Shown: positions 1 to 44,093 of the stretch, one piece after another
How the letters are laid out: the number at the start of each line of letters is the position of its first letter
Numbering within the stretch: the stretch's first letter is position 1
Source of the DNA: Hyphomicrobiales bacterium
GTDB taxonomy: Bacteria; Pseudomonadota; Alphaproteobacteria; Rhizobiales; Aestuariivirgaceae
NCBI GenBank assembly: GCA_025359265.1
Contig: JANYHB010000028.1
Coordinates: 1 to 44,093 of the forward strand
Reading direction: 5' to 3'
Length of the DNA: 44,093 nt
The notes under the pieces: generated by a model
What the model was told of the DNA's origin: nothing
The model's database searches: none
Seen by the model: the letters and a program-made list of their open reading frames with translations, nothing else
Position numbers and translations under genes: made by a program

Positions 1-416
1 TCTTTGTCACCTTCGGCAAAGCATACGCCGTAAGTGGTTTCGGAAGATGCAAAAATAACTTTCCGCACGCCCAATTTCATCGCCGCTTCAAGCACGTTAT
101 AGGTGCTCAACACATTGTCGGAAAACGTCTTGTTATCGGGCTCAATCATCACCCGTGGAATGGCGGCAAAGTGCACAATTGCATCAGGTGCTTCGGGCGG
201 TTTGCCTTGGTCAAAACCTTCAAACCCAAAATGGGTGGTGAAGGCGTTAAACGTCTGGCCGCTGTTGGTTAAATCGGCAATCAAGGTGTTAACACCGGCC
301 AGATTGAGTGGCTTTAGATCGACGTTGAGAATGGAATAGCCTTTGGCCAATAAGTATGGCACGGCGTGGCGGCCCGCTTTGCCGGTTCCGCCGGTGAAGA
401 TAACGCGCTTTGACAT
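1..416 (-). CDS. NAD(P)-dependent epimerase/dehydratase, N-terminal part (partial)
   Basis: The gene runs off the left edge; 138 codons from the ATG at 414-416 are visible. The protein starts MSKRVIFTGGTGKAG, a Rossmann nucleotide-binding fold with the GxxGxxG loop at residues 9-15. Later come an HFAAIPR segment and a SSETTYG segment near residue 130, the strand that carries the catalytic Ser/Thr of extended short-chain dehydrogenases; the YxxxK motif would lie beyond the edge. Such enzymes act on nucleotide sugars or related sugars, but the substrate cannot be read from this part. A good ribosome site (AGGAAAGG) precedes the start. It lies 114 bases downstream of the sugar-binding protein gene on the same strand, so co-transcription with sugar uptake is plausible. 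Confidence 0.85.
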   Translation of the reverse strand, partial: MSKRVIFTGGTGKAGRHAVPYLLAKGYSILNVDLKPLNLAGVNTLIADLTNSGQTFNAFTTHFGFEGFDQGKPPEAPDAIVHFAAIPRVMIEPDNKTFSDNVLSTYNVLEAAMKLGVRKVIFASSETTYGVCFAEGDK

Positions 417-440
417 ATTCAACCTTTCCTCAAACAATTA

Positions 441-473
441 GGCCGACAACCGGAAAAAATCCGAATGTCGGCC
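441..473. terminator. Hairpin between sugar-binding protein gene and epimerase gene
   Basis: Perfect 8-bp inverted repeat GGCCGACA (441-448) and TGTCGGCC (466-473), with a second inner 4-bp stem CGGA/TCCG (451-454 and 460-463). On the minus strand it follows the stop of the binding-protein gene and is not followed by a T-run. It is therefore more likely a 3' mRNA-stabilising or attenuating hairpin than a full intrinsic terminator. Confidence 0.6.
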
Positions 474-530
474 GGCTAACTATAGGTTGTGATGCATTCT
501 CATCCTGTCAATACGGCAGTGCCGGAATGA

Positions 531-1523
531 CTATTTTTGAATGCAGGTTGCAACCGTGTCTTTCGTGCATTCATCAAGCCCGGTGAAAATCGGATCTGCA
601 ACTTTTTCACCCTTGATGAGCGAAATCATGGCGGTTGGGGCTTTGTAACCCATTTCAAATGGGCGTTGGCCAACAAGTGCAGTCACTAATCCTTCGCTGG
701 CAATCGCAACTTCATCACCAATCGTATCGGCCGCACCAACGACAAAATCATTGCTGGCAATTTTTGCGGCCATTGGTTTGAATAGATCACGGTAAGGCTG
801 AGGCGCACCAAACAAAGGCCACCCACCCATGATGCCGAAAGCATCAAGCTTGGGGTTGGCAGCAAGAATGTCGGTCATGGCCTGGACGCCCTTGGCGCCA
901 TCGTCATTGGTGAATACCGGACAACCCTTCACTTCAGTCCAGCCACCTTCACCGGCTAGGGCAGCAAGCCCCTTTTTGCCTGTCAAAGCATCACGCATGC
1001 CCTGGGCACGGCGCAAAATGTTATCCGCACCCGTGTTACCTTCGATCGTACAAATAGTGCCACCTTTGGGTTTGGCTTTCTTGATATATTCGCCAATGCG
1101 CGAACCCATAAGATAGTTGTCGGTGCCGAGATAGGTTTTACGAAGGGCGGCATCAGCCTCAGACAAATCGGCGTCCAATGTCATGATCGGAACAGCCGGT
1201 TTTGCAGTTTTAATCGTTTGCGCAATCAACTTGGCATTAGATGGCGAAATTGCCATCGCAACCGTGTCAGACTTGCCCAGCAAATCCTGAACAATCTGCG
1301 CTTCACCAGCCTCATCTGAGGTGGACGCAGGGCCCGTATAGAAGCAGGCATATTCTGAACTGGCATTCTCTTTGTTCCACTTTTCGCAACCTTGATGAAT
1401 TGCTTCAAAAAATGGATTGTCCAGGCCCTTTACTACGATAACCAGTTGCTTTTTCGCGTCAGCAGCGCCTGCACCAAGTGCCAGAGCAGCGGCAGCTACG
1501 ACTAACATGAGTGTTTTTTTCAT
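531..1523 (-). CDS. Sugar ABC transporter periplasmic substrate-binding protein (FrcB-like)
   Basis: A 330-residue protein with a typical signal peptide (KK, then a hydrophobic Ala-rich stretch, cleavage likely after ADA at about residue 23). It continues as a type I periplasmic binding protein of the ribose/fructose group: KGLDNPFFEAI near the start, an internal ISPSNAKLIAQTI segment and a TLDADLSEADA segment. It would capture a monosaccharide in the periplasm for the ATPase and permease encoded divergently at 1868-3645. A strong AGGAGG lies 12 bases before the ATG. The arrangement resembles fructose systems of rhizobia (frcBCA), but the sugar is inferred only from family resemblance. Binding protein and membrane components on opposite strands is unlike the usual single operon. 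Confidence 0.88.
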   Translation of the reverse strand: MKKTLMLVVAAAALALGAGAADAKKQLVIVVKGLDNPFFEAIHQGCEKWNKENASSEYACFYTGPASTSDEAGEAQIVQDLLGKSDTVAMAISPSNAKLIAQTIKTAKPAVPIMTLDADLSEADAALRKTYLGTDNYLMGSRIGEYIKKAKPKGGTICTIEGNTGADNILRRAQGMRDALTGKKGLAALAGEGGWTEVKGCPVFTNDDGAKGVQAMTDILAANPKLDAFGIMGGWPLFGAPQPYRDLFKPMAAKIASNDFVVGAADTIGDEVAIASEGLVTALVGQRPFEMGYKAPTAMISLIKGEKVADPIFTGLDECTKDTVATCIQK

Positions 1524-1867
1524 TTTGTATAATTCCTCCTAGGTTGCGATGGGATCGTGATGTCCACAAATTCAATCTGCACGGTCAAGCGGAATAAGTC
1601 TTTTAACAAATATGAATTTAATGCTTATTCGAGCAGATTCATTTTCTTAAGTTCAATCCTCAGGCACAAAAATACCTGCGCCAGCGAATGAAAAAATAAT
1701 TATCATACAATAGAGAAAGTTGAAAGGAAAATTGCACAACGGCCCGCCACTTCCATCACACTGATTGACACGCCAACAATATCAAGCATAGAACTTGTGC
1801 AGGCGATTATGACAATAACTTACAAAAATCAGCGCCGCAGCATTTTAAAAATAGGTATCTGGAATTC
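1524..1867. promoter_or_regulatory. Divergent promoter region of the sugar transporter, with nested inverted repeats
   Basis: This 344-base gap separates two divergent transporter operons and must hold both promoters. It contains nested inverted repeats: outer arms AATCTGC (1574-1580) and GCAGATT (1633-1639), inner arms GAATAAG (1592-1598) and CTTATTC (1624-1630). The interval is AT-rich and closer to the binding-protein gene. This could be an operator for a LacI- or ROK-type sugar regulator, though none is encoded in the window. No clear -35/-10 pair was assigned and no RNA gene was recognised. Confidence 0.5.
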
Positions 1868-2608
1868 ATGGCTATTTTGGAGCTTGCAAACATTTCGCGA
1901 AATTTTGGAGCGATTCAGGCCTTGAATGACGTGTCATTCACGCTTGAGGCGGGCCAGGTTGTGGGATTGATGGGCGACAATGGAGCGGGAAAGTCTACCC
2001 TTGTTAAAATGATTGCCGGCAATTTTCGACCGAGCCACGGCACCATGCGCATGGAAGGTCAAGACCTCGTATTGCATCGCCCCATTGATGCTCGCAAACA
2101 CGGGATAGAAATTGTTCATCAAGATTTGGCGCTGTGCAATAATTTGACGGCAGCGGCTAATGTTTATCTCGGACGCGAGCTGCGCAAAAGCTTGGGCCCG
2201 GTGAAAATTTTAGATTACGCAACGATGTATAAGCGTGCTGGGCAGATTTTTGCTGAGTTGAAATCTGAAACCCGCCCGCGCGATCTTGTGCAACAAATGT
2301 CAGGTGGCCAACGCCAAGCGGTGGCAATCGCCCGCACCAGATTGACCAACCCGAAAATTGTGTTGATGGATGAGCCCACTGCGGCAATCTCGGTGCGGCA
2401 GGTGGCGGAGGTGTTGAATCTCATTCGTCGCCTGCGCGACCAGGGCATTGTGGTGGTATTGATAAGCCACCGTATGCCTGACGTGTTTGATGTGGCAGAC
2501 CGCGTGATTGTTTTGCGCCGCGGAAATAAGGTGGCCGATAAAAAAATTGTTGATACATCCCCAGAGGAAATAACGGGACTGATCACCGGCGCAATTGCCA
2601 CGGCATAA
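1868..2608 (+). CDS. Sugar ABC transporter ATP-binding protein (FrcA-like, single ATPase domain)
   Basis: A 246-residue ABC ATPase with Walker A GDNGAGKST at 36-44, Q-loop Gln near 85 (HQDLALC), signature MSGGQRQ at 144-150, Walker B IVLMDEP at 164-170 with catalytic Glu169, and switch His201 (ISHRM). It powers import of the sugar captured by the 531-1523 protein. Unlike RbsA or XylG, which are fused two-domain ATPases of about 500 residues, this is a single domain, as in FrcA of rhizobial fructose transporters, so it should act as a homodimer. The permease gene follows 38 bases downstream. The exact sugar is not proven. Confidence 0.9.
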   Translation: MAILELANISRNFGAIQALNDVSFTLEAGQVVGLMGDNGAGKSTLVKMIAGNFRPSHGTMRMEGQDLVLHRPIDARKHGIEIVHQDLALCNNLTAAANVYLGRELRKSLGPVKILDYATMYKRAGQIFAELKSETRPRDLVQQMSGGQRQAVAIARTRLTNPKIVLMDEPTAAISVRQVAEVLNLIRRLRDQGIVVVLISHRMPDVFDVADRVIVLRRGNKVADKKIVDTSPEEITGLITGAIATA

Positions 2609-2646
2609 TGTCATGAAACATAGTTTTCCAGCAACAAAGGCCTAAA

Positions 2647-3645
2647 ATGACAACCACTCTTGATAAGGCAATTGGTCAAAAGCAGCAGAATTGGCAAACG
2701 AGCGTTTTGAACAGCCAAACCTTTTGGGTTTTCGCTGCCGTCGTGTTGGCCTGCCTGTTTCTATCCTTCGCAACCGATTCATTTGCCACGCCTAAAAATC
2801 TTTATAACATCACCCGCAATGTAACTTTTGTGGCCATAATCGCTCTTGGCATGACGATGGTTATTATTACGGGTGGCATTGATCTTTCTGTGGGCTCGGT
2901 TTTATGTCTTTGCAGCATGATTTTGGGCGTGGTGATGCACGCAGGCTATAATATTGAAATAGGCATAGCCGCATCAATTTTAACGGCCCTTATCGTAGGT
3001 GCATTTCACGGCATTTTAATTGCCTATATTGGGCTGCCGCCTTTTGTGGTGACACTGGGAACCTTGTCCGTGGCGCGTAGTTTGGCCATGGTGGCTTCAG
3101 GCAATACTGTGGTGTTTGAATTTGGGCCTGACCACGAAAAATTGCTTTCCCTTGGCGGGGGAGCTTGGCTTTTCGGCATCGCCAATCCCGTTCTCTATAT
3201 GATTGTTCTGGCGCTGGTCACGGGCTTTATGCTGCGCTGGACGAGATTTGGTCGTTATCTTTATGCCATTGGCGGCAATGAACATGCTGCCACCCTAACG
3301 GGCGTTCCTGTCAAACAAATCAAAGTTGCGGTTTATATGATTTCTTCCTTGACTGCAGGAATTGCTGGCATCGTTCAAACCGGGTGGTTGGGCGCGATTA
3401 CCACGAACATCGGCACCGGATTGGAGCTGCAGGTTATCGCCGCAGCGGTGATCGGCGGGGCCGCGTTGATCGGTGGCACCGGCACCGCCATTGGCGCGCT
3501 GATCGGGGCCGCCCTCATTGAAATTATCCGCAACAGCCTGGGATTATTGGGCATCAATGCATTTTGGCAAGGCGTGTTTATCGGCAGTGCAATTTTGATC
3601 GCGGTATTGTTTGACCGCATCCGCAATCTGCGCCTCAATAAATAG
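2647..3645 (+). CDS. Sugar ABC transporter permease (FrcC/RbsC-like)
   Basis: A 332-residue inner membrane protein with roughly eight to ten hydrophobic segments. It shows hallmarks of the ribose/fructose permease family: MTMVIITGGIDLSVGS near residue 70, the GRYLYAIGGNEHAATLTGV loop that contacts the ATPase near 200, and AAVIGGAALIGGTGT near 265. It works with the ATPase just upstream and the divergent binding protein. Its stop at 3645 is six bases from the convergent stop of ftcR, leaving no room for a terminator between the two. Confidence 0.9.
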   Translation: MTTTLDKAIGQKQQNWQTSVLNSQTFWVFAAVVLACLFLSFATDSFATPKNLYNITRNVTFVAIIALGMTMVIITGGIDLSVGSVLCLCSMILGVVMHAGYNIEIGIAASILTALIVGAFHGILIAYIGLPPFVVTLGTLSVARSLAMVASGNTVVFEFGPDHEKLLSLGGGAWLFGIANPVLYMIVLALVTGFMLRWTRFGRYLYAIGGNEHAATLTGVPVKQIKVAVYMISSLTAGIAGIVQTGWLGAITTNIGTGLELQVIAAAVIGGAALIGGTGTAIGALIGAALIEIIRNSLGLLGINAFWQGVFIGSAILIAVLFDRIRNLRLNK

Positions 3646-3651
3646 GCTATC

Positions 3652-4341
3652 CTAAGCGGCTTTGGCCGCCTGCAGCACCAGTTGATAACCAAGAAACCGT
3701 TGCGTATCGATGGGATCATACCCAAGGGCGGCGCGCAATTTTTTGCGAAGTTTGCTGATATGGCTTTCAACAACAGATTCTTCAAAACCTTCGTCGTGCA
3801 CGCCATAGATTGCCGAAAATATCTGCGATCTTGAAATGCGCCTTCCACGGCAAGATGCGAGATATTCCAAAATACGGCGCTCACGCCGCGGCAGCATTAT
3901 AACTTTTCCGTTGACCAAAGGATCACGCCCGTCGCCGAAGATCACGAGATCCTCATTCATCAACATGGGCGCCGCCTCATGCGTATTGCGGCGCCTGATA
4001 GCGAAAATTCTGGCAATAATTTCCCGGGCATGAACCGGCTTGCGCACCACATCATCTGCCCCCGCCTGAAACAATTTCAATGTCGTTTCCAGTGCGGTCG
4101 CGTCGTTGAGCATGATCGCTGGCGTGGACGCCCTGCTCTTTATTGCTTTGGTCATATTTTCACGAAGGTCAAAATCGCCGAGTACGAACCCCTCGATGGC
4201 GGCCAAATCAATCTCGTCCGACGATCGAAACCACGCCATGAAATCCTCGGGATCAAATGAAATGGCGGCCACGCCTTCTCTACTTATAGTTGATTTGTAA
4301 GCCTCGGCCACTTCACTTCTTTTATCAACCACGACAATCAT
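3652..4341 (-). CDS. ftcR: Flagellar transcriptional regulator FtcR/Rem, atypical OmpR-type response regulator
   Basis: A 229-residue protein: N-terminal receiver-like domain (about 1-115) and C-terminal winged-helix DNA-binding domain (about 125-222) with the LPRRERRILEYL and VVESHISKLRKKLR segments of OmpR-type regulators. Sequence and setting match FtcR of Brucella and Rem of Sinorhizobium, which activate flagellar genes. The receiver is degenerate: the acidic pair is reduced to one Asp (VVVDKR, D6) and the phosphoacceptor position carries Glu50 (DLAAIEGF), while the conserved Lys is kept in VVRKPV. It may therefore work without phosphorylation. Upstream lie a GC hairpin and a perfect CtrA box, consistent with cell-cycle control of the flagellar hierarchy. 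Confidence 0.88.
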   Translation of the reverse strand: MIVVVDKRSEVAEAYKSTISREGVAAISFDPEDFMAWFRSSDEIDLAAIEGFVLGDFDLRENMTKAIKSRASTPAIMLNDATALETTLKLFQAGADDVVRKPVHAREIIARIFAIRRRNTHEAAPMLMNEDLVIFGDGRDPLVNGKVIMLPRRERRILEYLASCRGRRISRSQIFSAIYGVHDEGFEESVVESHISKLRKKLRAALGYDPIDTQRFLGYQLVLQAAKAA

Positions 4342-4370
4342 GTCGATCCCCTCAAATTTTCAGGCTCGAA

Positions 4371-4385
4371 TGCGGGAAACCCGCA
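4371..4385. promoter_or_regulatory. GC-rich palindrome upstream of ftcR
   Basis: TGCGGG-AAA-CCCGCA, a perfect 6-bp inverted repeat with a 3-base centre, 29 bases upstream of the ftcR start. It could be an operator or a hairpin in the ftcR leader. Confidence 0.45.
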
Positions 4386-4408
4386 GCAATGAATGTGACT
4401 GCGAATGG

Positions 4409-4423
4409 TTAATAGACATTTAA
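4409..4423. promoter_or_regulatory. CtrA box upstream of ftcR
   Basis: TTAA-TAGACAT-TTAA, a perfect match to the full CtrA site TTAA-N7-TTAA, 67 bases upstream of the ftcR start codon and so at a plausible promoter position. CtrA is the master cell-cycle regulator in this group and often controls the top of the flagellar cascade. Binding is inferred, not shown. Confidence 0.65.
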
Positions 4424-4442
4424 GTCATCGTTTTTTATTCAG

Positions 4443-4466
4443 TTAAATCATATAGTTATGATTAAA
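4443..4466. repeat. AT-rich imperfect palindrome
   Basis: Arms TTAAATCATA (4443-4452) and TATGATTAAA (4457-4466) pair at nine of ten positions around TAGT. It lies 19 bases from the CtrA box, about 100 bases upstream of ftcR. It may be a regulator site for ftcR or a weak transcript-end hairpin for the minus-strand operon behind it. Confidence 0.4.
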
Positions 4467-4688
4467 CCTGAAATCCATGTTGAAAATCTGAGCGAGCTAT
4501 AAAGGCAGTTTCAATGACAAGCCAATGTCCACACCATAAACCAAGTTCAACATTCAAACCCAGCAACGAATCCAACCAAGCAGCTCTCAATTCAACTTGG
4601 GCTACCGATCCATATTTTGTATTAATGTCAGCTATAATACAATTATAAATTGTCATTTCAGGCGGAACCGCTACACCTCGAATTTCTT

Positions 4689-5309
4689 CTAAGCAAACAA
4701 GAATAATATGAGGGCGACGAACACCACCGCAACGACCAGAAACAAATATTGAATTTTGTCTTCGGCAATTTCATCGGCGCCATCGAGTTCAAATGCATCC
4801 AATTGCTGCGCCAGCACTTCAAGTTCCGGGAAAAGCTTTCTTCCCTGTTGCAGGGCTAGTTCCAAATCTTCTCGCGTGGGCTTGTAAGGCAACGCAACGC
4901 CGTTGAAATGGGCTTCCGGGTTGTCTTGTGGATCTAAGTCCTGGCTGTAGGCTTGGACACGCGGCGGGTGGGCGTCTAACGCAATGCGCCTTAGCCAAGA
5001 TCTTCCGTGTTGCTGCTGTACGTTCTGATTGATCGCATCAGAGGTAGTGCTCGCCAATTTAACGAACAGCTCGTTTTTTTCATGTACCGCACCATCCCTC
5101 TGCTGAGAAAATTCCGGCATACCCGCAACATTTGAACGCTGCTCGCGTAAAAACTTTTCGATCATTGCCAGCCGCATATTTGCCGCTTTGGTCGCCGCAA
5201 TCAGTTCTTCAACTTGATCGGATTTTAGGTTTTCCAGAAGATTCAGATCGACGCTTTTTCTTTGCTGTCGCAAAGCTTCCAGAAGCGCATGAACGGCATT
5301 AACCTGCAT
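4689..5309 (-). CDS. Uncharacterised tail-anchored protein, last gene of the flgE operon
   Basis: A 206-residue protein of unknown function. Residues 1-60 look helical and are likely coiled coil (Glu/Lys/Gln rich, ending IEKFLREQR); the middle is polar. The last 20 residues (187-206, YLFLVVAVVFVALILFLFA) form one membrane segment with nothing after it. This suggests a cytoplasmic protein anchored by its tail in the inner membrane. It starts 15 bases after the 5325-5798 gene, so the pair is co-transcribed at the end of the flagellar operon. A role in basal body or stator assembly is suggested only by position. Confidence 0.75.
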   Translation of the reverse strand: MQVNAVHALLEALRQQRKSVDLNLLENLKSDQVEELIAATKAANMRLAMIEKFLREQRSNVAGMPEFSQQRDGAVHEKNELFVKLASTTSDAINQNVQQQHGRSWLRRIALDAHPPRVQAYSQDLDPQDNPEAHFNGVALPYKPTREDLELALQQGRKLFPELEVLAQQLDAFELDGADEIAEDKIQYLFLVVAVVFVALILFLFA

Positions 5310-5324
5310 GCATCGAGCTCCTTC

Positions 5325-5798
5325 CTAAGGGCTCTTTGCGAACATGTTTTGTCTAACTTTGTCACGCGGCACATAGTTGAACTGTTCCATCTCAACGCTG
5401 CGCACCGCATCAGCGCCAAGCTTTTTATTTGCATAACTGGCAACCAAAGCGGTGATCTGCGAGATATCATCGGAACGGATATTCGGTATGCCTTTTTCAA
5501 AATGGCGGTAAGTGGCGGCAAATGTGGCATCAAGCAGGAACGGCGCAACATCCAATTTTGGATCATAAAGCTTCGCACGGTCAACATCGCTTCGAACGCG
5601 AAACACCACATAACCCTCAACTTTGCCGTCAACAATGATCGGAGCACCTTGCATTTCCGTAACAACTTGCTCTATTTCATTTTTTTTTGCTGAACCCAGA
5701 TCTTCGGCAGAACTGTTTTTTCGCAAGGCGAGTTCAGCCATAATGCCACCCGCCATCGTCAACACCCCGCATATTCCCACTATAAATAGTTTGATCAT
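5325..5798 (-). CDS. Uncharacterised signal-anchored protein of the flagellar operon
   Basis: A 157-residue protein with an N-terminal hydrophobic segment (about 3-24) that would anchor it in the inner membrane with the rest in the periplasm. The soluble part has an alternating strand pattern (IIVDGKVEGYVVFRVRSDV) and a region that recalls the size and layout of FliL-type proteins, but I see no firm family match. The start is 8 bases after the stop of the FlgN-like gene. An accessory motility protein is an inference from context. Confidence 0.75.
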   Translation of the reverse strand: MIKLFIVGICGVLTMAGGIMAELALRKNSSAEDLGSAKKNEIEQVVTEMQGAPIIVDGKVEGYVVFRVRSDVDRAKLYDPKLDVAPFLLDATFAATYRHFEKGIPNIRSDDISQITALVASYANKKLGADAVRSVEMEQFNYVPRDKVRQNMFAKSP

Positions 5799-5806
5799 GC
5801 GGCCAC

Positions 5807-6217
5807 CTACATTTTTCGCGTGTAGGTGCCATCCTCGCCTTCAGCTATTGCCGCTTGCGTTAGCAAATTGGTGATTTCAGACATGGCCGATATTTGCGCG
5901 CTCAGCAGCCGTTTGTTCAGTTCAATCAACTTGGTAAGCTCCGTCAATCGCTCTGGCTTTGAACTCACGATTGTTCCATTCTTGTCCGCTCGCTGGTAGA
6001 TCATAAGTTCGCGCAGAATATGATTTTTCTTCATGGTGAATAAATCGTGATCGGCTGGCTGCTGAGATTCCAGCGCCTGATTTTCCTCATTCAGCACCAG
6101 TTCCAACTTACTCATGGATGAATCCAAAGCTGAAGAGCTTGCGCTCAAATGCGAGGCGCCATTCTCCAGTCGCGCGGCTTTCACAAGACTTAACATATTT
6201 TCAAACCTTGCTGACAA
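5807..6217 (-). CDS. FlgN-like flagellar export chaperone candidate
   Basis: A 136-residue, largely helical protein with no signal peptide. Its C-terminal half (ILRELMIYQRA, then RLTELTKLIELNKRLLSAQISA) resembles the helical core of FlgN-type chaperones, which guard the hook-filament junction proteins FlgK and FlgL before export. It overlaps the end of the FlgJ-like gene by 17 bases, so translation is coupled. flgK and flgL lie in the same operon, which fits. The assignment rests on size, helix pattern and setting rather than a diagnostic motif. Confidence 0.55.
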   Translation of the reverse strand: MSARFENMLSLVKAARLENGASHLSASSSALDSSMSKLELVLNEENQALESQQPADHDLFTMKKNHILRELMIYQRADKNGTIVSSKPERLTELTKLIELNKRLLSAQISAMSEITNLLTQAAIAEGEDGTYTRKM

Positions 6218-6845
6218 ATGGGGTTATATGGGCGGGCGACGCTTCTTCGGCACTTGCAGCGCCATAGAGGCTGGGAACGTCTAGATTCGCCTGGTCAATC
6301 TCGTTTGAGGCGAAGGGCTTGACTGTCAATTTTAGGGGGTCAGACTTGGCCAAAGAACTCGCCATCTGATCCACAGCGAAACTGCGCCAGGTATCTCCTG
6401 CAAGGCCAGCGCCATAAGTACTATCTTTGCCCTTCGGCAACATAGCATCTACAAACCGCCCCATAAGATGGCCCTCTAGCGCCATCATGGGATCGCCGCT
6501 GTTGTGATTGTGGTGTTGAACTTTTACGGAAGAAAAATCGTTCAGCGAAAGCTCGGCATTTGCTCTCTTCAATGGGTCAGCCGCACCCATAACCTGTGAT
6601 ACAATGTCGGCCATGGGAACTGACTTTGCCGCTGCACTTTTCTGTGTTGCGCCTTGCAACAGTGAACTGAAATGTGTGAAGGGTTGCGCACCCCCAGGCC
6701 TGCCATTTTTTTTTGACTTTAACTTGGCCATCGCCAACGCAAGATCGGGAATGCCAACCGTGTTTTCACTCAGAATCTTCATTCGTTCATCCAAAGCCCA
6801 CCTGAGCCTGAAGGCTACGCTTCCAATCTTGTGGCTAGCTTTCAT
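6201..6845 (-). CDS. FlgJ-like rod-binding protein
   Basis: A 214-residue protein. Residues 117-170 carry the rod-binding pattern of FlgJ N-terminal domains: ALEGHLMGRFVDAMLPK, a Tyr-Gly-Ala-Gly turn and GDTWRSFAVDQMASSLAKS. In enterobacteria this domain caps rod growth while a second domain cuts peptidoglycan; here the muramidase domain is absent, as is usual in alphaproteobacteria, and the transglycosylase at 15486-16151 may supply that activity. The start overlaps the previous gene by 11 bases; Met22 is an alternative start. The first 115 residues match nothing I recognise. Confidence 0.7.
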   Translation of the reverse strand: MKASHKIGSVAFRLRWALDERMKILSENTVGIPDLALAMAKLKSKKNGRPGGAQPFTHFSSLLQGATQKSAAAKSVPMADIVSQVMGAADPLKRANAELSLNDFSSVKVQHHNHNSGDPMMALEGHLMGRFVDAMLPKGKDSTYGAGLAGDTWRSFAVDQMASSLAKSDPLKLTVKPFASNEIDQANLDVPSLYGAASAEEASPAHITPFVSKV

Positions 6846-7218
6846 TCACGCGAATTTGTAACCATTCTTCGATGATGCCAGCGTTTTCCTCTTCGTCATG
6901 CACGGCAGCAACCATTTTACTGCGGGCTTGCAACTCATCAATAATTCCGTTGAGGCGATCTTTCTCAACTTTTGCCAGAGCAATTTCCCTTTGCAGCCTA
7001 ATTTTTGTATCGCAGATTTCCCGCATCTTTGTTGATACAGCCTTGGTTAGTGGTAAACCGATTTTTTCGTGCAGTTCCAGAGAAGCGAGAACGCCATTCA
7101 TCCTCTCGTCGCAGGCACTGATTGAAACGGCATATTCACGAACACTGTCGGATTGATTTTCCACAAGTTTGGAATGAATCTCAATAAGCCTTAAAAGTTT
7201 TTTAATATCACTGTTCAT
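6835..7218 (-). CDS. Coiled-coil protein downstream of fliR, FliJ-like candidate
   Basis: A 127-residue, almost wholly helical and highly charged protein with a heptad-like pattern (REICDTKIRLQREIALAKVEKDRL). Length and pattern fit the FliJ group of export-ATPase stalk proteins, and no other fliJ candidate was seen next to fliI at 36390-37724. Its ATG overlaps the fliR stop (ATGA). The alternative is an unrelated coiled-coil accessory protein; the sequence alone does not settle this. Confidence 0.5.
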   Translation of the reverse strand: MNSDIKKLLRLIEIHSKLVENQSDSVREYAVSISACDERMNGVLASLELHEKIGLPLTKAVSTKMREICDTKIRLQREIALAKVEKDRLNGIIDELQARSKMVAAVHDEEENAGIIEEWLQIRVNES

Positions 7219-7970
7219 GGGAGCCCCGTCGAAAGGAAGTTTTCGTAAGCATTCACCGGGATCATCAACAGGCTGGGGATCAAATAAGCCAGCACAACAA
7301 GCGACGCGAGCAGAACGATTCCGCTGAAAGCGAAATAGACGGAGAGTTGTGGTGTCATTTTATTGGCTATGCCGAGCGCCAGATTCACACAAATTGTGAG
7401 AACCACAAACGGGGCTCCACACTGCAATCCTGTGACAAAACTGTTCTGCAAAACGCCAAGCGTGCGCTGCATCGACCAATTCGGCGAGAACGTTTCACCG
7501 ATGGGTAAAATTTGATAACTTCTGGCCAAGCCTTGAATTGATACCAGATGCAGATTGGTCGCAAAAATAAGTGCCGTGACGCCTAACGAAAGCAACGTAG
7601 CAATGTGATTTGAAGGTTCTTGCTCATCAATGGGTTGGCCGGGAATGCCAGATAGACCAATTGCACTGTTGATAAAGGTGCCAGCAAAGCGGGCGGAATA
7701 AACAAAGGTATACGTCCAAAATCCGATCATAAAGCCAATTGCGATTTCCGAAAATATGAGGTTTATGATGGTAGATACGCTCTGATCTGCAGATAAATGT
7801 TGACCTGAAACAAAAGGCGTGATGGCTTGGCTGATCGCCAGTGCCAGAAGCAGTCGAACGTTAACGGGGTATCTTGCACCGCTTAACCCAGGCAGCGAGG
7901 CCAGCACCAAGCCTGAGCGACAGAAAACCAGAAAAAATCCAAAAAAATAGTTGGAAGCCAATTGTGTCAC
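7215..7970 (-). CDS. fliR: Flagellar export apparatus protein FliR
   Basis: A 251-residue membrane protein with about six hydrophobic segments. It shows the family features [22 protein letters not shown] near residue 30, [21 protein letters not shown] near 110, and the final [17 protein letters not shown]. FliR forms the export gate of the flagellar type III secretion system with FliP and FliQ. It overlaps flhA by 4 bases at its start and the coiled-coil gene by 4 at its end. Confidence 0.95.
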
Positions 7971-10054
7971 GCAATGGCTCCCAAAAGTTCAATCTTCAGC
8001 GCCTTTGAAACTTCGAGATGTGACAGAACCGGCAAATTGGGGAACACGCGGTCAATCACCATGCGTACGTAAGGGCGCGTTTCCGGCGAACAAGACACGG
8101 CAAAACTCAAACCAATGTCGAGTTGCTTCTTAATGGTCTGGGTTGCATCTGCAACAAATTTCTCAAGCTGGCGCGGTTCTATGTCAAATTCGATAACCTC
8201 GCCCTTGTTGTCGCGCTTCAGCGCTTGCATGAACACCGCGTCCCAGGGCGTTCCAATTCTAAGCACCCGCAGCGTTCCGCTCTCGCTCACGTCTCCGCAA
8301 ATCTGCTGCGCGATTCTTGTCCGAACATGTTCCACAACCGTATCAGGCTTTCGAGCATGGGGAGCGATTTCGGCAACCGCTTCCAGAATTTGGTGAAGGT
8401 TGCGAATTGAAACGCGCTCTGAAAGCAATAATTTCAGTACGGCCTGCAGCGTTGAAAATGAAAGCAGGCCCGGAACTATTTCGTCCATGAGCTTTTTATA
8501 TTCGGGCTCAAGTGTATCAATGATAGACCGGAGATCGCGGTATGAAAGAAGCAGGGCCAAATTATTTCTTACCACTTCTGACAAATGCGTCAGCATGACT
8601 GAGCTGCCATCTATGGGGCTGAAGCCTGCATTTCTGAGTTCAGCACCGAACATCTCAGGCACCCACATGGCGTCAAGACCAAAAGCCGGTTCTTTCATTG
8701 CGTCTCCCGGAACGTTTGGAAGGTCTTTGCCCGCCGTCATCACCATCACCTCGCCCGGACGAAGCTCAAAATCAGCAACTAAAGTGCCGTGAACCAAAAT
8801 TGAATATTGTTTTGCGCCCAGCGTCAAATCATCAGTGACTTTTATCTCAGGAATAACGAAGCCATATTGCTGGGCAAATTTTTTGCGCATTTTTGCAACC
8901 CTTTGGGCAAGGTCAGCTTGTGCCATGAGCATTGTGCTGCTGAGTTGTCGGCCGAGCTTCAGCTCAATTTCGGGCACCCTCAACATATTTTTGGCAGAGG
9001 CCTGGCTTTCAACATCGCGCGCTTCATCAGCCTGTCGCTTGGTTTCTTGCACTGCGCTGACAGCTTTGGTTTTTTTGCTGATCGCCATGACACCGAAGCT
9101 TCCAAACGCCAAAGATATTATCGCAAAGGGCAAAAATGGCAGTCCGGGAAGTACCGCCATGAAGCCAAGCATTGCTGAAGCCATCATCAAGGCCCGGGGA
9201 TAACCCCCAAGCTGATGCATGATCGCTTGCTCAACCGTGCCTTTGTTGCCACCCTTTGAAACCAATAGACCAGCCGCCAGCGATACAATCAGCGCGGGGA
9301 TTTGTGTGACAAGGCCATCTCCCACGGTCAGCTTGATAAAGGTATCAGCCGATTTTGTTACATCCAAACCGTGCCGTGTGACACCGATGATGATGCCGCC
9401 GAATGAGTTGATAAAGGTGATGATCAAGCCAGCGATTGCATCACCACGAACAAATTTGGACGCCCCATCCATGGCGCCGAAAAACGCACTTTCCTGTTCC
9501 AATTCCAATCTTCTGCTACGCGCTTCCTTCTCATCGATGGTGCCTGCGGAAAGTTCAGCGTCGATGGCCATCTGCTTTCCTGGAATGGCATCAAGCGTGA
9601 AGCGCGCGCCAACCTCAGCAATGCGGGTGGCACCTTTGGAAATTACGATAAAGTTCACGGTTAGAAGTATCGCAAAAACCACTGCTCCAATAACAAAGTC
9701 GCCGCCCATCACAAGATCGGCAAATCCGCCAACCATATTTCCCGCAGCATGCGTGCCTTCATGGCCGTGGGTGAGGATCAGTCGGGTGGTGGCAACATTG
9801 AGTGCCAACCTCAGCATCGTAGTAATCAATAGAACCAAGGGAAAGGCAGAGAAATCCAGCGGCTTTTCAATCCACAGGGAGACCATCAAAATAAGGATTG
9901 AGAGCGAAACTGAAAGCGAGAGTGCGATGTCAAGCAGGAGCGCTGGAATGGGCACGAAGAGAATGGCCAGGATAAGCGCAACACCAATGGCAAAACCTAC
10001 ATCGGCGGTTCTTCTCATCGGAACCAGGTTCGCTTCCAGTCTTGCGGCACTCAT
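7967..10054 (-). CDS. flhA: Flagellar export gate protein FlhA
   Basis: A 695-residue protein of normal family length. The N-terminal half has about eight membrane segments (from residue 18 to about 310) and includes the conserved cytoplasmic loop around [20 protein letters not shown] and [13 protein letters not shown]. The C-terminal half is the soluble domain that forms the nonameric ring receiving chaperone-substrate complexes. It drives proton-coupled export of rod, hook and filament subunits. It starts 3 bases after fliQ and overlaps fliR by 4. Confidence 0.97.
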
Positions 10055-10057
10055 TGA

Positions 10058-10324
10058 CTAAAAGCCCGACGCGATGCGTTCATAAAGATGTTCTGTAAGC
10101 CCTTGGAGCTGCGAGCCAATAAACGCTGCCGAAGCGAGGGCTGAAAAGAAAACCACCATCATTTTCGGCACAAATGTAAGTGTGCTTTCTTGTATTTGCG
10201 TCAGCGCCTGCATCAACGCGATTCCAATTCCAACCGCCATGGCTGGAAGCACAAGTGGAGCGCAAATCCATATCGCAGTCCACAGTGATGATTGCACAAG
10301 TTCAAGCGCATCAACTTCATTCAT
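10058..10324 (-). CDS. fliQ: Flagellar export apparatus protein FliQ
   Basis: An 88-residue protein with two membrane segments (about 15-37 and 55-72), the expected size. The conserved pattern LVLPAMAVGIGIALMQALTQ followed by QESTLTFVPKM is diagnostic of FliQ/SctS. It forms part of the export gate with FliP and FliR. It sits between flgD (6 bases) and flhA (3 bases). Confidence 0.96.
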   Translation of the reverse strand: MNEVDALELVQSSLWTAIWICAPLVLPAMAVGIGIALMQALTQIQESTLTFVPKMMVVFFSALASAAFIGSQLQGLTEHLYERIASGF

Positions 10325-10330
10325 TTTGAA

Positions 10331-10738
10331 CTAGCTTTGAATCGAGAACCCTGAAGCAAGGTCCACGGTCAATCCATTGTCTAACTTTGCGACTGTTCCC
10401 GAGGAGGTGATCTCAATAGACTTGACAACGCCCGACTGTTGGTCAACCAGGGACGTAATCGTTTTCCCAATAATCGCAGCACCCATCTGGGCACCTGAAC
10501 TTTGCAGCAGCTGATCAAGCTTTTCATTCAATTTGATTGTTTGGCCAACATTGCTGAAAGAGGCAAGTTGGGCCAGCATTTGGGTTTGATCAACAGGCTT
10601 CGTCGGATCTTGAGATTTCATTTGCTGCAGAAGCAGTTTCAAAAAAGAGTCATAGTTAAGCGCATTTAATTGCTTGTCACTTTTCGTCGCTGCTGCGACG
10701 GTGCTGGCCACTGCACTGGTGGTTGATGTGACTGTCAC
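10331..10738 (-). CDS. flgD: Flagellar hook cap assembly protein FlgD (short form)
   Basis: A 135-residue protein with the FlgD N-terminal signature: LNALNYDSFLKLLLQQMKSQDPTKPVDQTQMLAQLASFSNVGQ at about 25-67. FlgD caps the growing hook and is needed for FlgE polymerisation. It is shorter than enterobacterial FlgD (about 230 residues), lacking the tandem C-terminal beta domains; alphaproteobacterial FlgD is often this short. Its start touches the flbT stop. Confidence 0.93.
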   Translation of the reverse strand: MTVTSTTSAVASTVAAATKSDKQLNALNYDSFLKLLLQQMKSQDPTKPVDQTQMLAQLASFSNVGQTIKLNEKLDQLLQSSGAQMGAAIIGKTITSLVDQQSGVVKSIEITSSGTVAKLDNGLTVDLASGFSIQS

Positions 10739-11157
10739 TACGCCGCCTCACTTTTATTTTGTGGCGCCAAATCCATGCGGCCATGATTAAGCAAACCGTC
10801 TAAATGAAACGCCTGCCGCAACACTTTGAGGGCGCCGTAATAATCGGATTTTCCCACCATGTCCCCAGTCTCTTTCAAGCAAGCGACATAATCTCCATCC
10901 ACCACCATCAACTCCAATTTGGCAACAAATGCTTGAAATAAATAATCAATCAGATGTGCATTGGGTGGATCCATCAACATCGTCTGCACAATAAAATACA
11001 ATTGCTGCAAGGGTGTTTTGGCGTCTTCCTGCTGCATAATATGATTTTCAAGCAGGAATTGTGCGTCATTGAGAAGTTCTATCGATCCGCGTCGATCCAA
11101 ACAAATAACCGCGCCATTAAGAAAAAGCTTCTCGTTGCGCTTAAGATGAATTTTCAT
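10738..11157 (-). CDS. flbT: Flagellin synthesis repressor FlbT
   Basis: A 139-residue protein starting MKIHLKRNEKLFLNGAVI, with the LYFIVQTMLMDP segment and a helical C-terminal part. FlbT is restricted to alphaproteobacteria; in Caulobacter it binds the 5' leader of flagellin mRNA and destabilises it until the hook is finished. The two flagellin genes here share leader motifs that may be its target. It overlaps flaF by 4 bases and touches flgD. Confidence 0.95.
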   Translation of the reverse strand: MKIHLKRNEKLFLNGAVICLDRRGSIELLNDAQFLLENHIMQQEDAKTPLQQLYFIVQTMLMDPPNAHLIDYLFQAFVAKLELMVVDGDYVACLKETGDMVGKSDYYGALKVLRQAFHLDGLLNHGRMDLAPQNKSEAA

Positions 11158-11516
11158 GTTCTTGCTTGCAATCCATTCAGAATGGTTTGCGAGACCTCGA
11201 TTAAGGGTTTGAAATCCTTTTTTTGACGATGCCTGAGTGCTTCAAGATATTTAAGGGCCCAAATGCCGATGGAGATAATTTTTGCTTTGAGCTCTTTCGG
11301 CAATCTGTTGCTTTCCAACACCAAGTCCTCAAGGAATACCGTCCACAATCGGCTTGTAAAAAACATCGCCTCGATGGCTTCCTTGGTTTCAATGCCGGAT
11401 GTTTGTGCAATGGTCATCAGCTTTATGGAATGCGCCATCGCTGAAACTTCGTTCCTGCGAATGCTGTCGGATGTTTCTTCGGCTACTTCGTCGTAAATAC
11501 GCTTGTACATTGGCAA
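11154..11516 (-). CDS. flaF: Flagellar biosynthesis regulator FlaF
   Basis: A 120-residue, helical, cytoplasmic protein with the family pattern SDSIRRNEVSAMAHSIKLM near the start, then LWTVFLEDLVLESNRLPKELKAKIISIGIWALK. FlaF works with FlbT and is needed for flagellin production or secretion in alphaproteobacteria. It is placed, as usual in this group, between flgL and flbT. Confidence 0.94.
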   Translation of the reverse strand: MPMYKRIYDEVAEETSDSIRRNEVSAMAHSIKLMTIAQTSGIETKEAIEAMFFTSRLWTVFLEDLVLESNRLPKELKAKIISIGIWALKYLEALRHRQKKDFKPLIEVSQTILNGLQART

Positions 11517-11528
11517 TTTTTCCTTGGC

Positions 11529-12569
11529 TTACAGGTATGAAGCCAAGTTTAACTTCGCAAGCTTGCCTGTAACTGTGTAGCTGGCCTCCATTTGGGTCAT
11601 AAGTTGGTTAATCCTTACGTTGACTTCCGTCAGATCCACGCTTTCAGTGCTTTGTATTTGCGATTGCATCAGATTTTTTTTCGCGCTCAATTTATCGGTA
11701 GTCTGGGAAATCATCTGCTGCGCCTCACCAATTCTCGATTGCGTTTCACCAATTCCCTGTATCGCCCCGCCGGTTTTGGAGAGAGCGTAGTCTATAACGG
11801 TCTGAAAGGTGGATTGATTAAGATTTCCAGTGCCAGCATCCATTGCAGCAACCATTCCCTGAAGCATGTTCTTAATGGGCGCTTCCCCGGCATTTGCATT
11901 GATATCAACTTTTTGTGCGCTATCAATGCGAGTCTGCAGATTGGAACTTGAGGCATTCGACCAATTCGCATCCCAGTTCGCGCCCTGAAACAAAGCATCG
12001 AAAGGGCCCGTGAGAAATGCCGTCATTTGTGCAGACGTAATATTCTTGGCTTGCGGATCGGTTTTTGGGAAGCCGAACTGCGCTTGAAAGGTTGCATCAA
12101 AAGCTGATTCAGCGGCATTGCCCTTATAATCTTTCAAGGGCGCATCTGAAGTGTTCAGCCCACCCATGATATACTGGCCGGCGTAAGATGTGTTGACAGA
12201 ATCTCGCAGGCCGCCAATGGCATAAGCAGCGTCTTGCATAATCAGAGTTTGGCCATTTTGCGCACCACGCGCACCAGTCAACATATTCATAAATTTGTTG
12301 CCAACAGTTTTTGCGGATTCCAGCGAAGCTTGGGTTGCATTCGCTTTTGCATCGGCTTGTGCATTGTTGTCGAGAAACGTTTGCGTTTGGGAAAGATTGA
12401 TCCGCCAATCGATATTCCGGCTGACGTTCTGGCCCAGTTGGAGATTGACATCCGCATAGCGGCCCGAAGCGATCTCAGTTTGCGCCTCTTCAATCTTGGC
12501 TTTGTTGGTTTGCAAATTTTCTTGATTGACCAAGTTTGATGCAAGCGTGGAAATGCCTTGGAGCAACAT
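11529..12569 (-). CDS. flgL: Flagellar hook-filament junction protein FlgL
   Basis: A 346-residue protein with flagellin-like end domains. The N-terminus has the LQTNKAKIEEAQTEIASGRYADV pattern; the C-terminus has SVDLTEVNVRINQLMTQMEASYTVTGKLAKLNLASYL, the D0 helix that FlgL shares with flagellins. It links the hook-associated protein FlgK to the filament. It starts 2 bases after flgK and is followed by flaF. Confidence 0.93.
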   Translation of the reverse strand: MLLQGISTLASNLVNQENLQTNKAKIEEAQTEIASGRYADVNLQLGQNVSRNIDWRINLSQTQTFLDNNAQADAKANATQASLESAKTVGNKFMNMLTGARGAQNGQTLIMQDAAYAIGGLRDSVNTSYAGQYIMGGLNTSDAPLKDYKGNAAESAFDATFQAQFGFPKTDPQAKNITSAQMTAFLTGPFDALFQGANWDANWSNASSSNLQTRIDSAQKVDINANAGEAPIKNMLQGMVAAMDAGTGNLNQSTFQTVIDYALSKTGGAIQGIGETQSRIGEAQQMISQTTDKLSAKKNLMQSQIQSTESVDLTEVNVRINQLMTQMEASYTVTGKLAKLNLASYL

Positions 12570-12571
12570 GG

Positions 12572-14044
12572 CTACCTCACAATATCGGTTAACGCCGTGA
12601 ACATTTGATTGACGGTGGTCATCACTTTGGCGGAGGCCTGGTAGGATTGTTCTAAACTAAGCATGGCGGCCATTTCTTGATCGAGGCTCACCCCTGTTGT
12701 GCGCAATAATGCATCCTTGGCACGGCTCATTGTTGCCTGGGAAGCTGTTGCCTTGTCATTTGCTGTGGCACGCTGGCCTTCAAGCCAACCGGCCGATTGC
12801 GTCGCAAAGCCAGACACGGTGTCGCTGGCTGAGAGCTGTGCTTGAGGATCAAAATTTTGTTGCTGATCAAAGCCGCCGAGGAGAGATGAGATGCGACCCT
12901 GAAACCCTGAAACATTTGCCGTGTTGTAGCGATAGGCCAAGCCGTTGGCCCCGCCATCACGCAGCAAGGCCGCGTTGCCGCCGACGGCTCTGTCAAACGC
13001 CGTGTTGACGCTGATTTGCCCCGCCAAGCCTTGGATCAGTGTGCCGGTTGCTGGCACCGCCGGAGAGCCGTTGTAACTGAATAGTCCTGTTGCATCTGGC
13101 AGGGTTGGCGTGACACTCTGATCCTTTTCCGAAAATGTTGTAACCAACGTGCGCGCCAACTCGTCCAGTTGGTTCTGGTAGGCGGGTGCAATCTGGTCGC
13201 GTAATTGGGCAAACCCCGCAAGCTTGCCGGTCTTGCTCGCCATCGGCGAACCCGGGCCCGTAATCTGAACGCCATCGGCAAAAACTTGCTGGCCTTGCGT
13301 GCTCGCCGACAGAACGGGGGTGGAGGCAAAGCTTACACTTCGAGGAGAACGGTCATAGAGAGTAACGCCGCCGTCGGTATAAATTGCCATGCTGCCATCG
13401 GGGCGTGATGTTGTTCGAATCCCAATTTCGGAAGCCAGCTTTTTGAGAACAGAATCCCTCGAATCTTCGGCAGTTGCCCTATCGTTTTGATCCAGTTTAT
13501 TTCCGGAAATTTGGGAATCAAACTTTTGAAATTGGCTGAGCAGATCGTTGATCGTGCTGACTGATGTGGCCATTCCTGCATCGGCGGCAGTTCTCACATT
13601 TTGTACGGTCGTCGTGGCTTGATTGAGTGATGCTGCAAGATTTTTTGCACCAGTCACCACCTGGTTGGCCAATGCGAGATTGGCCGGATCAGTTTCCAGT
13701 GTTTGAAGGCTTTTCTTCAACTGATCGATGCCCCAGGCAATTGAACCATCGCTTTGAACATCGCCAACGGTGGCGCTCAAACTTTGCAGTGCCGCAAGCT
13801 TAGTAGCGTTCAAAGAAGAGTCGCTTGATGCCTGCAACATCGTATCAAGCAGACCCTTTTCGGAAGCTCGGGAGATCGACGCCAGCCTGACACTGCCATC
13901 AAGGTTCGTGACCGTATTCGCAAGTTTGCGCGTATAATTCTCGTCATTGGCATTGGTGACGTTGCGTGACACCACGGCACTTTGCCCGGATGTGACCAAC
14001 AGTCCGGACAAAGCATTTGATAAAGCTGAACTCAAGCCATTCAT
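12572..14044 (-). CDS. flgK: Flagellar hook-associated protein FlgK
   Basis: A 490-residue protein with the conserved N-terminus of FlgK: ALSNALSGLLVTSGQSAVVSRNVTNANDENYTRK (about 6-40). The C-terminal helix VSLDQEMAAMLSLEQSYQASAKVMTTVNQMFTAL is diagnostic. FlgK is the first hook-filament junction zone. Size is normal for the alphaproteobacterial form. The gap from flgE is 19 bases. Confidence 0.95.
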   Translation of the reverse strand: MNGLSSALSNALSGLLVTSGQSAVVSRNVTNANDENYTRKLANTVTNLDGSVRLASISRASEKGLLDTMLQASSDSSLNATKLAALQSLSATVGDVQSDGSIAWGIDQLKKSLQTLETDPANLALANQVVTGAKNLAASLNQATTTVQNVRTAADAGMATSVSTINDLLSQFQKFDSQISGNKLDQNDRATAEDSRDSVLKKLASEIGIRTTSRPDGSMAIYTDGGVTLYDRSPRSVSFASTPVLSASTQGQQVFADGVQITGPGSPMASKTGKLAGFAQLRDQIAPAYQNQLDELARTLVTTFSEKDQSVTPTLPDATGLFSYNGSPAVPATGTLIQGLAGQISVNTAFDRAVGGNAALLRDGGANGLAYRYNTANVSGFQGRISSLLGGFDQQQNFDPQAQLSASDTVSGFATQSAGWLEGQRATANDKATASQATMSRAKDALLRTTGVSLDQEMAAMLSLEQSYQASAKVMTTVNQMFTALTDIVR

Positions 14045-14063
14045 TTTTTATCCCAATTGGCTT

Positions 14064-15323
14064 TTAACGTTTAAGATTCACCAGCACGTCCATCAATTCC
14101 GCACCAGTTTGAAAAACTTTGGAATTCGCCGTGTACCCGCGTTGGGCATCAATCATATCGGTGAATTCAGAAGCGATATCCGCCGTTGATTGTTCAACAA
14201 CGCCGGAATCCAGATTGCCCAGGCCCGGGTCTTGCGGAAAGCCAATGTGCAGATTTCCTGATTTGGCGGTGGTGGTATAAACATTGCCGGTTATTGAATC
14301 GAGGTTATCGGGGCTTGCAACCGAAGCAATTGGTATCCGATATGCGGCCTGTCGTGTGCCATTATCATAAGCCACAAAAACCGTGCCATCTTTGGCAATC
14401 TCCACAAGTTTGGCTGTGCTGGCCTTGTTTCCATTGACATCCGAATTGATGACCGAATAGCTAGCGGCCAATTGCGAACTGCCTTTGAGATCAAACGTCA
14501 TGCTTTGGCCGCCCGGAACATTTAAAGCGAGCGTGGTGGCACTGGCGGTCGCAAGTTGTCCGTTGCTCGGATCAAACTGCAAAGTTTGCGTGGCAAGTGC
14601 CGCTGCCGCGTAAGGAAATCCACCCGTTGGAGAAGCGCCCGCTCGATCATAAGCCGCCACCTGCCAAGTGTCAGTTGCGGTTTTTGAATAATAGAGATCA
14701 AGCGTAACCTCTTGGCCTTGATTGCCGAAGACCACAATCGAAGACTTGTCGGTGAAGGTGGCAGTTGCTGAGTTTGTCGAAGGAAGTTGTGCCGCAGGAA
14801 TCGTGGCTGAAGTGGACGGTAAATTTGCCTTGAAACTTCCAGATGTTGTCGGAACCGCAGAAAGCTGACTGTTGTTAACCGAAACCGGCACCAAGCCCGT
14901 ATAACCATTCACAACCACTCCCGTTTGCCCTTGGACAAGGGGATAACCCATCAGCGTAAAGCCAGCTGCATTTACCAGTTTATTGCTGGCATCGGGCACA
15001 AAAGAGCCCGCTCTTGTCATGAAGTTTTCACCAGCTGGGTTTTGCACCATGAAAAAACCATTGCCTTGAATGGCAAGGTCTGTGACTGAGTTTGTTGCCG
15101 TTATTGTGCCTTGGGCCGCAACGTCGCGTCGCGTGCTGACGTCAACAGATCCTGAATTATAGGCTGAGGCATTACTGTCAATCATCAAAGATGAAAACTG
15201 GGTGTGAACTGCTTTGTAGCCGTTTGTATTGGCATTTGCCACGTTTTCAGCGACTGCAGAAATCCGGCTCGATTGCGCCGACATGCCCGACGTGCTGGTG
15301 CGCATAACTCCATAGAGACTCAT
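14064..15323 (-). CDS. flgE: Flagellar hook protein FlgE
   Basis: A 419-residue protein. The N-terminal rod/hook motif reads TSTSGMSAQSSRISAVAENVANANTNGYK. The middle carries the FlgE-specific domain with NGQLATASAT, and the C-terminus ends SEFTDMIDAQRGYTANSKVFQTGAELMDVLVNLKR. It polymerises into the hook outside the cell. The ATG is preceded by AGGAG. It is the first gene of a long minus-strand run, with 162 bases before it that may hold its own promoter. Confidence 0.96.
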   Translation of the reverse strand: MSLYGVMRTSTSGMSAQSSRISAVAENVANANTNGYKAVHTQFSSLMIDSNASAYNSGSVDVSTRRDVAAQGTITATNSVTDLAIQGNGFFMVQNPAGENFMTRAGSFVPDASNKLVNAAGFTLMGYPLVQGQTGVVVNGYTGLVPVSVNNSQLSAVPTTSGSFKANLPSTSATIPAAQLPSTNSATATFTDKSSIVVFGNQGQEVTLDLYYSKTATDTWQVAAYDRAGASPTGGFPYAAAALATQTLQFDPSNGQLATASATTLALNVPGGQSMTFDLKGSSQLAASYSVINSDVNGNKASTAKLVEIAKDGTVFVAYDNGTRQAAYRIPIASVASPDNLDSITGNVYTTTAKSGNLHIGFPQDPGLGNLDSGVVEQSTADIASEFTDMIDAQRGYTANSKVFQTGAELMDVLVNLKR

Positions 15324-15485
15324 TGATTTTACTCCTGATCAACAACTCATTCTGTCACGGCAATCTTGCGGGTGGCTGTTGTGGAGGGGCGCTGCGCAAA
15401 GCACTTTAGTTTCCAAAAAATGTGGCTCTGGGCTGAATATGCGACCGTAAATCATTATGAATGCGCAACTCAAGCAGCCGCTGTG

Positions 15486-16151
15486 CTAGCTTGCTGCGTG
15501 ACCGCAATTCGCGCGAGCCTCCGGTGTCCACTTTCCAAACCCCGTGGCAACGAGATTGGCAACGACCGCGCAGATATATCGCTTTTGTTCGGCGGGTTTT
15601 CGGTCACTACAGTGATATTTGGCAACTGCCGCTGTCCAACTGCCTTCAGACTGGCGTAGAGATTTCAGTAATTTTGCCGCGTATCTGATATTTTTCAACG
15701 GATCGATCATATCCGAAACCGAATTGAAATTCGCTCCGTGATAGTGGTGATTAACCTGCATGCATCCAAGATCAATGAGCTTTTTCCCTCGTTTGCGGGC
15801 CAGCGCAAATTGCTCCAAAGCTGCTGCTTGGCTTGCCGTGAAAACTGTGGTGCCCTCAATGTTGAGTGCGTAGGGATGCAGGCTGCCCTTTTTGCCAGTT
15901 TCGGTGAGGCCAACGGCATAGAGCACGCCAAGAGGAACACCTTCTTCGGCTGATATCGACGATAAAAATTGTTCACAAGTCTTTCCGTCATGGAGTGGTT
16001 CGGCGATTGCCCGATCAGATATACATGCTGCCGCCAACAGAAGCGCGATCCCTACGCTCAGTTTTGTCCAATTCCGATGGAGCTGCTGAGAAAGCTTGCG
16101 TTCTCTGATTTCCTGTCTGTGGTGAACCTTTGGTATTTTCTTCGCCATCAT
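15486..16151 (-). CDS. Lytic transglycosylase of the flagellar cluster, overlapping fliK
   Basis: From the ATG at 16149-16151 the product has 221 residues: a basic N-region, a hydrophobic signal segment (about 30-50) and a lysozyme-like SLT domain. The likely catalytic Glu84 lies in LYAVGLTETG; HPYALNIEG and DLGCMQVNHHYHG follow the Slt family pattern. It should cleave peptidoglycan so that the rod can pass. It matches the position of the gene after motB-motC-fliK in rhizobia. The frame is open to 16286, but those extra codons carry no signal. Even the shorter form overlaps fliK by 137 bases, and without that overlap the signal segment would be lost. Confidence 0.82.
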   Translation of the reverse strand: MMAKKIPKVHHRQEIRERKLSQQLHRNWTKLSVGIALLLAAACISDRAIAEPLHDGKTCEQFLSSISAEEGVPLGVLYAVGLTETGKKGSLHPYALNIEGTTVFTASQAAALEQFALARKRGKKLIDLGCMQVNHHYHGANFNSVSDMIDPLKNIRYAAKLLKSLRQSEGSWTAAVAKYHCSDRKPAEQKRYICAVVANLVATGFGKWTPEARANCGHAAS

Positions 16152-17397
16152 TTCTGCCGCCAGAATAGGCGTGGTTGTCGCCGCTCGCAGCGCCACTTGC
16201 CGGGCCCTGTTGCGACCCTTCAGTATCGCCACTTTTCCTGCTCGAAACTGCAAAAGACAATTCAACATGCTCATAACCCTGCTCACCCTTAGCGATTGCG
16301 GCTTTGAGCAGATCCGAATCTGCCCGAATGGCGATCAAAGTATCTTCACGTTCAGCCAATAAATGAATTTTCAATTTTCCATCTTTTGATTTCAAGGTAA
16401 TATCCAACTGCCCCAAGCCTTCCGGTTGCAATCGAACTGAAAGTGTTTTTGCGGCATTCGCGGATCGATCAGTAAATTCGGCCTGTGCCAAACCCTCCGT
16501 CACCATTGTATTGATTTGCCTTGATATTGAGGTGGTATGCACCTGCCCCACACTCGGCTGGACAGACGAAATCAATGGGCCGAACTGCACTTGTTTACCG
16601 CCCGGAGCATTTTCTTCCTGGAATTGCTTTCCGTTATCGGCATCTGTGTCGGGCTCGGCATCGAATGTCTTGCCGTCTCCGCTGGGCACCAACGGATTTA
16701 CCCTGTGATTTTGCGGCTTTGAGTCCGCGTTTACAACCGAAGTTGTTTCAACGTTATCTCTGCCGACTACAGACATTTCCGCCGCCGCGGTTTTGCCATG
16801 CGGCTTCAACAGCCCGCTTTGCTCAGCTAAAACTAGGCTTGCAGGCAGTGTTTTCTCGACTATCACTTGCGGCACCAATGAGAATGAGCTGTTCGCTGCT
16901 ACAATGCGATCATCCCGTGAACTCGCAGGCGGACTGGCAGGCAAATCCGTTTCCTTTTGATCGGTATCTGCACTTCCAACTTCGACTAGGCTTTTTGTTG
17001 TAGTCGCGACTGCGCTGTCTCCTTGTGCGGGGAACATCGTTAAATCAGCTGATGCTTCCGTGGCGTGGTCAATGCTTCCGTCTTGCATCCGGCTAACAAT
17101 TTGGCTGAACGCGGAAGCAAAGTGTTTTTCGGCCTTTGGGTCGCTAGCATCCGACACCGCGTTTTCATCACGACTGTCGGCTTTGGGCGGAGCAATCATG
17201 GTCCTTAAATCCCCATGCACTAATTGTTGCTTGAAAAGATACACAAGCCCTGCAACTGAATCGCCAGAAGCCGCAGCATTGCCGACATTATTTTTTTCAG
17301 CAGAGTCTTGATAAGACGGCTTGTCGGGTTTCTGTTTGCGCTTGGCACCCAAATCATGAATTTGCACAGGCTGCAAGTTCTCTTTGGCAACTTTCAT
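16015..17397 (-). CDS. fliK: Flagellar hook-length control protein FliK (MotD)
   Basis: A 460-residue protein with a low-complexity, Ser/Ala/Asp-rich first 300 residues and the Flg_hook domain at about 310-390 (LSVRLQPEGLGQLDITLKS, then AIRADSDLLKAAI). It is followed by a Gly/Ser-rich tail. FliK measures hook length and switches export to filament substrates; in rhizobia the same gene was first named motD. It overlaps motC by 4 bases at the start, and its last 137 bases are shared with the transglycosylase gene in another frame. Confidence 0.9.
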   Translation of the reverse strand: MKVAKENLQPVQIHDLGAKRKQKPDKPSYQDSAEKNNVGNAAASGDSVAGLVYLFKQQLVHGDLRTMIAPPKADSRDENAVSDASDPKAEKHFASAFSQIVSRMQDGSIDHATEASADLTMFPAQGDSAVATTTKSLVEVGSADTDQKETDLPASPPASSRDDRIVAANSSFSLVPQVIVEKTLPASLVLAEQSGLLKPHGKTAAAEMSVVGRDNVETTSVVNADSKPQNHRVNPLVPSGDGKTFDAEPDTDADNGKQFQEENAPGGKQVQFGPLISSVQPSVGQVHTTSISRQINTMVTEGLAQAEFTDRSANAAKTLSVRLQPEGLGQLDITLKSKDGKLKIHLLAEREDTLIAIRADSDLLKAAIAKGEQGYEHVELSFAVSSRKSGDTEGSQQGPASGAASGDNHAYSGGRNDGEENTKGSPQTGNQRTQAFSAAPSELDKTERRDRASVGGSMYI

Positions 17398-18734
17398 TTT
17401 CCAATCCTTTTGATGACCGTATCAGTATTCCCCAATTGTTGCCTGACGCTTGCGGTTAGTGCGTTGACAGCATCAAATTGCGGATCGGGATACTGGGGGC
17501 CGTAGAGATTTTCGGGCAACGTCGAAGTGTGAAACTCAATGCCCTGCGCAAGTGTGTTAACAGCTGTATAGAGTTTTCGGTCTGCGTCACTCAATTTGCT
17601 CCCATCATATTGTGACAGCCGCACCACAGTTTCTTTCGTAGTATTTTTAATTCGGCACGCCAATGCGTAAAGTTCCGCAGAATCATTTTGTGGTGCCTCA
17701 CCACGGAACAGTTCTTTGCTTTTGAGATATCCATATTCACATAGTCGGGCCTCGCCGAAGCGCAGTGCAGTTGATTGCACACGATTGGCGAATTGAACTG
17801 TCATTTCCCTGCTAAACTGATGAACGATCCCGTCAACTTGTCCAAAATTGAGAGGCTTGTGAGCCATCTCAAAGGCAGAAATGCCATCGATGAAATTAGC
17901 CAAAAAATCCCCGACATAGAGCGATTTTGAAAACCGCCGCATATATCGATCAGACCAATAGAAAAAATCTTCTGGCGATTTGCCTGATACTGCCAAATCC
18001 ACAAGCCGCCGGATGGCAGCCTCTTCAATCAGCGTGCCCAAAGCATAGTTCGCCGCTTTGCTGAGCATCGTCCGGCGAAGTTGATAGGGCAATGTGTCTT
18101 CGAGTTCGGCCTTCATCATCCAAACTCGTGCCGCAATAAATGGCTTGAACTCCGCTGCGTCGACGGGTTCCAGAATCTGCTTTGCCAGCTTTCTGTCGCC
18201 TTCCACGAACGCTACCGCGCCCTTTAATATGCTTGACTGTGACTTACTCAGCTTGCGAACACTTAAGAGCTTTTTGGCAAAATCGGGTCGCCCTCCCGAA
18301 AGCGTATATTGAATGACGTCGTCAATCTCAGCTGAACTCAGCGTTTCAAACGCTGCGTCTTGTAAGAAGTTTGAAACCGCGATCATGCCTTGCTTCAGCT
18401 CAGCGCTGGCATGGATGTCGCCAGCCGCCAAACCAGCTTGTGCATCTTCCATTTTTCGCGTCAATCGAACCAGCGACTGATTGCCCCATTGGAAAGTGAA
18501 TGCCACCTTTTCGCCGCCCCGGCGCGACGACGCACTTTCAGATTCCTCCTCGTTGGCTCCGGGATTTCTTATGATTTTAAGATCGCCGATGCGCGTTCGC
18601 TGCGCTGTTATCATCTTTGCCGGCACTTTTTGCTTATATAAAAAAAGCCAAAGGCCTGAGCCAGCTCCTGCCACAGCAAATGCGATTAACCCCAAAGCTA
18701 TCAACTGCCGTTTGGAAATCTGTGGAATTTTCAT
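17394..18734 (-). CDS. motC: Periplasmic motility protein MotC
   Basis: A 446-residue protein with an N-terminal signal/anchor (about 10-30, IALGLIAFAVAGAGSGLWLF) and a large soluble periplasmic part. The body is rich in helices (LLSVRKLSKSQSSILKGAVAFVEGDRKLAKQIL) and fits the rhizobial MotC family. MotC is a periplasmic partner of MotB needed for motor rotation, and its stability depends on MotE, encoded at 26459-26965. It sits between motB (14 bases) and fliK (overlap). Confidence 0.9.
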   Translation of the reverse strand: MKIPQISKRQLIALGLIAFAVAGAGSGLWLFLYKQKVPAKMITAQRTRIGDLKIIRNPGANEEESESASSRRGGEKVAFTFQWGNQSLVRLTRKMEDAQAGLAAGDIHASAELKQGMIAVSNFLQDAAFETLSSAEIDDVIQYTLSGGRPDFAKKLLSVRKLSKSQSSILKGAVAFVEGDRKLAKQILEPVDAAEFKPFIAARVWMMKAELEDTLPYQLRRTMLSKAANYALGTLIEEAAIRRLVDLAVSGKSPEDFFYWSDRYMRRFSKSLYVGDFLANFIDGISAFEMAHKPLNFGQVDGIVHQFSREMTVQFANRVQSTALRFGEARLCEYGYLKSKELFRGEAPQNDSAELYALACRIKNTTKETVVRLSQYDGSKLSDADRKLYTAVNTLAQGIEFHTSTLPENLYGPQYPDPQFDAVNALTASVRQQLGNTDTVIKRIGK

Positions 18735-18748
18735 CGCAAACCCATAAC

Positions 18749-19936
18749 TTAGCGACTGAGCAGAAATTCAACGCGCCGATTTTCGTCTGCAAAGGCATCA
18801 TCAACATTTTGCAGATCGGATGAACCATAACCTTCAATCTTCCATAATCTGCTCGGCTCCAGGCCGCCCCGCAGCAGCATATAACTGGCAAGATGCGCGC
18901 GCGCTGTAGACAGCTGCCAATTGTCAAATTTTATTTTTTTGTAAAGACGCGCATCGGTATGACCACGAACCACCACACGTCCGGATTCACCTGCCAGAAT
19001 TTTTCCAACCTTTTCGGCAATCAAAACAAGAGCGGGTGTGGGCGCCGCGGAGCCCACCTCAAACATCGCGCGTCCAACCTTATCGCTCAAGACAATGAGC
19101 AGTCCTTCGGATGTCATTTTTACTTCGACGCCAATGTCAGCAGCAGCTCCAGCGTCAACTAGTGATTTTAAAAGATCGGCGCGGATCTGATCGGTTGTCG
19201 GCGATGATTGAGCACTGGCAGAAGATAATTTTTCCTCCGGTTGACTGATGCTGCTATTTTCAGGGAGAGCCGATGCAGCCTTGACCGGCTGCTTGGCAAT
19301 ATTCTCGCTCCGCTGAAGATTTTTCTGGTCCGCCACTTCTGGAGCGGCAGGAGTTTTGTCGATTGCATTTGGGCTTGCGGCTTTGGCCGAGGTTTCGGCG
19401 TCGCCGTTGTGTTTACCCTCTCGTAAGGCCTCCCAGGCTTTTGGGTCGAAGGGATCACCAGTTTTCTGGCTAACAATCTCAACGGTTTTGCCAGATGGAC
19501 TAGCTTGCCCCTCACGCGAGATTCCTTCAATGGCCTTATAAGGATCCTGCAGCAAGGCCTCTTCGTTTTTGCTTTCGGTCGATTGCGTGGCAGTTGACTT
19601 TCCAGCTGAACCAGTGTCGCTGCTCTCTCCCACCTTCGTTGAAACGTCCTTGGTTTTTTTAATATCGGCCTTCTTTGTATCGGATGCTTCACTCAAACCT
19701 CTGCCGCTTGGCGTGGCATCTGTCATTTTGATAGGATTGAAATAGCTTGCCACGCGCGCGCGCGTTGCTTCATTGGCAGAGTTGATCAGCCACATGACAA
19801 GAAAGAACGCCATCATTGCCGTGACAAAATCTGCATAGGCGATTTTCCATGCTCCGCCATGATGTCCGCCATGATCATCACCGTTGGAACGACGAATGAT
19901 CAGAATTTCAGTTCTAGGTGGTTGTTCCTCGGTCAT
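18749..19936 (-). CDS. motB: Stator protein MotB
   Basis: A 395-residue protein. It has a single membrane segment at about 36-53 with the proton-binding Asp36 in YADFVTAMMAFFLVMWL, then a long disordered Ser/Lys/Ala-rich linker (about 70-250). An OmpA-like peptidoglycan-binding domain follows at about 270-395 (VVVRGHTDARLY, LWKIEGYGSSD, NRRVEFLLSR). It anchors the stator to the cell wall; its partner MotA is encoded far away at 33835-34704, as in rhizobia. The long linker is typical of this group. It overlaps the preceding gene by 4 bases. Confidence 0.95.
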   Translation of the reverse strand: MTEEQPPRTEILIIRRSNGDDHGGHHGGAWKIAYADFVTAMMAFFLVMWLINSANEATRARVASYFNPIKMTDATPSGRGLSEASDTKKADIKKTKDVSTKVGESSDTGSAGKSTATQSTESKNEEALLQDPYKAIEGISREGQASPSGKTVEIVSQKTGDPFDPKAWEALREGKHNGDAETSAKAASPNAIDKTPAAPEVADQKNLQRSENIAKQPVKAASALPENSSISQPEEKLSSASAQSSPTTDQIRADLLKSLVDAGAAADIGVEVKMTSEGLLIVLSDKVGRAMFEVGSAAPTPALVLIAEKVGKILAGESGRVVVRGHTDARLYKKIKFDNWQLSTARAHLASYMLLRGGLEPSRLWKIEGYGSSDLQNVDDAFADENRRVEFLLSR

Positions 19937-20496
19937 GTGAGAAGCAGCGCCTTAAGCCTTTTGAATATCTCTTCGATCTTGGATTCTATTGCATTGTGCC
20001 CCGCATGAAGGGTGATTTCCTTGCCTTGCGCTACTGAAATGGTTGCCTCACCATTTAAGCGTTCAATTAACAAGGGGTGCAGTCTTTCCGGTGCCGCAAG
20101 CTTGATGGCTTCGATTTTATGATGTTTGGCCAGTTCGCCAAACTCAAGGCAAATATCGGCCACTGCCTTTTCAATCAGTTTTCCATGTATCCACGGCAAA
20201 ATTGTTTCGGCCACAGCAACGCTCGCCTGCTTTTCAAATTCAATTTCAAAATCCACCAAGGATTGATTGATATTCTTCAGCCATTCGTCAATTTGTGTAC
20301 GCTGCGATTTGGAACTTTTGTAAAGCTGGGCCAGATTTGACGAGAGCTGAATACCGCTGATCAAGTTCTCTAGCAGATCACCCCATTGATCGGGCTCTCG
20401 CTGCACATGTTCTCCGCTTGCCAAGCCGAAATTGGCGCCATCCGAAAATTCTGCAATACCCACCGAGTTGCGAGACCATTCCGACAAAGATTTCAT
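19933..20496 (-). CDS. FliH-like protein candidate between fliF and motB
   Basis: A 187-residue cytoplasmic protein that overlaps fliF and motB by 4 bases each. The middle is a helix-rich segment (QRTQIDEWLKNINQSLVDFEIEFEKQ). The C-terminal part (LLIERLNGEATISVAQGKEITLHAGHNAIESKIEEIFKRLKALL) has the strand-helix order of the FliH/YscL family, which regulates the FliI ATPase. The window contains fliI but no other fliH candidate. The resemblance is weak, so this remains a candidate; the alternative is an uncharacterised motility gene of this clade. Confidence 0.5.
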   Translation of the reverse strand: MKSLSEWSRNSVGIAEFSDGANFGLASGEHVQREPDQWGDLLENLISGIQLSSNLAQLYKSSKSQRTQIDEWLKNINQSLVDFEIEFEKQASVAVAETILPWIHGKLIEKAVADICLEFGELAKHHKIEAIKLAAPERLHPLLIERLNGEATISVAQGKEITLHAGHNAIESKIEEIFKRLKALLLT

Positions 20497-22133
20497 GCCG
20501 CGGCATCCGGATCAACCGTAAGCCACTGACGAAGAACCTGGGCCGCACGATCTACGTCACCACCAACCACATCATTCAGCCTGTTTCGCGGGTCGTTGCC
20601 GGCTCTTGCATAATTCTCATTCGTTCCAGCGCCGTTAAACAAGCTATCTGCATCAACGCCGGTGGGCAGAGATTTCTGCATTGTGCTCGATACATTCGGA
20701 GTCCCAAAATTTTGGATCTGGGGCATCATCCCCGATGGATTTGCACTCGCGGAAAGCAGCTTCACGGCAGGTTTCACCCCCAGCAAAAGAATCAACGCAA
20801 CCGCGGTAATCAGCGCAAATGCATTAATGATGGTTCCGAGATTTCCCTTGAGGGTTTCAGAAAGGCCAGGCCCAACGATGGGTTCAAGACTCGTGTCCTC
20901 AAGTGCAAAATCAATAACTGATACGTGTATGTTATCTCCTCTTTTTTCATCAAATCCGACGGCAGATTTTACAATCGCTTCAATTTCCTTGATCTGATCC
21001 GGAAGATTTTTTTCATCGGGCTTTGCACCTTGCGACTTCAACAGGGCTTGTTTGCCAAACACCACAGCAAGCGACTGTTTCTTGACAACATAACCAGCGG
21101 ACTGCGTTGAAACCTGTTTGCTGTTAACTTCATAATTGACCGTTTCTTCTTTATTTTCCTTCTTTTTCGACGAACTATCCCCACCAGCTTGCGGCTTGAT
21201 TTCCTGGGGGATATTCTGATCAACCGACACGCTTTGAGAGCTGCTTCCATCGCTGCTCTGGTCGGTTGACTTGATCGAGCGCACCGAACGCTCAACCTTG
21301 GACTCTGGGTCAAAATTGGTTTCGTTGATTTGGTGCTTGTCAGTATCCAAAATGGTTGTGACACTCACCCTGAAATTTGCTGATCCTGCAATAGGTGCAA
21401 GAGTGCGCTCAACTCTCGCCTGGGTTTCCATCGAGACAGATTTTTCAAGTTCAAGCAAATGATCGGGTTCGTTTGCGCCCGATTGACCACCGCTGATCAA
21501 CGTGCCTTCTGTTGTCAAAACCGTTACATTTTCCGCCAGCAATCCTGGTATGGCGGCGGCCACAATATGGCGGATTGCATTTGTGGTTTGTTCAGAGGGG
21601 CGGCCATTGGTGCGCACCACCACAGACGCGGTGGCTTGCTCTTCCTTATTCTTGAAATTATTTTCGGATTTTAAAGCCAGATGCACGCGAGCCGTTTTGA
21701 TGCCGTCAAGCTGCTGAATGGTGCGAACCAACTCCCCTTCAAGGGCGCGAACCCGCGTCACTTGTTGCATAAATGAAGTCAGGCCCAGCGAACCCATTTG
21801 GTCGAACAGCTGGTAGCCCGATTTATCGCTTTTCGGCAGGCCCTTCTGTGCCAACAACATTCGCGCTTGAGCGGTTTTTCCGAAATCAACCAGCACTGAA
21901 GTGCCCGCTTCATTTACATCAAATGCAATACCGGATTCAGAAAGAACCATGCCAATCTGATTTACATCTTCTGGGCCAAGGCCCGTGTATAATATTTCCC
22001 GAACCGGCTTATTGAGTAAGGTAATGCTGAAGGCGATCATTCCTGCAAAAACGGCGAGTGTTGTTAAAGACACTAAAATCCGCCTCATGCCAATGCCTTG
22101 CAAAAGCAGCAATGCACGATTTAAAAAATTCAT
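20493..22133 (-). CDS. fliF: Flagellar MS-ring protein FliF
   Basis: A 546-residue protein with a first membrane segment at about 20-42. The conserved LYTGLGPEDVNQIGMVLSESGIAFDV follows, with the YscJ-type fold around RVRALEGELVRTIQQLDGIKTARVHLALK. A second membrane segment lies at about 440-460 (NAFALITAVALILLLGVKP), and the C-terminal tail (NDVVGGDVDRAAQVLRQWLTVD) binds FliG. It forms the inner-membrane ring on which the rest is built. It starts 63 bases after the flagellin at 22197-23120. Confidence 0.96.
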   Translation of the reverse strand: MNFLNRALLLLQGIGMRRILVSLTTLAVFAGMIAFSITLLNKPVREILYTGLGPEDVNQIGMVLSESGIAFDVNEAGTSVLVDFGKTAQARMLLAQKGLPKSDKSGYQLFDQMGSLGLTSFMQQVTRVRALEGELVRTIQQLDGIKTARVHLALKSENNFKNKEEQATASVVVRTNGRPSEQTTNAIRHIVAAAIPGLLAENVTVLTTEGTLISGGQSGANEPDHLLELEKSVSMETQARVERTLAPIAGSANFRVSVTTILDTDKHQINETNFDPESKVERSVRSIKSTDQSSDGSSSQSVSVDQNIPQEIKPQAGGDSSSKKKENKEETVNYEVNSKQVSTQSAGYVVKKQSLAVVFGKQALLKSQGAKPDEKNLPDQIKEIEAIVKSAVGFDEKRGDNIHVSVIDFALEDTSLEPIVGPGLSETLKGNLGTIINAFALITAVALILLLGVKPAVKLLSASANPSGMMPQIQNFGTPNVSSTMQKSLPTGVDADSLFNGAGTNENYARAGNDPRNRLNDVVGGDVDRAAQVLRQWLTVDPDAAA

Positions 22134-22196
22134 ATTTCAAACTCACAAATCGGCGCAATAGCCTAAGGAAACTCACTGCCAAACTTATTCTGATGT

Positions 22197-23120
22197 CTAT
22201 TTGAACAGGGACAGAATCGATTGACTACTCTGGTTGGCAATGCTCAGCGCTTGCGTTCCAAGCTGTTGCTGAACTTGCAGCGCCTGCAACTTTGTGGATT
22301 CTTCACTCATATCAGCATCGACAAGCGTGCCTATGCCGCGCGTGACTGCTTCCATCAAAGATTTGATGAAGCTTGTTTGGGAGTCAATTCGGGTTTTCAT
22401 TGAACCAAGATCCGCGGCAGCTGATGTCATCTTGTTGAGCGCACCATCAACTGTTCCAATCATTTGTTGAAGATCCTGCGTGTCAGCGGCGGAAGTCGTG
22501 AGGGTCGAAATATCCAGTGTTGAAACGGAGTAGACAACGTTGCCGTTGGAAGTTGTAGAGGTTTTATCGAGTATCCCCGATTGGTTGGCTGAATCAAAAA
22601 GTTTTCCTGAATTGCCGTTGAATGTTATCGTCTGGATGGTGAGGCCTGTCGCTCCACGCGAGAACGACGAAACAATCGACTTGGTGGCATTATAGCCGGC
22701 AGCCGAAGAATCAACCGAGAGCCAGTTTTCGCCCGAGAAGGCCGCCGAATTGGCAACGGACTTCAGTTGTCCCTGCAACTGGGTGATTTCAGATTGGATT
22801 TTGGTACGATCAACACCAGGCTGCAGTGCCGCAACCAGTTTGTCTTTTATTTTTTGTATTGTTGTTATGGAACTGTTGAGGGCCGTATAGCTCACGTCAA
22901 CTGTTGCCGCCCCAAGACCAAGCGCATCCGTTACGGTTGAAAGCGAAGAATTGTCTGAACGCATTGTGGTTGCAATAGACCAATAGGCTGCATTGTCAGT
23001 TGCGCTATTGACCCGCAGACCAGTCGATATTCTTTGTTGCGTTGATTCCAACTTCGCACTCGTCATCGACAAGCTTGCGAGCGCCGTCATAGCCGCGCGA
23101 TTGGTATTGATACTACTCAT
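22197..23120 (-). CDS. Flagellin (second copy)
   Basis: A 307-residue flagellin. I place the start at the ATG 23118-23120 (MSSINTNRAAM), because AGAGGA lies 8 bases before it and the flagellin N-terminus begins there; the open frame reaches 23162. The conserved N-terminal D0/D1 helices hold QQRISTGLRVNSATDNAAYWSIATTMRSD, and the C-terminal end reads LQVQQQLGTQALSIANQSSQSILSLFK. The middle domain is short. It is a close paralogue of the 23326-24231 gene, most alike at the ends. A CtrA box and two motifs shared with the other flagellin lie upstream. Confidence 0.96.
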   Translation of the reverse strand: MSSINTNRAAMTALASLSMTSAKLESTQQRISTGLRVNSATDNAAYWSIATTMRSDNSSLSTVTDALGLGAATVDVSYTALNSSITTIQKIKDKLVAALQPGVDRTKIQSEITQLQGQLKSVANSAAFSGENWLSVDSSAAGYNATKSIVSSFSRGATGLTIQTITFNGNSGKLFDSANQSGILDKTSTTSNGNVVYSVSTLDISTLTTSAADTQDLQQMIGTVDGALNKMTSAAADLGSMKTRIDSQTSFIKSLMEAVTRGIGTLVDADMSEESTKLQALQVQQQLGTQALSIANQSSQSILSLFK

Positions 23121-23153
23121 GCCGTATGTCCTCTGAATCAAGATGCGATTTTT

Positions 23154-23192
23154 GGGGAACATGCCGGACTTGCCCGGAACGACGAAACGGCC
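23154..23192 (-). promoter_or_regulatory. Shared flagellin leader motifs, second flagellin gene
   Basis: In the sense direction this holds GGCCGTTTCGTCGTTC (23177-23192) and CCGGCATGTTCCCC (23154-23167). The same two motifs, with one difference each, occur at 24268-24314 before the other flagellin gene. They may be promoter elements or a leader RNA element such as a FlbT target. Confidence 0.6.
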
Positions 23193-23199
23193 TCATGCC

Positions 23200-23216
23200 A
23201 GACGGATAGTCCGTCT
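23200..23216. promoter_or_regulatory. Palindrome upstream of the second flagellin gene
   Basis: AGACGGA-TAG-TCCGTCT, perfect 7-bp arms around 3 bases, directly upstream of the shared leader motifs. It is a candidate operator for a dimeric regulator such as FtcR, or a leader hairpin. Confidence 0.5.
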
Positions 23217-23246
23217 TCGTCATGAAACCTATTTAGCTTTTTATAG

Positions 23247-23261
23247 TTAATTCAGAGTTAA
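23247..23261. promoter_or_regulatory. CtrA box upstream of the second flagellin gene
   Basis: TTAA-TTCAGAG-TTAA, a perfect full CtrA site, 126 bases upstream of the flagellin start. It also overlaps the end of the hairpin at 23258-23288. Confidence 0.6.
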
Positions 23262-23288
23262 GCGCCCGCCTTACAGCGGAGCGCCTAA
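23258..23288 (-). terminator. Hairpin after the first flagellin gene
   Basis: Arms 23258-23269 and 23276-23288 pair over 12 bp with one bulged base and one G-U pair on the minus-strand RNA, around a 6-base loop. It lies 37 bases after the stop of the first flagellin gene. There is no T-run after it, so it may act as a 3' stabiliser rather than a terminator. Confidence 0.45.
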
Positions 23289-23325
23289 CAAAAGCGTATG
23301 AAAATTAAGCAATGGCCTGTGGGGA

Positions 23326-24231
23326 TTAGCGAAAGAGCGAAAGGATCGACTGGCTGCTTTGGTTGGCAATGCTGAGCGCCTGGGTGCCGAGCTGCTGTTG
23401 AACCTGCAGCGCCTGGAGCTTTGTTGATTCAGCGGTCATATCGGCATCCACAAGTGTGCCAATGCCTCTATGAATTGCATCAGACAGTGACGTGATGAAG
23501 TCTGTCTGCGTGGAAATTCGTGATTTAGCAGCGCCCAGATCAGATGCGGAAGTCGTCATGCTTGAAACAGCCGTGTCGACTTGCGCGATCATTGCCTTCA
23601 ACGTTGTTTGGTCTGCAGCAGAATCTGTTAACGCAGAAATATCGAGGGTTGAAACCGAAACAGTTCCCGTAACTTTGTCTAAGATGCCTGTTTGACCGGT
23701 TGCATCGAACAACTTGGTTTTTGTGACGTTCACGTCAATTGTGCCAACCGAAACCGTTGTCCCAGAACGCGTGAATGAAGCCACGACCGAACGCGTGGCA
23801 TTATAGCCGGCTGAGCCGGAATCCACCGACAGCCAGTTTTGGCCGGAGAATGAGCTTGAGTCACCAATGCTCTTGAGTTGGTCTTGAAGCTGCTTGACTT
23901 CGGCCTGAATTTTTGTCCGGTCAACGCCAGGCTGCAATGCGGCAACAAGCTTGTCTTTGATTTTTTGCGTGACGCTGAGCGCTGCGTTGGTGCCCGTATA
24001 GGCAACATCAATTGTAGAGCCGCCAAGACCGAGTGCGTCCTTCACGGTGCCGAGAGCGCTTTCATCGGAGCGCATGGTGGTGGCGATTGACCAATAAGCG
24101 GCATTGTCCGAGGCGCCGCTAACGCGCAGGCCAGATGAAATTCTGTTCTGTGTCATCTGCATTTGGTCTTGGGTGTAGTTGAGGGATCTCAGTGCGTTCA
24201 ACGCAGCAGTGTTCGTCATGATACTCGACAT
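23326..24231 (-). CDS. Flagellin (first copy)
   Basis: A 301-residue flagellin. The N-terminal D0/D1 region includes TQNRISSGLRVSGASDNAAYWSI; the C-terminus ends LQVQQQLGTQALSIANQSSQSILSLFR. A short middle domain of about 60 residues separates them, so this is a compact flagellin without large outer domains. It is paralogous to the 22197-23120 gene, with long identical runs such as KIKDKLVAALQPGVDRTKIQ. GGAG precedes the ATG by 8 bases. Two leader motifs shared with the other copy lie upstream; FlbT and FlaF would act on its expression. Confidence 0.96.
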   Translation of the reverse strand: MSSIMTNTAALNALRSLNYTQDQMQMTQNRISSGLRVSGASDNAAYWSIATTMRSDESALGTVKDALGLGGSTIDVAYTGTNAALSVTQKIKDKLVAALQPGVDRTKIQAEVKQLQDQLKSIGDSSSFSGQNWLSVDSGSAGYNATRSVVASFTRSGTTVSVGTIDVNVTKTKLFDATGQTGILDKVTGTVSVSTLDISALTDSAADQTTLKAMIAQVDTAVSSMTTSASDLGAAKSRISTQTDFITSLSDAIHRGIGTLVDADMTAESTKLQALQVQQQLGTQALSIANQSSQSILSLFR

Positions 24232-24267
24232 AGGGGTGCTCCATACTTACAATTTATTTGCTTTTGA

Positions 24268-24314
24268 GGGGTACATGCCGGGTCGAGCCGGAAAACCAGA
24301 ACGCCGAAACGGCC
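24268..24314 (-). promoter_or_regulatory. Shared flagellin leader motifs, first flagellin gene
   Basis: In the sense direction: GGCCGTTTCGGCGTTC (24299-24314) and CCGGCATGTACCCC (24268-24281), 36 bases before the start codon. They match the elements at 23154-23192, with 17 instead of 9 bases between the two motifs. Confidence 0.6.
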
Positions 24315-24315
24315 A

Positions 24316-24330
24316 CATGATATATTCATG
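24316..24330. promoter_or_regulatory. Palindrome upstream of the first flagellin gene
   Basis: CATGA-TATAT-TCATG, perfect 5-bp arms, at the same place relative to the shared motif as the palindrome at 23200-23216, though the sequence differs. Confidence 0.4.
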
Positions 24331-24418
24331 CACTGGTATGCAAAACTCTCTACAAGCAATCTCCTAAAGAAACGTTAGCGAATTCAGGAGACTTTGCGAA
24401 AGACAGCCGGACGGAAAA

Positions 24419-25168
24419 TTAATGAAACGAGCGCACTAGGCTGCTGACCAACAGAGACCAGCCATCAATTAATACGAAAAACATCACTTTGAACGGCAGC
24501 GAAATGACCGTGGGCGGCAACATCATCATACCCATGGACATTGTAATTGTCGCCACTGCCAAATCAATGATGAGGAACGGCAGCGCGATGAGGAAGCCGA
24601 TCTCAAATCCGCGTCTTAATTCCGAAACCATGAATGCGGGCACGAGAATGCGCAAATCGCTAGCCGATGGCTGCGTGCCAAACTCCTCCTCAGAAGCCAT
24701 GCCCTGAAACAAGGCCAGTTCCTTCTCGCGCACATTCTTCAGCATAAACTGCTTGAAAGGCGTAACCGATTTATCGAAAGCTTCTTCTTGGCTAATCTTG
24801 CCAAGTGAATAGGGTTGCCAACCCTCCTTCCAGGCTTTGTCTATCGTCGGTGCCATTACAAAGCTGGTGAGGAACAGCGCCAAGGATATGAGAATGATAT
24901 TCGACGGCGTGGTCTGCATGCCAAGGCCGCCACGCAAAAAGGAAAGAGCCACAATGATGCGCGTGAAGCTTGTCACCATAACCACAATGCTGGGCGCCAG
25001 AGAGAGAACAGACATCAAAATGATATATTGAATGATTTTGCTGGATGTTGGCGCATCGATATTGGAAAAAATATCACTGGGTTTGAGCACTTGCGGCGCC
25101 ACGGCTTGTGCGAAGCCAAGCCCTGGAATTGCCACCAAAAACAAAATCAGCCAAACAATCCGCTTCAT
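24419..25168 (-). CDS. fliP: Flagellar export apparatus protein FliP
   Basis: A 249-residue protein with a cleavable signal peptide (1-20) and about four membrane segments. It has the diagnostic stretch VVMVTSFTRIIVALSFLRGGLGMQTTPSN near residue 65 and the C-terminal SELRRGFEIGFLIALPFLIIDLAVATITMSMGMMMLPP. FliP forms the core of the export gate with FliQ and FliR, which are encoded in the other operon. It is the last gene of the motA-fliP run and overlaps fliL by 4 bases. Confidence 0.97.
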   Translation of the reverse strand: MKRIVWLILFLVAIPGLGFAQAVAPQVLKPSDIFSNIDAPTSSKIIQYIILMSVLSLAPSIVVMVTSFTRIIVALSFLRGGLGMQTTPSNIILISLALFLTSFVMAPTIDKAWKEGWQPYSLGKISQEEAFDKSVTPFKQFMLKNVREKELALFQGMASEEEFGTQPSASDLRILVPAFMVSELRRGFEIGFLIALPFLIIDLAVATITMSMGMMMLPPTVISLPFKVMFFVLIDGWSLLVSSLVRSFH

Positions 25169-25746
25169 TCGGCGATAAAGCCTGTCAACAAAACGGAATG
25201 CACATCACCGTTGGAAGCAGACCGCACGATCTGATTAAGGTCGCTGTATAAGGAATTGAGGCCGTTGGCCCCCTGCAGACTTCTCATATTTACGGTTTTC
25301 AAATAGGCCAAAATGAAAGGTGCGACTTGTTGCCCCAAGTCAGCTACTTTTATTTCTGTACCTTTTCTGACCACCAGAGAGCCTTCCAATCTGATCCAAA
25401 CACTGCTGGGCTCTGCCAAGTTGGCCACAAGCGGCGGCAGTGGTGTGAGGACGTAATCCTTCAAATTCACGCTCTCATCAACCGGTTCTGGAATTTCCGG
25501 TGGGTCGATCTCAGATGTCTTCATGCCCTCAGCGTTGGCTCCGGCGTCAACACTTTTTGATTTTGTATCAGGCTTTGCCAATGCCTCGACGGCTGGCTTG
25601 GCCTTATCTGCTGTTGTAGCGGGCGCAGGCGTTGGCAAACTTAACATTGAAAACACATAGCCCGAACCAGCCCCCAACAGACCAACGACCAACACGGCCA
25701 CAGCAATCTGCAGAAATCCACTCTTTGCTGGTTTATCCGAATCCAT
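25165..25746 (-). CDS. fliL: Flagellar basal body protein FliL
   Basis: A 193-residue protein with one membrane segment at about 12-34, a Pro/Ala-rich linker, and the FliL periplasmic domain. That domain includes YVLTPLPPLVANLAEPSSVWIRLEGSLVV and the C-terminal QIVRSASNGDVHSVLLTGFIAE. FliL rings the stator and stabilises its active state. It starts 8 bases after flgH and overlaps fliP by 4. Confidence 0.93.
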   Translation of the reverse strand: MDSDKPAKSGFLQIAVAVLVVGLLGAGSGYVFSMLSLPTPAPATTADKAKPAVEALAKPDTKSKSVDAGANAEGMKTSEIDPPEIPEPVDESVNLKDYVLTPLPPLVANLAEPSSVWIRLEGSLVVRKGTEIKVADLGQQVAPFILAYLKTVNMRSLQGANGLNSLYSDLNQIVRSASNGDVHSVLLTGFIAE

Positions 25747-25754
25747 CTACAAGA

Positions 25755-26462
25755 TTAGAAGGGACTAATCTTATCCCAGAGTTGCGCACCCCAACGGGGC
25801 TTTTGAGTGTCGCTGGCATTGCCCAAGCCGCCGTAAAATACGCGCGCCTCCGCAATCTTGCTGTAATCAATACTATTATCTTTTGAAATGTTGCGCGGAT
25901 CAATAATTCCAGTGACACGCACGTCTCTTCTTTCAAAATTGACCAGAACTTGTTGATTGCCTTCAACAACCATGTTGCCATTGGGCAAGACTTCACGCAC
26001 TACCGCTGCAACAGACACATTTAATTTTTCGGAACGCGCTATGGTGCCTTGGCCGCTGGCCGAATCATCAATAGCTGTGGCTCCGGTTCCAGCACCGGTT
26101 CCACCCAAACCGAAAAAACCCAAATTGAAGTTTGCCGAACCATTGGAACCCGCCTTGCGCGACGTGTCTGACGAAGTTTTGAAGTTGGCCTGATCATTGA
26201 TGGCAATGCGAACTGTGATTAGATCACCCTTGCGACGTGCCACCGAGTCTCGAAAATAATCGCCAGGCCCTCCAATCCATTGCTGCGCCTCAGACTCATT
26301 GGGCGTGTAGGCCTGCTGCAGCGAACCCGTGGAAAGCGTCCGGTCATGGTCATTTTCAACGGGCGAGAGTTGCGGGCCTGCAACGAGCTTATCTGTCATG
26401 GTGCCACAGCCGCTCAGCAACAACGCGATCAATAGCGCCGGGATTGATTGGATAGACTTCAA
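25755..26462 (-). CDS. flgH: Flagellar L-ring lipoprotein FlgH
   Basis: A 235-residue lipoprotein with lipobox LLSGC (Cys19). Family motifs are present: RRKGDLITVRIAINDQANFKTSSDTSRK, then NVSVAAVVREVLPNGNMVVEGNQQVLVNFERRDVRVTGIIDPRNIS, ending WGAQLWDKISPF. It forms the outer-membrane ring around the rod. It overlaps motE by 4 bases. Confidence 0.97.
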   Translation of the reverse strand: MKSIQSIPALLIALLLSGCGTMTDKLVAGPQLSPVENDHDRTLSTGSLQQAYTPNESEAQQWIGGPGDYFRDSVARRKGDLITVRIAINDQANFKTSSDTSRKAGSNGSANFNLGFFGLGGTGAGTGATAIDDSASGQGTIARSEKLNVSVAAVVREVLPNGNMVVEGNQQVLVNFERRDVRVTGIIDPRNISKDNSIDYSKIAEARVFYGGLGNASDTQKPRWGAQLWDKISPF

Positions 26463-26965
26463 GTTTTTTGTTCCGCTTTCAATTTTGAATTCGCCGCAAT
26501 CGTTGCAACGAGTGTGGCGGCGCGTTTAGGATCCATTTCAACAAGGATCTGGCCGGCCTTTTTAGGCTTCAATTGTTGTAAAATTGCCGCGGCAGAAAGG
26601 TCGTCCAACTTTGCCAGTTCAGTTGCCGCCGACGCGGCATCCATATTTTCGTAAATTTTAATTACCGCATCCTTTGCCAATCCGAGAAAGGCCTCCCTTC
26701 GCTTAACCCAGCTTTCTAGTGCCTCAGTATTTGCTTTTATTTCGGCTAATTTTTTCGTCACGTCTTCTTGCAACGCGGTAAGCTCAGCTTTTTGGCGGCT
26801 TTCTCTCGCCTTTTTTGCGTCATCGAGAAAGGCATTGCAATAGTCATTGGCTATTGAAGATGAATTGGCCATCGGAAGTCTCGCGGCGTCTTCAGCCGCA
26901 GAGCTTGAAAGGCCGGTGCCAGCAGCAGCAAACAAGCCAATCAAAAAAATTGCCACTCTTCTCAT
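26459..26965 (-). CDS. motE: MotE, periplasmic chaperone of MotC
   Basis: A 168-residue protein with a signal peptide (1-24), a coiled coil at about 50-105 (LTALQEDVTKKLAEIKANTEALESW), and a MgtE-N-like helical C-terminus (AAILQQLKPKKAGQILVEMDPKRAATLV). MotE of rhizobia helps MotC fold or stay stable in the periplasm. Its place between flgI and flgH is the one known from rhizobia. It overlaps both neighbours by 4 bases. Confidence 0.88.
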   Translation of the reverse strand: MRRVAIFLIGLFAAAGTGLSSSAAEDAARLPMANSSSIANDYCNAFLDDAKKARESRQKAELTALQEDVTKKLAEIKANTEALESWVKRREAFLGLAKDAVIKIYENMDAASAATELAKLDDLSAAAILQQLKPKKAGQILVEMDPKRAATLVATIAANSKLKAEQKT

Positions 26966-28065
26966 TGGATAACCAGGTCGGCTTGCAACGCGCCGGCGGC
27001 CTTGATGGATTGTAGAATTGCAATCATGTCGGTTGGTTTCAATCCCATCCGATTGAGCCCTGTCACAAGTTTTTCCAAAGTTGGCCCGCGCAGCATTGCC
27101 AGTTTGCCATTCGGTTCCTCGACAGAAATATCAGTTTGCGACGTGACTGTGGTGGTGCCATTGGACAATGCATCAGGTTGTGAAACAATCGGCGTCTCCG
27201 TCACTTTGATGACAATGCTGCCATGCGATACGGCAACGGGAGACAGCCGCACATTTTCACCCATCACGATGGTGCCATTTTTTTCGTCAATAACAATGCG
27301 GGCGGCCGTTTGAGGGTTGACCGGCAATTCACCGATGTCCGAAAACAGAATTGAGGCCGTGATATCGTGAGGTCTGATCACTTCAACACTCCGAAGATCG
27401 TGTGCTGTTGCAATCCTTTGGCCATAGCGCTTGGCGGCAAACTTGTTGATCTCGTCCGCCACCATCGTGGCCGTTTTGAAATCGGGATTTATCAGTTGCA
27501 GGGCGAATTTCTCAATGGCATTGATCTCTGCAGTATTATCGCGTTCCACAATGGCACCATTTGGAATTCGCCCCGTTGTTGGCACGCCGTGGCTGACACT
27601 GGCGGATTGCCCGGAAGCCTGCAAACCCCCTGCCGCGACCGGCCCTTGCGCAACGGCATAGGCATGCCCATCGGCCGCCAGCAGCGGCGTCATAACCAAT
27701 ACGCCTCCATTCAAAGACGTTGAATCGCCCAGCGAAGATACACTCACATCAATGCGGTTGCCCTGGGCCACAAAGGGCGGGAGCGTGGCGGTGATTGCAA
27801 CAGCCGCAACATTTTTTGAGTTTATTGAACCGGCCTCAAGCTTCACCCCAAGCCTTTGCAACATCGATTGCATTGATATTTCAGTAAACGGCGATGTGCG
27901 GAGACTATCGCCAGTGCCTGCCAATCCGATGACCAGGCCATAGCCCACCAATTGGTTGTCACGCATGCCCTGCACCGAGGTAATGTCTTTTATGCGGCTC
28001 TGCGCAAAAGCTGCCTGGCTAACGAGCGCAGCTGCCATGGCCAACAGCACCAAGTGCCTAATCAT
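26962..28065 (-). CDS. flgI: Flagellar P-ring protein FlgI
   Basis: A 367-residue protein. The start is taken at the ATG 28063-28065, where the signal peptide MIRHLVLLAMAAALVSQAAFA begins and which overlaps the flgA stop; the open frame reaches 28140 without added signal. Family motifs: SRIKDITSVQGMRDNQLVGYGLVIGLAGTGDS, RIDVSVSSLGDSTSLNGGVLVMTPL, and the C-terminal GLNRMGLKPTDMIAILQSIKAAGALQADLVIQ. It forms the ring in the peptidoglycan layer and depends on FlgA. Confidence 0.96.
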   Translation of the reverse strand: MIRHLVLLAMAAALVSQAAFAQSRIKDITSVQGMRDNQLVGYGLVIGLAGTGDSLRTSPFTEISMQSMLQRLGVKLEAGSINSKNVAAVAITATLPPFVAQGNRIDVSVSSLGDSTSLNGGVLVMTPLLAADGHAYAVAQGPVAAGGLQASGQSASVSHGVPTTGRIPNGAIVERDNTAEINAIEKFALQLINPDFKTATMVADEINKFAAKRYGQRIATAHDLRSVEVIRPHDITASILFSDIGELPVNPQTAARIVIDEKNGTIVMGENVRLSPVAVSHGSIVIKVTETPIVSQPDALSNGTTTVTSQTDISVEEPNGKLAMLRGPTLEKLVTGLNRMGLKPTDMIAILQSIKAAGALQADLVIQ

Positions 28066-28526
28066 TTTGCTGTTACTTCCAAGTTGCCATCGGCACGGAC
28101 CAGCGCGTCCACGATCAAACCCGTTTGCGGATTCTTGCAATGCAAGGTTTCCCCGGCGCTGCCATCAGACTGCGGCACCAAAACGCCTTGGATTTGAATG
28201 CCATCTGCCACAAATATCGCGGCAGTGTTTTTGCCCTTCCGCACATCCGCTGCTTTTTGAAGGGCCGCAAGTGGCACGGGCTTTCCAGCCACCAGGAATT
28301 GGGATGACTGCATGCCGCGCAATTGGTCGTTGGTGGTCAAATAATTCGCCTTAGCCATCGCGGAAACCTCAAATGCCTTCTGCACAAACTCATCACTGGT
28401 AACAGCCTCACCCGAACCGATGCTATGGCTGGGCACAGGTAACAACAACGCCTCGGCTGACGCGCGTGAAATGCTGAACAGCAGCACGGCCATTGCGCGC
28501 ATGACAACGCTGCCAAAGCCGCGCAA
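28062..28526 (-). CDS. flgA: Flagellar P-ring assembly chaperone FlgA
   Basis: A 154-residue protein with a hydrophobic signal region and the SAF/FlgA C-terminal domain (LRGMQSSQFLVAGKPVPLAALQ, then GETLHCKNPQTGLIVDALVRADGNLEV). I favour the TTG start at 28526, because GAGG lies 6 bases before it and 3 bases after the flgG stop. An ATG 8 codons later would give a cleaner signal peptide. FlgA helps FlgI assemble in the periplasm. It is short for the family, as in other alphaproteobacteria. Confidence 0.9.
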   Translation of the reverse strand: MRGFGSVVMRAMAVLLFSISRASAEALLLPVPSHSIGSGEAVTSDEFVQKAFEVSAMAKANYLTTNDQLRGMQSSQFLVAGKPVPLAALQKAADVRKGKNTAAIFVADGIQIQGVLVPQSDGSAGETLHCKNPQTGLIVDALVRADGNLEVTAK

Positions 28527-28529
28527 ATT

Positions 28530-29318
28530 TTACCTCATACCCTTGGTGATCACGCCGGCCATGTCATCCGCAGCTTGTATGACCTTGCTGTTCAATTCAT
28601 AGACGCGCTGCGCGGAAATCAAGTCGGTGATTTCTTGAACAGGGTCCACGTTGGATTGCTCCAGATATCCCTGCAGGATAACGCCGAACGAAGCCTCTCC
28701 GGGATTGCCAGTGGTGGCAGCGCCCGATGCGTCGCTCGCCTGAAACATATTGCCGCCAAGTGCTTTCAAACCAGCCGGGTTTGCAAAATCCGCCATCGTA
28801 AGCTGTCCAATGTTTTGCTGCGTGGTATTGTTGGCGGTTTGCGCAAAAACCTGGCCGGTCTTGCTGATTGTGATGGCTGTGGTTTGCGCCGGCACCGTAA
28901 TAGGCGGTTCAATCGGCAAGCCGTCTTGCGTTACGATTTGGCCGGTTGCATCAGTGTTCAAACTTCCGGCGCGCGTGTAAACAGTTTGGCCAGAAGCCCC
29001 TTTAACCTGTAGCCAGCCGTGGCCATTGACCGCGATATCCAATTGATTGCCGGTGTTGGTTATGGGCCCTTGGATGTTTATGCTGCGAATTGAAGAAAGT
29101 TTCGCCCCCAAGCCCAGCTGCGCACCTTCGGGAATGAGGTTTTCGCCATTGGCACCAGGAACTGATGAATTTTTTTCGATCTGGTAGAGCAAATCGGTAA
29201 ACTCGGCACGTGAACGCTTGAACCCCGTGGTGTTCGCATTGGCAATGTTATTCGCAATAACTTCTACATTGGTTTGCTGGGCACTCATGCCCGTAGCTGC
29301 TATGGACAAAACTCTCAT
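28530..29318 (-). CDS. flgG: Flagellar distal rod protein FlgG
   Basis: A 262-residue protein of exactly the usual size. The N-terminus MRVLSIAATGMSAQQTNVEVIANNIANANTTGFKR and the C-terminus LEQSNVDPVQEITDLISAQRVYELNSKVIQAADDM are diagnostic. It builds the distal rod through the outer ring system. It lies 4 bases after fliE. Confidence 0.97.
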   Translation of the reverse strand: MRVLSIAATGMSAQQTNVEVIANNIANANTTGFKRSRAEFTDLLYQIEKNSSVPGANGENLIPEGAQLGLGAKLSSIRSINIQGPITNTGNQLDIAVNGHGWLQVKGASGQTVYTRAGSLNTDATGQIVTQDGLPIEPPITVPAQTTAITISKTGQVFAQTANNTTQQNIGQLTMADFANPAGLKALGGNMFQASDASGAATTGNPGEASFGVILQGYLEQSNVDPVQEITDLISAQRVYELNSKVIQAADDMAGVITKGMR

Positions 29319-29322
29319 TTAT

Positions 29323-29604
29323 TTACACCTGCATTCGCGTTAATTCGAGCAAACCACTCACCACTTTATCGCGCACGGAAATCATCGTGGTTACCGCGCG
29401 CTCCGCCTCCAGAACCTGCTGAACAACTTGGTTCATCGGCATGGTGCCATTCACGCCTGCCAGTGCAGCGCGCTCTCCAGTTTGCACGGCATTCGCAAGA
29501 TGTGAGGCAAAGTCCGCCGCCGCCTCAATGGGCCCCGACGCGGTGCCACGCATCATCGTGCTTGCGCCTGCGGCACTGGCCATGCCGGAGATGGAAGTAA
29601 TCAT
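29323..29604 (-). CDS. fliE: Flagellar rod-MS ring adapter FliE
   Basis: A 93-residue protein with the FliE C-terminal pattern NQVVQQVLEAERAVTTMISVRDKVVSGLLELTRMQV. FliE joins the MS ring to the proximal rod and is the first export substrate. It overlaps flgC by 4 bases and is followed by flgG. Confidence 0.94.
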   Translation of the reverse strand: MITSISGMASAAGASTMMRGTASGPIEAAADFASHLANAVQTGERAALAGVNGTMPMNQVVQQVLEAERAVTTMISVRDKVVSGLLELTRMQV

Positions 29605-30020
29605 CCATTGCTCCTGAGTAGATCAACCAAGCTGGATGCCATTTCACGTCCCTGCCGCACCACCTGCAAATTTGCCTCATAGGATCGAAGCGCCTGTTTC
29701 ATGTCCGCCATTTCAACCATCATGTTCACATTTGGAAATTTCACATCGCCGTTGCCATCAGCAGCAGGATGGCCGGGAATATGTTCAACTCGCAGCGAGG
29801 TGCTTGTGTCTGTTCCAACGTCAGACTTTATCTCCACGGTCTGCTTGACTGAATTGTAAACATTGGAAAATGCAATCGTCTTGCGCCGATAGGGTTCTGC
29901 CCCCGCAGACTTGCCTGTTGAATCCGCGTTTGCAATATTTTCCGCAATTACTTTCATCCGCATGGATTGGCCAAGCAGGCCCGAAAATGCAGTGTCACTG
30001 GCCGCGCCAATTGGATCCAT
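29601..30020 (-). CDS. flgC: Flagellar proximal rod protein FlgC
   Basis: A 139-residue protein with the rod motif MRMKVIAENIANADSTGKS at about 20-38, the YRRKTIAF segment and the C-terminal VNMMVEMADMKQALRSYEANLQVVRQ. It is part of the proximal rod with FlgB and FlgF. It is 5 bases after flgB and overlaps fliE by 4. Confidence 0.96.
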   Translation of the reverse strand: MDPIGAASDTAFSGLLGQSMRMKVIAENIANADSTGKSAGAEPYRRKTIAFSNVYNSVKQTVEIKSDVGTDTSTSLRVEHIPGHPAADGNGDVKFPNVNMMVEMADMKQALRSYEANLQVVRQGREMASSLVDLLRSNG

Positions 30021-30025
30021 GAGTC

Positions 30026-30403
30026 TTACCCCTTCAGACTTGCAATAAACATGCGGTGGAACATCCGCTCCACACTTGTATCAAAAGACAGGCGCCGCGA
30101 CGTATCCCCAATCATCGCCATTTCCTTCTCAAGCGCCACGTCGTTGCCACTGTGGGAAACATCACTGTTTTTTTGATAAGAGACTTCATAGTTTTCTGTG
30201 TCGGTCTGTGATGCCGAAAGATGGTTGCTTGCGGTGCGAGCCATCTCTCCAGCGTTGACATTTTCCAGCGTATTTCTGAAATCTGCAATTTGCACCGCGC
30301 GAAAGCCGGGCGTATCCGCGTTGGCAACATTCGTGGCAGACACAGCGTAGCGCTGGCTCAACCAATCAACGTGACTCTGCAATACTGAAAATATGCCCGA
30401 CAT
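30026..30403 (-). CDS. flgB: Flagellar proximal rod protein FlgB
   Basis: Taken from the ATG at 30401-30403 (MSGIFSVLQSHVDWL), 125 residues; an in-frame ATG at 30430 would add nine residues, and neither start has a strong ribosome site. It has the rod motif WLSQRYAVSATNVANADTPGFRAVQIADF and a helical C-terminus (LEKEMAMIGDTSRRLSFDTSVERMFHRMF). It follows flhB by about 50 bases and leads into flgC. Confidence 0.93.
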   Translation of the reverse strand: MSGIFSVLQSHVDWLSQRYAVSATNVANADTPGFRAVQIADFRNTLENVNAGEMARTASNHLSASQTDTENYEVSYQKNSDVSHSGNDVALEKEMAMIGDTSRRLSFDTSVERMFHRMFIASLKG

Positions 30404-30453
30404 TTGTGTCAATCCAATATGGCAAGACATACTTCACGCAACTTGTATGAAGC

Positions 30454-31536
30454 TTATGCGCGCTTGCGGGCAAGCTTTCGGCGCATTTCAACAAAGTGAA
30501 TAATCTCGGCAAGCGCGTGATAAAACTCCACCGGAATTGTGCTACCAACTTCACACGCACCATGCAGAGAGCGCGCCAGCGGCTTATTTTCAATAACGGG
30601 AATTTCCTTTTCTTCGCACAACCCGCGAATTCTGAGTGCCAAGTGGTCCAGGCCTTTGGCAATCACCACGGGCGCCCCGCCTTCAGCTGCAACATAGCGC
30701 AGTGCAACGGCATAATGTGTTGGATTGACGACAACAAGTGTTGCCCTCGGCAGATCAGACATCATCTGCTTTTTCACGCGTTGCCGACCCAACGCTTTTA
30801 TACGCTCCTTAAGCTGCATGTTGCCTTCCATCTGCTTGAATTCGTCTTTCAGCTGTTGTTTGCTCATCTTCAAAGAGTTGTTCCATTTAATCCGCGTATA
30901 AATGGCATCAACGATCGCAATCAAAAAAGCAACCATGCAGACTTGGGTAAACACGGCTGTAGAAGTATCAAAGATTCGTTGCGGCAGCCGCTCAGGCTCT
31001 TGGCCAGCCGTCCCCAACACTTGTGTCAAATTTTTTCTGAACACCGTGTAAATGACAACGAGTATCGTGATCAATTTGGCTAGCGATTTGGCAAACTCCA
31101 ATCGCGCCTCGGCGCCGAACATGCGCTTGGCGTTTTGCGCGGGCGAGATTCTTTCAAATTTGGGCCTTAACCTCTCGACGCTGGCGTTGGGCACGTTTTG
31201 TAAAAGCGAACCCAGAGCACCCCCCATCGCAACAATAATCAAGAAGGGCAGTAAGGCGGTGAAAGACTGGGTGAAGGTTTGCGTCAAAATGCGCGAATAA
31301 TCGTTGCCGTTGTCCAGCGTGATCAAGCTGGAGCCCTCAACCAAATTCCCGAGAAGCAGACTGAGTTTTGCCGCCGTCGAACCGGAAGATAAATTTATGG
31401 CTACAAGCGCTGCAAACAGCGATGCAAAAACAACAACCTCCTTCGAAAACGGCACATTGCCCTTTTCGGCAGCTTCGCTGACACGGCGCTCAGTGGGCTT
31501 TTCTGTTTTACTTTCTTGATCAACGTCGTCGCTCAT
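30454..31536 (-). CDS. flhB: Flagellar export switch protein FlhB
   Basis: A 360-residue protein with the N-terminal KTEKPTERRVSEAAEKGNVPFSKEV signature, four membrane segments between about 30 and 215, and a cytoplasmic domain with the self-cleavage motif NPTH at 271-274. Cleavage there switches export from hook to filament substrates in concert with FliK. Its ATG overlaps the fliG stop (TAATG). Confidence 0.97.
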   Translation of the reverse strand: MSDDVDQESKTEKPTERRVSEAAEKGNVPFSKEVVVFASLFAALVAINLSSGSTAAKLSLLLGNLVEGSSLITLDNGNDYSRILTQTFTQSFTALLPFLIIVAMGGALGSLLQNVPNASVERLRPKFERISPAQNAKRMFGAEARLEFAKSLAKLITILVVIYTVFRKNLTQVLGTAGQEPERLPQRIFDTSTAVFTQVCMVAFLIAIVDAIYTRIKWNNSLKMSKQQLKDEFKQMEGNMQLKERIKALGRQRVKKQMMSDLPRATLVVVNPTHYAVALRYVAAEGGAPVVIAKGLDHLALRIRGLCEEKEIPVIENKPLARSLHGACEVGSTIPVEFYHALAEIIHFVEMRRKLARKRA

Positions 31537-32591
31537 TACGGCGGCGCAGCAGGTGCAGCTGCCGCCGTGGCGGAAAGTTCTAGCTCACCGTTGCGCGCCA
31601 TCAGCAAAGCGGTGTCAGCAATTTTGCGCCGCGCACCCGGTGTTTCGCTTTTTGGCTTTGATGTGTCGCCCTGCATTTCGGACTCGACCATGCGCCTCGC
31701 TCGGGCACCCATAGATGTCAGAATTGCCTCGCGAAAGCTTGCCTCCGTTCCAAATAGCGCCGGAATAGCCACTTCCACCGGCACACGATCAAAAAGCTTC
31801 ATGCGGTCCGGTTGGGCCATGCTTTCAATGTCTTCGAACATGAAAATGAGTTTTCGCAACGATTTCATTTCTTCGTGGAGCGTAATTGCCAGATCTTGCA
31901 GCAAATCCAAAGAACGTTGCCGGTCCAAACGGTTTACAACTGCCGCCAGTTTGGCGATTTTTGCTCCCTTGTCTTCAGACGTTTTAACCGAAAAGAAATC
32001 TTCTCGCAGCGTTTCTTCAACAAGCTTTAGCGCAAAGGGCGCAATTTCACCTAAATTTATCATGCGCGAAATTACATTCGTCGACATGGAGCGCGGAAAC
32101 ATCGCGATGCATTTTGCCGCGAGTTCCGGCGGAGTCCTAGATAGGATAACCGCCACCATCTGCTCGCTTTCATCAAGCAAATAGGGCACGAGCGTTGCCT
32201 CGGAGCCGGATTTGAATTTAACCCACACTGAGTCAGGTTCCTGGATCGGCTCGCGACCCATGATTTTTGCAACCTCACCTGAACTAAACGCAGTCTCCAT
32301 CAGCGTTGCCATCTTGCTCGAACCGGCAGAAATTCCGAGAGCTTCTGCAAATTCTGATGAAAACTCAGCAATCAGCGGATCAACATCGCCAACGTTGAGT
32401 GAGCCAAGCTTTCCCGATGCCTCAACGATCTGCTTGACATCATCAGGTTCCAATTTTTTAAGCAAGTTAACGGCCACGGAATTTTCAAGCGACGCCAGCA
32501 AAATCGCCACTTTTTCCGCTTTTGAGCGATCACGCGCCTTCGAGGGCCTGTAGGGTTCGCCTGCAGTGAGAACGATGTGCTGCGTTTCCAT
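31536..32591 (-). CDS. fliG: Flagellar motor switch protein FliG
   Basis: A 351-residue protein with the three FliG domains: the N-terminal FliF-binding part (KVAILLASLENSVAVNLLKKLEPDDVKQI), a middle domain (LVPYLLDESEQMVAVILSRTPPELAAKCI), and the C-terminal torque domain (FEDIESMAQPDRMKLFDRVPVEVAIPALFG). It couples stator movement to rotation and forms the C ring with FliM and FliN. It is 8 bases after fliN. Confidence 0.95.
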   Translation of the reverse strand: METQHIVLTAGEPYRPSKARDRSKAEKVAILLASLENSVAVNLLKKLEPDDVKQIVEASGKLGSLNVGDVDPLIAEFSSEFAEALGISAGSSKMATLMETAFSSGEVAKIMGREPIQEPDSVWVKFKSGSEATLVPYLLDESEQMVAVILSRTPPELAAKCIAMFPRSMSTNVISRMINLGEIAPFALKLVEETLREDFFSVKTSEDKGAKIAKLAAVVNRLDRQRSLDLLQDLAITLHEEMKSLRKLIFMFEDIESMAQPDRMKLFDRVPVEVAIPALFGTEASFREAILTSMGARARRMVESEMQGDTSKPKSETPGARRKIADTALLMARNGELELSATAAAAPAAPP

Positions 32592-32599
32592 GGCCTGGC

Positions 32600-32911
32600 C
32601 TAGCTCGCAGCGTGCGCGGTCACCAACTCGGTAATCTTTACGCCTAGCTTTTCATCTGCCCCGTCCAATATAAAGAGTTCTCCCATCGCGATTTTGCAGC
32701 CATTGACGATAATTGCAACGGGGGTGCCCAACGCCTCATCCAACTTCACCACCGAGCCTATTTTCAATGCCAAGAGTTGGCTAAGCGGCATTCGTGCCGA
32801 GCCAAGCATGACCTGCACCGTGACGGGAACTTTTCCAAATGATGATGAAAGTCCCCCCTCCATCGCCGATGTTGAATCCACCAATTCCAATAGTTCATTA
32901 TCCATCGACAT
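32600..32911 (-). CDS. fliN: Flagellar motor switch protein FliN
   Basis: A 103-residue protein made mainly of one SpoA domain: VTVQVMLGSARMPLSQLLALKIGSVVKLDEALGTPVAIIVNGCKIAMGEL. The start is uncertain: a TTG at 32917 overlapping the fliM stop, this ATG at 32909-32911, or another ATG two codons on. FliN forms the base of the C ring. Confidence 0.94.
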   Translation of the reverse strand: MSMDNELLELVDSTSAMEGGLSSSFGKVPVTVQVMLGSARMPLSQLLALKIGSVVKLDEALGTPVAIIVNGCKIAMGELFILDGADEKLGVKITELVTAHAAS

Positions 32912-32913
32912 GT

Positions 32914-33813
32914 TCAAGCAACCCAGTTGCGGGGAGTTGTTTTCCCCGGTTTGTCTAAAGCATCTTTTGGCATCATCATCAGTTCAATCACATTCTCGCG
33001 TATCTGAAGCTTGGCGTTCAGCACATGGCTGCCGAGGCATTTCACTTCCACAAGGCCGGTGATTTTGACATCGAGCGGCAAGACTGTGCCAATCTTGATA
33101 TCTATGATCTTCTCCAGTGGAATTTCACTGGCAGCCAAAAGTGCTTCAATTTCAAAACGCGCCGTATTCAATACGCCTCGAACGGTGGCAACCTCACCAC
33201 CAGTTTCATTTCTCTTCTTTGAAAAAAGATTTGTCATTTCGTCAAGTTGAAAGTTAACTTGCATGCTTCCGCTGAAAGTAAAGGCATTGACCAATAAGCT
33301 CAGCGAAACACAACTCTCCGCCTTCGCCTCCACCGGAACCAAAGCAATTCCTTCTTGATCGGTGTATTCCAGATTGACATCTCGAACCTGACGCGCCGAT
33401 GTCGCAAATGCCTGCCCAACATCTCTAAACGCCGCCATTCTAAGCCGCTTCTCAAAGCGCGAGAGCGGTCGACTCTCCTCTTGTTCAACCACTGCGACGC
33501 CTGATCCGCCCAGGCATATCTCACAAAGCAGTCCATCGAAGCCCCGGTCAGCGGTAATCCAGATGCGCAGTGCTCCACGATCCGAGTTGAAAACGAAGGC
33601 GCCGTCAGTTTGCTCGGCAATCGGAACGATCCGGAGAACCTGCCCTGCCACCGAGCATCTCGCAACATTCGTTTGGTATTTCTGCAGCTCCTTTTCGATT
33701 TCTTGCGCGAAAGCAAAAAACATCGGCATATATTCATCAAGCGAGCCATCAAGCTTGGTACATTTGTTACGTATGATCGCCGTCGTAAGCGGAACCGCAT
33801 TTGCCATATTCAT
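32914..33813 (-). CDS. fliM: Flagellar motor switch protein FliM (divergent N-terminus)
   Basis: A 299-residue protein. The C-terminal SpoA domain (LEKIIDIKIGTVLPLDVKITGLVEVKCLGSHVLNAKLQIRENVIELM) and the place between motA and fliN identify it. The middle domain is divergent, and I do not see the EIDALL peptide that binds CheY-P at the start of typical FliM proteins. Rhizobial FliM is known to be divergent, so this may be a lineage feature. It starts 21 bases after motA. Confidence 0.88.
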   Translation of the reverse strand: MNMANAVPLTTAIIRNKCTKLDGSLDEYMPMFFAFAQEIEKELQKYQTNVARCSVAGQVLRIVPIAEQTDGAFVFNSDRGALRIWITADRGFDGLLCEICLGGSGVAVVEQEESRPLSRFEKRLRMAAFRDVGQAFATSARQVRDVNLEYTDQEGIALVPVEAKAESCVSLSLLVNAFTFSGSMQVNFQLDEMTNLFSKKRNETGGEVATVRGVLNTARFEIEALLAASEIPLEKIIDIKIGTVLPLDVKITGLVEVKCLGSHVLNAKLQIRENVIELMMMPKDALDKPGKTTPRNWVA

Positions 33814-33834
33814 AAATTTTTCTGCCAGCTTTAC

Positions 33835-34704
33835 CTAAGCTGCCTTTTTGGCAGTCGCATCAATCGTGGCTTGCTCCAACTCGCCAACAGTTGGACGCTC
33901 GTATGCCGAGACGGCTTTGCGTCCATGCTCAACTGCCACTTGCGGCATGCTGCCATTCAAATATGCAATAATCGTCTGTTTAACGATAAAGTAAATACGC
34001 ACCTTCTTTTCGCGTACCACCTTTATTTTTGTCGCCAGCGGGCCGAACAATCCGTATGAAAACAGAATGCCTGCAAAAGTTCCAACTAAAGCGGCGCCGA
34101 TCAGATGGCCCAAAACTTCTGGGGGCTGATCAAGAGCGCCCATCGCCTTGATCACACCTAGAACCGCCGCAACAATTCCCAAGGCCGGCAAAGCATCAGA
34201 CATGGCAGTAATCGCCGAATATGCCTTTAGCTTGTCGCGCATGATTGTTTGAATTTCTTCCTCCATCAATGATTCAATTTCATGGGAGCGTGCAGTGCCG
34301 ATAAGAACCAATCGACAATAGTCGCAAATAAAAGTGGTCAGCTCGGTATTTTTCAAAACACCTGGATAGGCTTTAAAAATTTCGGATTCTTCCGGTTGAT
34401 CGACATGGGCTTCCATTTCAGATTTTGTCTTCGACCGCATCTCGCGCATCAAAACAAAAAGTAGAGACAAAATGTCAAGATAGTCGTTGTGTTTGGGCAT
34501 GGACTCTTTAACAGCCTCACCCATTGCCTTGATTGAATCTTTCACAATCTTCATCGGATTGGCGACAAAGAATGTTCCAATTGCGGAACCCAGGATAATC
34601 ACATATTCGAAAGGCTGCCAAAGCACTGCCATGTGCCCGCCCATCATGGCAAAACTTCCCAACAGACACACACCAATCGTAACGAGCCCGATAATAACAT
34701 TCAT
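33835..34704 (-). CDS. motA: Stator protein MotA
   Basis: A 289-residue membrane protein with four membrane segments (about 4-22, 30-48, 170-190 and 200-222). Family motifs include [29 protein letters not shown], the charged cytoplasmic loop, and [45 protein letters not shown]. It conducts protons with MotB. GAGGTGA lies 6 bases before the ATG. It opens the 15-gene minus-strand operon and is divergent from the DUF1217 gene. Confidence 0.97.
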
Positions 34705-34762
34705 TTGGTCACCTCAGCACCCAGCCTAGAATGATGACCTTGCGCGAAGCTATTTGCTCGGT

Positions 34763-34779
34763 CAGCTTGCGGCAAGCTG
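34763..34779. promoter_or_regulatory. Palindrome between motA and the DUF1217 gene
   Basis: CAGCTTG-CGG-CAAGCTG, perfect 7-bp arms, in the 118-base region that must drive both motA and the plus-strand DUF1217-flgF-fliI run. It is a candidate operator. Confidence 0.5.
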
Positions 34780-34822
34780 CAAGCGGCAACATCGACATAG
34801 TGAGAGCCGCAGGAATTACGAA

Positions 34823-35605
34823 ATGACGAGTTTGGTCACCAGTTATAAAATCCTTACTGCCAACCCTGATAAAACTGCTGCGCGCATTGCCAGCCAGCCT
34901 GAGGCGGCGCGCGAGATTGCTTACTATCAGGCAAATATTGGCAAAGTAAAAACCATCGACGATTTCTTGAAGGATCAACGGCTTTTTACCTTTGCCATGA
35001 AAGCCTTTGGATTGAGTGATATGGTCTATGCCAAGGCTTTCATGAAAAAAGCCCTTCAAGAGGGAACTGACTCAGCCAGTTCATTTTCAATAAAGCTGTC
35101 TGATCCCCGATTTAGAAATTTTGTGAACACATTCAATTTCAAGCTTCTTGGCATTGCCACAACCACAACTGAACAGGTGACAAAAGGCACTGTCACAAAT
35201 TACATCGAAAACCAAATGGAAGAACAAGCCGGGAGCCAAAGTGATGGTTTGCGATTGGCGCTGTATTTCAAAAGCAATATCAGCAACATTTCGAGCACGT
35301 ATGGGATACTCGGCAACGCCGCCATATATCAGGTCGTTCGCACGGCGCTAAATCTGCCTCAAAGCCTGTCGCAATCGGGCATTGATACGCAATCAAAGCT
35401 CATCGATTCAAAATTCAATTTGGCCGATATGAAAGATCCCAAAAAACTTGATGCATTCATCACTCGATTTCTAAGTCTCTACGATATTCAACAAGGCAGC
35501 TCGGCAGCCACTAACCCGGCGCTATCACTTTTTTCCAATGCCAACGTTTCAGTGGATATGAATACCGTTCTTTCTCTGCAATCCATTAAAAGATATGGCA
35601 ATTGA
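34823..35605 (+). CDS. DUF1217 flagellar protein
   Basis: A 260-residue protein from the ATG at 34823 (MTSLVTSYKILTANPDKTAARIASQP). That start has AGGA about 10 bases ahead; the frame is open from 34754 but the extra codons look random. The pattern matches DUF1217 proteins that sit beside motA in rhizobial flagellar clusters: YYQANIGKVKTIDDFLKDQRLFTFAMKAFGLSDM, then DPRFRNFVNTFNF, and C-terminal LSLQSIKRYGN. No signal peptide or membrane segment is seen; the biochemical role is unknown. Its stop overlaps the flgF start by one base. Confidence 0.88.
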   Translation: MTSLVTSYKILTANPDKTAARIASQPEAAREIAYYQANIGKVKTIDDFLKDQRLFTFAMKAFGLSDMVYAKAFMKKALQEGTDSASSFSIKLSDPRFRNFVNTFNFKLLGIATTTTEQVTKGTVTNYIENQMEEQAGSQSDGLRLALYFKSNISNISSTYGILGNAAIYQVVRTALNLPQSLSQSGIDTQSKLIDSKFNLADMKDPKKLDAFITRFLSLYDIQQGSSAATNPALSLFSNANVSVDMNTVLSLQSIKRYGN

Positions 35606-36330
35606 TGGAAGCCAGCAATTACATCGCGTTGTCGGGGCAGATCGCATTGGATCAGAGAATGACAGCTCTGGCGCAAAACATTGCAAATGCCAAAACCGCT
35701 GGGTACCGGGCTGAAATACTGGATTTCAACAAGCTCGTATCTCGCAACGGCGTTGCTGAAACAGATTTCGTTTCACCTGGAAGAAGCCATGTCAGCACTG
35801 ACGCCGGTGGACTTATCCAGACAAAAAACCAACTTGATGTTGCGGTTAAGGGCGATGGCTTTTTCGCGTTTGAGGGGCAATCTGGAACTTACTATTCGCG
35901 CGATGGCCGCCTCATGATGGCAACCGACGGACGCCTTATTAACACAAGCGGTGAGCCCGTTCTTGATGTTGGCGGGTCTCCCATTCAGCTTAAACCAAAC
36001 CTGCCGGAAGTTGATATTGCAGCAGATGGTTCGGTTTTACAGGGCGGCCAAAAACAAGGACAAATTGGCCTCTACAATGTTGATCTTTCTCATGGCTATA
36101 AAAGACTGGGAAATGCCGGTTTCACGCCCAAAACCCAAGCCGAGGCAATTTCAAATTTTGCATCGAACGGAATTCTCCAAGGCTATACCGAAGATTCAAA
36201 TGTTAATCCCGCCAATGCCATGACGAGTCTTATTCAGATTACACGGGCCTTTGAGGCGATGAGCACACTTTCAGATCGCGCCAGCGAAGCGGAAAAAAAT
36301 GCTATAGACATCCTCGGTTCACGCAATTGA
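35605..36330 (+). CDS. flgF: Flagellar proximal rod protein FlgF
   Basis: A 241-residue rod protein from the ATG at 35605; a TTG lies one codon before. Motifs: LDQRMTALAQNIANAKTAGYRAEI near the start, QLDVAVKGDGFFAFEGQSGTYYSRDGRL, and the C-terminal QGYTEDSNVNPANAMTSLIQITRAFEAMSTL. The TGATG junction with the DUF1217 gene indicates translational coupling. FliI follows after 59 bases. Confidence 0.95.
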   Translation: MEASNYIALSGQIALDQRMTALAQNIANAKTAGYRAEILDFNKLVSRNGVAETDFVSPGRSHVSTDAGGLIQTKNQLDVAVKGDGFFAFEGQSGTYYSRDGRLMMATDGRLINTSGEPVLDVGGSPIQLKPNLPEVDIAADGSVLQGGQKQGQIGLYNVDLSHGYKRLGNAGFTPKTQAEAISNFASNGILQGYTEDSNVNPANAMTSLIQITRAFEAMSTLSDRASEAEKNAIDILGSRN

Positions 36331-36389
36331 TTGACGAGAATATCCCCGATACTGATTTCAATTCACCAACTCACCGATAGGGCCTGTAT

Positions 36390-37724
36390 TTGCGCCACAA
36401 GTCAATTGAGGAACTGCATCATCTTGTGAACTCTGCCTTGGCACCGCAAGGTATGGTCCAACGCAGTGGGTGTTTAACTGGCATGGGCTCGAAAGGCGTT
36501 ATCGCAACTGGTCTGTCTCGCACAGTCAGCCTGGGAGATTTTGTCAAAGTTGGTGATGGTTCAGGTGGCTTCCTGGCCGAAGTGGTGCAACTGGATTTGG
36601 AGCAAATCGTTGCAAAGCCGCTGAACCCGAATTCCGTGCCGCGTCTGGGCGATAAAGTCATCGCTATTGGAACCCCCAAATTTTATCCGTGCGAAGCCTG
36701 GAAGGGTCGGATTATATCAGCCTTGGGTGAGCCATTGGATGGAAAGGGAACCATTCCCCAAGGGGCCTCTGCGGTAAGTTACACCGGCAATCCGCCGCCG
36801 GCGGCTGACCGTGCCCTAGTTTCGAAACGGCTGATGACAGGGGTTAAAGCCGTCGATATTTTTACCCCAATCTGTTACGGACAGCGTTTGGGAATCTTCG
36901 CCGGCTCAGGTGTGGGCAAATCCACACTCATGGGCATGATGTGCCGCGCCGCTGGATTTGATTGCGTTGTCATAGGCCTGGTGGGTGAACGCGGTCGCGA
37001 GGTCAATGAGTTCGTGCAAGAAGTGATCGGTGAATCACTCTCCAAGGCAGTCGTCGTCGTTTCTACGGGTGACGAAGCCGCGAGTTTGCGCAAACGTGCA
37101 GCTCTACTTGCCACCTCGATTGCCGAGTCGTTCCGCGACCAAGGCCAGAACGTATTGCTGATTATGGATTCCATAACGCGTTTCGCCCAAGCGCTGCGGG
37201 AACTTGCGCTGGCCGGTGGTGAGCCGCCCGTATCACGCGGCTTTCCGCCGAGTGTATTCAGTGCTCTGCCGCAGCTGTTGGAAAGAGCCGGGCCCGGGAA
37301 AGCAGGAAGCGGCACAATAACGGGCATATTTTCGGTACTGGTGGAAGGCGACAATCATAATGAACCAATTTCCGACGCCATTCGCGGAACATTGGACGGC
37401 CACATTATCCTAGACAGAAACACCGCGGCGAGCGGCCGCTATCCAGCGATTGACCTTTTAGGCTCACTCTCCCGCATGACAATCAAGGCACTCACAGCTG
37501 AGGAACTTCGCGCTGCTGCTGCGCTCAGAAGCCTCATCAGCAAATTTGAAGGGACGAAAGATCTTCGCGCATTCGGGGGATACCTGGCTGGCAAAGATCT
37601 GGAACTTGATCGCGCCATACAGGCCGTTCCAAAACTTTACACCGCCTTAAACCAAAGCCCCGGCGAACCGATTTGTTCTGATCCATTCACCTTCATCCAA
37701 GCCGCCATCAATGCAGCGAAGTGA
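36390..37724 (+). CDS. fliI: Flagellar export ATPase FliI
   Basis: A 444-residue F1-beta-like ATPase. Walker A is GSGVGKST at 172-179; the family segment LVGERGREVNEF lies at 198-208; Walker B is VLLIMD with Asp260; SITRFAQALREL follows. It energises unfolding and release of export substrates, with FliH and FliJ as partners (candidates for both lie in the minus-strand operons). The start is a TTG with AGGG about 8 bases before; an internal ATG at codon 22 would cut into the conserved N-domain. Confidence 0.96.
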   Translation: MRHKSIEELHHLVNSALAPQGMVQRSGCLTGMGSKGVIATGLSRTVSLGDFVKVGDGSGGFLAEVVQLDLEQIVAKPLNPNSVPRLGDKVIAIGTPKFYPCEAWKGRIISALGEPLDGKGTIPQGASAVSYTGNPPPAADRALVSKRLMTGVKAVDIFTPICYGQRLGIFAGSGVGKSTLMGMMCRAAGFDCVVIGLVGERGREVNEFVQEVIGESLSKAVVVVSTGDEAASLRKRAALLATSIAESFRDQGQNVLLIMDSITRFAQALRELALAGGEPPVSRGFPPSVFSALPQLLERAGPGKAGSGTITGIFSVLVEGDNHNEPISDAIRGTLDGHIILDRNTAASGRYPAIDLLGSLSRMTIKALTAEELRAAAALRSLISKFEGTKDLRAFGGYLAGKDLELDRAIQAVPKLYTALNQSPGEPICSDPFTFIQAAINAAK

Positions 37725-37847
37725 TGCCAGATACCCCTGAAACAGTGCCATGAGTGCAGAGTGCTCAAAGGCTGAAAGCCCGCCCGCGCAACTCTGTTTT
37801 CAAATGAGTCGCCCCCCAATAATCACACATTGCAATGAGACCACCAC

Positions 37848-39125
37848 ATGAATTTAACCACAATGCAGCGCGCGGATTTCGAAACTTCAACCTTGGCCAA
37901 TCAAAAGTTTCGGGAACAGCCATCCCAAAACGTCCCGCCTGTATGGGGCTTGGCACGGATTGCACGCATGGCATACGAAGGCAAAGATCTGGAACCATTG
38001 TTCGGCAGTTTGCAAAATAGGTTGCGGTATAATCCACAAGACACCAATGCCCTTTTAGACAGTGCGTTCGTTCTTTTCGTCAGAGGTTACTGTGAACTGG
38101 CCCTGCGCGCACAAAAAACTGCTGCGCAAACTCAAAAAGCCTTCACCGTTCGCTTTGGCGATGGCTCGGATATCAATTTAGTGGCGTTGGTGCGTGTAGG
38201 AGACTTGATGGCCAACACGCCAATAGAGTTTTTGCTGGAAGGAACCAACGCTGAACTCACCTACTATTTCATTGACGAAGAGACTTCCGACCTAGACCAA
38301 ATTCCTGATCACGACGCAGCCTTTCTGGCCGTCGGTCAATCCAGGGAAAATGAATTGACCCTCAAAAATGTGGAGAGGCTCATAAAAGTCTGGCACAAGC
38401 CCTTGATCAATGGCAACCCCGAACGTATTCGCAATTTAACCCGCGAGGGCGTTTCCGCTTCGCTTGCATCGCAATCAACAGTGATCACGCCACCTTGCTG
38501 CATATTTTCTAAGGCTGATTTAGCTGCGCAAATTTTTGGCGGTCCAGTTGCGGGTGTCAATTCTTCGGGATTAAAATATCCGTTAATCGCGCGTCCGGTA
38601 GGAACACATGCGGGCAAAGGCATGCAAAGAATTGAATGTTCGCAAGACATGAGCTTATATCTTGCGCAAAATGACGCCCCCTCCTTTTATGTCTCGCCCT
38701 ATGTGGATTATCGCAGTCCTGACGGATATTTTCGAAAGCAGCGCATTGTATTCATCAAGGGCCAGCCATTTCCCTGTCATCAAGCAACTTCCAAAAATTG
38801 GATGGTTCATTATTTAAACGCCGACATGGAACAATTTGAGGATCGTCGCCGCGACGAAGCGGATTGGTTTGAAAACTTTCCCATTTTTGTTAGGCAGCAC
38901 AAAAAAGCTTTTGAGAAATTGTTTGAAATAATTGGCTTGGATTATTTTGGCATAGACTGCGCCGAATCGAAAGATGGCAGGCTTCTTGTTTTCGAAGTGG
39001 ATGTGGCAATGATTGTGCATTCACTCGACTCCGAAACCGTGTTTCCTTACAAAAAACCAGCGATGAAGCGATTGCAGGATGGATTTCTTGGTCTTTTGCG
39101 CGATAGCCGCGCATTTTCAAAATAA
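37848..39125 (+). CDS. TPR-like/ATP-grasp domain protein of unknown substrate
   Basis: A 425-residue protein without signal peptide. Residues 30-95 form a helical repeat region resembling TPR/Sel1 units (LQNRLRYNPQDTNALLDSAFVLFVRGY). Residues 180-400 look like an ATP-grasp ligase: YPLIARPVGTHAGKGMQRI (244-262) resembles the nucleotide-binding loop, and the acidic residues Asp370 and Glu383-Val-Asp385 (VFEVD) sit where metal ligands are expected. ATP-grasp enzymes join a carboxylate to an amine, often on peptides. The third ligand is Asp instead of the usual Asn. It lies 123 bases after fliI and 580 bases before a second ATP-grasp gene. Substrate and any link to motility are unknown. Confidence 0.75.
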   Translation: MNLTTMQRADFETSTLANQKFREQPSQNVPPVWGLARIARMAYEGKDLEPLFGSLQNRLRYNPQDTNALLDSAFVLFVRGYCELALRAQKTAAQTQKAFTVRFGDGSDINLVALVRVGDLMANTPIEFLLEGTNAELTYYFIDEETSDLDQIPDHDAAFLAVGQSRENELTLKNVERLIKVWHKPLINGNPERIRNLTREGVSASLASQSTVITPPCCIFSKADLAAQIFGGPVAGVNSSGLKYPLIARPVGTHAGKGMQRIECSQDMSLYLAQNDAPSFYVSPYVDYRSPDGYFRKQRIVFIKGQPFPCHQATSKNWMVHYLNADMEQFEDRRRDEADWFENFPIFVRQHKKAFEKLFEIIGLDYFGIDCAESKDGRLLVFEVDVAMIVHSLDSETVFPYKKPAMKRLQDGFLGLLRDSRAFSK

Positions 39126-39462
39126 ATGTCGGTCAAGCTGGTTTTGATAATTGAGGTTGCCTCAGCAAAGCCCAAATATGAGGTTGAGGCTAAGGTTATT
39201 GCTCAAATAATATGCAGAAAAACAAACTCACTTGCCCAATAATACTCAACATTCTCGAGTGTGGGAGTGGCGTAACGCGTCCATCCTGCTGAATGGCACT
39301 CTAGCCTTCTCTTGAAATTGTCGCTTGCTGCTGCTTTTTTAACTATTGCATTGCACAAAAAATTTGCCCCACGAGGGCGGTTTTAGTTTCCGCACCAAAC
39401 AATAAATCAACTTAGTTTCATTAAAACAATACATTGGCAGACAACTGACCAAGTACTGCGGG
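39126..39462. other. Intergenic region after the TPR/ATP-grasp gene
   Basis: No coding frame with support. A weak hairpin GCCC-CACGA-GGGC (39366-39378) has T-rich sequence on both sides (GGTTTTAGTTT on plus; six T on minus at 39357-39362) and could be a poor bidirectional terminator. The promoter for the candidate small RNA or for the downstream operon should lie toward the right end; I could not assign a sigma-70 promoter. Confidence 0.4.
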
Positions 39463-39464
39463 TT

Positions 39465-39619
39465 GGCATTGAATTTGCAGCGTGTGGTGTGTCGCACAAA
39501 CTGCATTTGATTCCTCCCATGGCAAATTCAATGTGCACTGGCTTGGTGGAAAACGCTTACGTCTCCAGCCATCTTGGGGGATGGGCCTGCTTCGTTGCCG
39601 GCTCATCCCCTCTTTTTTT
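39465..39619 (+). ncRNA. Candidate small RNA or leader RNA with intrinsic terminator
   Basis: Three stems occur in a row. Stem 1 pairs CATTGAATTTGC (39467-39478) with GCAAATTCAATG (39522-39533), a perfect 12-bp match; its 43-base loop carries CCTCCC (39513-39518), an anti-Shine-Dalgarno motif. Stem 2 pairs GGCTTGG (39540-39546) with CCAGCC (39565-39570), one bulge. Stem 3 is the intrinsic terminator. This is the layout of trans-acting small RNAs of alphaproteobacteria that block ribosome sites with CCUCC loops. It could instead be an attenuator leader for the ATP-grasp operon at 39706. The ends, strand and expression are inferred. Confidence 0.55.
39577..39619 (+). terminator. Strong intrinsic terminator
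   Basis: An 11-bp stem, 39577-39587 with 39600-39610 (one G-U pair), with a 12-base loop, followed by seven T at 39613-39619. It lies 86 bases upstream of the ATP-grasp operon and in the same direction, so it ends a transcript that starts inside the gap or reads through from the previous gene. Confidence 0.85.
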
Positions 39620-39705
39620 GGGGCGGTTTCGCTTGCTACAATGTGGCACCACGCTTGCATCTGTCTTGAAAAACGGCTTTTGATCAAGCGTGAGGAAAAG
39701 TTTTA

Positions 39706-41115
39706 ATGTCGTTCAATGAAATGCTGGGGCCGGATGGCAAGGTGCGCGAACCCTACGCAAAAGTTGCAACGTGGCTCCAGCGATTGGGCCCCCATGATAT
39801 TGAGCGCGCCTTGCGTGAAAGCGAAGCGCGCTTTCGCAGGCAAGGCATCACGTTTGCGGTTTATGGCGATGGCCAAGCATCTGAACGCATAATCCCGTTC
39901 GACATCGTCCCGCGCATTTTTGCGGCCCAGGAGTGGCGCAGGCTCTCAGCAGGCATAGAACAGCGCGTGCGGGCGATAAATGCCTTCCTGCATGATATCT
40001 ATCATAGACAGGAAATTCTTCGCGCCGGGCGGATACCAGAAGCGGTGATTGTTCAGAACGAGGCATTTGTGTCTGAGATGGTGGGGGTAAATCCTGCCAA
40101 GGGTATTTACGCTCACGTCATGGGCATCGATATTGTGCGTGTGGGTGTGAACGATTTCTATGTGTTAGAAGATAATTGCCGCACACCTTCGGGCGTCTCA
40201 TATATGTTGGAAGACCGCGAAGCGATGATGCACTTGTTTCCCGAGTTATTCTCGGCCCAACGCGTTGCACCAGTCGAAAATTATCCTGCCATGTTGCATA
40301 AAACGCTTACGGCAGTGGCACCTGCTTCAGCTGGTGAAGAGCCCGTTATTGTGGTGCTTACGCCGGGAATTCATAACTCGGCCTTCTTCGAGCACGCATT
40401 TCTGGCCGATGAAATGGGCGTGGAGTTATGCGAAGGCTCTGACCTTTTCGTCTCGGATGGTTGGCTGTATATGCGCACCACCCAAGAGCCAAAGCGTGTT
40501 GATGTTGTCTATCGCCGCATTGATGATGCTTATTTAGATCCACTCTCATTCAGGCCAGATTCGAATCTTGGCGTTCCCGGCATTCTTGATATTTACCGTG
40601 CCGGCAGGGTAACCCTTGTAAACGCCCCAGGAACCGGTGTTGCAGACGATAAATCGATCTATACCTTCATGCCGGATATAATTGAATTTTATACAGGTGA
40701 AAAGCCATTGCTCAGCAACGTGCCAACCTGGCGCTGTTCCCAACCGCAAGATCTGAAATATGTCACCGAACATCTCAGTGAACTTGTCGTGAAAGAAGTT
40801 CACGGTTCCGGCGGATACGGCATGTTGGTGGGGCCAACCTCAACCAAGGAGCAAATTGAAACTTTTCGGGGCAAATTACTGGCAAAACCCTCAAATTATA
40901 TTGCACAACCCACCTTGGCGCTTTCCACTGTGCCTACATTTGTAAAATCCGGGGTCGCCCCGCGCCATGTCGATCTGCGCCCGTTTGTGCTTTCGGGCGA
41001 CCTTGTGCGTATCACCCGCGGTGGCCTCACACGCGTGGCCTTGCAGGAAGGCTCATTGGTGGTCAACTCCAGCCAGGGCGGTGGCACGAAGGACACGTGG
41101 GTGTTGGAGGACTGA
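39706..41115 (+). CDS. Circularly permuted type 2 ATP-grasp protein
   Basis: A 469-residue protein of the DUF404/DUF407 family. Diagnostic segments: FDIVPRIFAAQEWRRLSAGIEQRVRAINAFLHDIYH (about 66-103), the ATP-grasp loop VVKEVHGSGGYGMLVGP (about 362-378), and the C-terminal RPFVLSGDLVRITRGGLTRVAL. Such proteins are predicted to ligate amino acids or peptides using ATP. It heads a tight operon with an alpha-E protein, a transglutaminase-like protein and Anbu, an association known in many proteobacteria and linked to predicted peptide synthesis or tagging. GAGGAAA precedes the start. Confidence 0.92.
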   Translation: MSFNEMLGPDGKVREPYAKVATWLQRLGPHDIERALRESEARFRRQGITFAVYGDGQASERIIPFDIVPRIFAAQEWRRLSAGIEQRVRAINAFLHDIYHRQEILRAGRIPEAVIVQNEAFVSEMVGVNPAKGIYAHVMGIDIVRVGVNDFYVLEDNCRTPSGVSYMLEDREAMMHLFPELFSAQRVAPVENYPAMLHKTLTAVAPASAGEEPVIVVLTPGIHNSAFFEHAFLADEMGVELCEGSDLFVSDGWLYMRTTQEPKRVDVVYRRIDDAYLDPLSFRPDSNLGVPGILDIYRAGRVTLVNAPGTGVADDKSIYTFMPDIIEFYTGEKPLLSNVPTWRCSQPQDLKYVTEHLSELVVKEVHGSGGYGMLVGPTSTKEQIETFRGKLLAKPSNYIAQPTLALSTVPTFVKSGVAPRHVDLRPFVLSGDLVRITRGGLTRVALQEGSLVVNSSQGGGTKDTWVLED

Positions 41116-41117
41116 CC

Positions 41118-42068
41118 ATGCTCGGAAGAACGGCCTCATCACTGTTCTGGATGTCTCGATATGTTGAGCGCGCTGAAAACATGTCACGGTTGTTGGAAGT
41201 GGGTTACCGCATTTCTTTGATGCCCGGTGCGGTGGAGGGCCACCGCGACGAATGGCAATCCACCTTGGCAAGTGCCGCATGCTTGCAGAGCTATAAAGCA
41301 AAACACAAAGAGGTTGATGGCCCAAACGTCATTCACTTTCTGCTCTTCGACGAAGACAATACCTCTAGCGTTAAGTTTTGCCTCAGGGCCGCGCGCAACA
41401 ATGGTCGCGCCGTTCGCACGGCTCTCACGCGTGACGTGTGGGAGAGCTTGAATTCCACCTGGAATGAGCTGGCACAAATTGATCCTACCACCATCACACC
41501 AGACCGTCTGCCCAGTTTCTTGGATTGGGTAAAACAAAAGGCCATGGCATTTCGCGGCGCGTTGCTGGGCACAATGTTGCGCAATGATCCTTATTATTTC
41601 AGCCAGCTTGGCAACTTCATCGAACGTGCAGACAACACCGCACGTATTCTGGACGTGAAATATTTTATTCTTTTGCCGCAACCCAGTGATGTGGGCAGTG
41701 AATTGGACGCGCAACAATGGGCGCAAGTTCTGCGTTCAGTTTCAGCACACCGTGCTTATCGATGGTTCTATAAAGATAGTCGCTATAAGCCCTGGCTGGT
41801 GTCAGAGTTTCTCATCTTGAAAGAAGAAATGCCGCGCTCGCTGTTGTTTACCTATAATTGGATTAATCTTGCGCTCAATGATCTAGGCGCCCTTTACGGC
41901 CAACGCTATGAATGTCACACTCTGGCGCAGACCACGCATGAGCAGCTGAAAAGTGGAAATATGGAACACATTTTCCAAGGCGGGCTACATGAATTCTTAC
42001 AATGGTTCATGTGGAAAAATAACGCCCTGTCGGAATCGATTTCCAAGACCTATAACTTTCCATTATGA
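41118..42068 (+). CDS. Alpha-E domain protein (DUF403)
   Basis: A 316-residue, all-helical protein starting MLGRTASSLFWMSRYVERAENMSRLLEVGYR, the signature of the alpha-E family. The ATG at 41118 is 2 bases after the stop of the ATP-grasp gene; a GTG-like upstream extension to 41097 is unlikely. Other family stretches are LGTMLRNDPYYFSQLGNFIERADNTARILDVKYF and LNDLGALYGQRYECH. Alpha-E proteins are nearly always encoded next to type 2 ATP-grasp proteins and probably form a complex with them. No catalytic motif is known. Confidence 0.92.
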   Translation: MLGRTASSLFWMSRYVERAENMSRLLEVGYRISLMPGAVEGHRDEWQSTLASAACLQSYKAKHKEVDGPNVIHFLLFDEDNTSSVKFCLRAARNNGRAVRTALTRDVWESLNSTWNELAQIDPTTITPDRLPSFLDWVKQKAMAFRGALLGTMLRNDPYYFSQLGNFIERADNTARILDVKYFILLPQPSDVGSELDAQQWAQVLRSVSAHRAYRWFYKDSRYKPWLVSEFLILKEEMPRSLLFTYNWINLALNDLGALYGQRYECHTLAQTTHEQLKSGNMEHIFQGGLHEFLQWFMWKNNALSESISKTYNFPL

Positions 42069-42877
42069 CCATGCGCCTCCACGTTCGCCATGCTACACAT
42101 TTTGAATATGACACGGCAGTGGATTATGCCGTGCAACGGTTTTTGCTTTCACCATTGAATTTTGCGTCGCAACGCGTTGTGAACTGGAAAATAACGGCAC
42201 CGGGCATGGAAAAGTCGTTGGTTTACAGCGACGGTTTTGGAAATAAAGTGCATGTTGCAAGTTTGGCCAATCATAGCGGGCCGATGAACGTCATCGCAGA
42301 GGGAGTGGTTGAGTGCGACGATGCGCAGGGCATGGTAAAAGGTCTGTCCGAAATTACGCCTCAGGCGGTTTATTTGCGCCAGTCGGCTTTTACCGCGCCC
42401 AGCGAGGCGATGCTGCGCTTGGTTGTTCCTCTCTCTGGGGCTGGCGACACACTCACATTCCTTCATGATTTAATGCAGCAAATCCACCAAAATGTTGAAT
42501 ATCAAACGGGCACAACAGACGCCAAAACAACGGCGGGGCAGGCTTTTGCTGCCGGCAGCGGTGTTTGCCAGGACCATACCCATATTTTTATCGGTATCAC
42601 TCGCGCAATGAAATTTCCCTCGCGCTATGTCACGGGCTATTTGGTAACGGGCACCGGGGCTTCTTCCACTGCGGCACACGCATGGGCCGAAGTGTCAGTT
42701 CCAGATCTCGGCTGGGTGGGTTTTGATGTTGCCAATTGCCTTTGCCCCACAGATCAATATGTTCGCATTGCAGCGGGCATTGATGCCGCCAGCATAACGC
42801 CCATCCGAGGCTCGCGCCGCGGAGGGGTGGTTGAAACCATGACAGTTGAAGTTAAGGTTGAAATCGCTCAACAGTAA
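42065..42877 (+). CDS. Transglutaminase-like cysteine peptidase family protein
   Basis: A 270-residue protein with an N-terminal beta domain (DUF2126/Bact_transglu_N type, MRLHVRHATHFEYDTAVDYAVQRFLLSP) and a transglutaminase-like core. The catalytic triad is visible: Cys168 in GSGVCQDHTHIF, His205 in AHAWAEV and Asp221 in VGFDVANCL. It may act as a peptidase or amidase on the product of the ATP-grasp ligase. The ATGA overlap with the alpha-E gene shows coupling. No signal peptide, so cytoplasmic. Confidence 0.93.
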   Translation: MTMRLHVRHATHFEYDTAVDYAVQRFLLSPLNFASQRVVNWKITAPGMEKSLVYSDGFGNKVHVASLANHSGPMNVIAEGVVECDDAQGMVKGLSEITPQAVYLRQSAFTAPSEAMLRLVVPLSGAGDTLTFLHDLMQQIHQNVEYQTGTTDAKTTAGQAFAAGSGVCQDHTHIFIGITRAMKFPSRYVTGYLVTGTGASSTAAHAWAEVSVPDLGWVGFDVANCLCPTDQYVRIAAGIDAASITPIRGSRRGGVVETMTVEVKVEIAQQ

Positions 42878-42902
42878 TCAGAGTGATTCTGGGGAATTGG
42901 AA

Positions 42903-43637
42903 ATGACCTATTGCGTGGGAATGTTGCTTGATGAAGGGCTGGTGATGGCCGCCGACACGCGCACCAACGCCGGCATGGATAGCGTTGGAAAATTCAAAAA
43001 ACTGCACTGCTGGTCAAATCCGGGTAGAGGCGTTTTCACTTTGCTAACGGCGGGCAATTTGGCTGCCACTCAGGCCGTGGTCAGCCTGATCAGCGAACAC
43101 GCAAGCCCCACCAAATTGAAAGACCAAGATAATATATTCGCCGCTAAAACCATGTTTCAGGCCGCCCGCATCTTAGGCCGCGCCATTCGCGCCGTCCGCA
43201 AGATTGAAGATGAACAACTGGGTGCCAGGGCAGATGCCTTTTCTGCGAGTTTTATTTTTGGTGGGCAGATAGGCAAAGAAATTCCGCGCTTGTTCCAAAT
43301 TTATACGGAAGGTAACTTTATTGAAGCAACGTCAGACACCCCGTTTTTCCAAATCGGCGAACATAAATACGGCAAACCAATTTTAGACCGTGTTGCGCGC
43401 AATGACATGAAACTGGGTGATGCGGCCAAGATGGTACTGCTGTCTTTCGATTCTACACTCCGTTCAAACCTCAGCGTTGGCTTGCCAATTGACATGCTGA
43501 CCTACGAAACCGGCGCGCTGAAGTTTGAACACACCAAACGCATTGGGCCCGATGACCCGTATTTCAAAATGCTGTCTATGGAGTGGTCAAAAGCCTTGCG
43601 CAATGCCTTTGCCCAGATTGAGGCTTTTGATATCTAG
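42903..43637 (+). CDS. Anbu, proteasome-related peptidase
   Basis: A 244-residue protein from the ATG at 42903, with GGAATTGG before it; an open frame from 42846 overlaps the previous gene and would hide the catalytic Thr. After loss of Met the N-terminal nucleophile is Thr1 (MTYCVGMLLDEGLVMAADTRTNAG), with Asp17 and the FKK lysine pair at about 31-32 in mature numbering, as in proteasome beta subunits and HslV. Anbu forms self-compartmentalised particles with no known ATPase partner. Its usual neighbours are exactly the three genes upstream. Confidence 0.94.
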   Translation: MTYCVGMLLDEGLVMAADTRTNAGMDSVGKFKKLHCWSNPGRGVFTLLTAGNLAATQAVVSLISEHASPTKLKDQDNIFAAKTMFQAARILGRAIRAVRKIEDEQLGARADAFSASFIFGGQIGKEIPRLFQIYTEGNFIEATSDTPFFQIGEHKYGKPILDRVARNDMKLGDAAKMVLLSFDSTLRSNLSVGLPIDMLTYETGALKFEHTKRIGPDDPYFKMLSMEWSKALRNAFAQIEAFDI

Positions 43638-43690
43638 ATCGAACCTTGGTACCAGCAAAAACTCAAATCTGAACGTTTGGAATTTTTGTT

Positions 43691-44093
43691 TCAATCGCCC
43701 AGTTGCGTTTTCATGCGGTATCCGGCTGAATAACTCAGCTTCGCAAAGGTAATGGGCAAATTCCCAAGCCGCGTGGACCGCTCAGCTACAAAAATGGGAG
43801 TACCTGGGTTGAGCGACAGAAATTGCCCAATCTCTGGGCTGGCTGCTTCTGCAAAAAAATGAAATTCTGCGGTGCTGAACGGAACCATGTTAACCAACCA
43901 TTCGTTCGGGCTTTCTCTCCGGAAATCTACCTGCTTGCTCGCAGGCACGGCTGAGAGGTTAATCCAGCGATCTTCAAACACAAATGCCGCTGAATTGGCA
44001 AAATGTAAACAGCGCAAATGTATAAGTTTTCCCCTTCCTGGAAACTTATGCCACGCCAGTAGCCATGGCGGAGGGCTAACGATCGCACGGTCA
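43691..44093 (-). CDS. HutC-like GntR family regulator, UTRA domain end (partial)
   Basis: The frame is open from the right edge to the stop at 43691, about 134 residues visible. Reading in from the edge, it shows FPGRGKLIHLRCLHFANS, FEDRWINLSAVP, VNMVPFSTAEFHFFAEAASPEIGQF and TFAKLSYSAGYRMKTQLGD. This is the ligand-binding UTRA domain of HutC-type regulators, which repress histidine utilisation genes; the DNA-binding N-terminus lies outside. Histidine-pathway genes would be expected beyond the edge. It is convergent with Anbu, 53 bases apart. Confidence 0.82.
   Translation of the reverse strand, partial: DRAIVSPPPWLLAWHKFPGRGKLIHLRCLHFANSAAFVFEDRWINLSAVPASKQVDFRRESPNEWLVNMVPFSTAEFHFFAEAASPEIGQFLSLNPGTPIFVAERSTRLGNLPITFAKLSYSAGYRMKTQLGD

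Follow-up and report, generated by a model that had tools for sequence, protein, structure and literature searches.

A predicted NtrC/sigma-54-controlled anti-Shine-Dalgarno small RNA gene next to an Anbu operon in a genus of Hyphomicrobiales

A putative nitrogen-controlled small RNA gene

The gap upstream of a proteasome-family (Anbu-type) operon in a Hyphomicrobiales genome probably contains a gene for a trans-acting anti-Shine-Dalgarno RNA that would be activated by NtrC and sigma-54, would work in the manner of MmgR or NfeR1, and matches no Rfam family. The window analysed here is the whole 44,093-nt stretch of DNA from this genome (G000); the gap occupies positions 39126-39705 and ends just before the ATG at 39706. 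The promoter, an upstream site, the spacing, the seed and the terminator are kept in five genomes, as comparison of their sequences demonstrates; we infer transcription, dependence on NtrC, use of Hfq, repression and target identity. The first-pass annotation of this gap had pointed out a perfect 12-bp inverted repeat, a 43-base loop with CCTCCC and a terminator with seven T, all of which are present where it had placed them. The small RNA gene that it proposed is retained as a gene standing alone, which carries an anti-Shine-Dalgarno loop, ends in a strong terminator and is found again in four other genomes, but its anatomy is different, and the sigma-54/NtrC nitrogen-control promoter was missed. 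The features discussed below are as follows.

39200-39216, no strand assigned: NtrC-type box TGCTCAAATAATATGCA, 263 nt upstream of the sigma-54 element; profile rank 1 of 44,077 window positions
39330-39340, plus strand: GCTGCTTTTTT block, also present in G015, altered in G026 and G005, absent at that place in G033
39352-39368, no strand assigned: conserved NtrC-type box TGCACAAAAAATTTGCC, 111 nt upstream of the sigma-54 element; profile rank 2 of 44,077
39463-39479, plus strand: predicted sigma-54 promoter TTGGCATTGAATTTGCA, with GG at 39465-39466 and GC at 39477-39478; contains the 5' arm of the repeat (39467-39478)
39490-39619, plus strand: predicted small RNA of about 130 nt, its start placed 12 nt after the -12 C
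39494-39536, plus strand: hairpin 1, GCACA...UGUGC, predicted by folding, bears the seed
39512-39520, plus strand: anti-Shine-Dalgarno seed UCCUCCCAU (CCUCCC at 39513-39518), invariant in five sequences
39539-39571, plus strand: hairpin 2, predicted by folding, with counterparts made of other pairs predicted in G033, G015, G026 and G005
39576-39619, plus strand: intrinsic terminator (stem 39576-39611, seven T 39613-39619), found by thermodynamic folding
39654-39658, plus strand: CTTGC, located after the RNA terminator and probably the -35 element of a promoter that belongs to the Anbu operon itself
39706-43637, plus strand: neighbouring operon (CP-ATP-grasp, Alpha-E, transglutaminase and proteasome-family (Anbu-type) subunit), outside the RNA gene

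Under nitrogen shortage, phosphorylated NtrC would bind the TGC-N11-GC boxes located about 110 and about 260 nt upstream and, by looping, would activate sigma-54 RNA polymerase at 39463-39479. The resulting RNA of about 130 nt would begin near 39490 and end with the terminator at 39619. Through its exposed UCCUCCCAU loop, and probably with the help of Hfq, it would pair with chosen mRNAs at their Shine-Dalgarno regions and lower their translation. It is the anatomy of the promoter that suggests nitrogen control.

Search for family members

A DNA similarity search produced matches at E values up to 1 in 34 of 61 genomes; outside G000, only the match in G033 was strong (2.6e-29, the next being 0.013), with 80% identity over window positions 39463-39618, and the 12 other match loci that were inspected showed no continuing similarity by eye. 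An exact 23-base pattern was found in a single record (PLXI01000143.1, Hyphomicrobiales MAG palsa_927) of a genome contig collection that may leave out the source genome itself or very near ones, and a 21-base pattern had no match in viral contigs.

A covariance model (R1) was built from the G000 and G033 sequences starting at 39488, so that the sigma-54 element lies outside it. Among the 37 genomes of the genus, 10 had a match at E up to 1, and five of these are members of the family. The matches in G015 (E 0.003), G026 (0.09) and G005 (0.3) are weak and are considered real because each has an upstream sigma-54 element, a feature outside the model. The matches in G024, G004, G021, G027 and G010, with neither a sigma-54 element within 60 nt nor CCTCC, were rejected. 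The recognised carriers, five of the 37 genomes, represent about three lineages, with G000/G033 and G026/G005 forming two similar pairs in the small, five-sequence RNA alignment; recognition is limited to R1 matches at E up to 1, and members with higher E values could be missed. A model built from all five sequences (R2) and applied to 63 of 191 loci recovered the five known members and one chance antisense match (E 0.38).

In 397 genomes of the order, apparently without G033, R1 had matches at E up to 1 in 10, with only G000 strong. The nine others all lack the promoter and were rejected; three of them have CCTCC, in one case (L129) before a terminator. This locus (G309, positions 1501-1574) is a weak model match of about 74 nt with GCUUCCUCCCAAGG, a strong terminator and no sigma-54 element within 60 nt; it may encode a further anti-Shine-Dalgarno RNA, which might belong to the alpha-R8 kind.

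The Rfam search suggested by the first-pass annotation matched no family at the gathering level over the whole window (0 matches). At E up to 1, the G000 gap had one chance eukaryotic match, and at E up to 5 the loci of the four relatives had six matches, all far below gathering and none on the RNA.

Promoter and upstream NtrC-type boxes

Sigma-54 promoters have -24/-12 elements of the form GG-N10-GC, with the consensus TTGGC...TTGC. The GG and GC boxes are described in an excerpt of PMC4842269. The element at 39463-39479 has this spacing and the TTGGC...TTGC form, and rpoN is encoded in 34 of the 37 genus genomes, including all five RNA carriers. All five members contain such an element, which reads CTGGCACGATGCTTGCG in G015, TTGGCCCGGCGTTTGCA in G026 and GTGGCCCGGCCTTTGCA in G005, directly upstream of the RNA in each; GCACA always follows the -12 C at exactly 16 nt, and CCTCCCAT at 35 nt. 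In the alignment of G000 and G033, sliding identity reveals TTGGCATTGAATTTGCA and TTGGCATCGGATTTGCT, respectively, as an island amid otherwise divergent sequence, and all three differences between them affect positions that are free or W in the sigma-54 element.

The motif by itself is not rare and is no proof of a promoter. In particular, YTGGCA-N6-TTGCW occurs at 23 sites in the 2.65-Mb G000 genome (2 for the reversed pattern), 21 of which overlap an ORF of at least 80 aa, and the sigma-54 pattern with one mismatch occurs 11 times in the window (8.2 expected). The two exact window matches to TGGCA-N6-TTGCW (39464-39479 and 39643-39659) are both in this gap, with 0.84 expected and at least 2 found in 21 of 100 shuffles. 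The second of these, GTGGCACCACGCTTGCA before the ATP-grasp gene, was considered as a sigma-54 promoter of the Anbu operon and is not counted as such because G033 lacks the GG and the match ends where other genomes have the operon's CTTGC.

The NtrC motif has the form TGC-N11-GCA according to a passage of PMC10746234. A profile was derived from 23 boxes of this type from 19 genomes, sought at -110 to -185 of 28 glnK upstream regions; a GlnK query had a match in all 37 genus genomes. G000 and G033 were left out of the training set, which includes the glnK boxes of G026 and G005 and none from the RNA loci. The top two positions of the window by this profile, at 39200 (20.0 bits) and 39352 (14.5 bits), are both in the gap. 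No counterpart of the box at 39200-39216 was seen at the same distance in G033. A profile site is located 110-114 nt upstream of the sigma-54 element in all five members and is the best of about 3 kb in four of them and the second best in G000; the G033 box is the best position in its 8-kb locus. These sites, of the TGC-N11-GCA type as in glnK promoters, score 14.5, 16.2, 9.3, 14.0 and 15.3, the third value being that of G015, where the site is weak and its right half is not GC; the right end reads GCC in G000 and GCG in G033. In four of the five members, GCTGCTTTTTT or a near form precedes the site.

An exact NtrC-type pattern, composed after such boxes had been seen, has 11 distinct sites in G000, including the box at 39200-39216. 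Among the eight of these loci that were read, only this gap and glnK are not covered by an ORF of at least 100 aa, and a third site lies at the edge of an ORF, before an acyl-CoA-ligase-like ORF (named by eye). Locus L106 (G000:C9:19382-19398) has an NtrC-type box and then GTGGCATTTATTTTGCT before an acyl-CoA-ligase-like ORF (named by eye), and is possibly another member of the nitrogen regulon. The pattern TTGCA-N9-TTGC has no match in the window, and TGC-N-W9-N-GC with one mismatch has 14 sites there (10.6 expected). A sigma-54-type match, TGGCA[C/T]G-N4-TTGA, is present in 14 of 30 glnK upstream regions (loci L131-L160), and all 14 of these promoters read TTGA, not TTGC, that is, GA for GC at -12.

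G000 has eight matches to sigma-54 activators, three of them strong: NtrC (662 bits, cut-off 559) and NtrX (712 bits, cut-off 600), both of which pass the curated cut-offs, and L094, which stays below the cut-off of each of the 25 best NCBIfam models listed. With three strong candidates at hand, the gene could be a real sigma-54-dependent RNA gene whose activator is NtrX or the third protein, not NtrC; this appears unlikely given that the boxes match those before glnK in the same genus.

Structure of the predicted RNA

The perfect 12-bp arms CATTGAATTTGC (39467-39478) and GCAAATTCAATG (39522-39533) enclose a 43-base loop within which CCTCCC is located at 39513-39518. Of 150 versions of the gap with shuffled dinucleotides, 2 contained a perfect repeat of at least 12 bp (loop 3-60); the repeat is thus unusual, and its origin by chance is not impossible. 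Positions 39465-39625 fold at -62 kcal/mol against a shuffle mean of -50.2 (z -3.1), better than all 200 dinucleotide shuffles, and the best fold uses the repeat. The first-pass annotation treated the 12-bp stem as part of an RNA of about 155 bases, which would start from an upstream sigma-70 promoter, with the repeat as its first stem. We regard this as very unlikely. The 5' arm is inside the -24/-12 promoter and so should not be transcribed, and the long repeat is present only in G000, the longest such repeat in the same stretch being 6, 4, 5 and 5 bp in G033, G015, G026 and G005. The promoter, by contrast, is conserved along with its spacing; the length would thus be about 130, not 155. The G000-G033 changes that leave the sigma-54 element intact, read as RNA stem changes, break one pair (C-A) and turn one into G-U in G033 with no compensation, and the best fold of G033 does not use this stem. 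The sole sigma-70-like site in a simple consensus scan of 38900-40000, at 39184-39211, is about the number expected by chance (1.3); the same scan listed two other terminators (1.8 expected) and not that of the RNA.

The predicted transcript of about 130 nt (39490-39619) has a fold z-score of -3.8 in G000 and -5.0 in G033, and the other members have -4.2, -6.1 and -4.1. The five members agree without exception in GCACA close to the 5' end, in the UUUG that precedes the loop, in UCCUCCCAU and in most of the terminator core. The CCUCC seed is mostly unpaired in the folds of all five; in G000 and G033, a weak 2-bp stem involves its first two C. The pairing in hairpins 1 and 2 differs among the members, and the structure there is therefore weakly supported.

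Pair changes are clear in the terminator only, and not by every control. In the alignment of the terminator alone, 43 of 43 cells pair and three cells are changed on both sides; one pair is A-U in three members and G-C in two. Out of 500 shuffles, 20 reached the observed values for cells paired, for cells changed on both sides and for the covariation score, whereas 149 did so for pairs changed on both sides and 397 for pair types. With slides of +2 and +3 the covariation scores are similar, yet only 71% of cells are paired. In the comparison with relatives that had been proposed for the stems, the terminator is conserved, with an A-U to G-C compensatory change, and the 12-bp stem is not.

Genomic context

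The terminator ends 86 bases before the ATG of the downstream operon (39706), as noted in the first-pass annotation, and in G033 too the RNA precedes the ATP-grasp gene (91% identity), which is followed by Alpha-E and transglutaminase ORFs identified by eye. This proximity underlies the alternative suggested there, a transcription attenuator that controls the ATP-grasp/Anbu operon, and equally a role as the operon's leader. Either role is very unlikely: in G015, G026 and G005 (loci of about 3 kb), the RNA is located between a class I/II aminotransferase gene in the same direction and a convergent MarC gene. Furthermore, the ATP-grasp gene is present in 28 of 37 genus genomes, and CTTGC is found at -47 to -65, near the start codon, in 22 of the 24 operon upstream regions examined, G000 and G033 included; outside G000 and G033, R2 detected no RNA copy in any of the 22 operon loci. 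The two genomic settings, the operon's own CTTGC element and the 22 operon loci without the RNA argue for an independent, stand-alone gene found in two places, not an operon leader. That the region is a small protein gene, or an arrangement that arose by chance, is hardly credible: although ORFs of 74 and 64 aa (plus strand) and 88 aa (minus strand) overlap it, there are one-base gaps inside it between G000 and G033, and the promoter spacing is constant in five members.

Further upstream, G000 has flagellar genes, and a 425-aa ORF (37848-39125) that matches nothing in Pfam or NCBIfam separates a flagellar-type ATPase gene from the RNA gap; G033 has HhH-GPD and impB/mucB/samB repair genes.

Several NtrC-type boxes are found before the Anbu operon itself, in G022 (L054, 22.0), G034 (L043, 15.8), G027 (L056, 14.6) and G015 (L039, 13.6), 97-123 nt before the first gene; these are the four of 22 other genus members that reach 13.5, a score reached at one position of the window outside the gap. 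The Anbu operon may be nitrogen-controlled in part of the genus. Upregulation of Anbu in nitrogen-limited Pseudomonas putida is mentioned in a passage of PMC5666114, citing Hervas 2008, and fits the neighbourhood of the RNA gene.

Predicted function and targets

The CU-rich seed can pair with the Shine-Dalgarno sequence, and anti-Shine-Dalgarno loops are described as typical of alphaproteobacterial regulators in parts of PMC7143759, PMC10746234 and PMC12559287. The target pattern TGGGAGGAA occurs 11 times in G000 and 12 times in G033, with the RNA's own complement among the sites in both. Some of the sites precede ORF starts; by eye, these ORFs include one for a LacI-type regulator in G000 and, in G033, one for a Gfo/Idh-type oxidoreductase. 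A simple exact-match search found no target mRNA common to the two genomes.

The 3' tail of 16S rRNA is UUGGAUCACCUCC, and the loop sequence in G015, G026 and G005 is UUUGGAUCCUCCC. A far-reaching and unlikely possibility is that this is a new family of nitrogen-emergency RNAs whose loop mimics the 16S rRNA tail and would act as a broad translation brake, and which joined the Anbu operon in G000 and G033 so that slowed synthesis and protein turnover would answer the same nitrogen signal.

The predicted gene adds to the Hyphomicrobiales an RNA family absent from Rfam that, within one genus, combines a predicted sigma-54/NtrC promoter with an anti-Shine-Dalgarno loop, and would be a second, separate example of an anti-Shine-Dalgarno RNA under (predicted) nitrogen control. 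Its start site, boxes and neighbouring operon provide a concrete link for asking whether the poorly understood Anbu operon joins the nitrogen response.

Comparison with known RNAs

No description of this RNA was recognised in the open-licence papers searched. RpoN-type motifs before other rhizobial small RNAs have been reported (PMC7143759, in part), so the kind of regulator is known. The RNA described here shares its alphaproteobacterial distribution, a CU-rich anti-Shine-Dalgarno core and an intrinsic terminator with MmgR/alpha-R8 of Sinorhizobium meliloti (SisA-D of Caulobacter), the transcription of which is given as NtrC-induced, with an RpoN motif listed beside an RpoD motif, in sections of PMC7143759, PMC8401924 and PMC12559287. 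However, MmgR is 77 nt long, compared to about 130 here, the neighbours differ, and the 10-nt alpha-R8 core UUUCCUCCCU (PMC12559287, in part) is absent from the members, which carry AUUCCUCCCA or GAUCCUCCCA in a hairpin loop. MmgR is described, in the excerpts, as partly homologous to Rfam suhB (RF00519), and this family had no match up to E 1 in the G000 gap or up to E 5 in the four other loci.

With NfeR1/alpha-r14, the common features are the CCUCC anti-Shine-Dalgarno loop and the link, predicted in the present case, to NtrBC (PMC10746234, in part). NfeR1, which NtrC represses, has three CCUCCUCCC loops and a sigma-70 promoter, whereas here there is one loop and a predicted sigma-54 promoter with presumed activation; the three CCUCCUCCC hairpins of alpha-r14 are not found, the G000 RNA containing a single CCUCCC. 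AbcR1/2 (alpha-r15) are, like the RNA here, three-stem RNAs with anti-Shine-Dalgarno motifs, 114-120 nt in length (PMC7143759, in part). They are set apart by their description, with two motifs and tandem genes beside lsrB, from the RNA here, which has no Rfam match. Finally, NrsZ of Pseudomonas aeruginosa is made by NtrB/C and RpoN under nitrogen limitation, as an excerpt of PMC9308961 relates and as is predicted for the RNA here, and differs from the latter as a processed RNA of 226 nt with the motif ACAGGCAG that activates rhlA.
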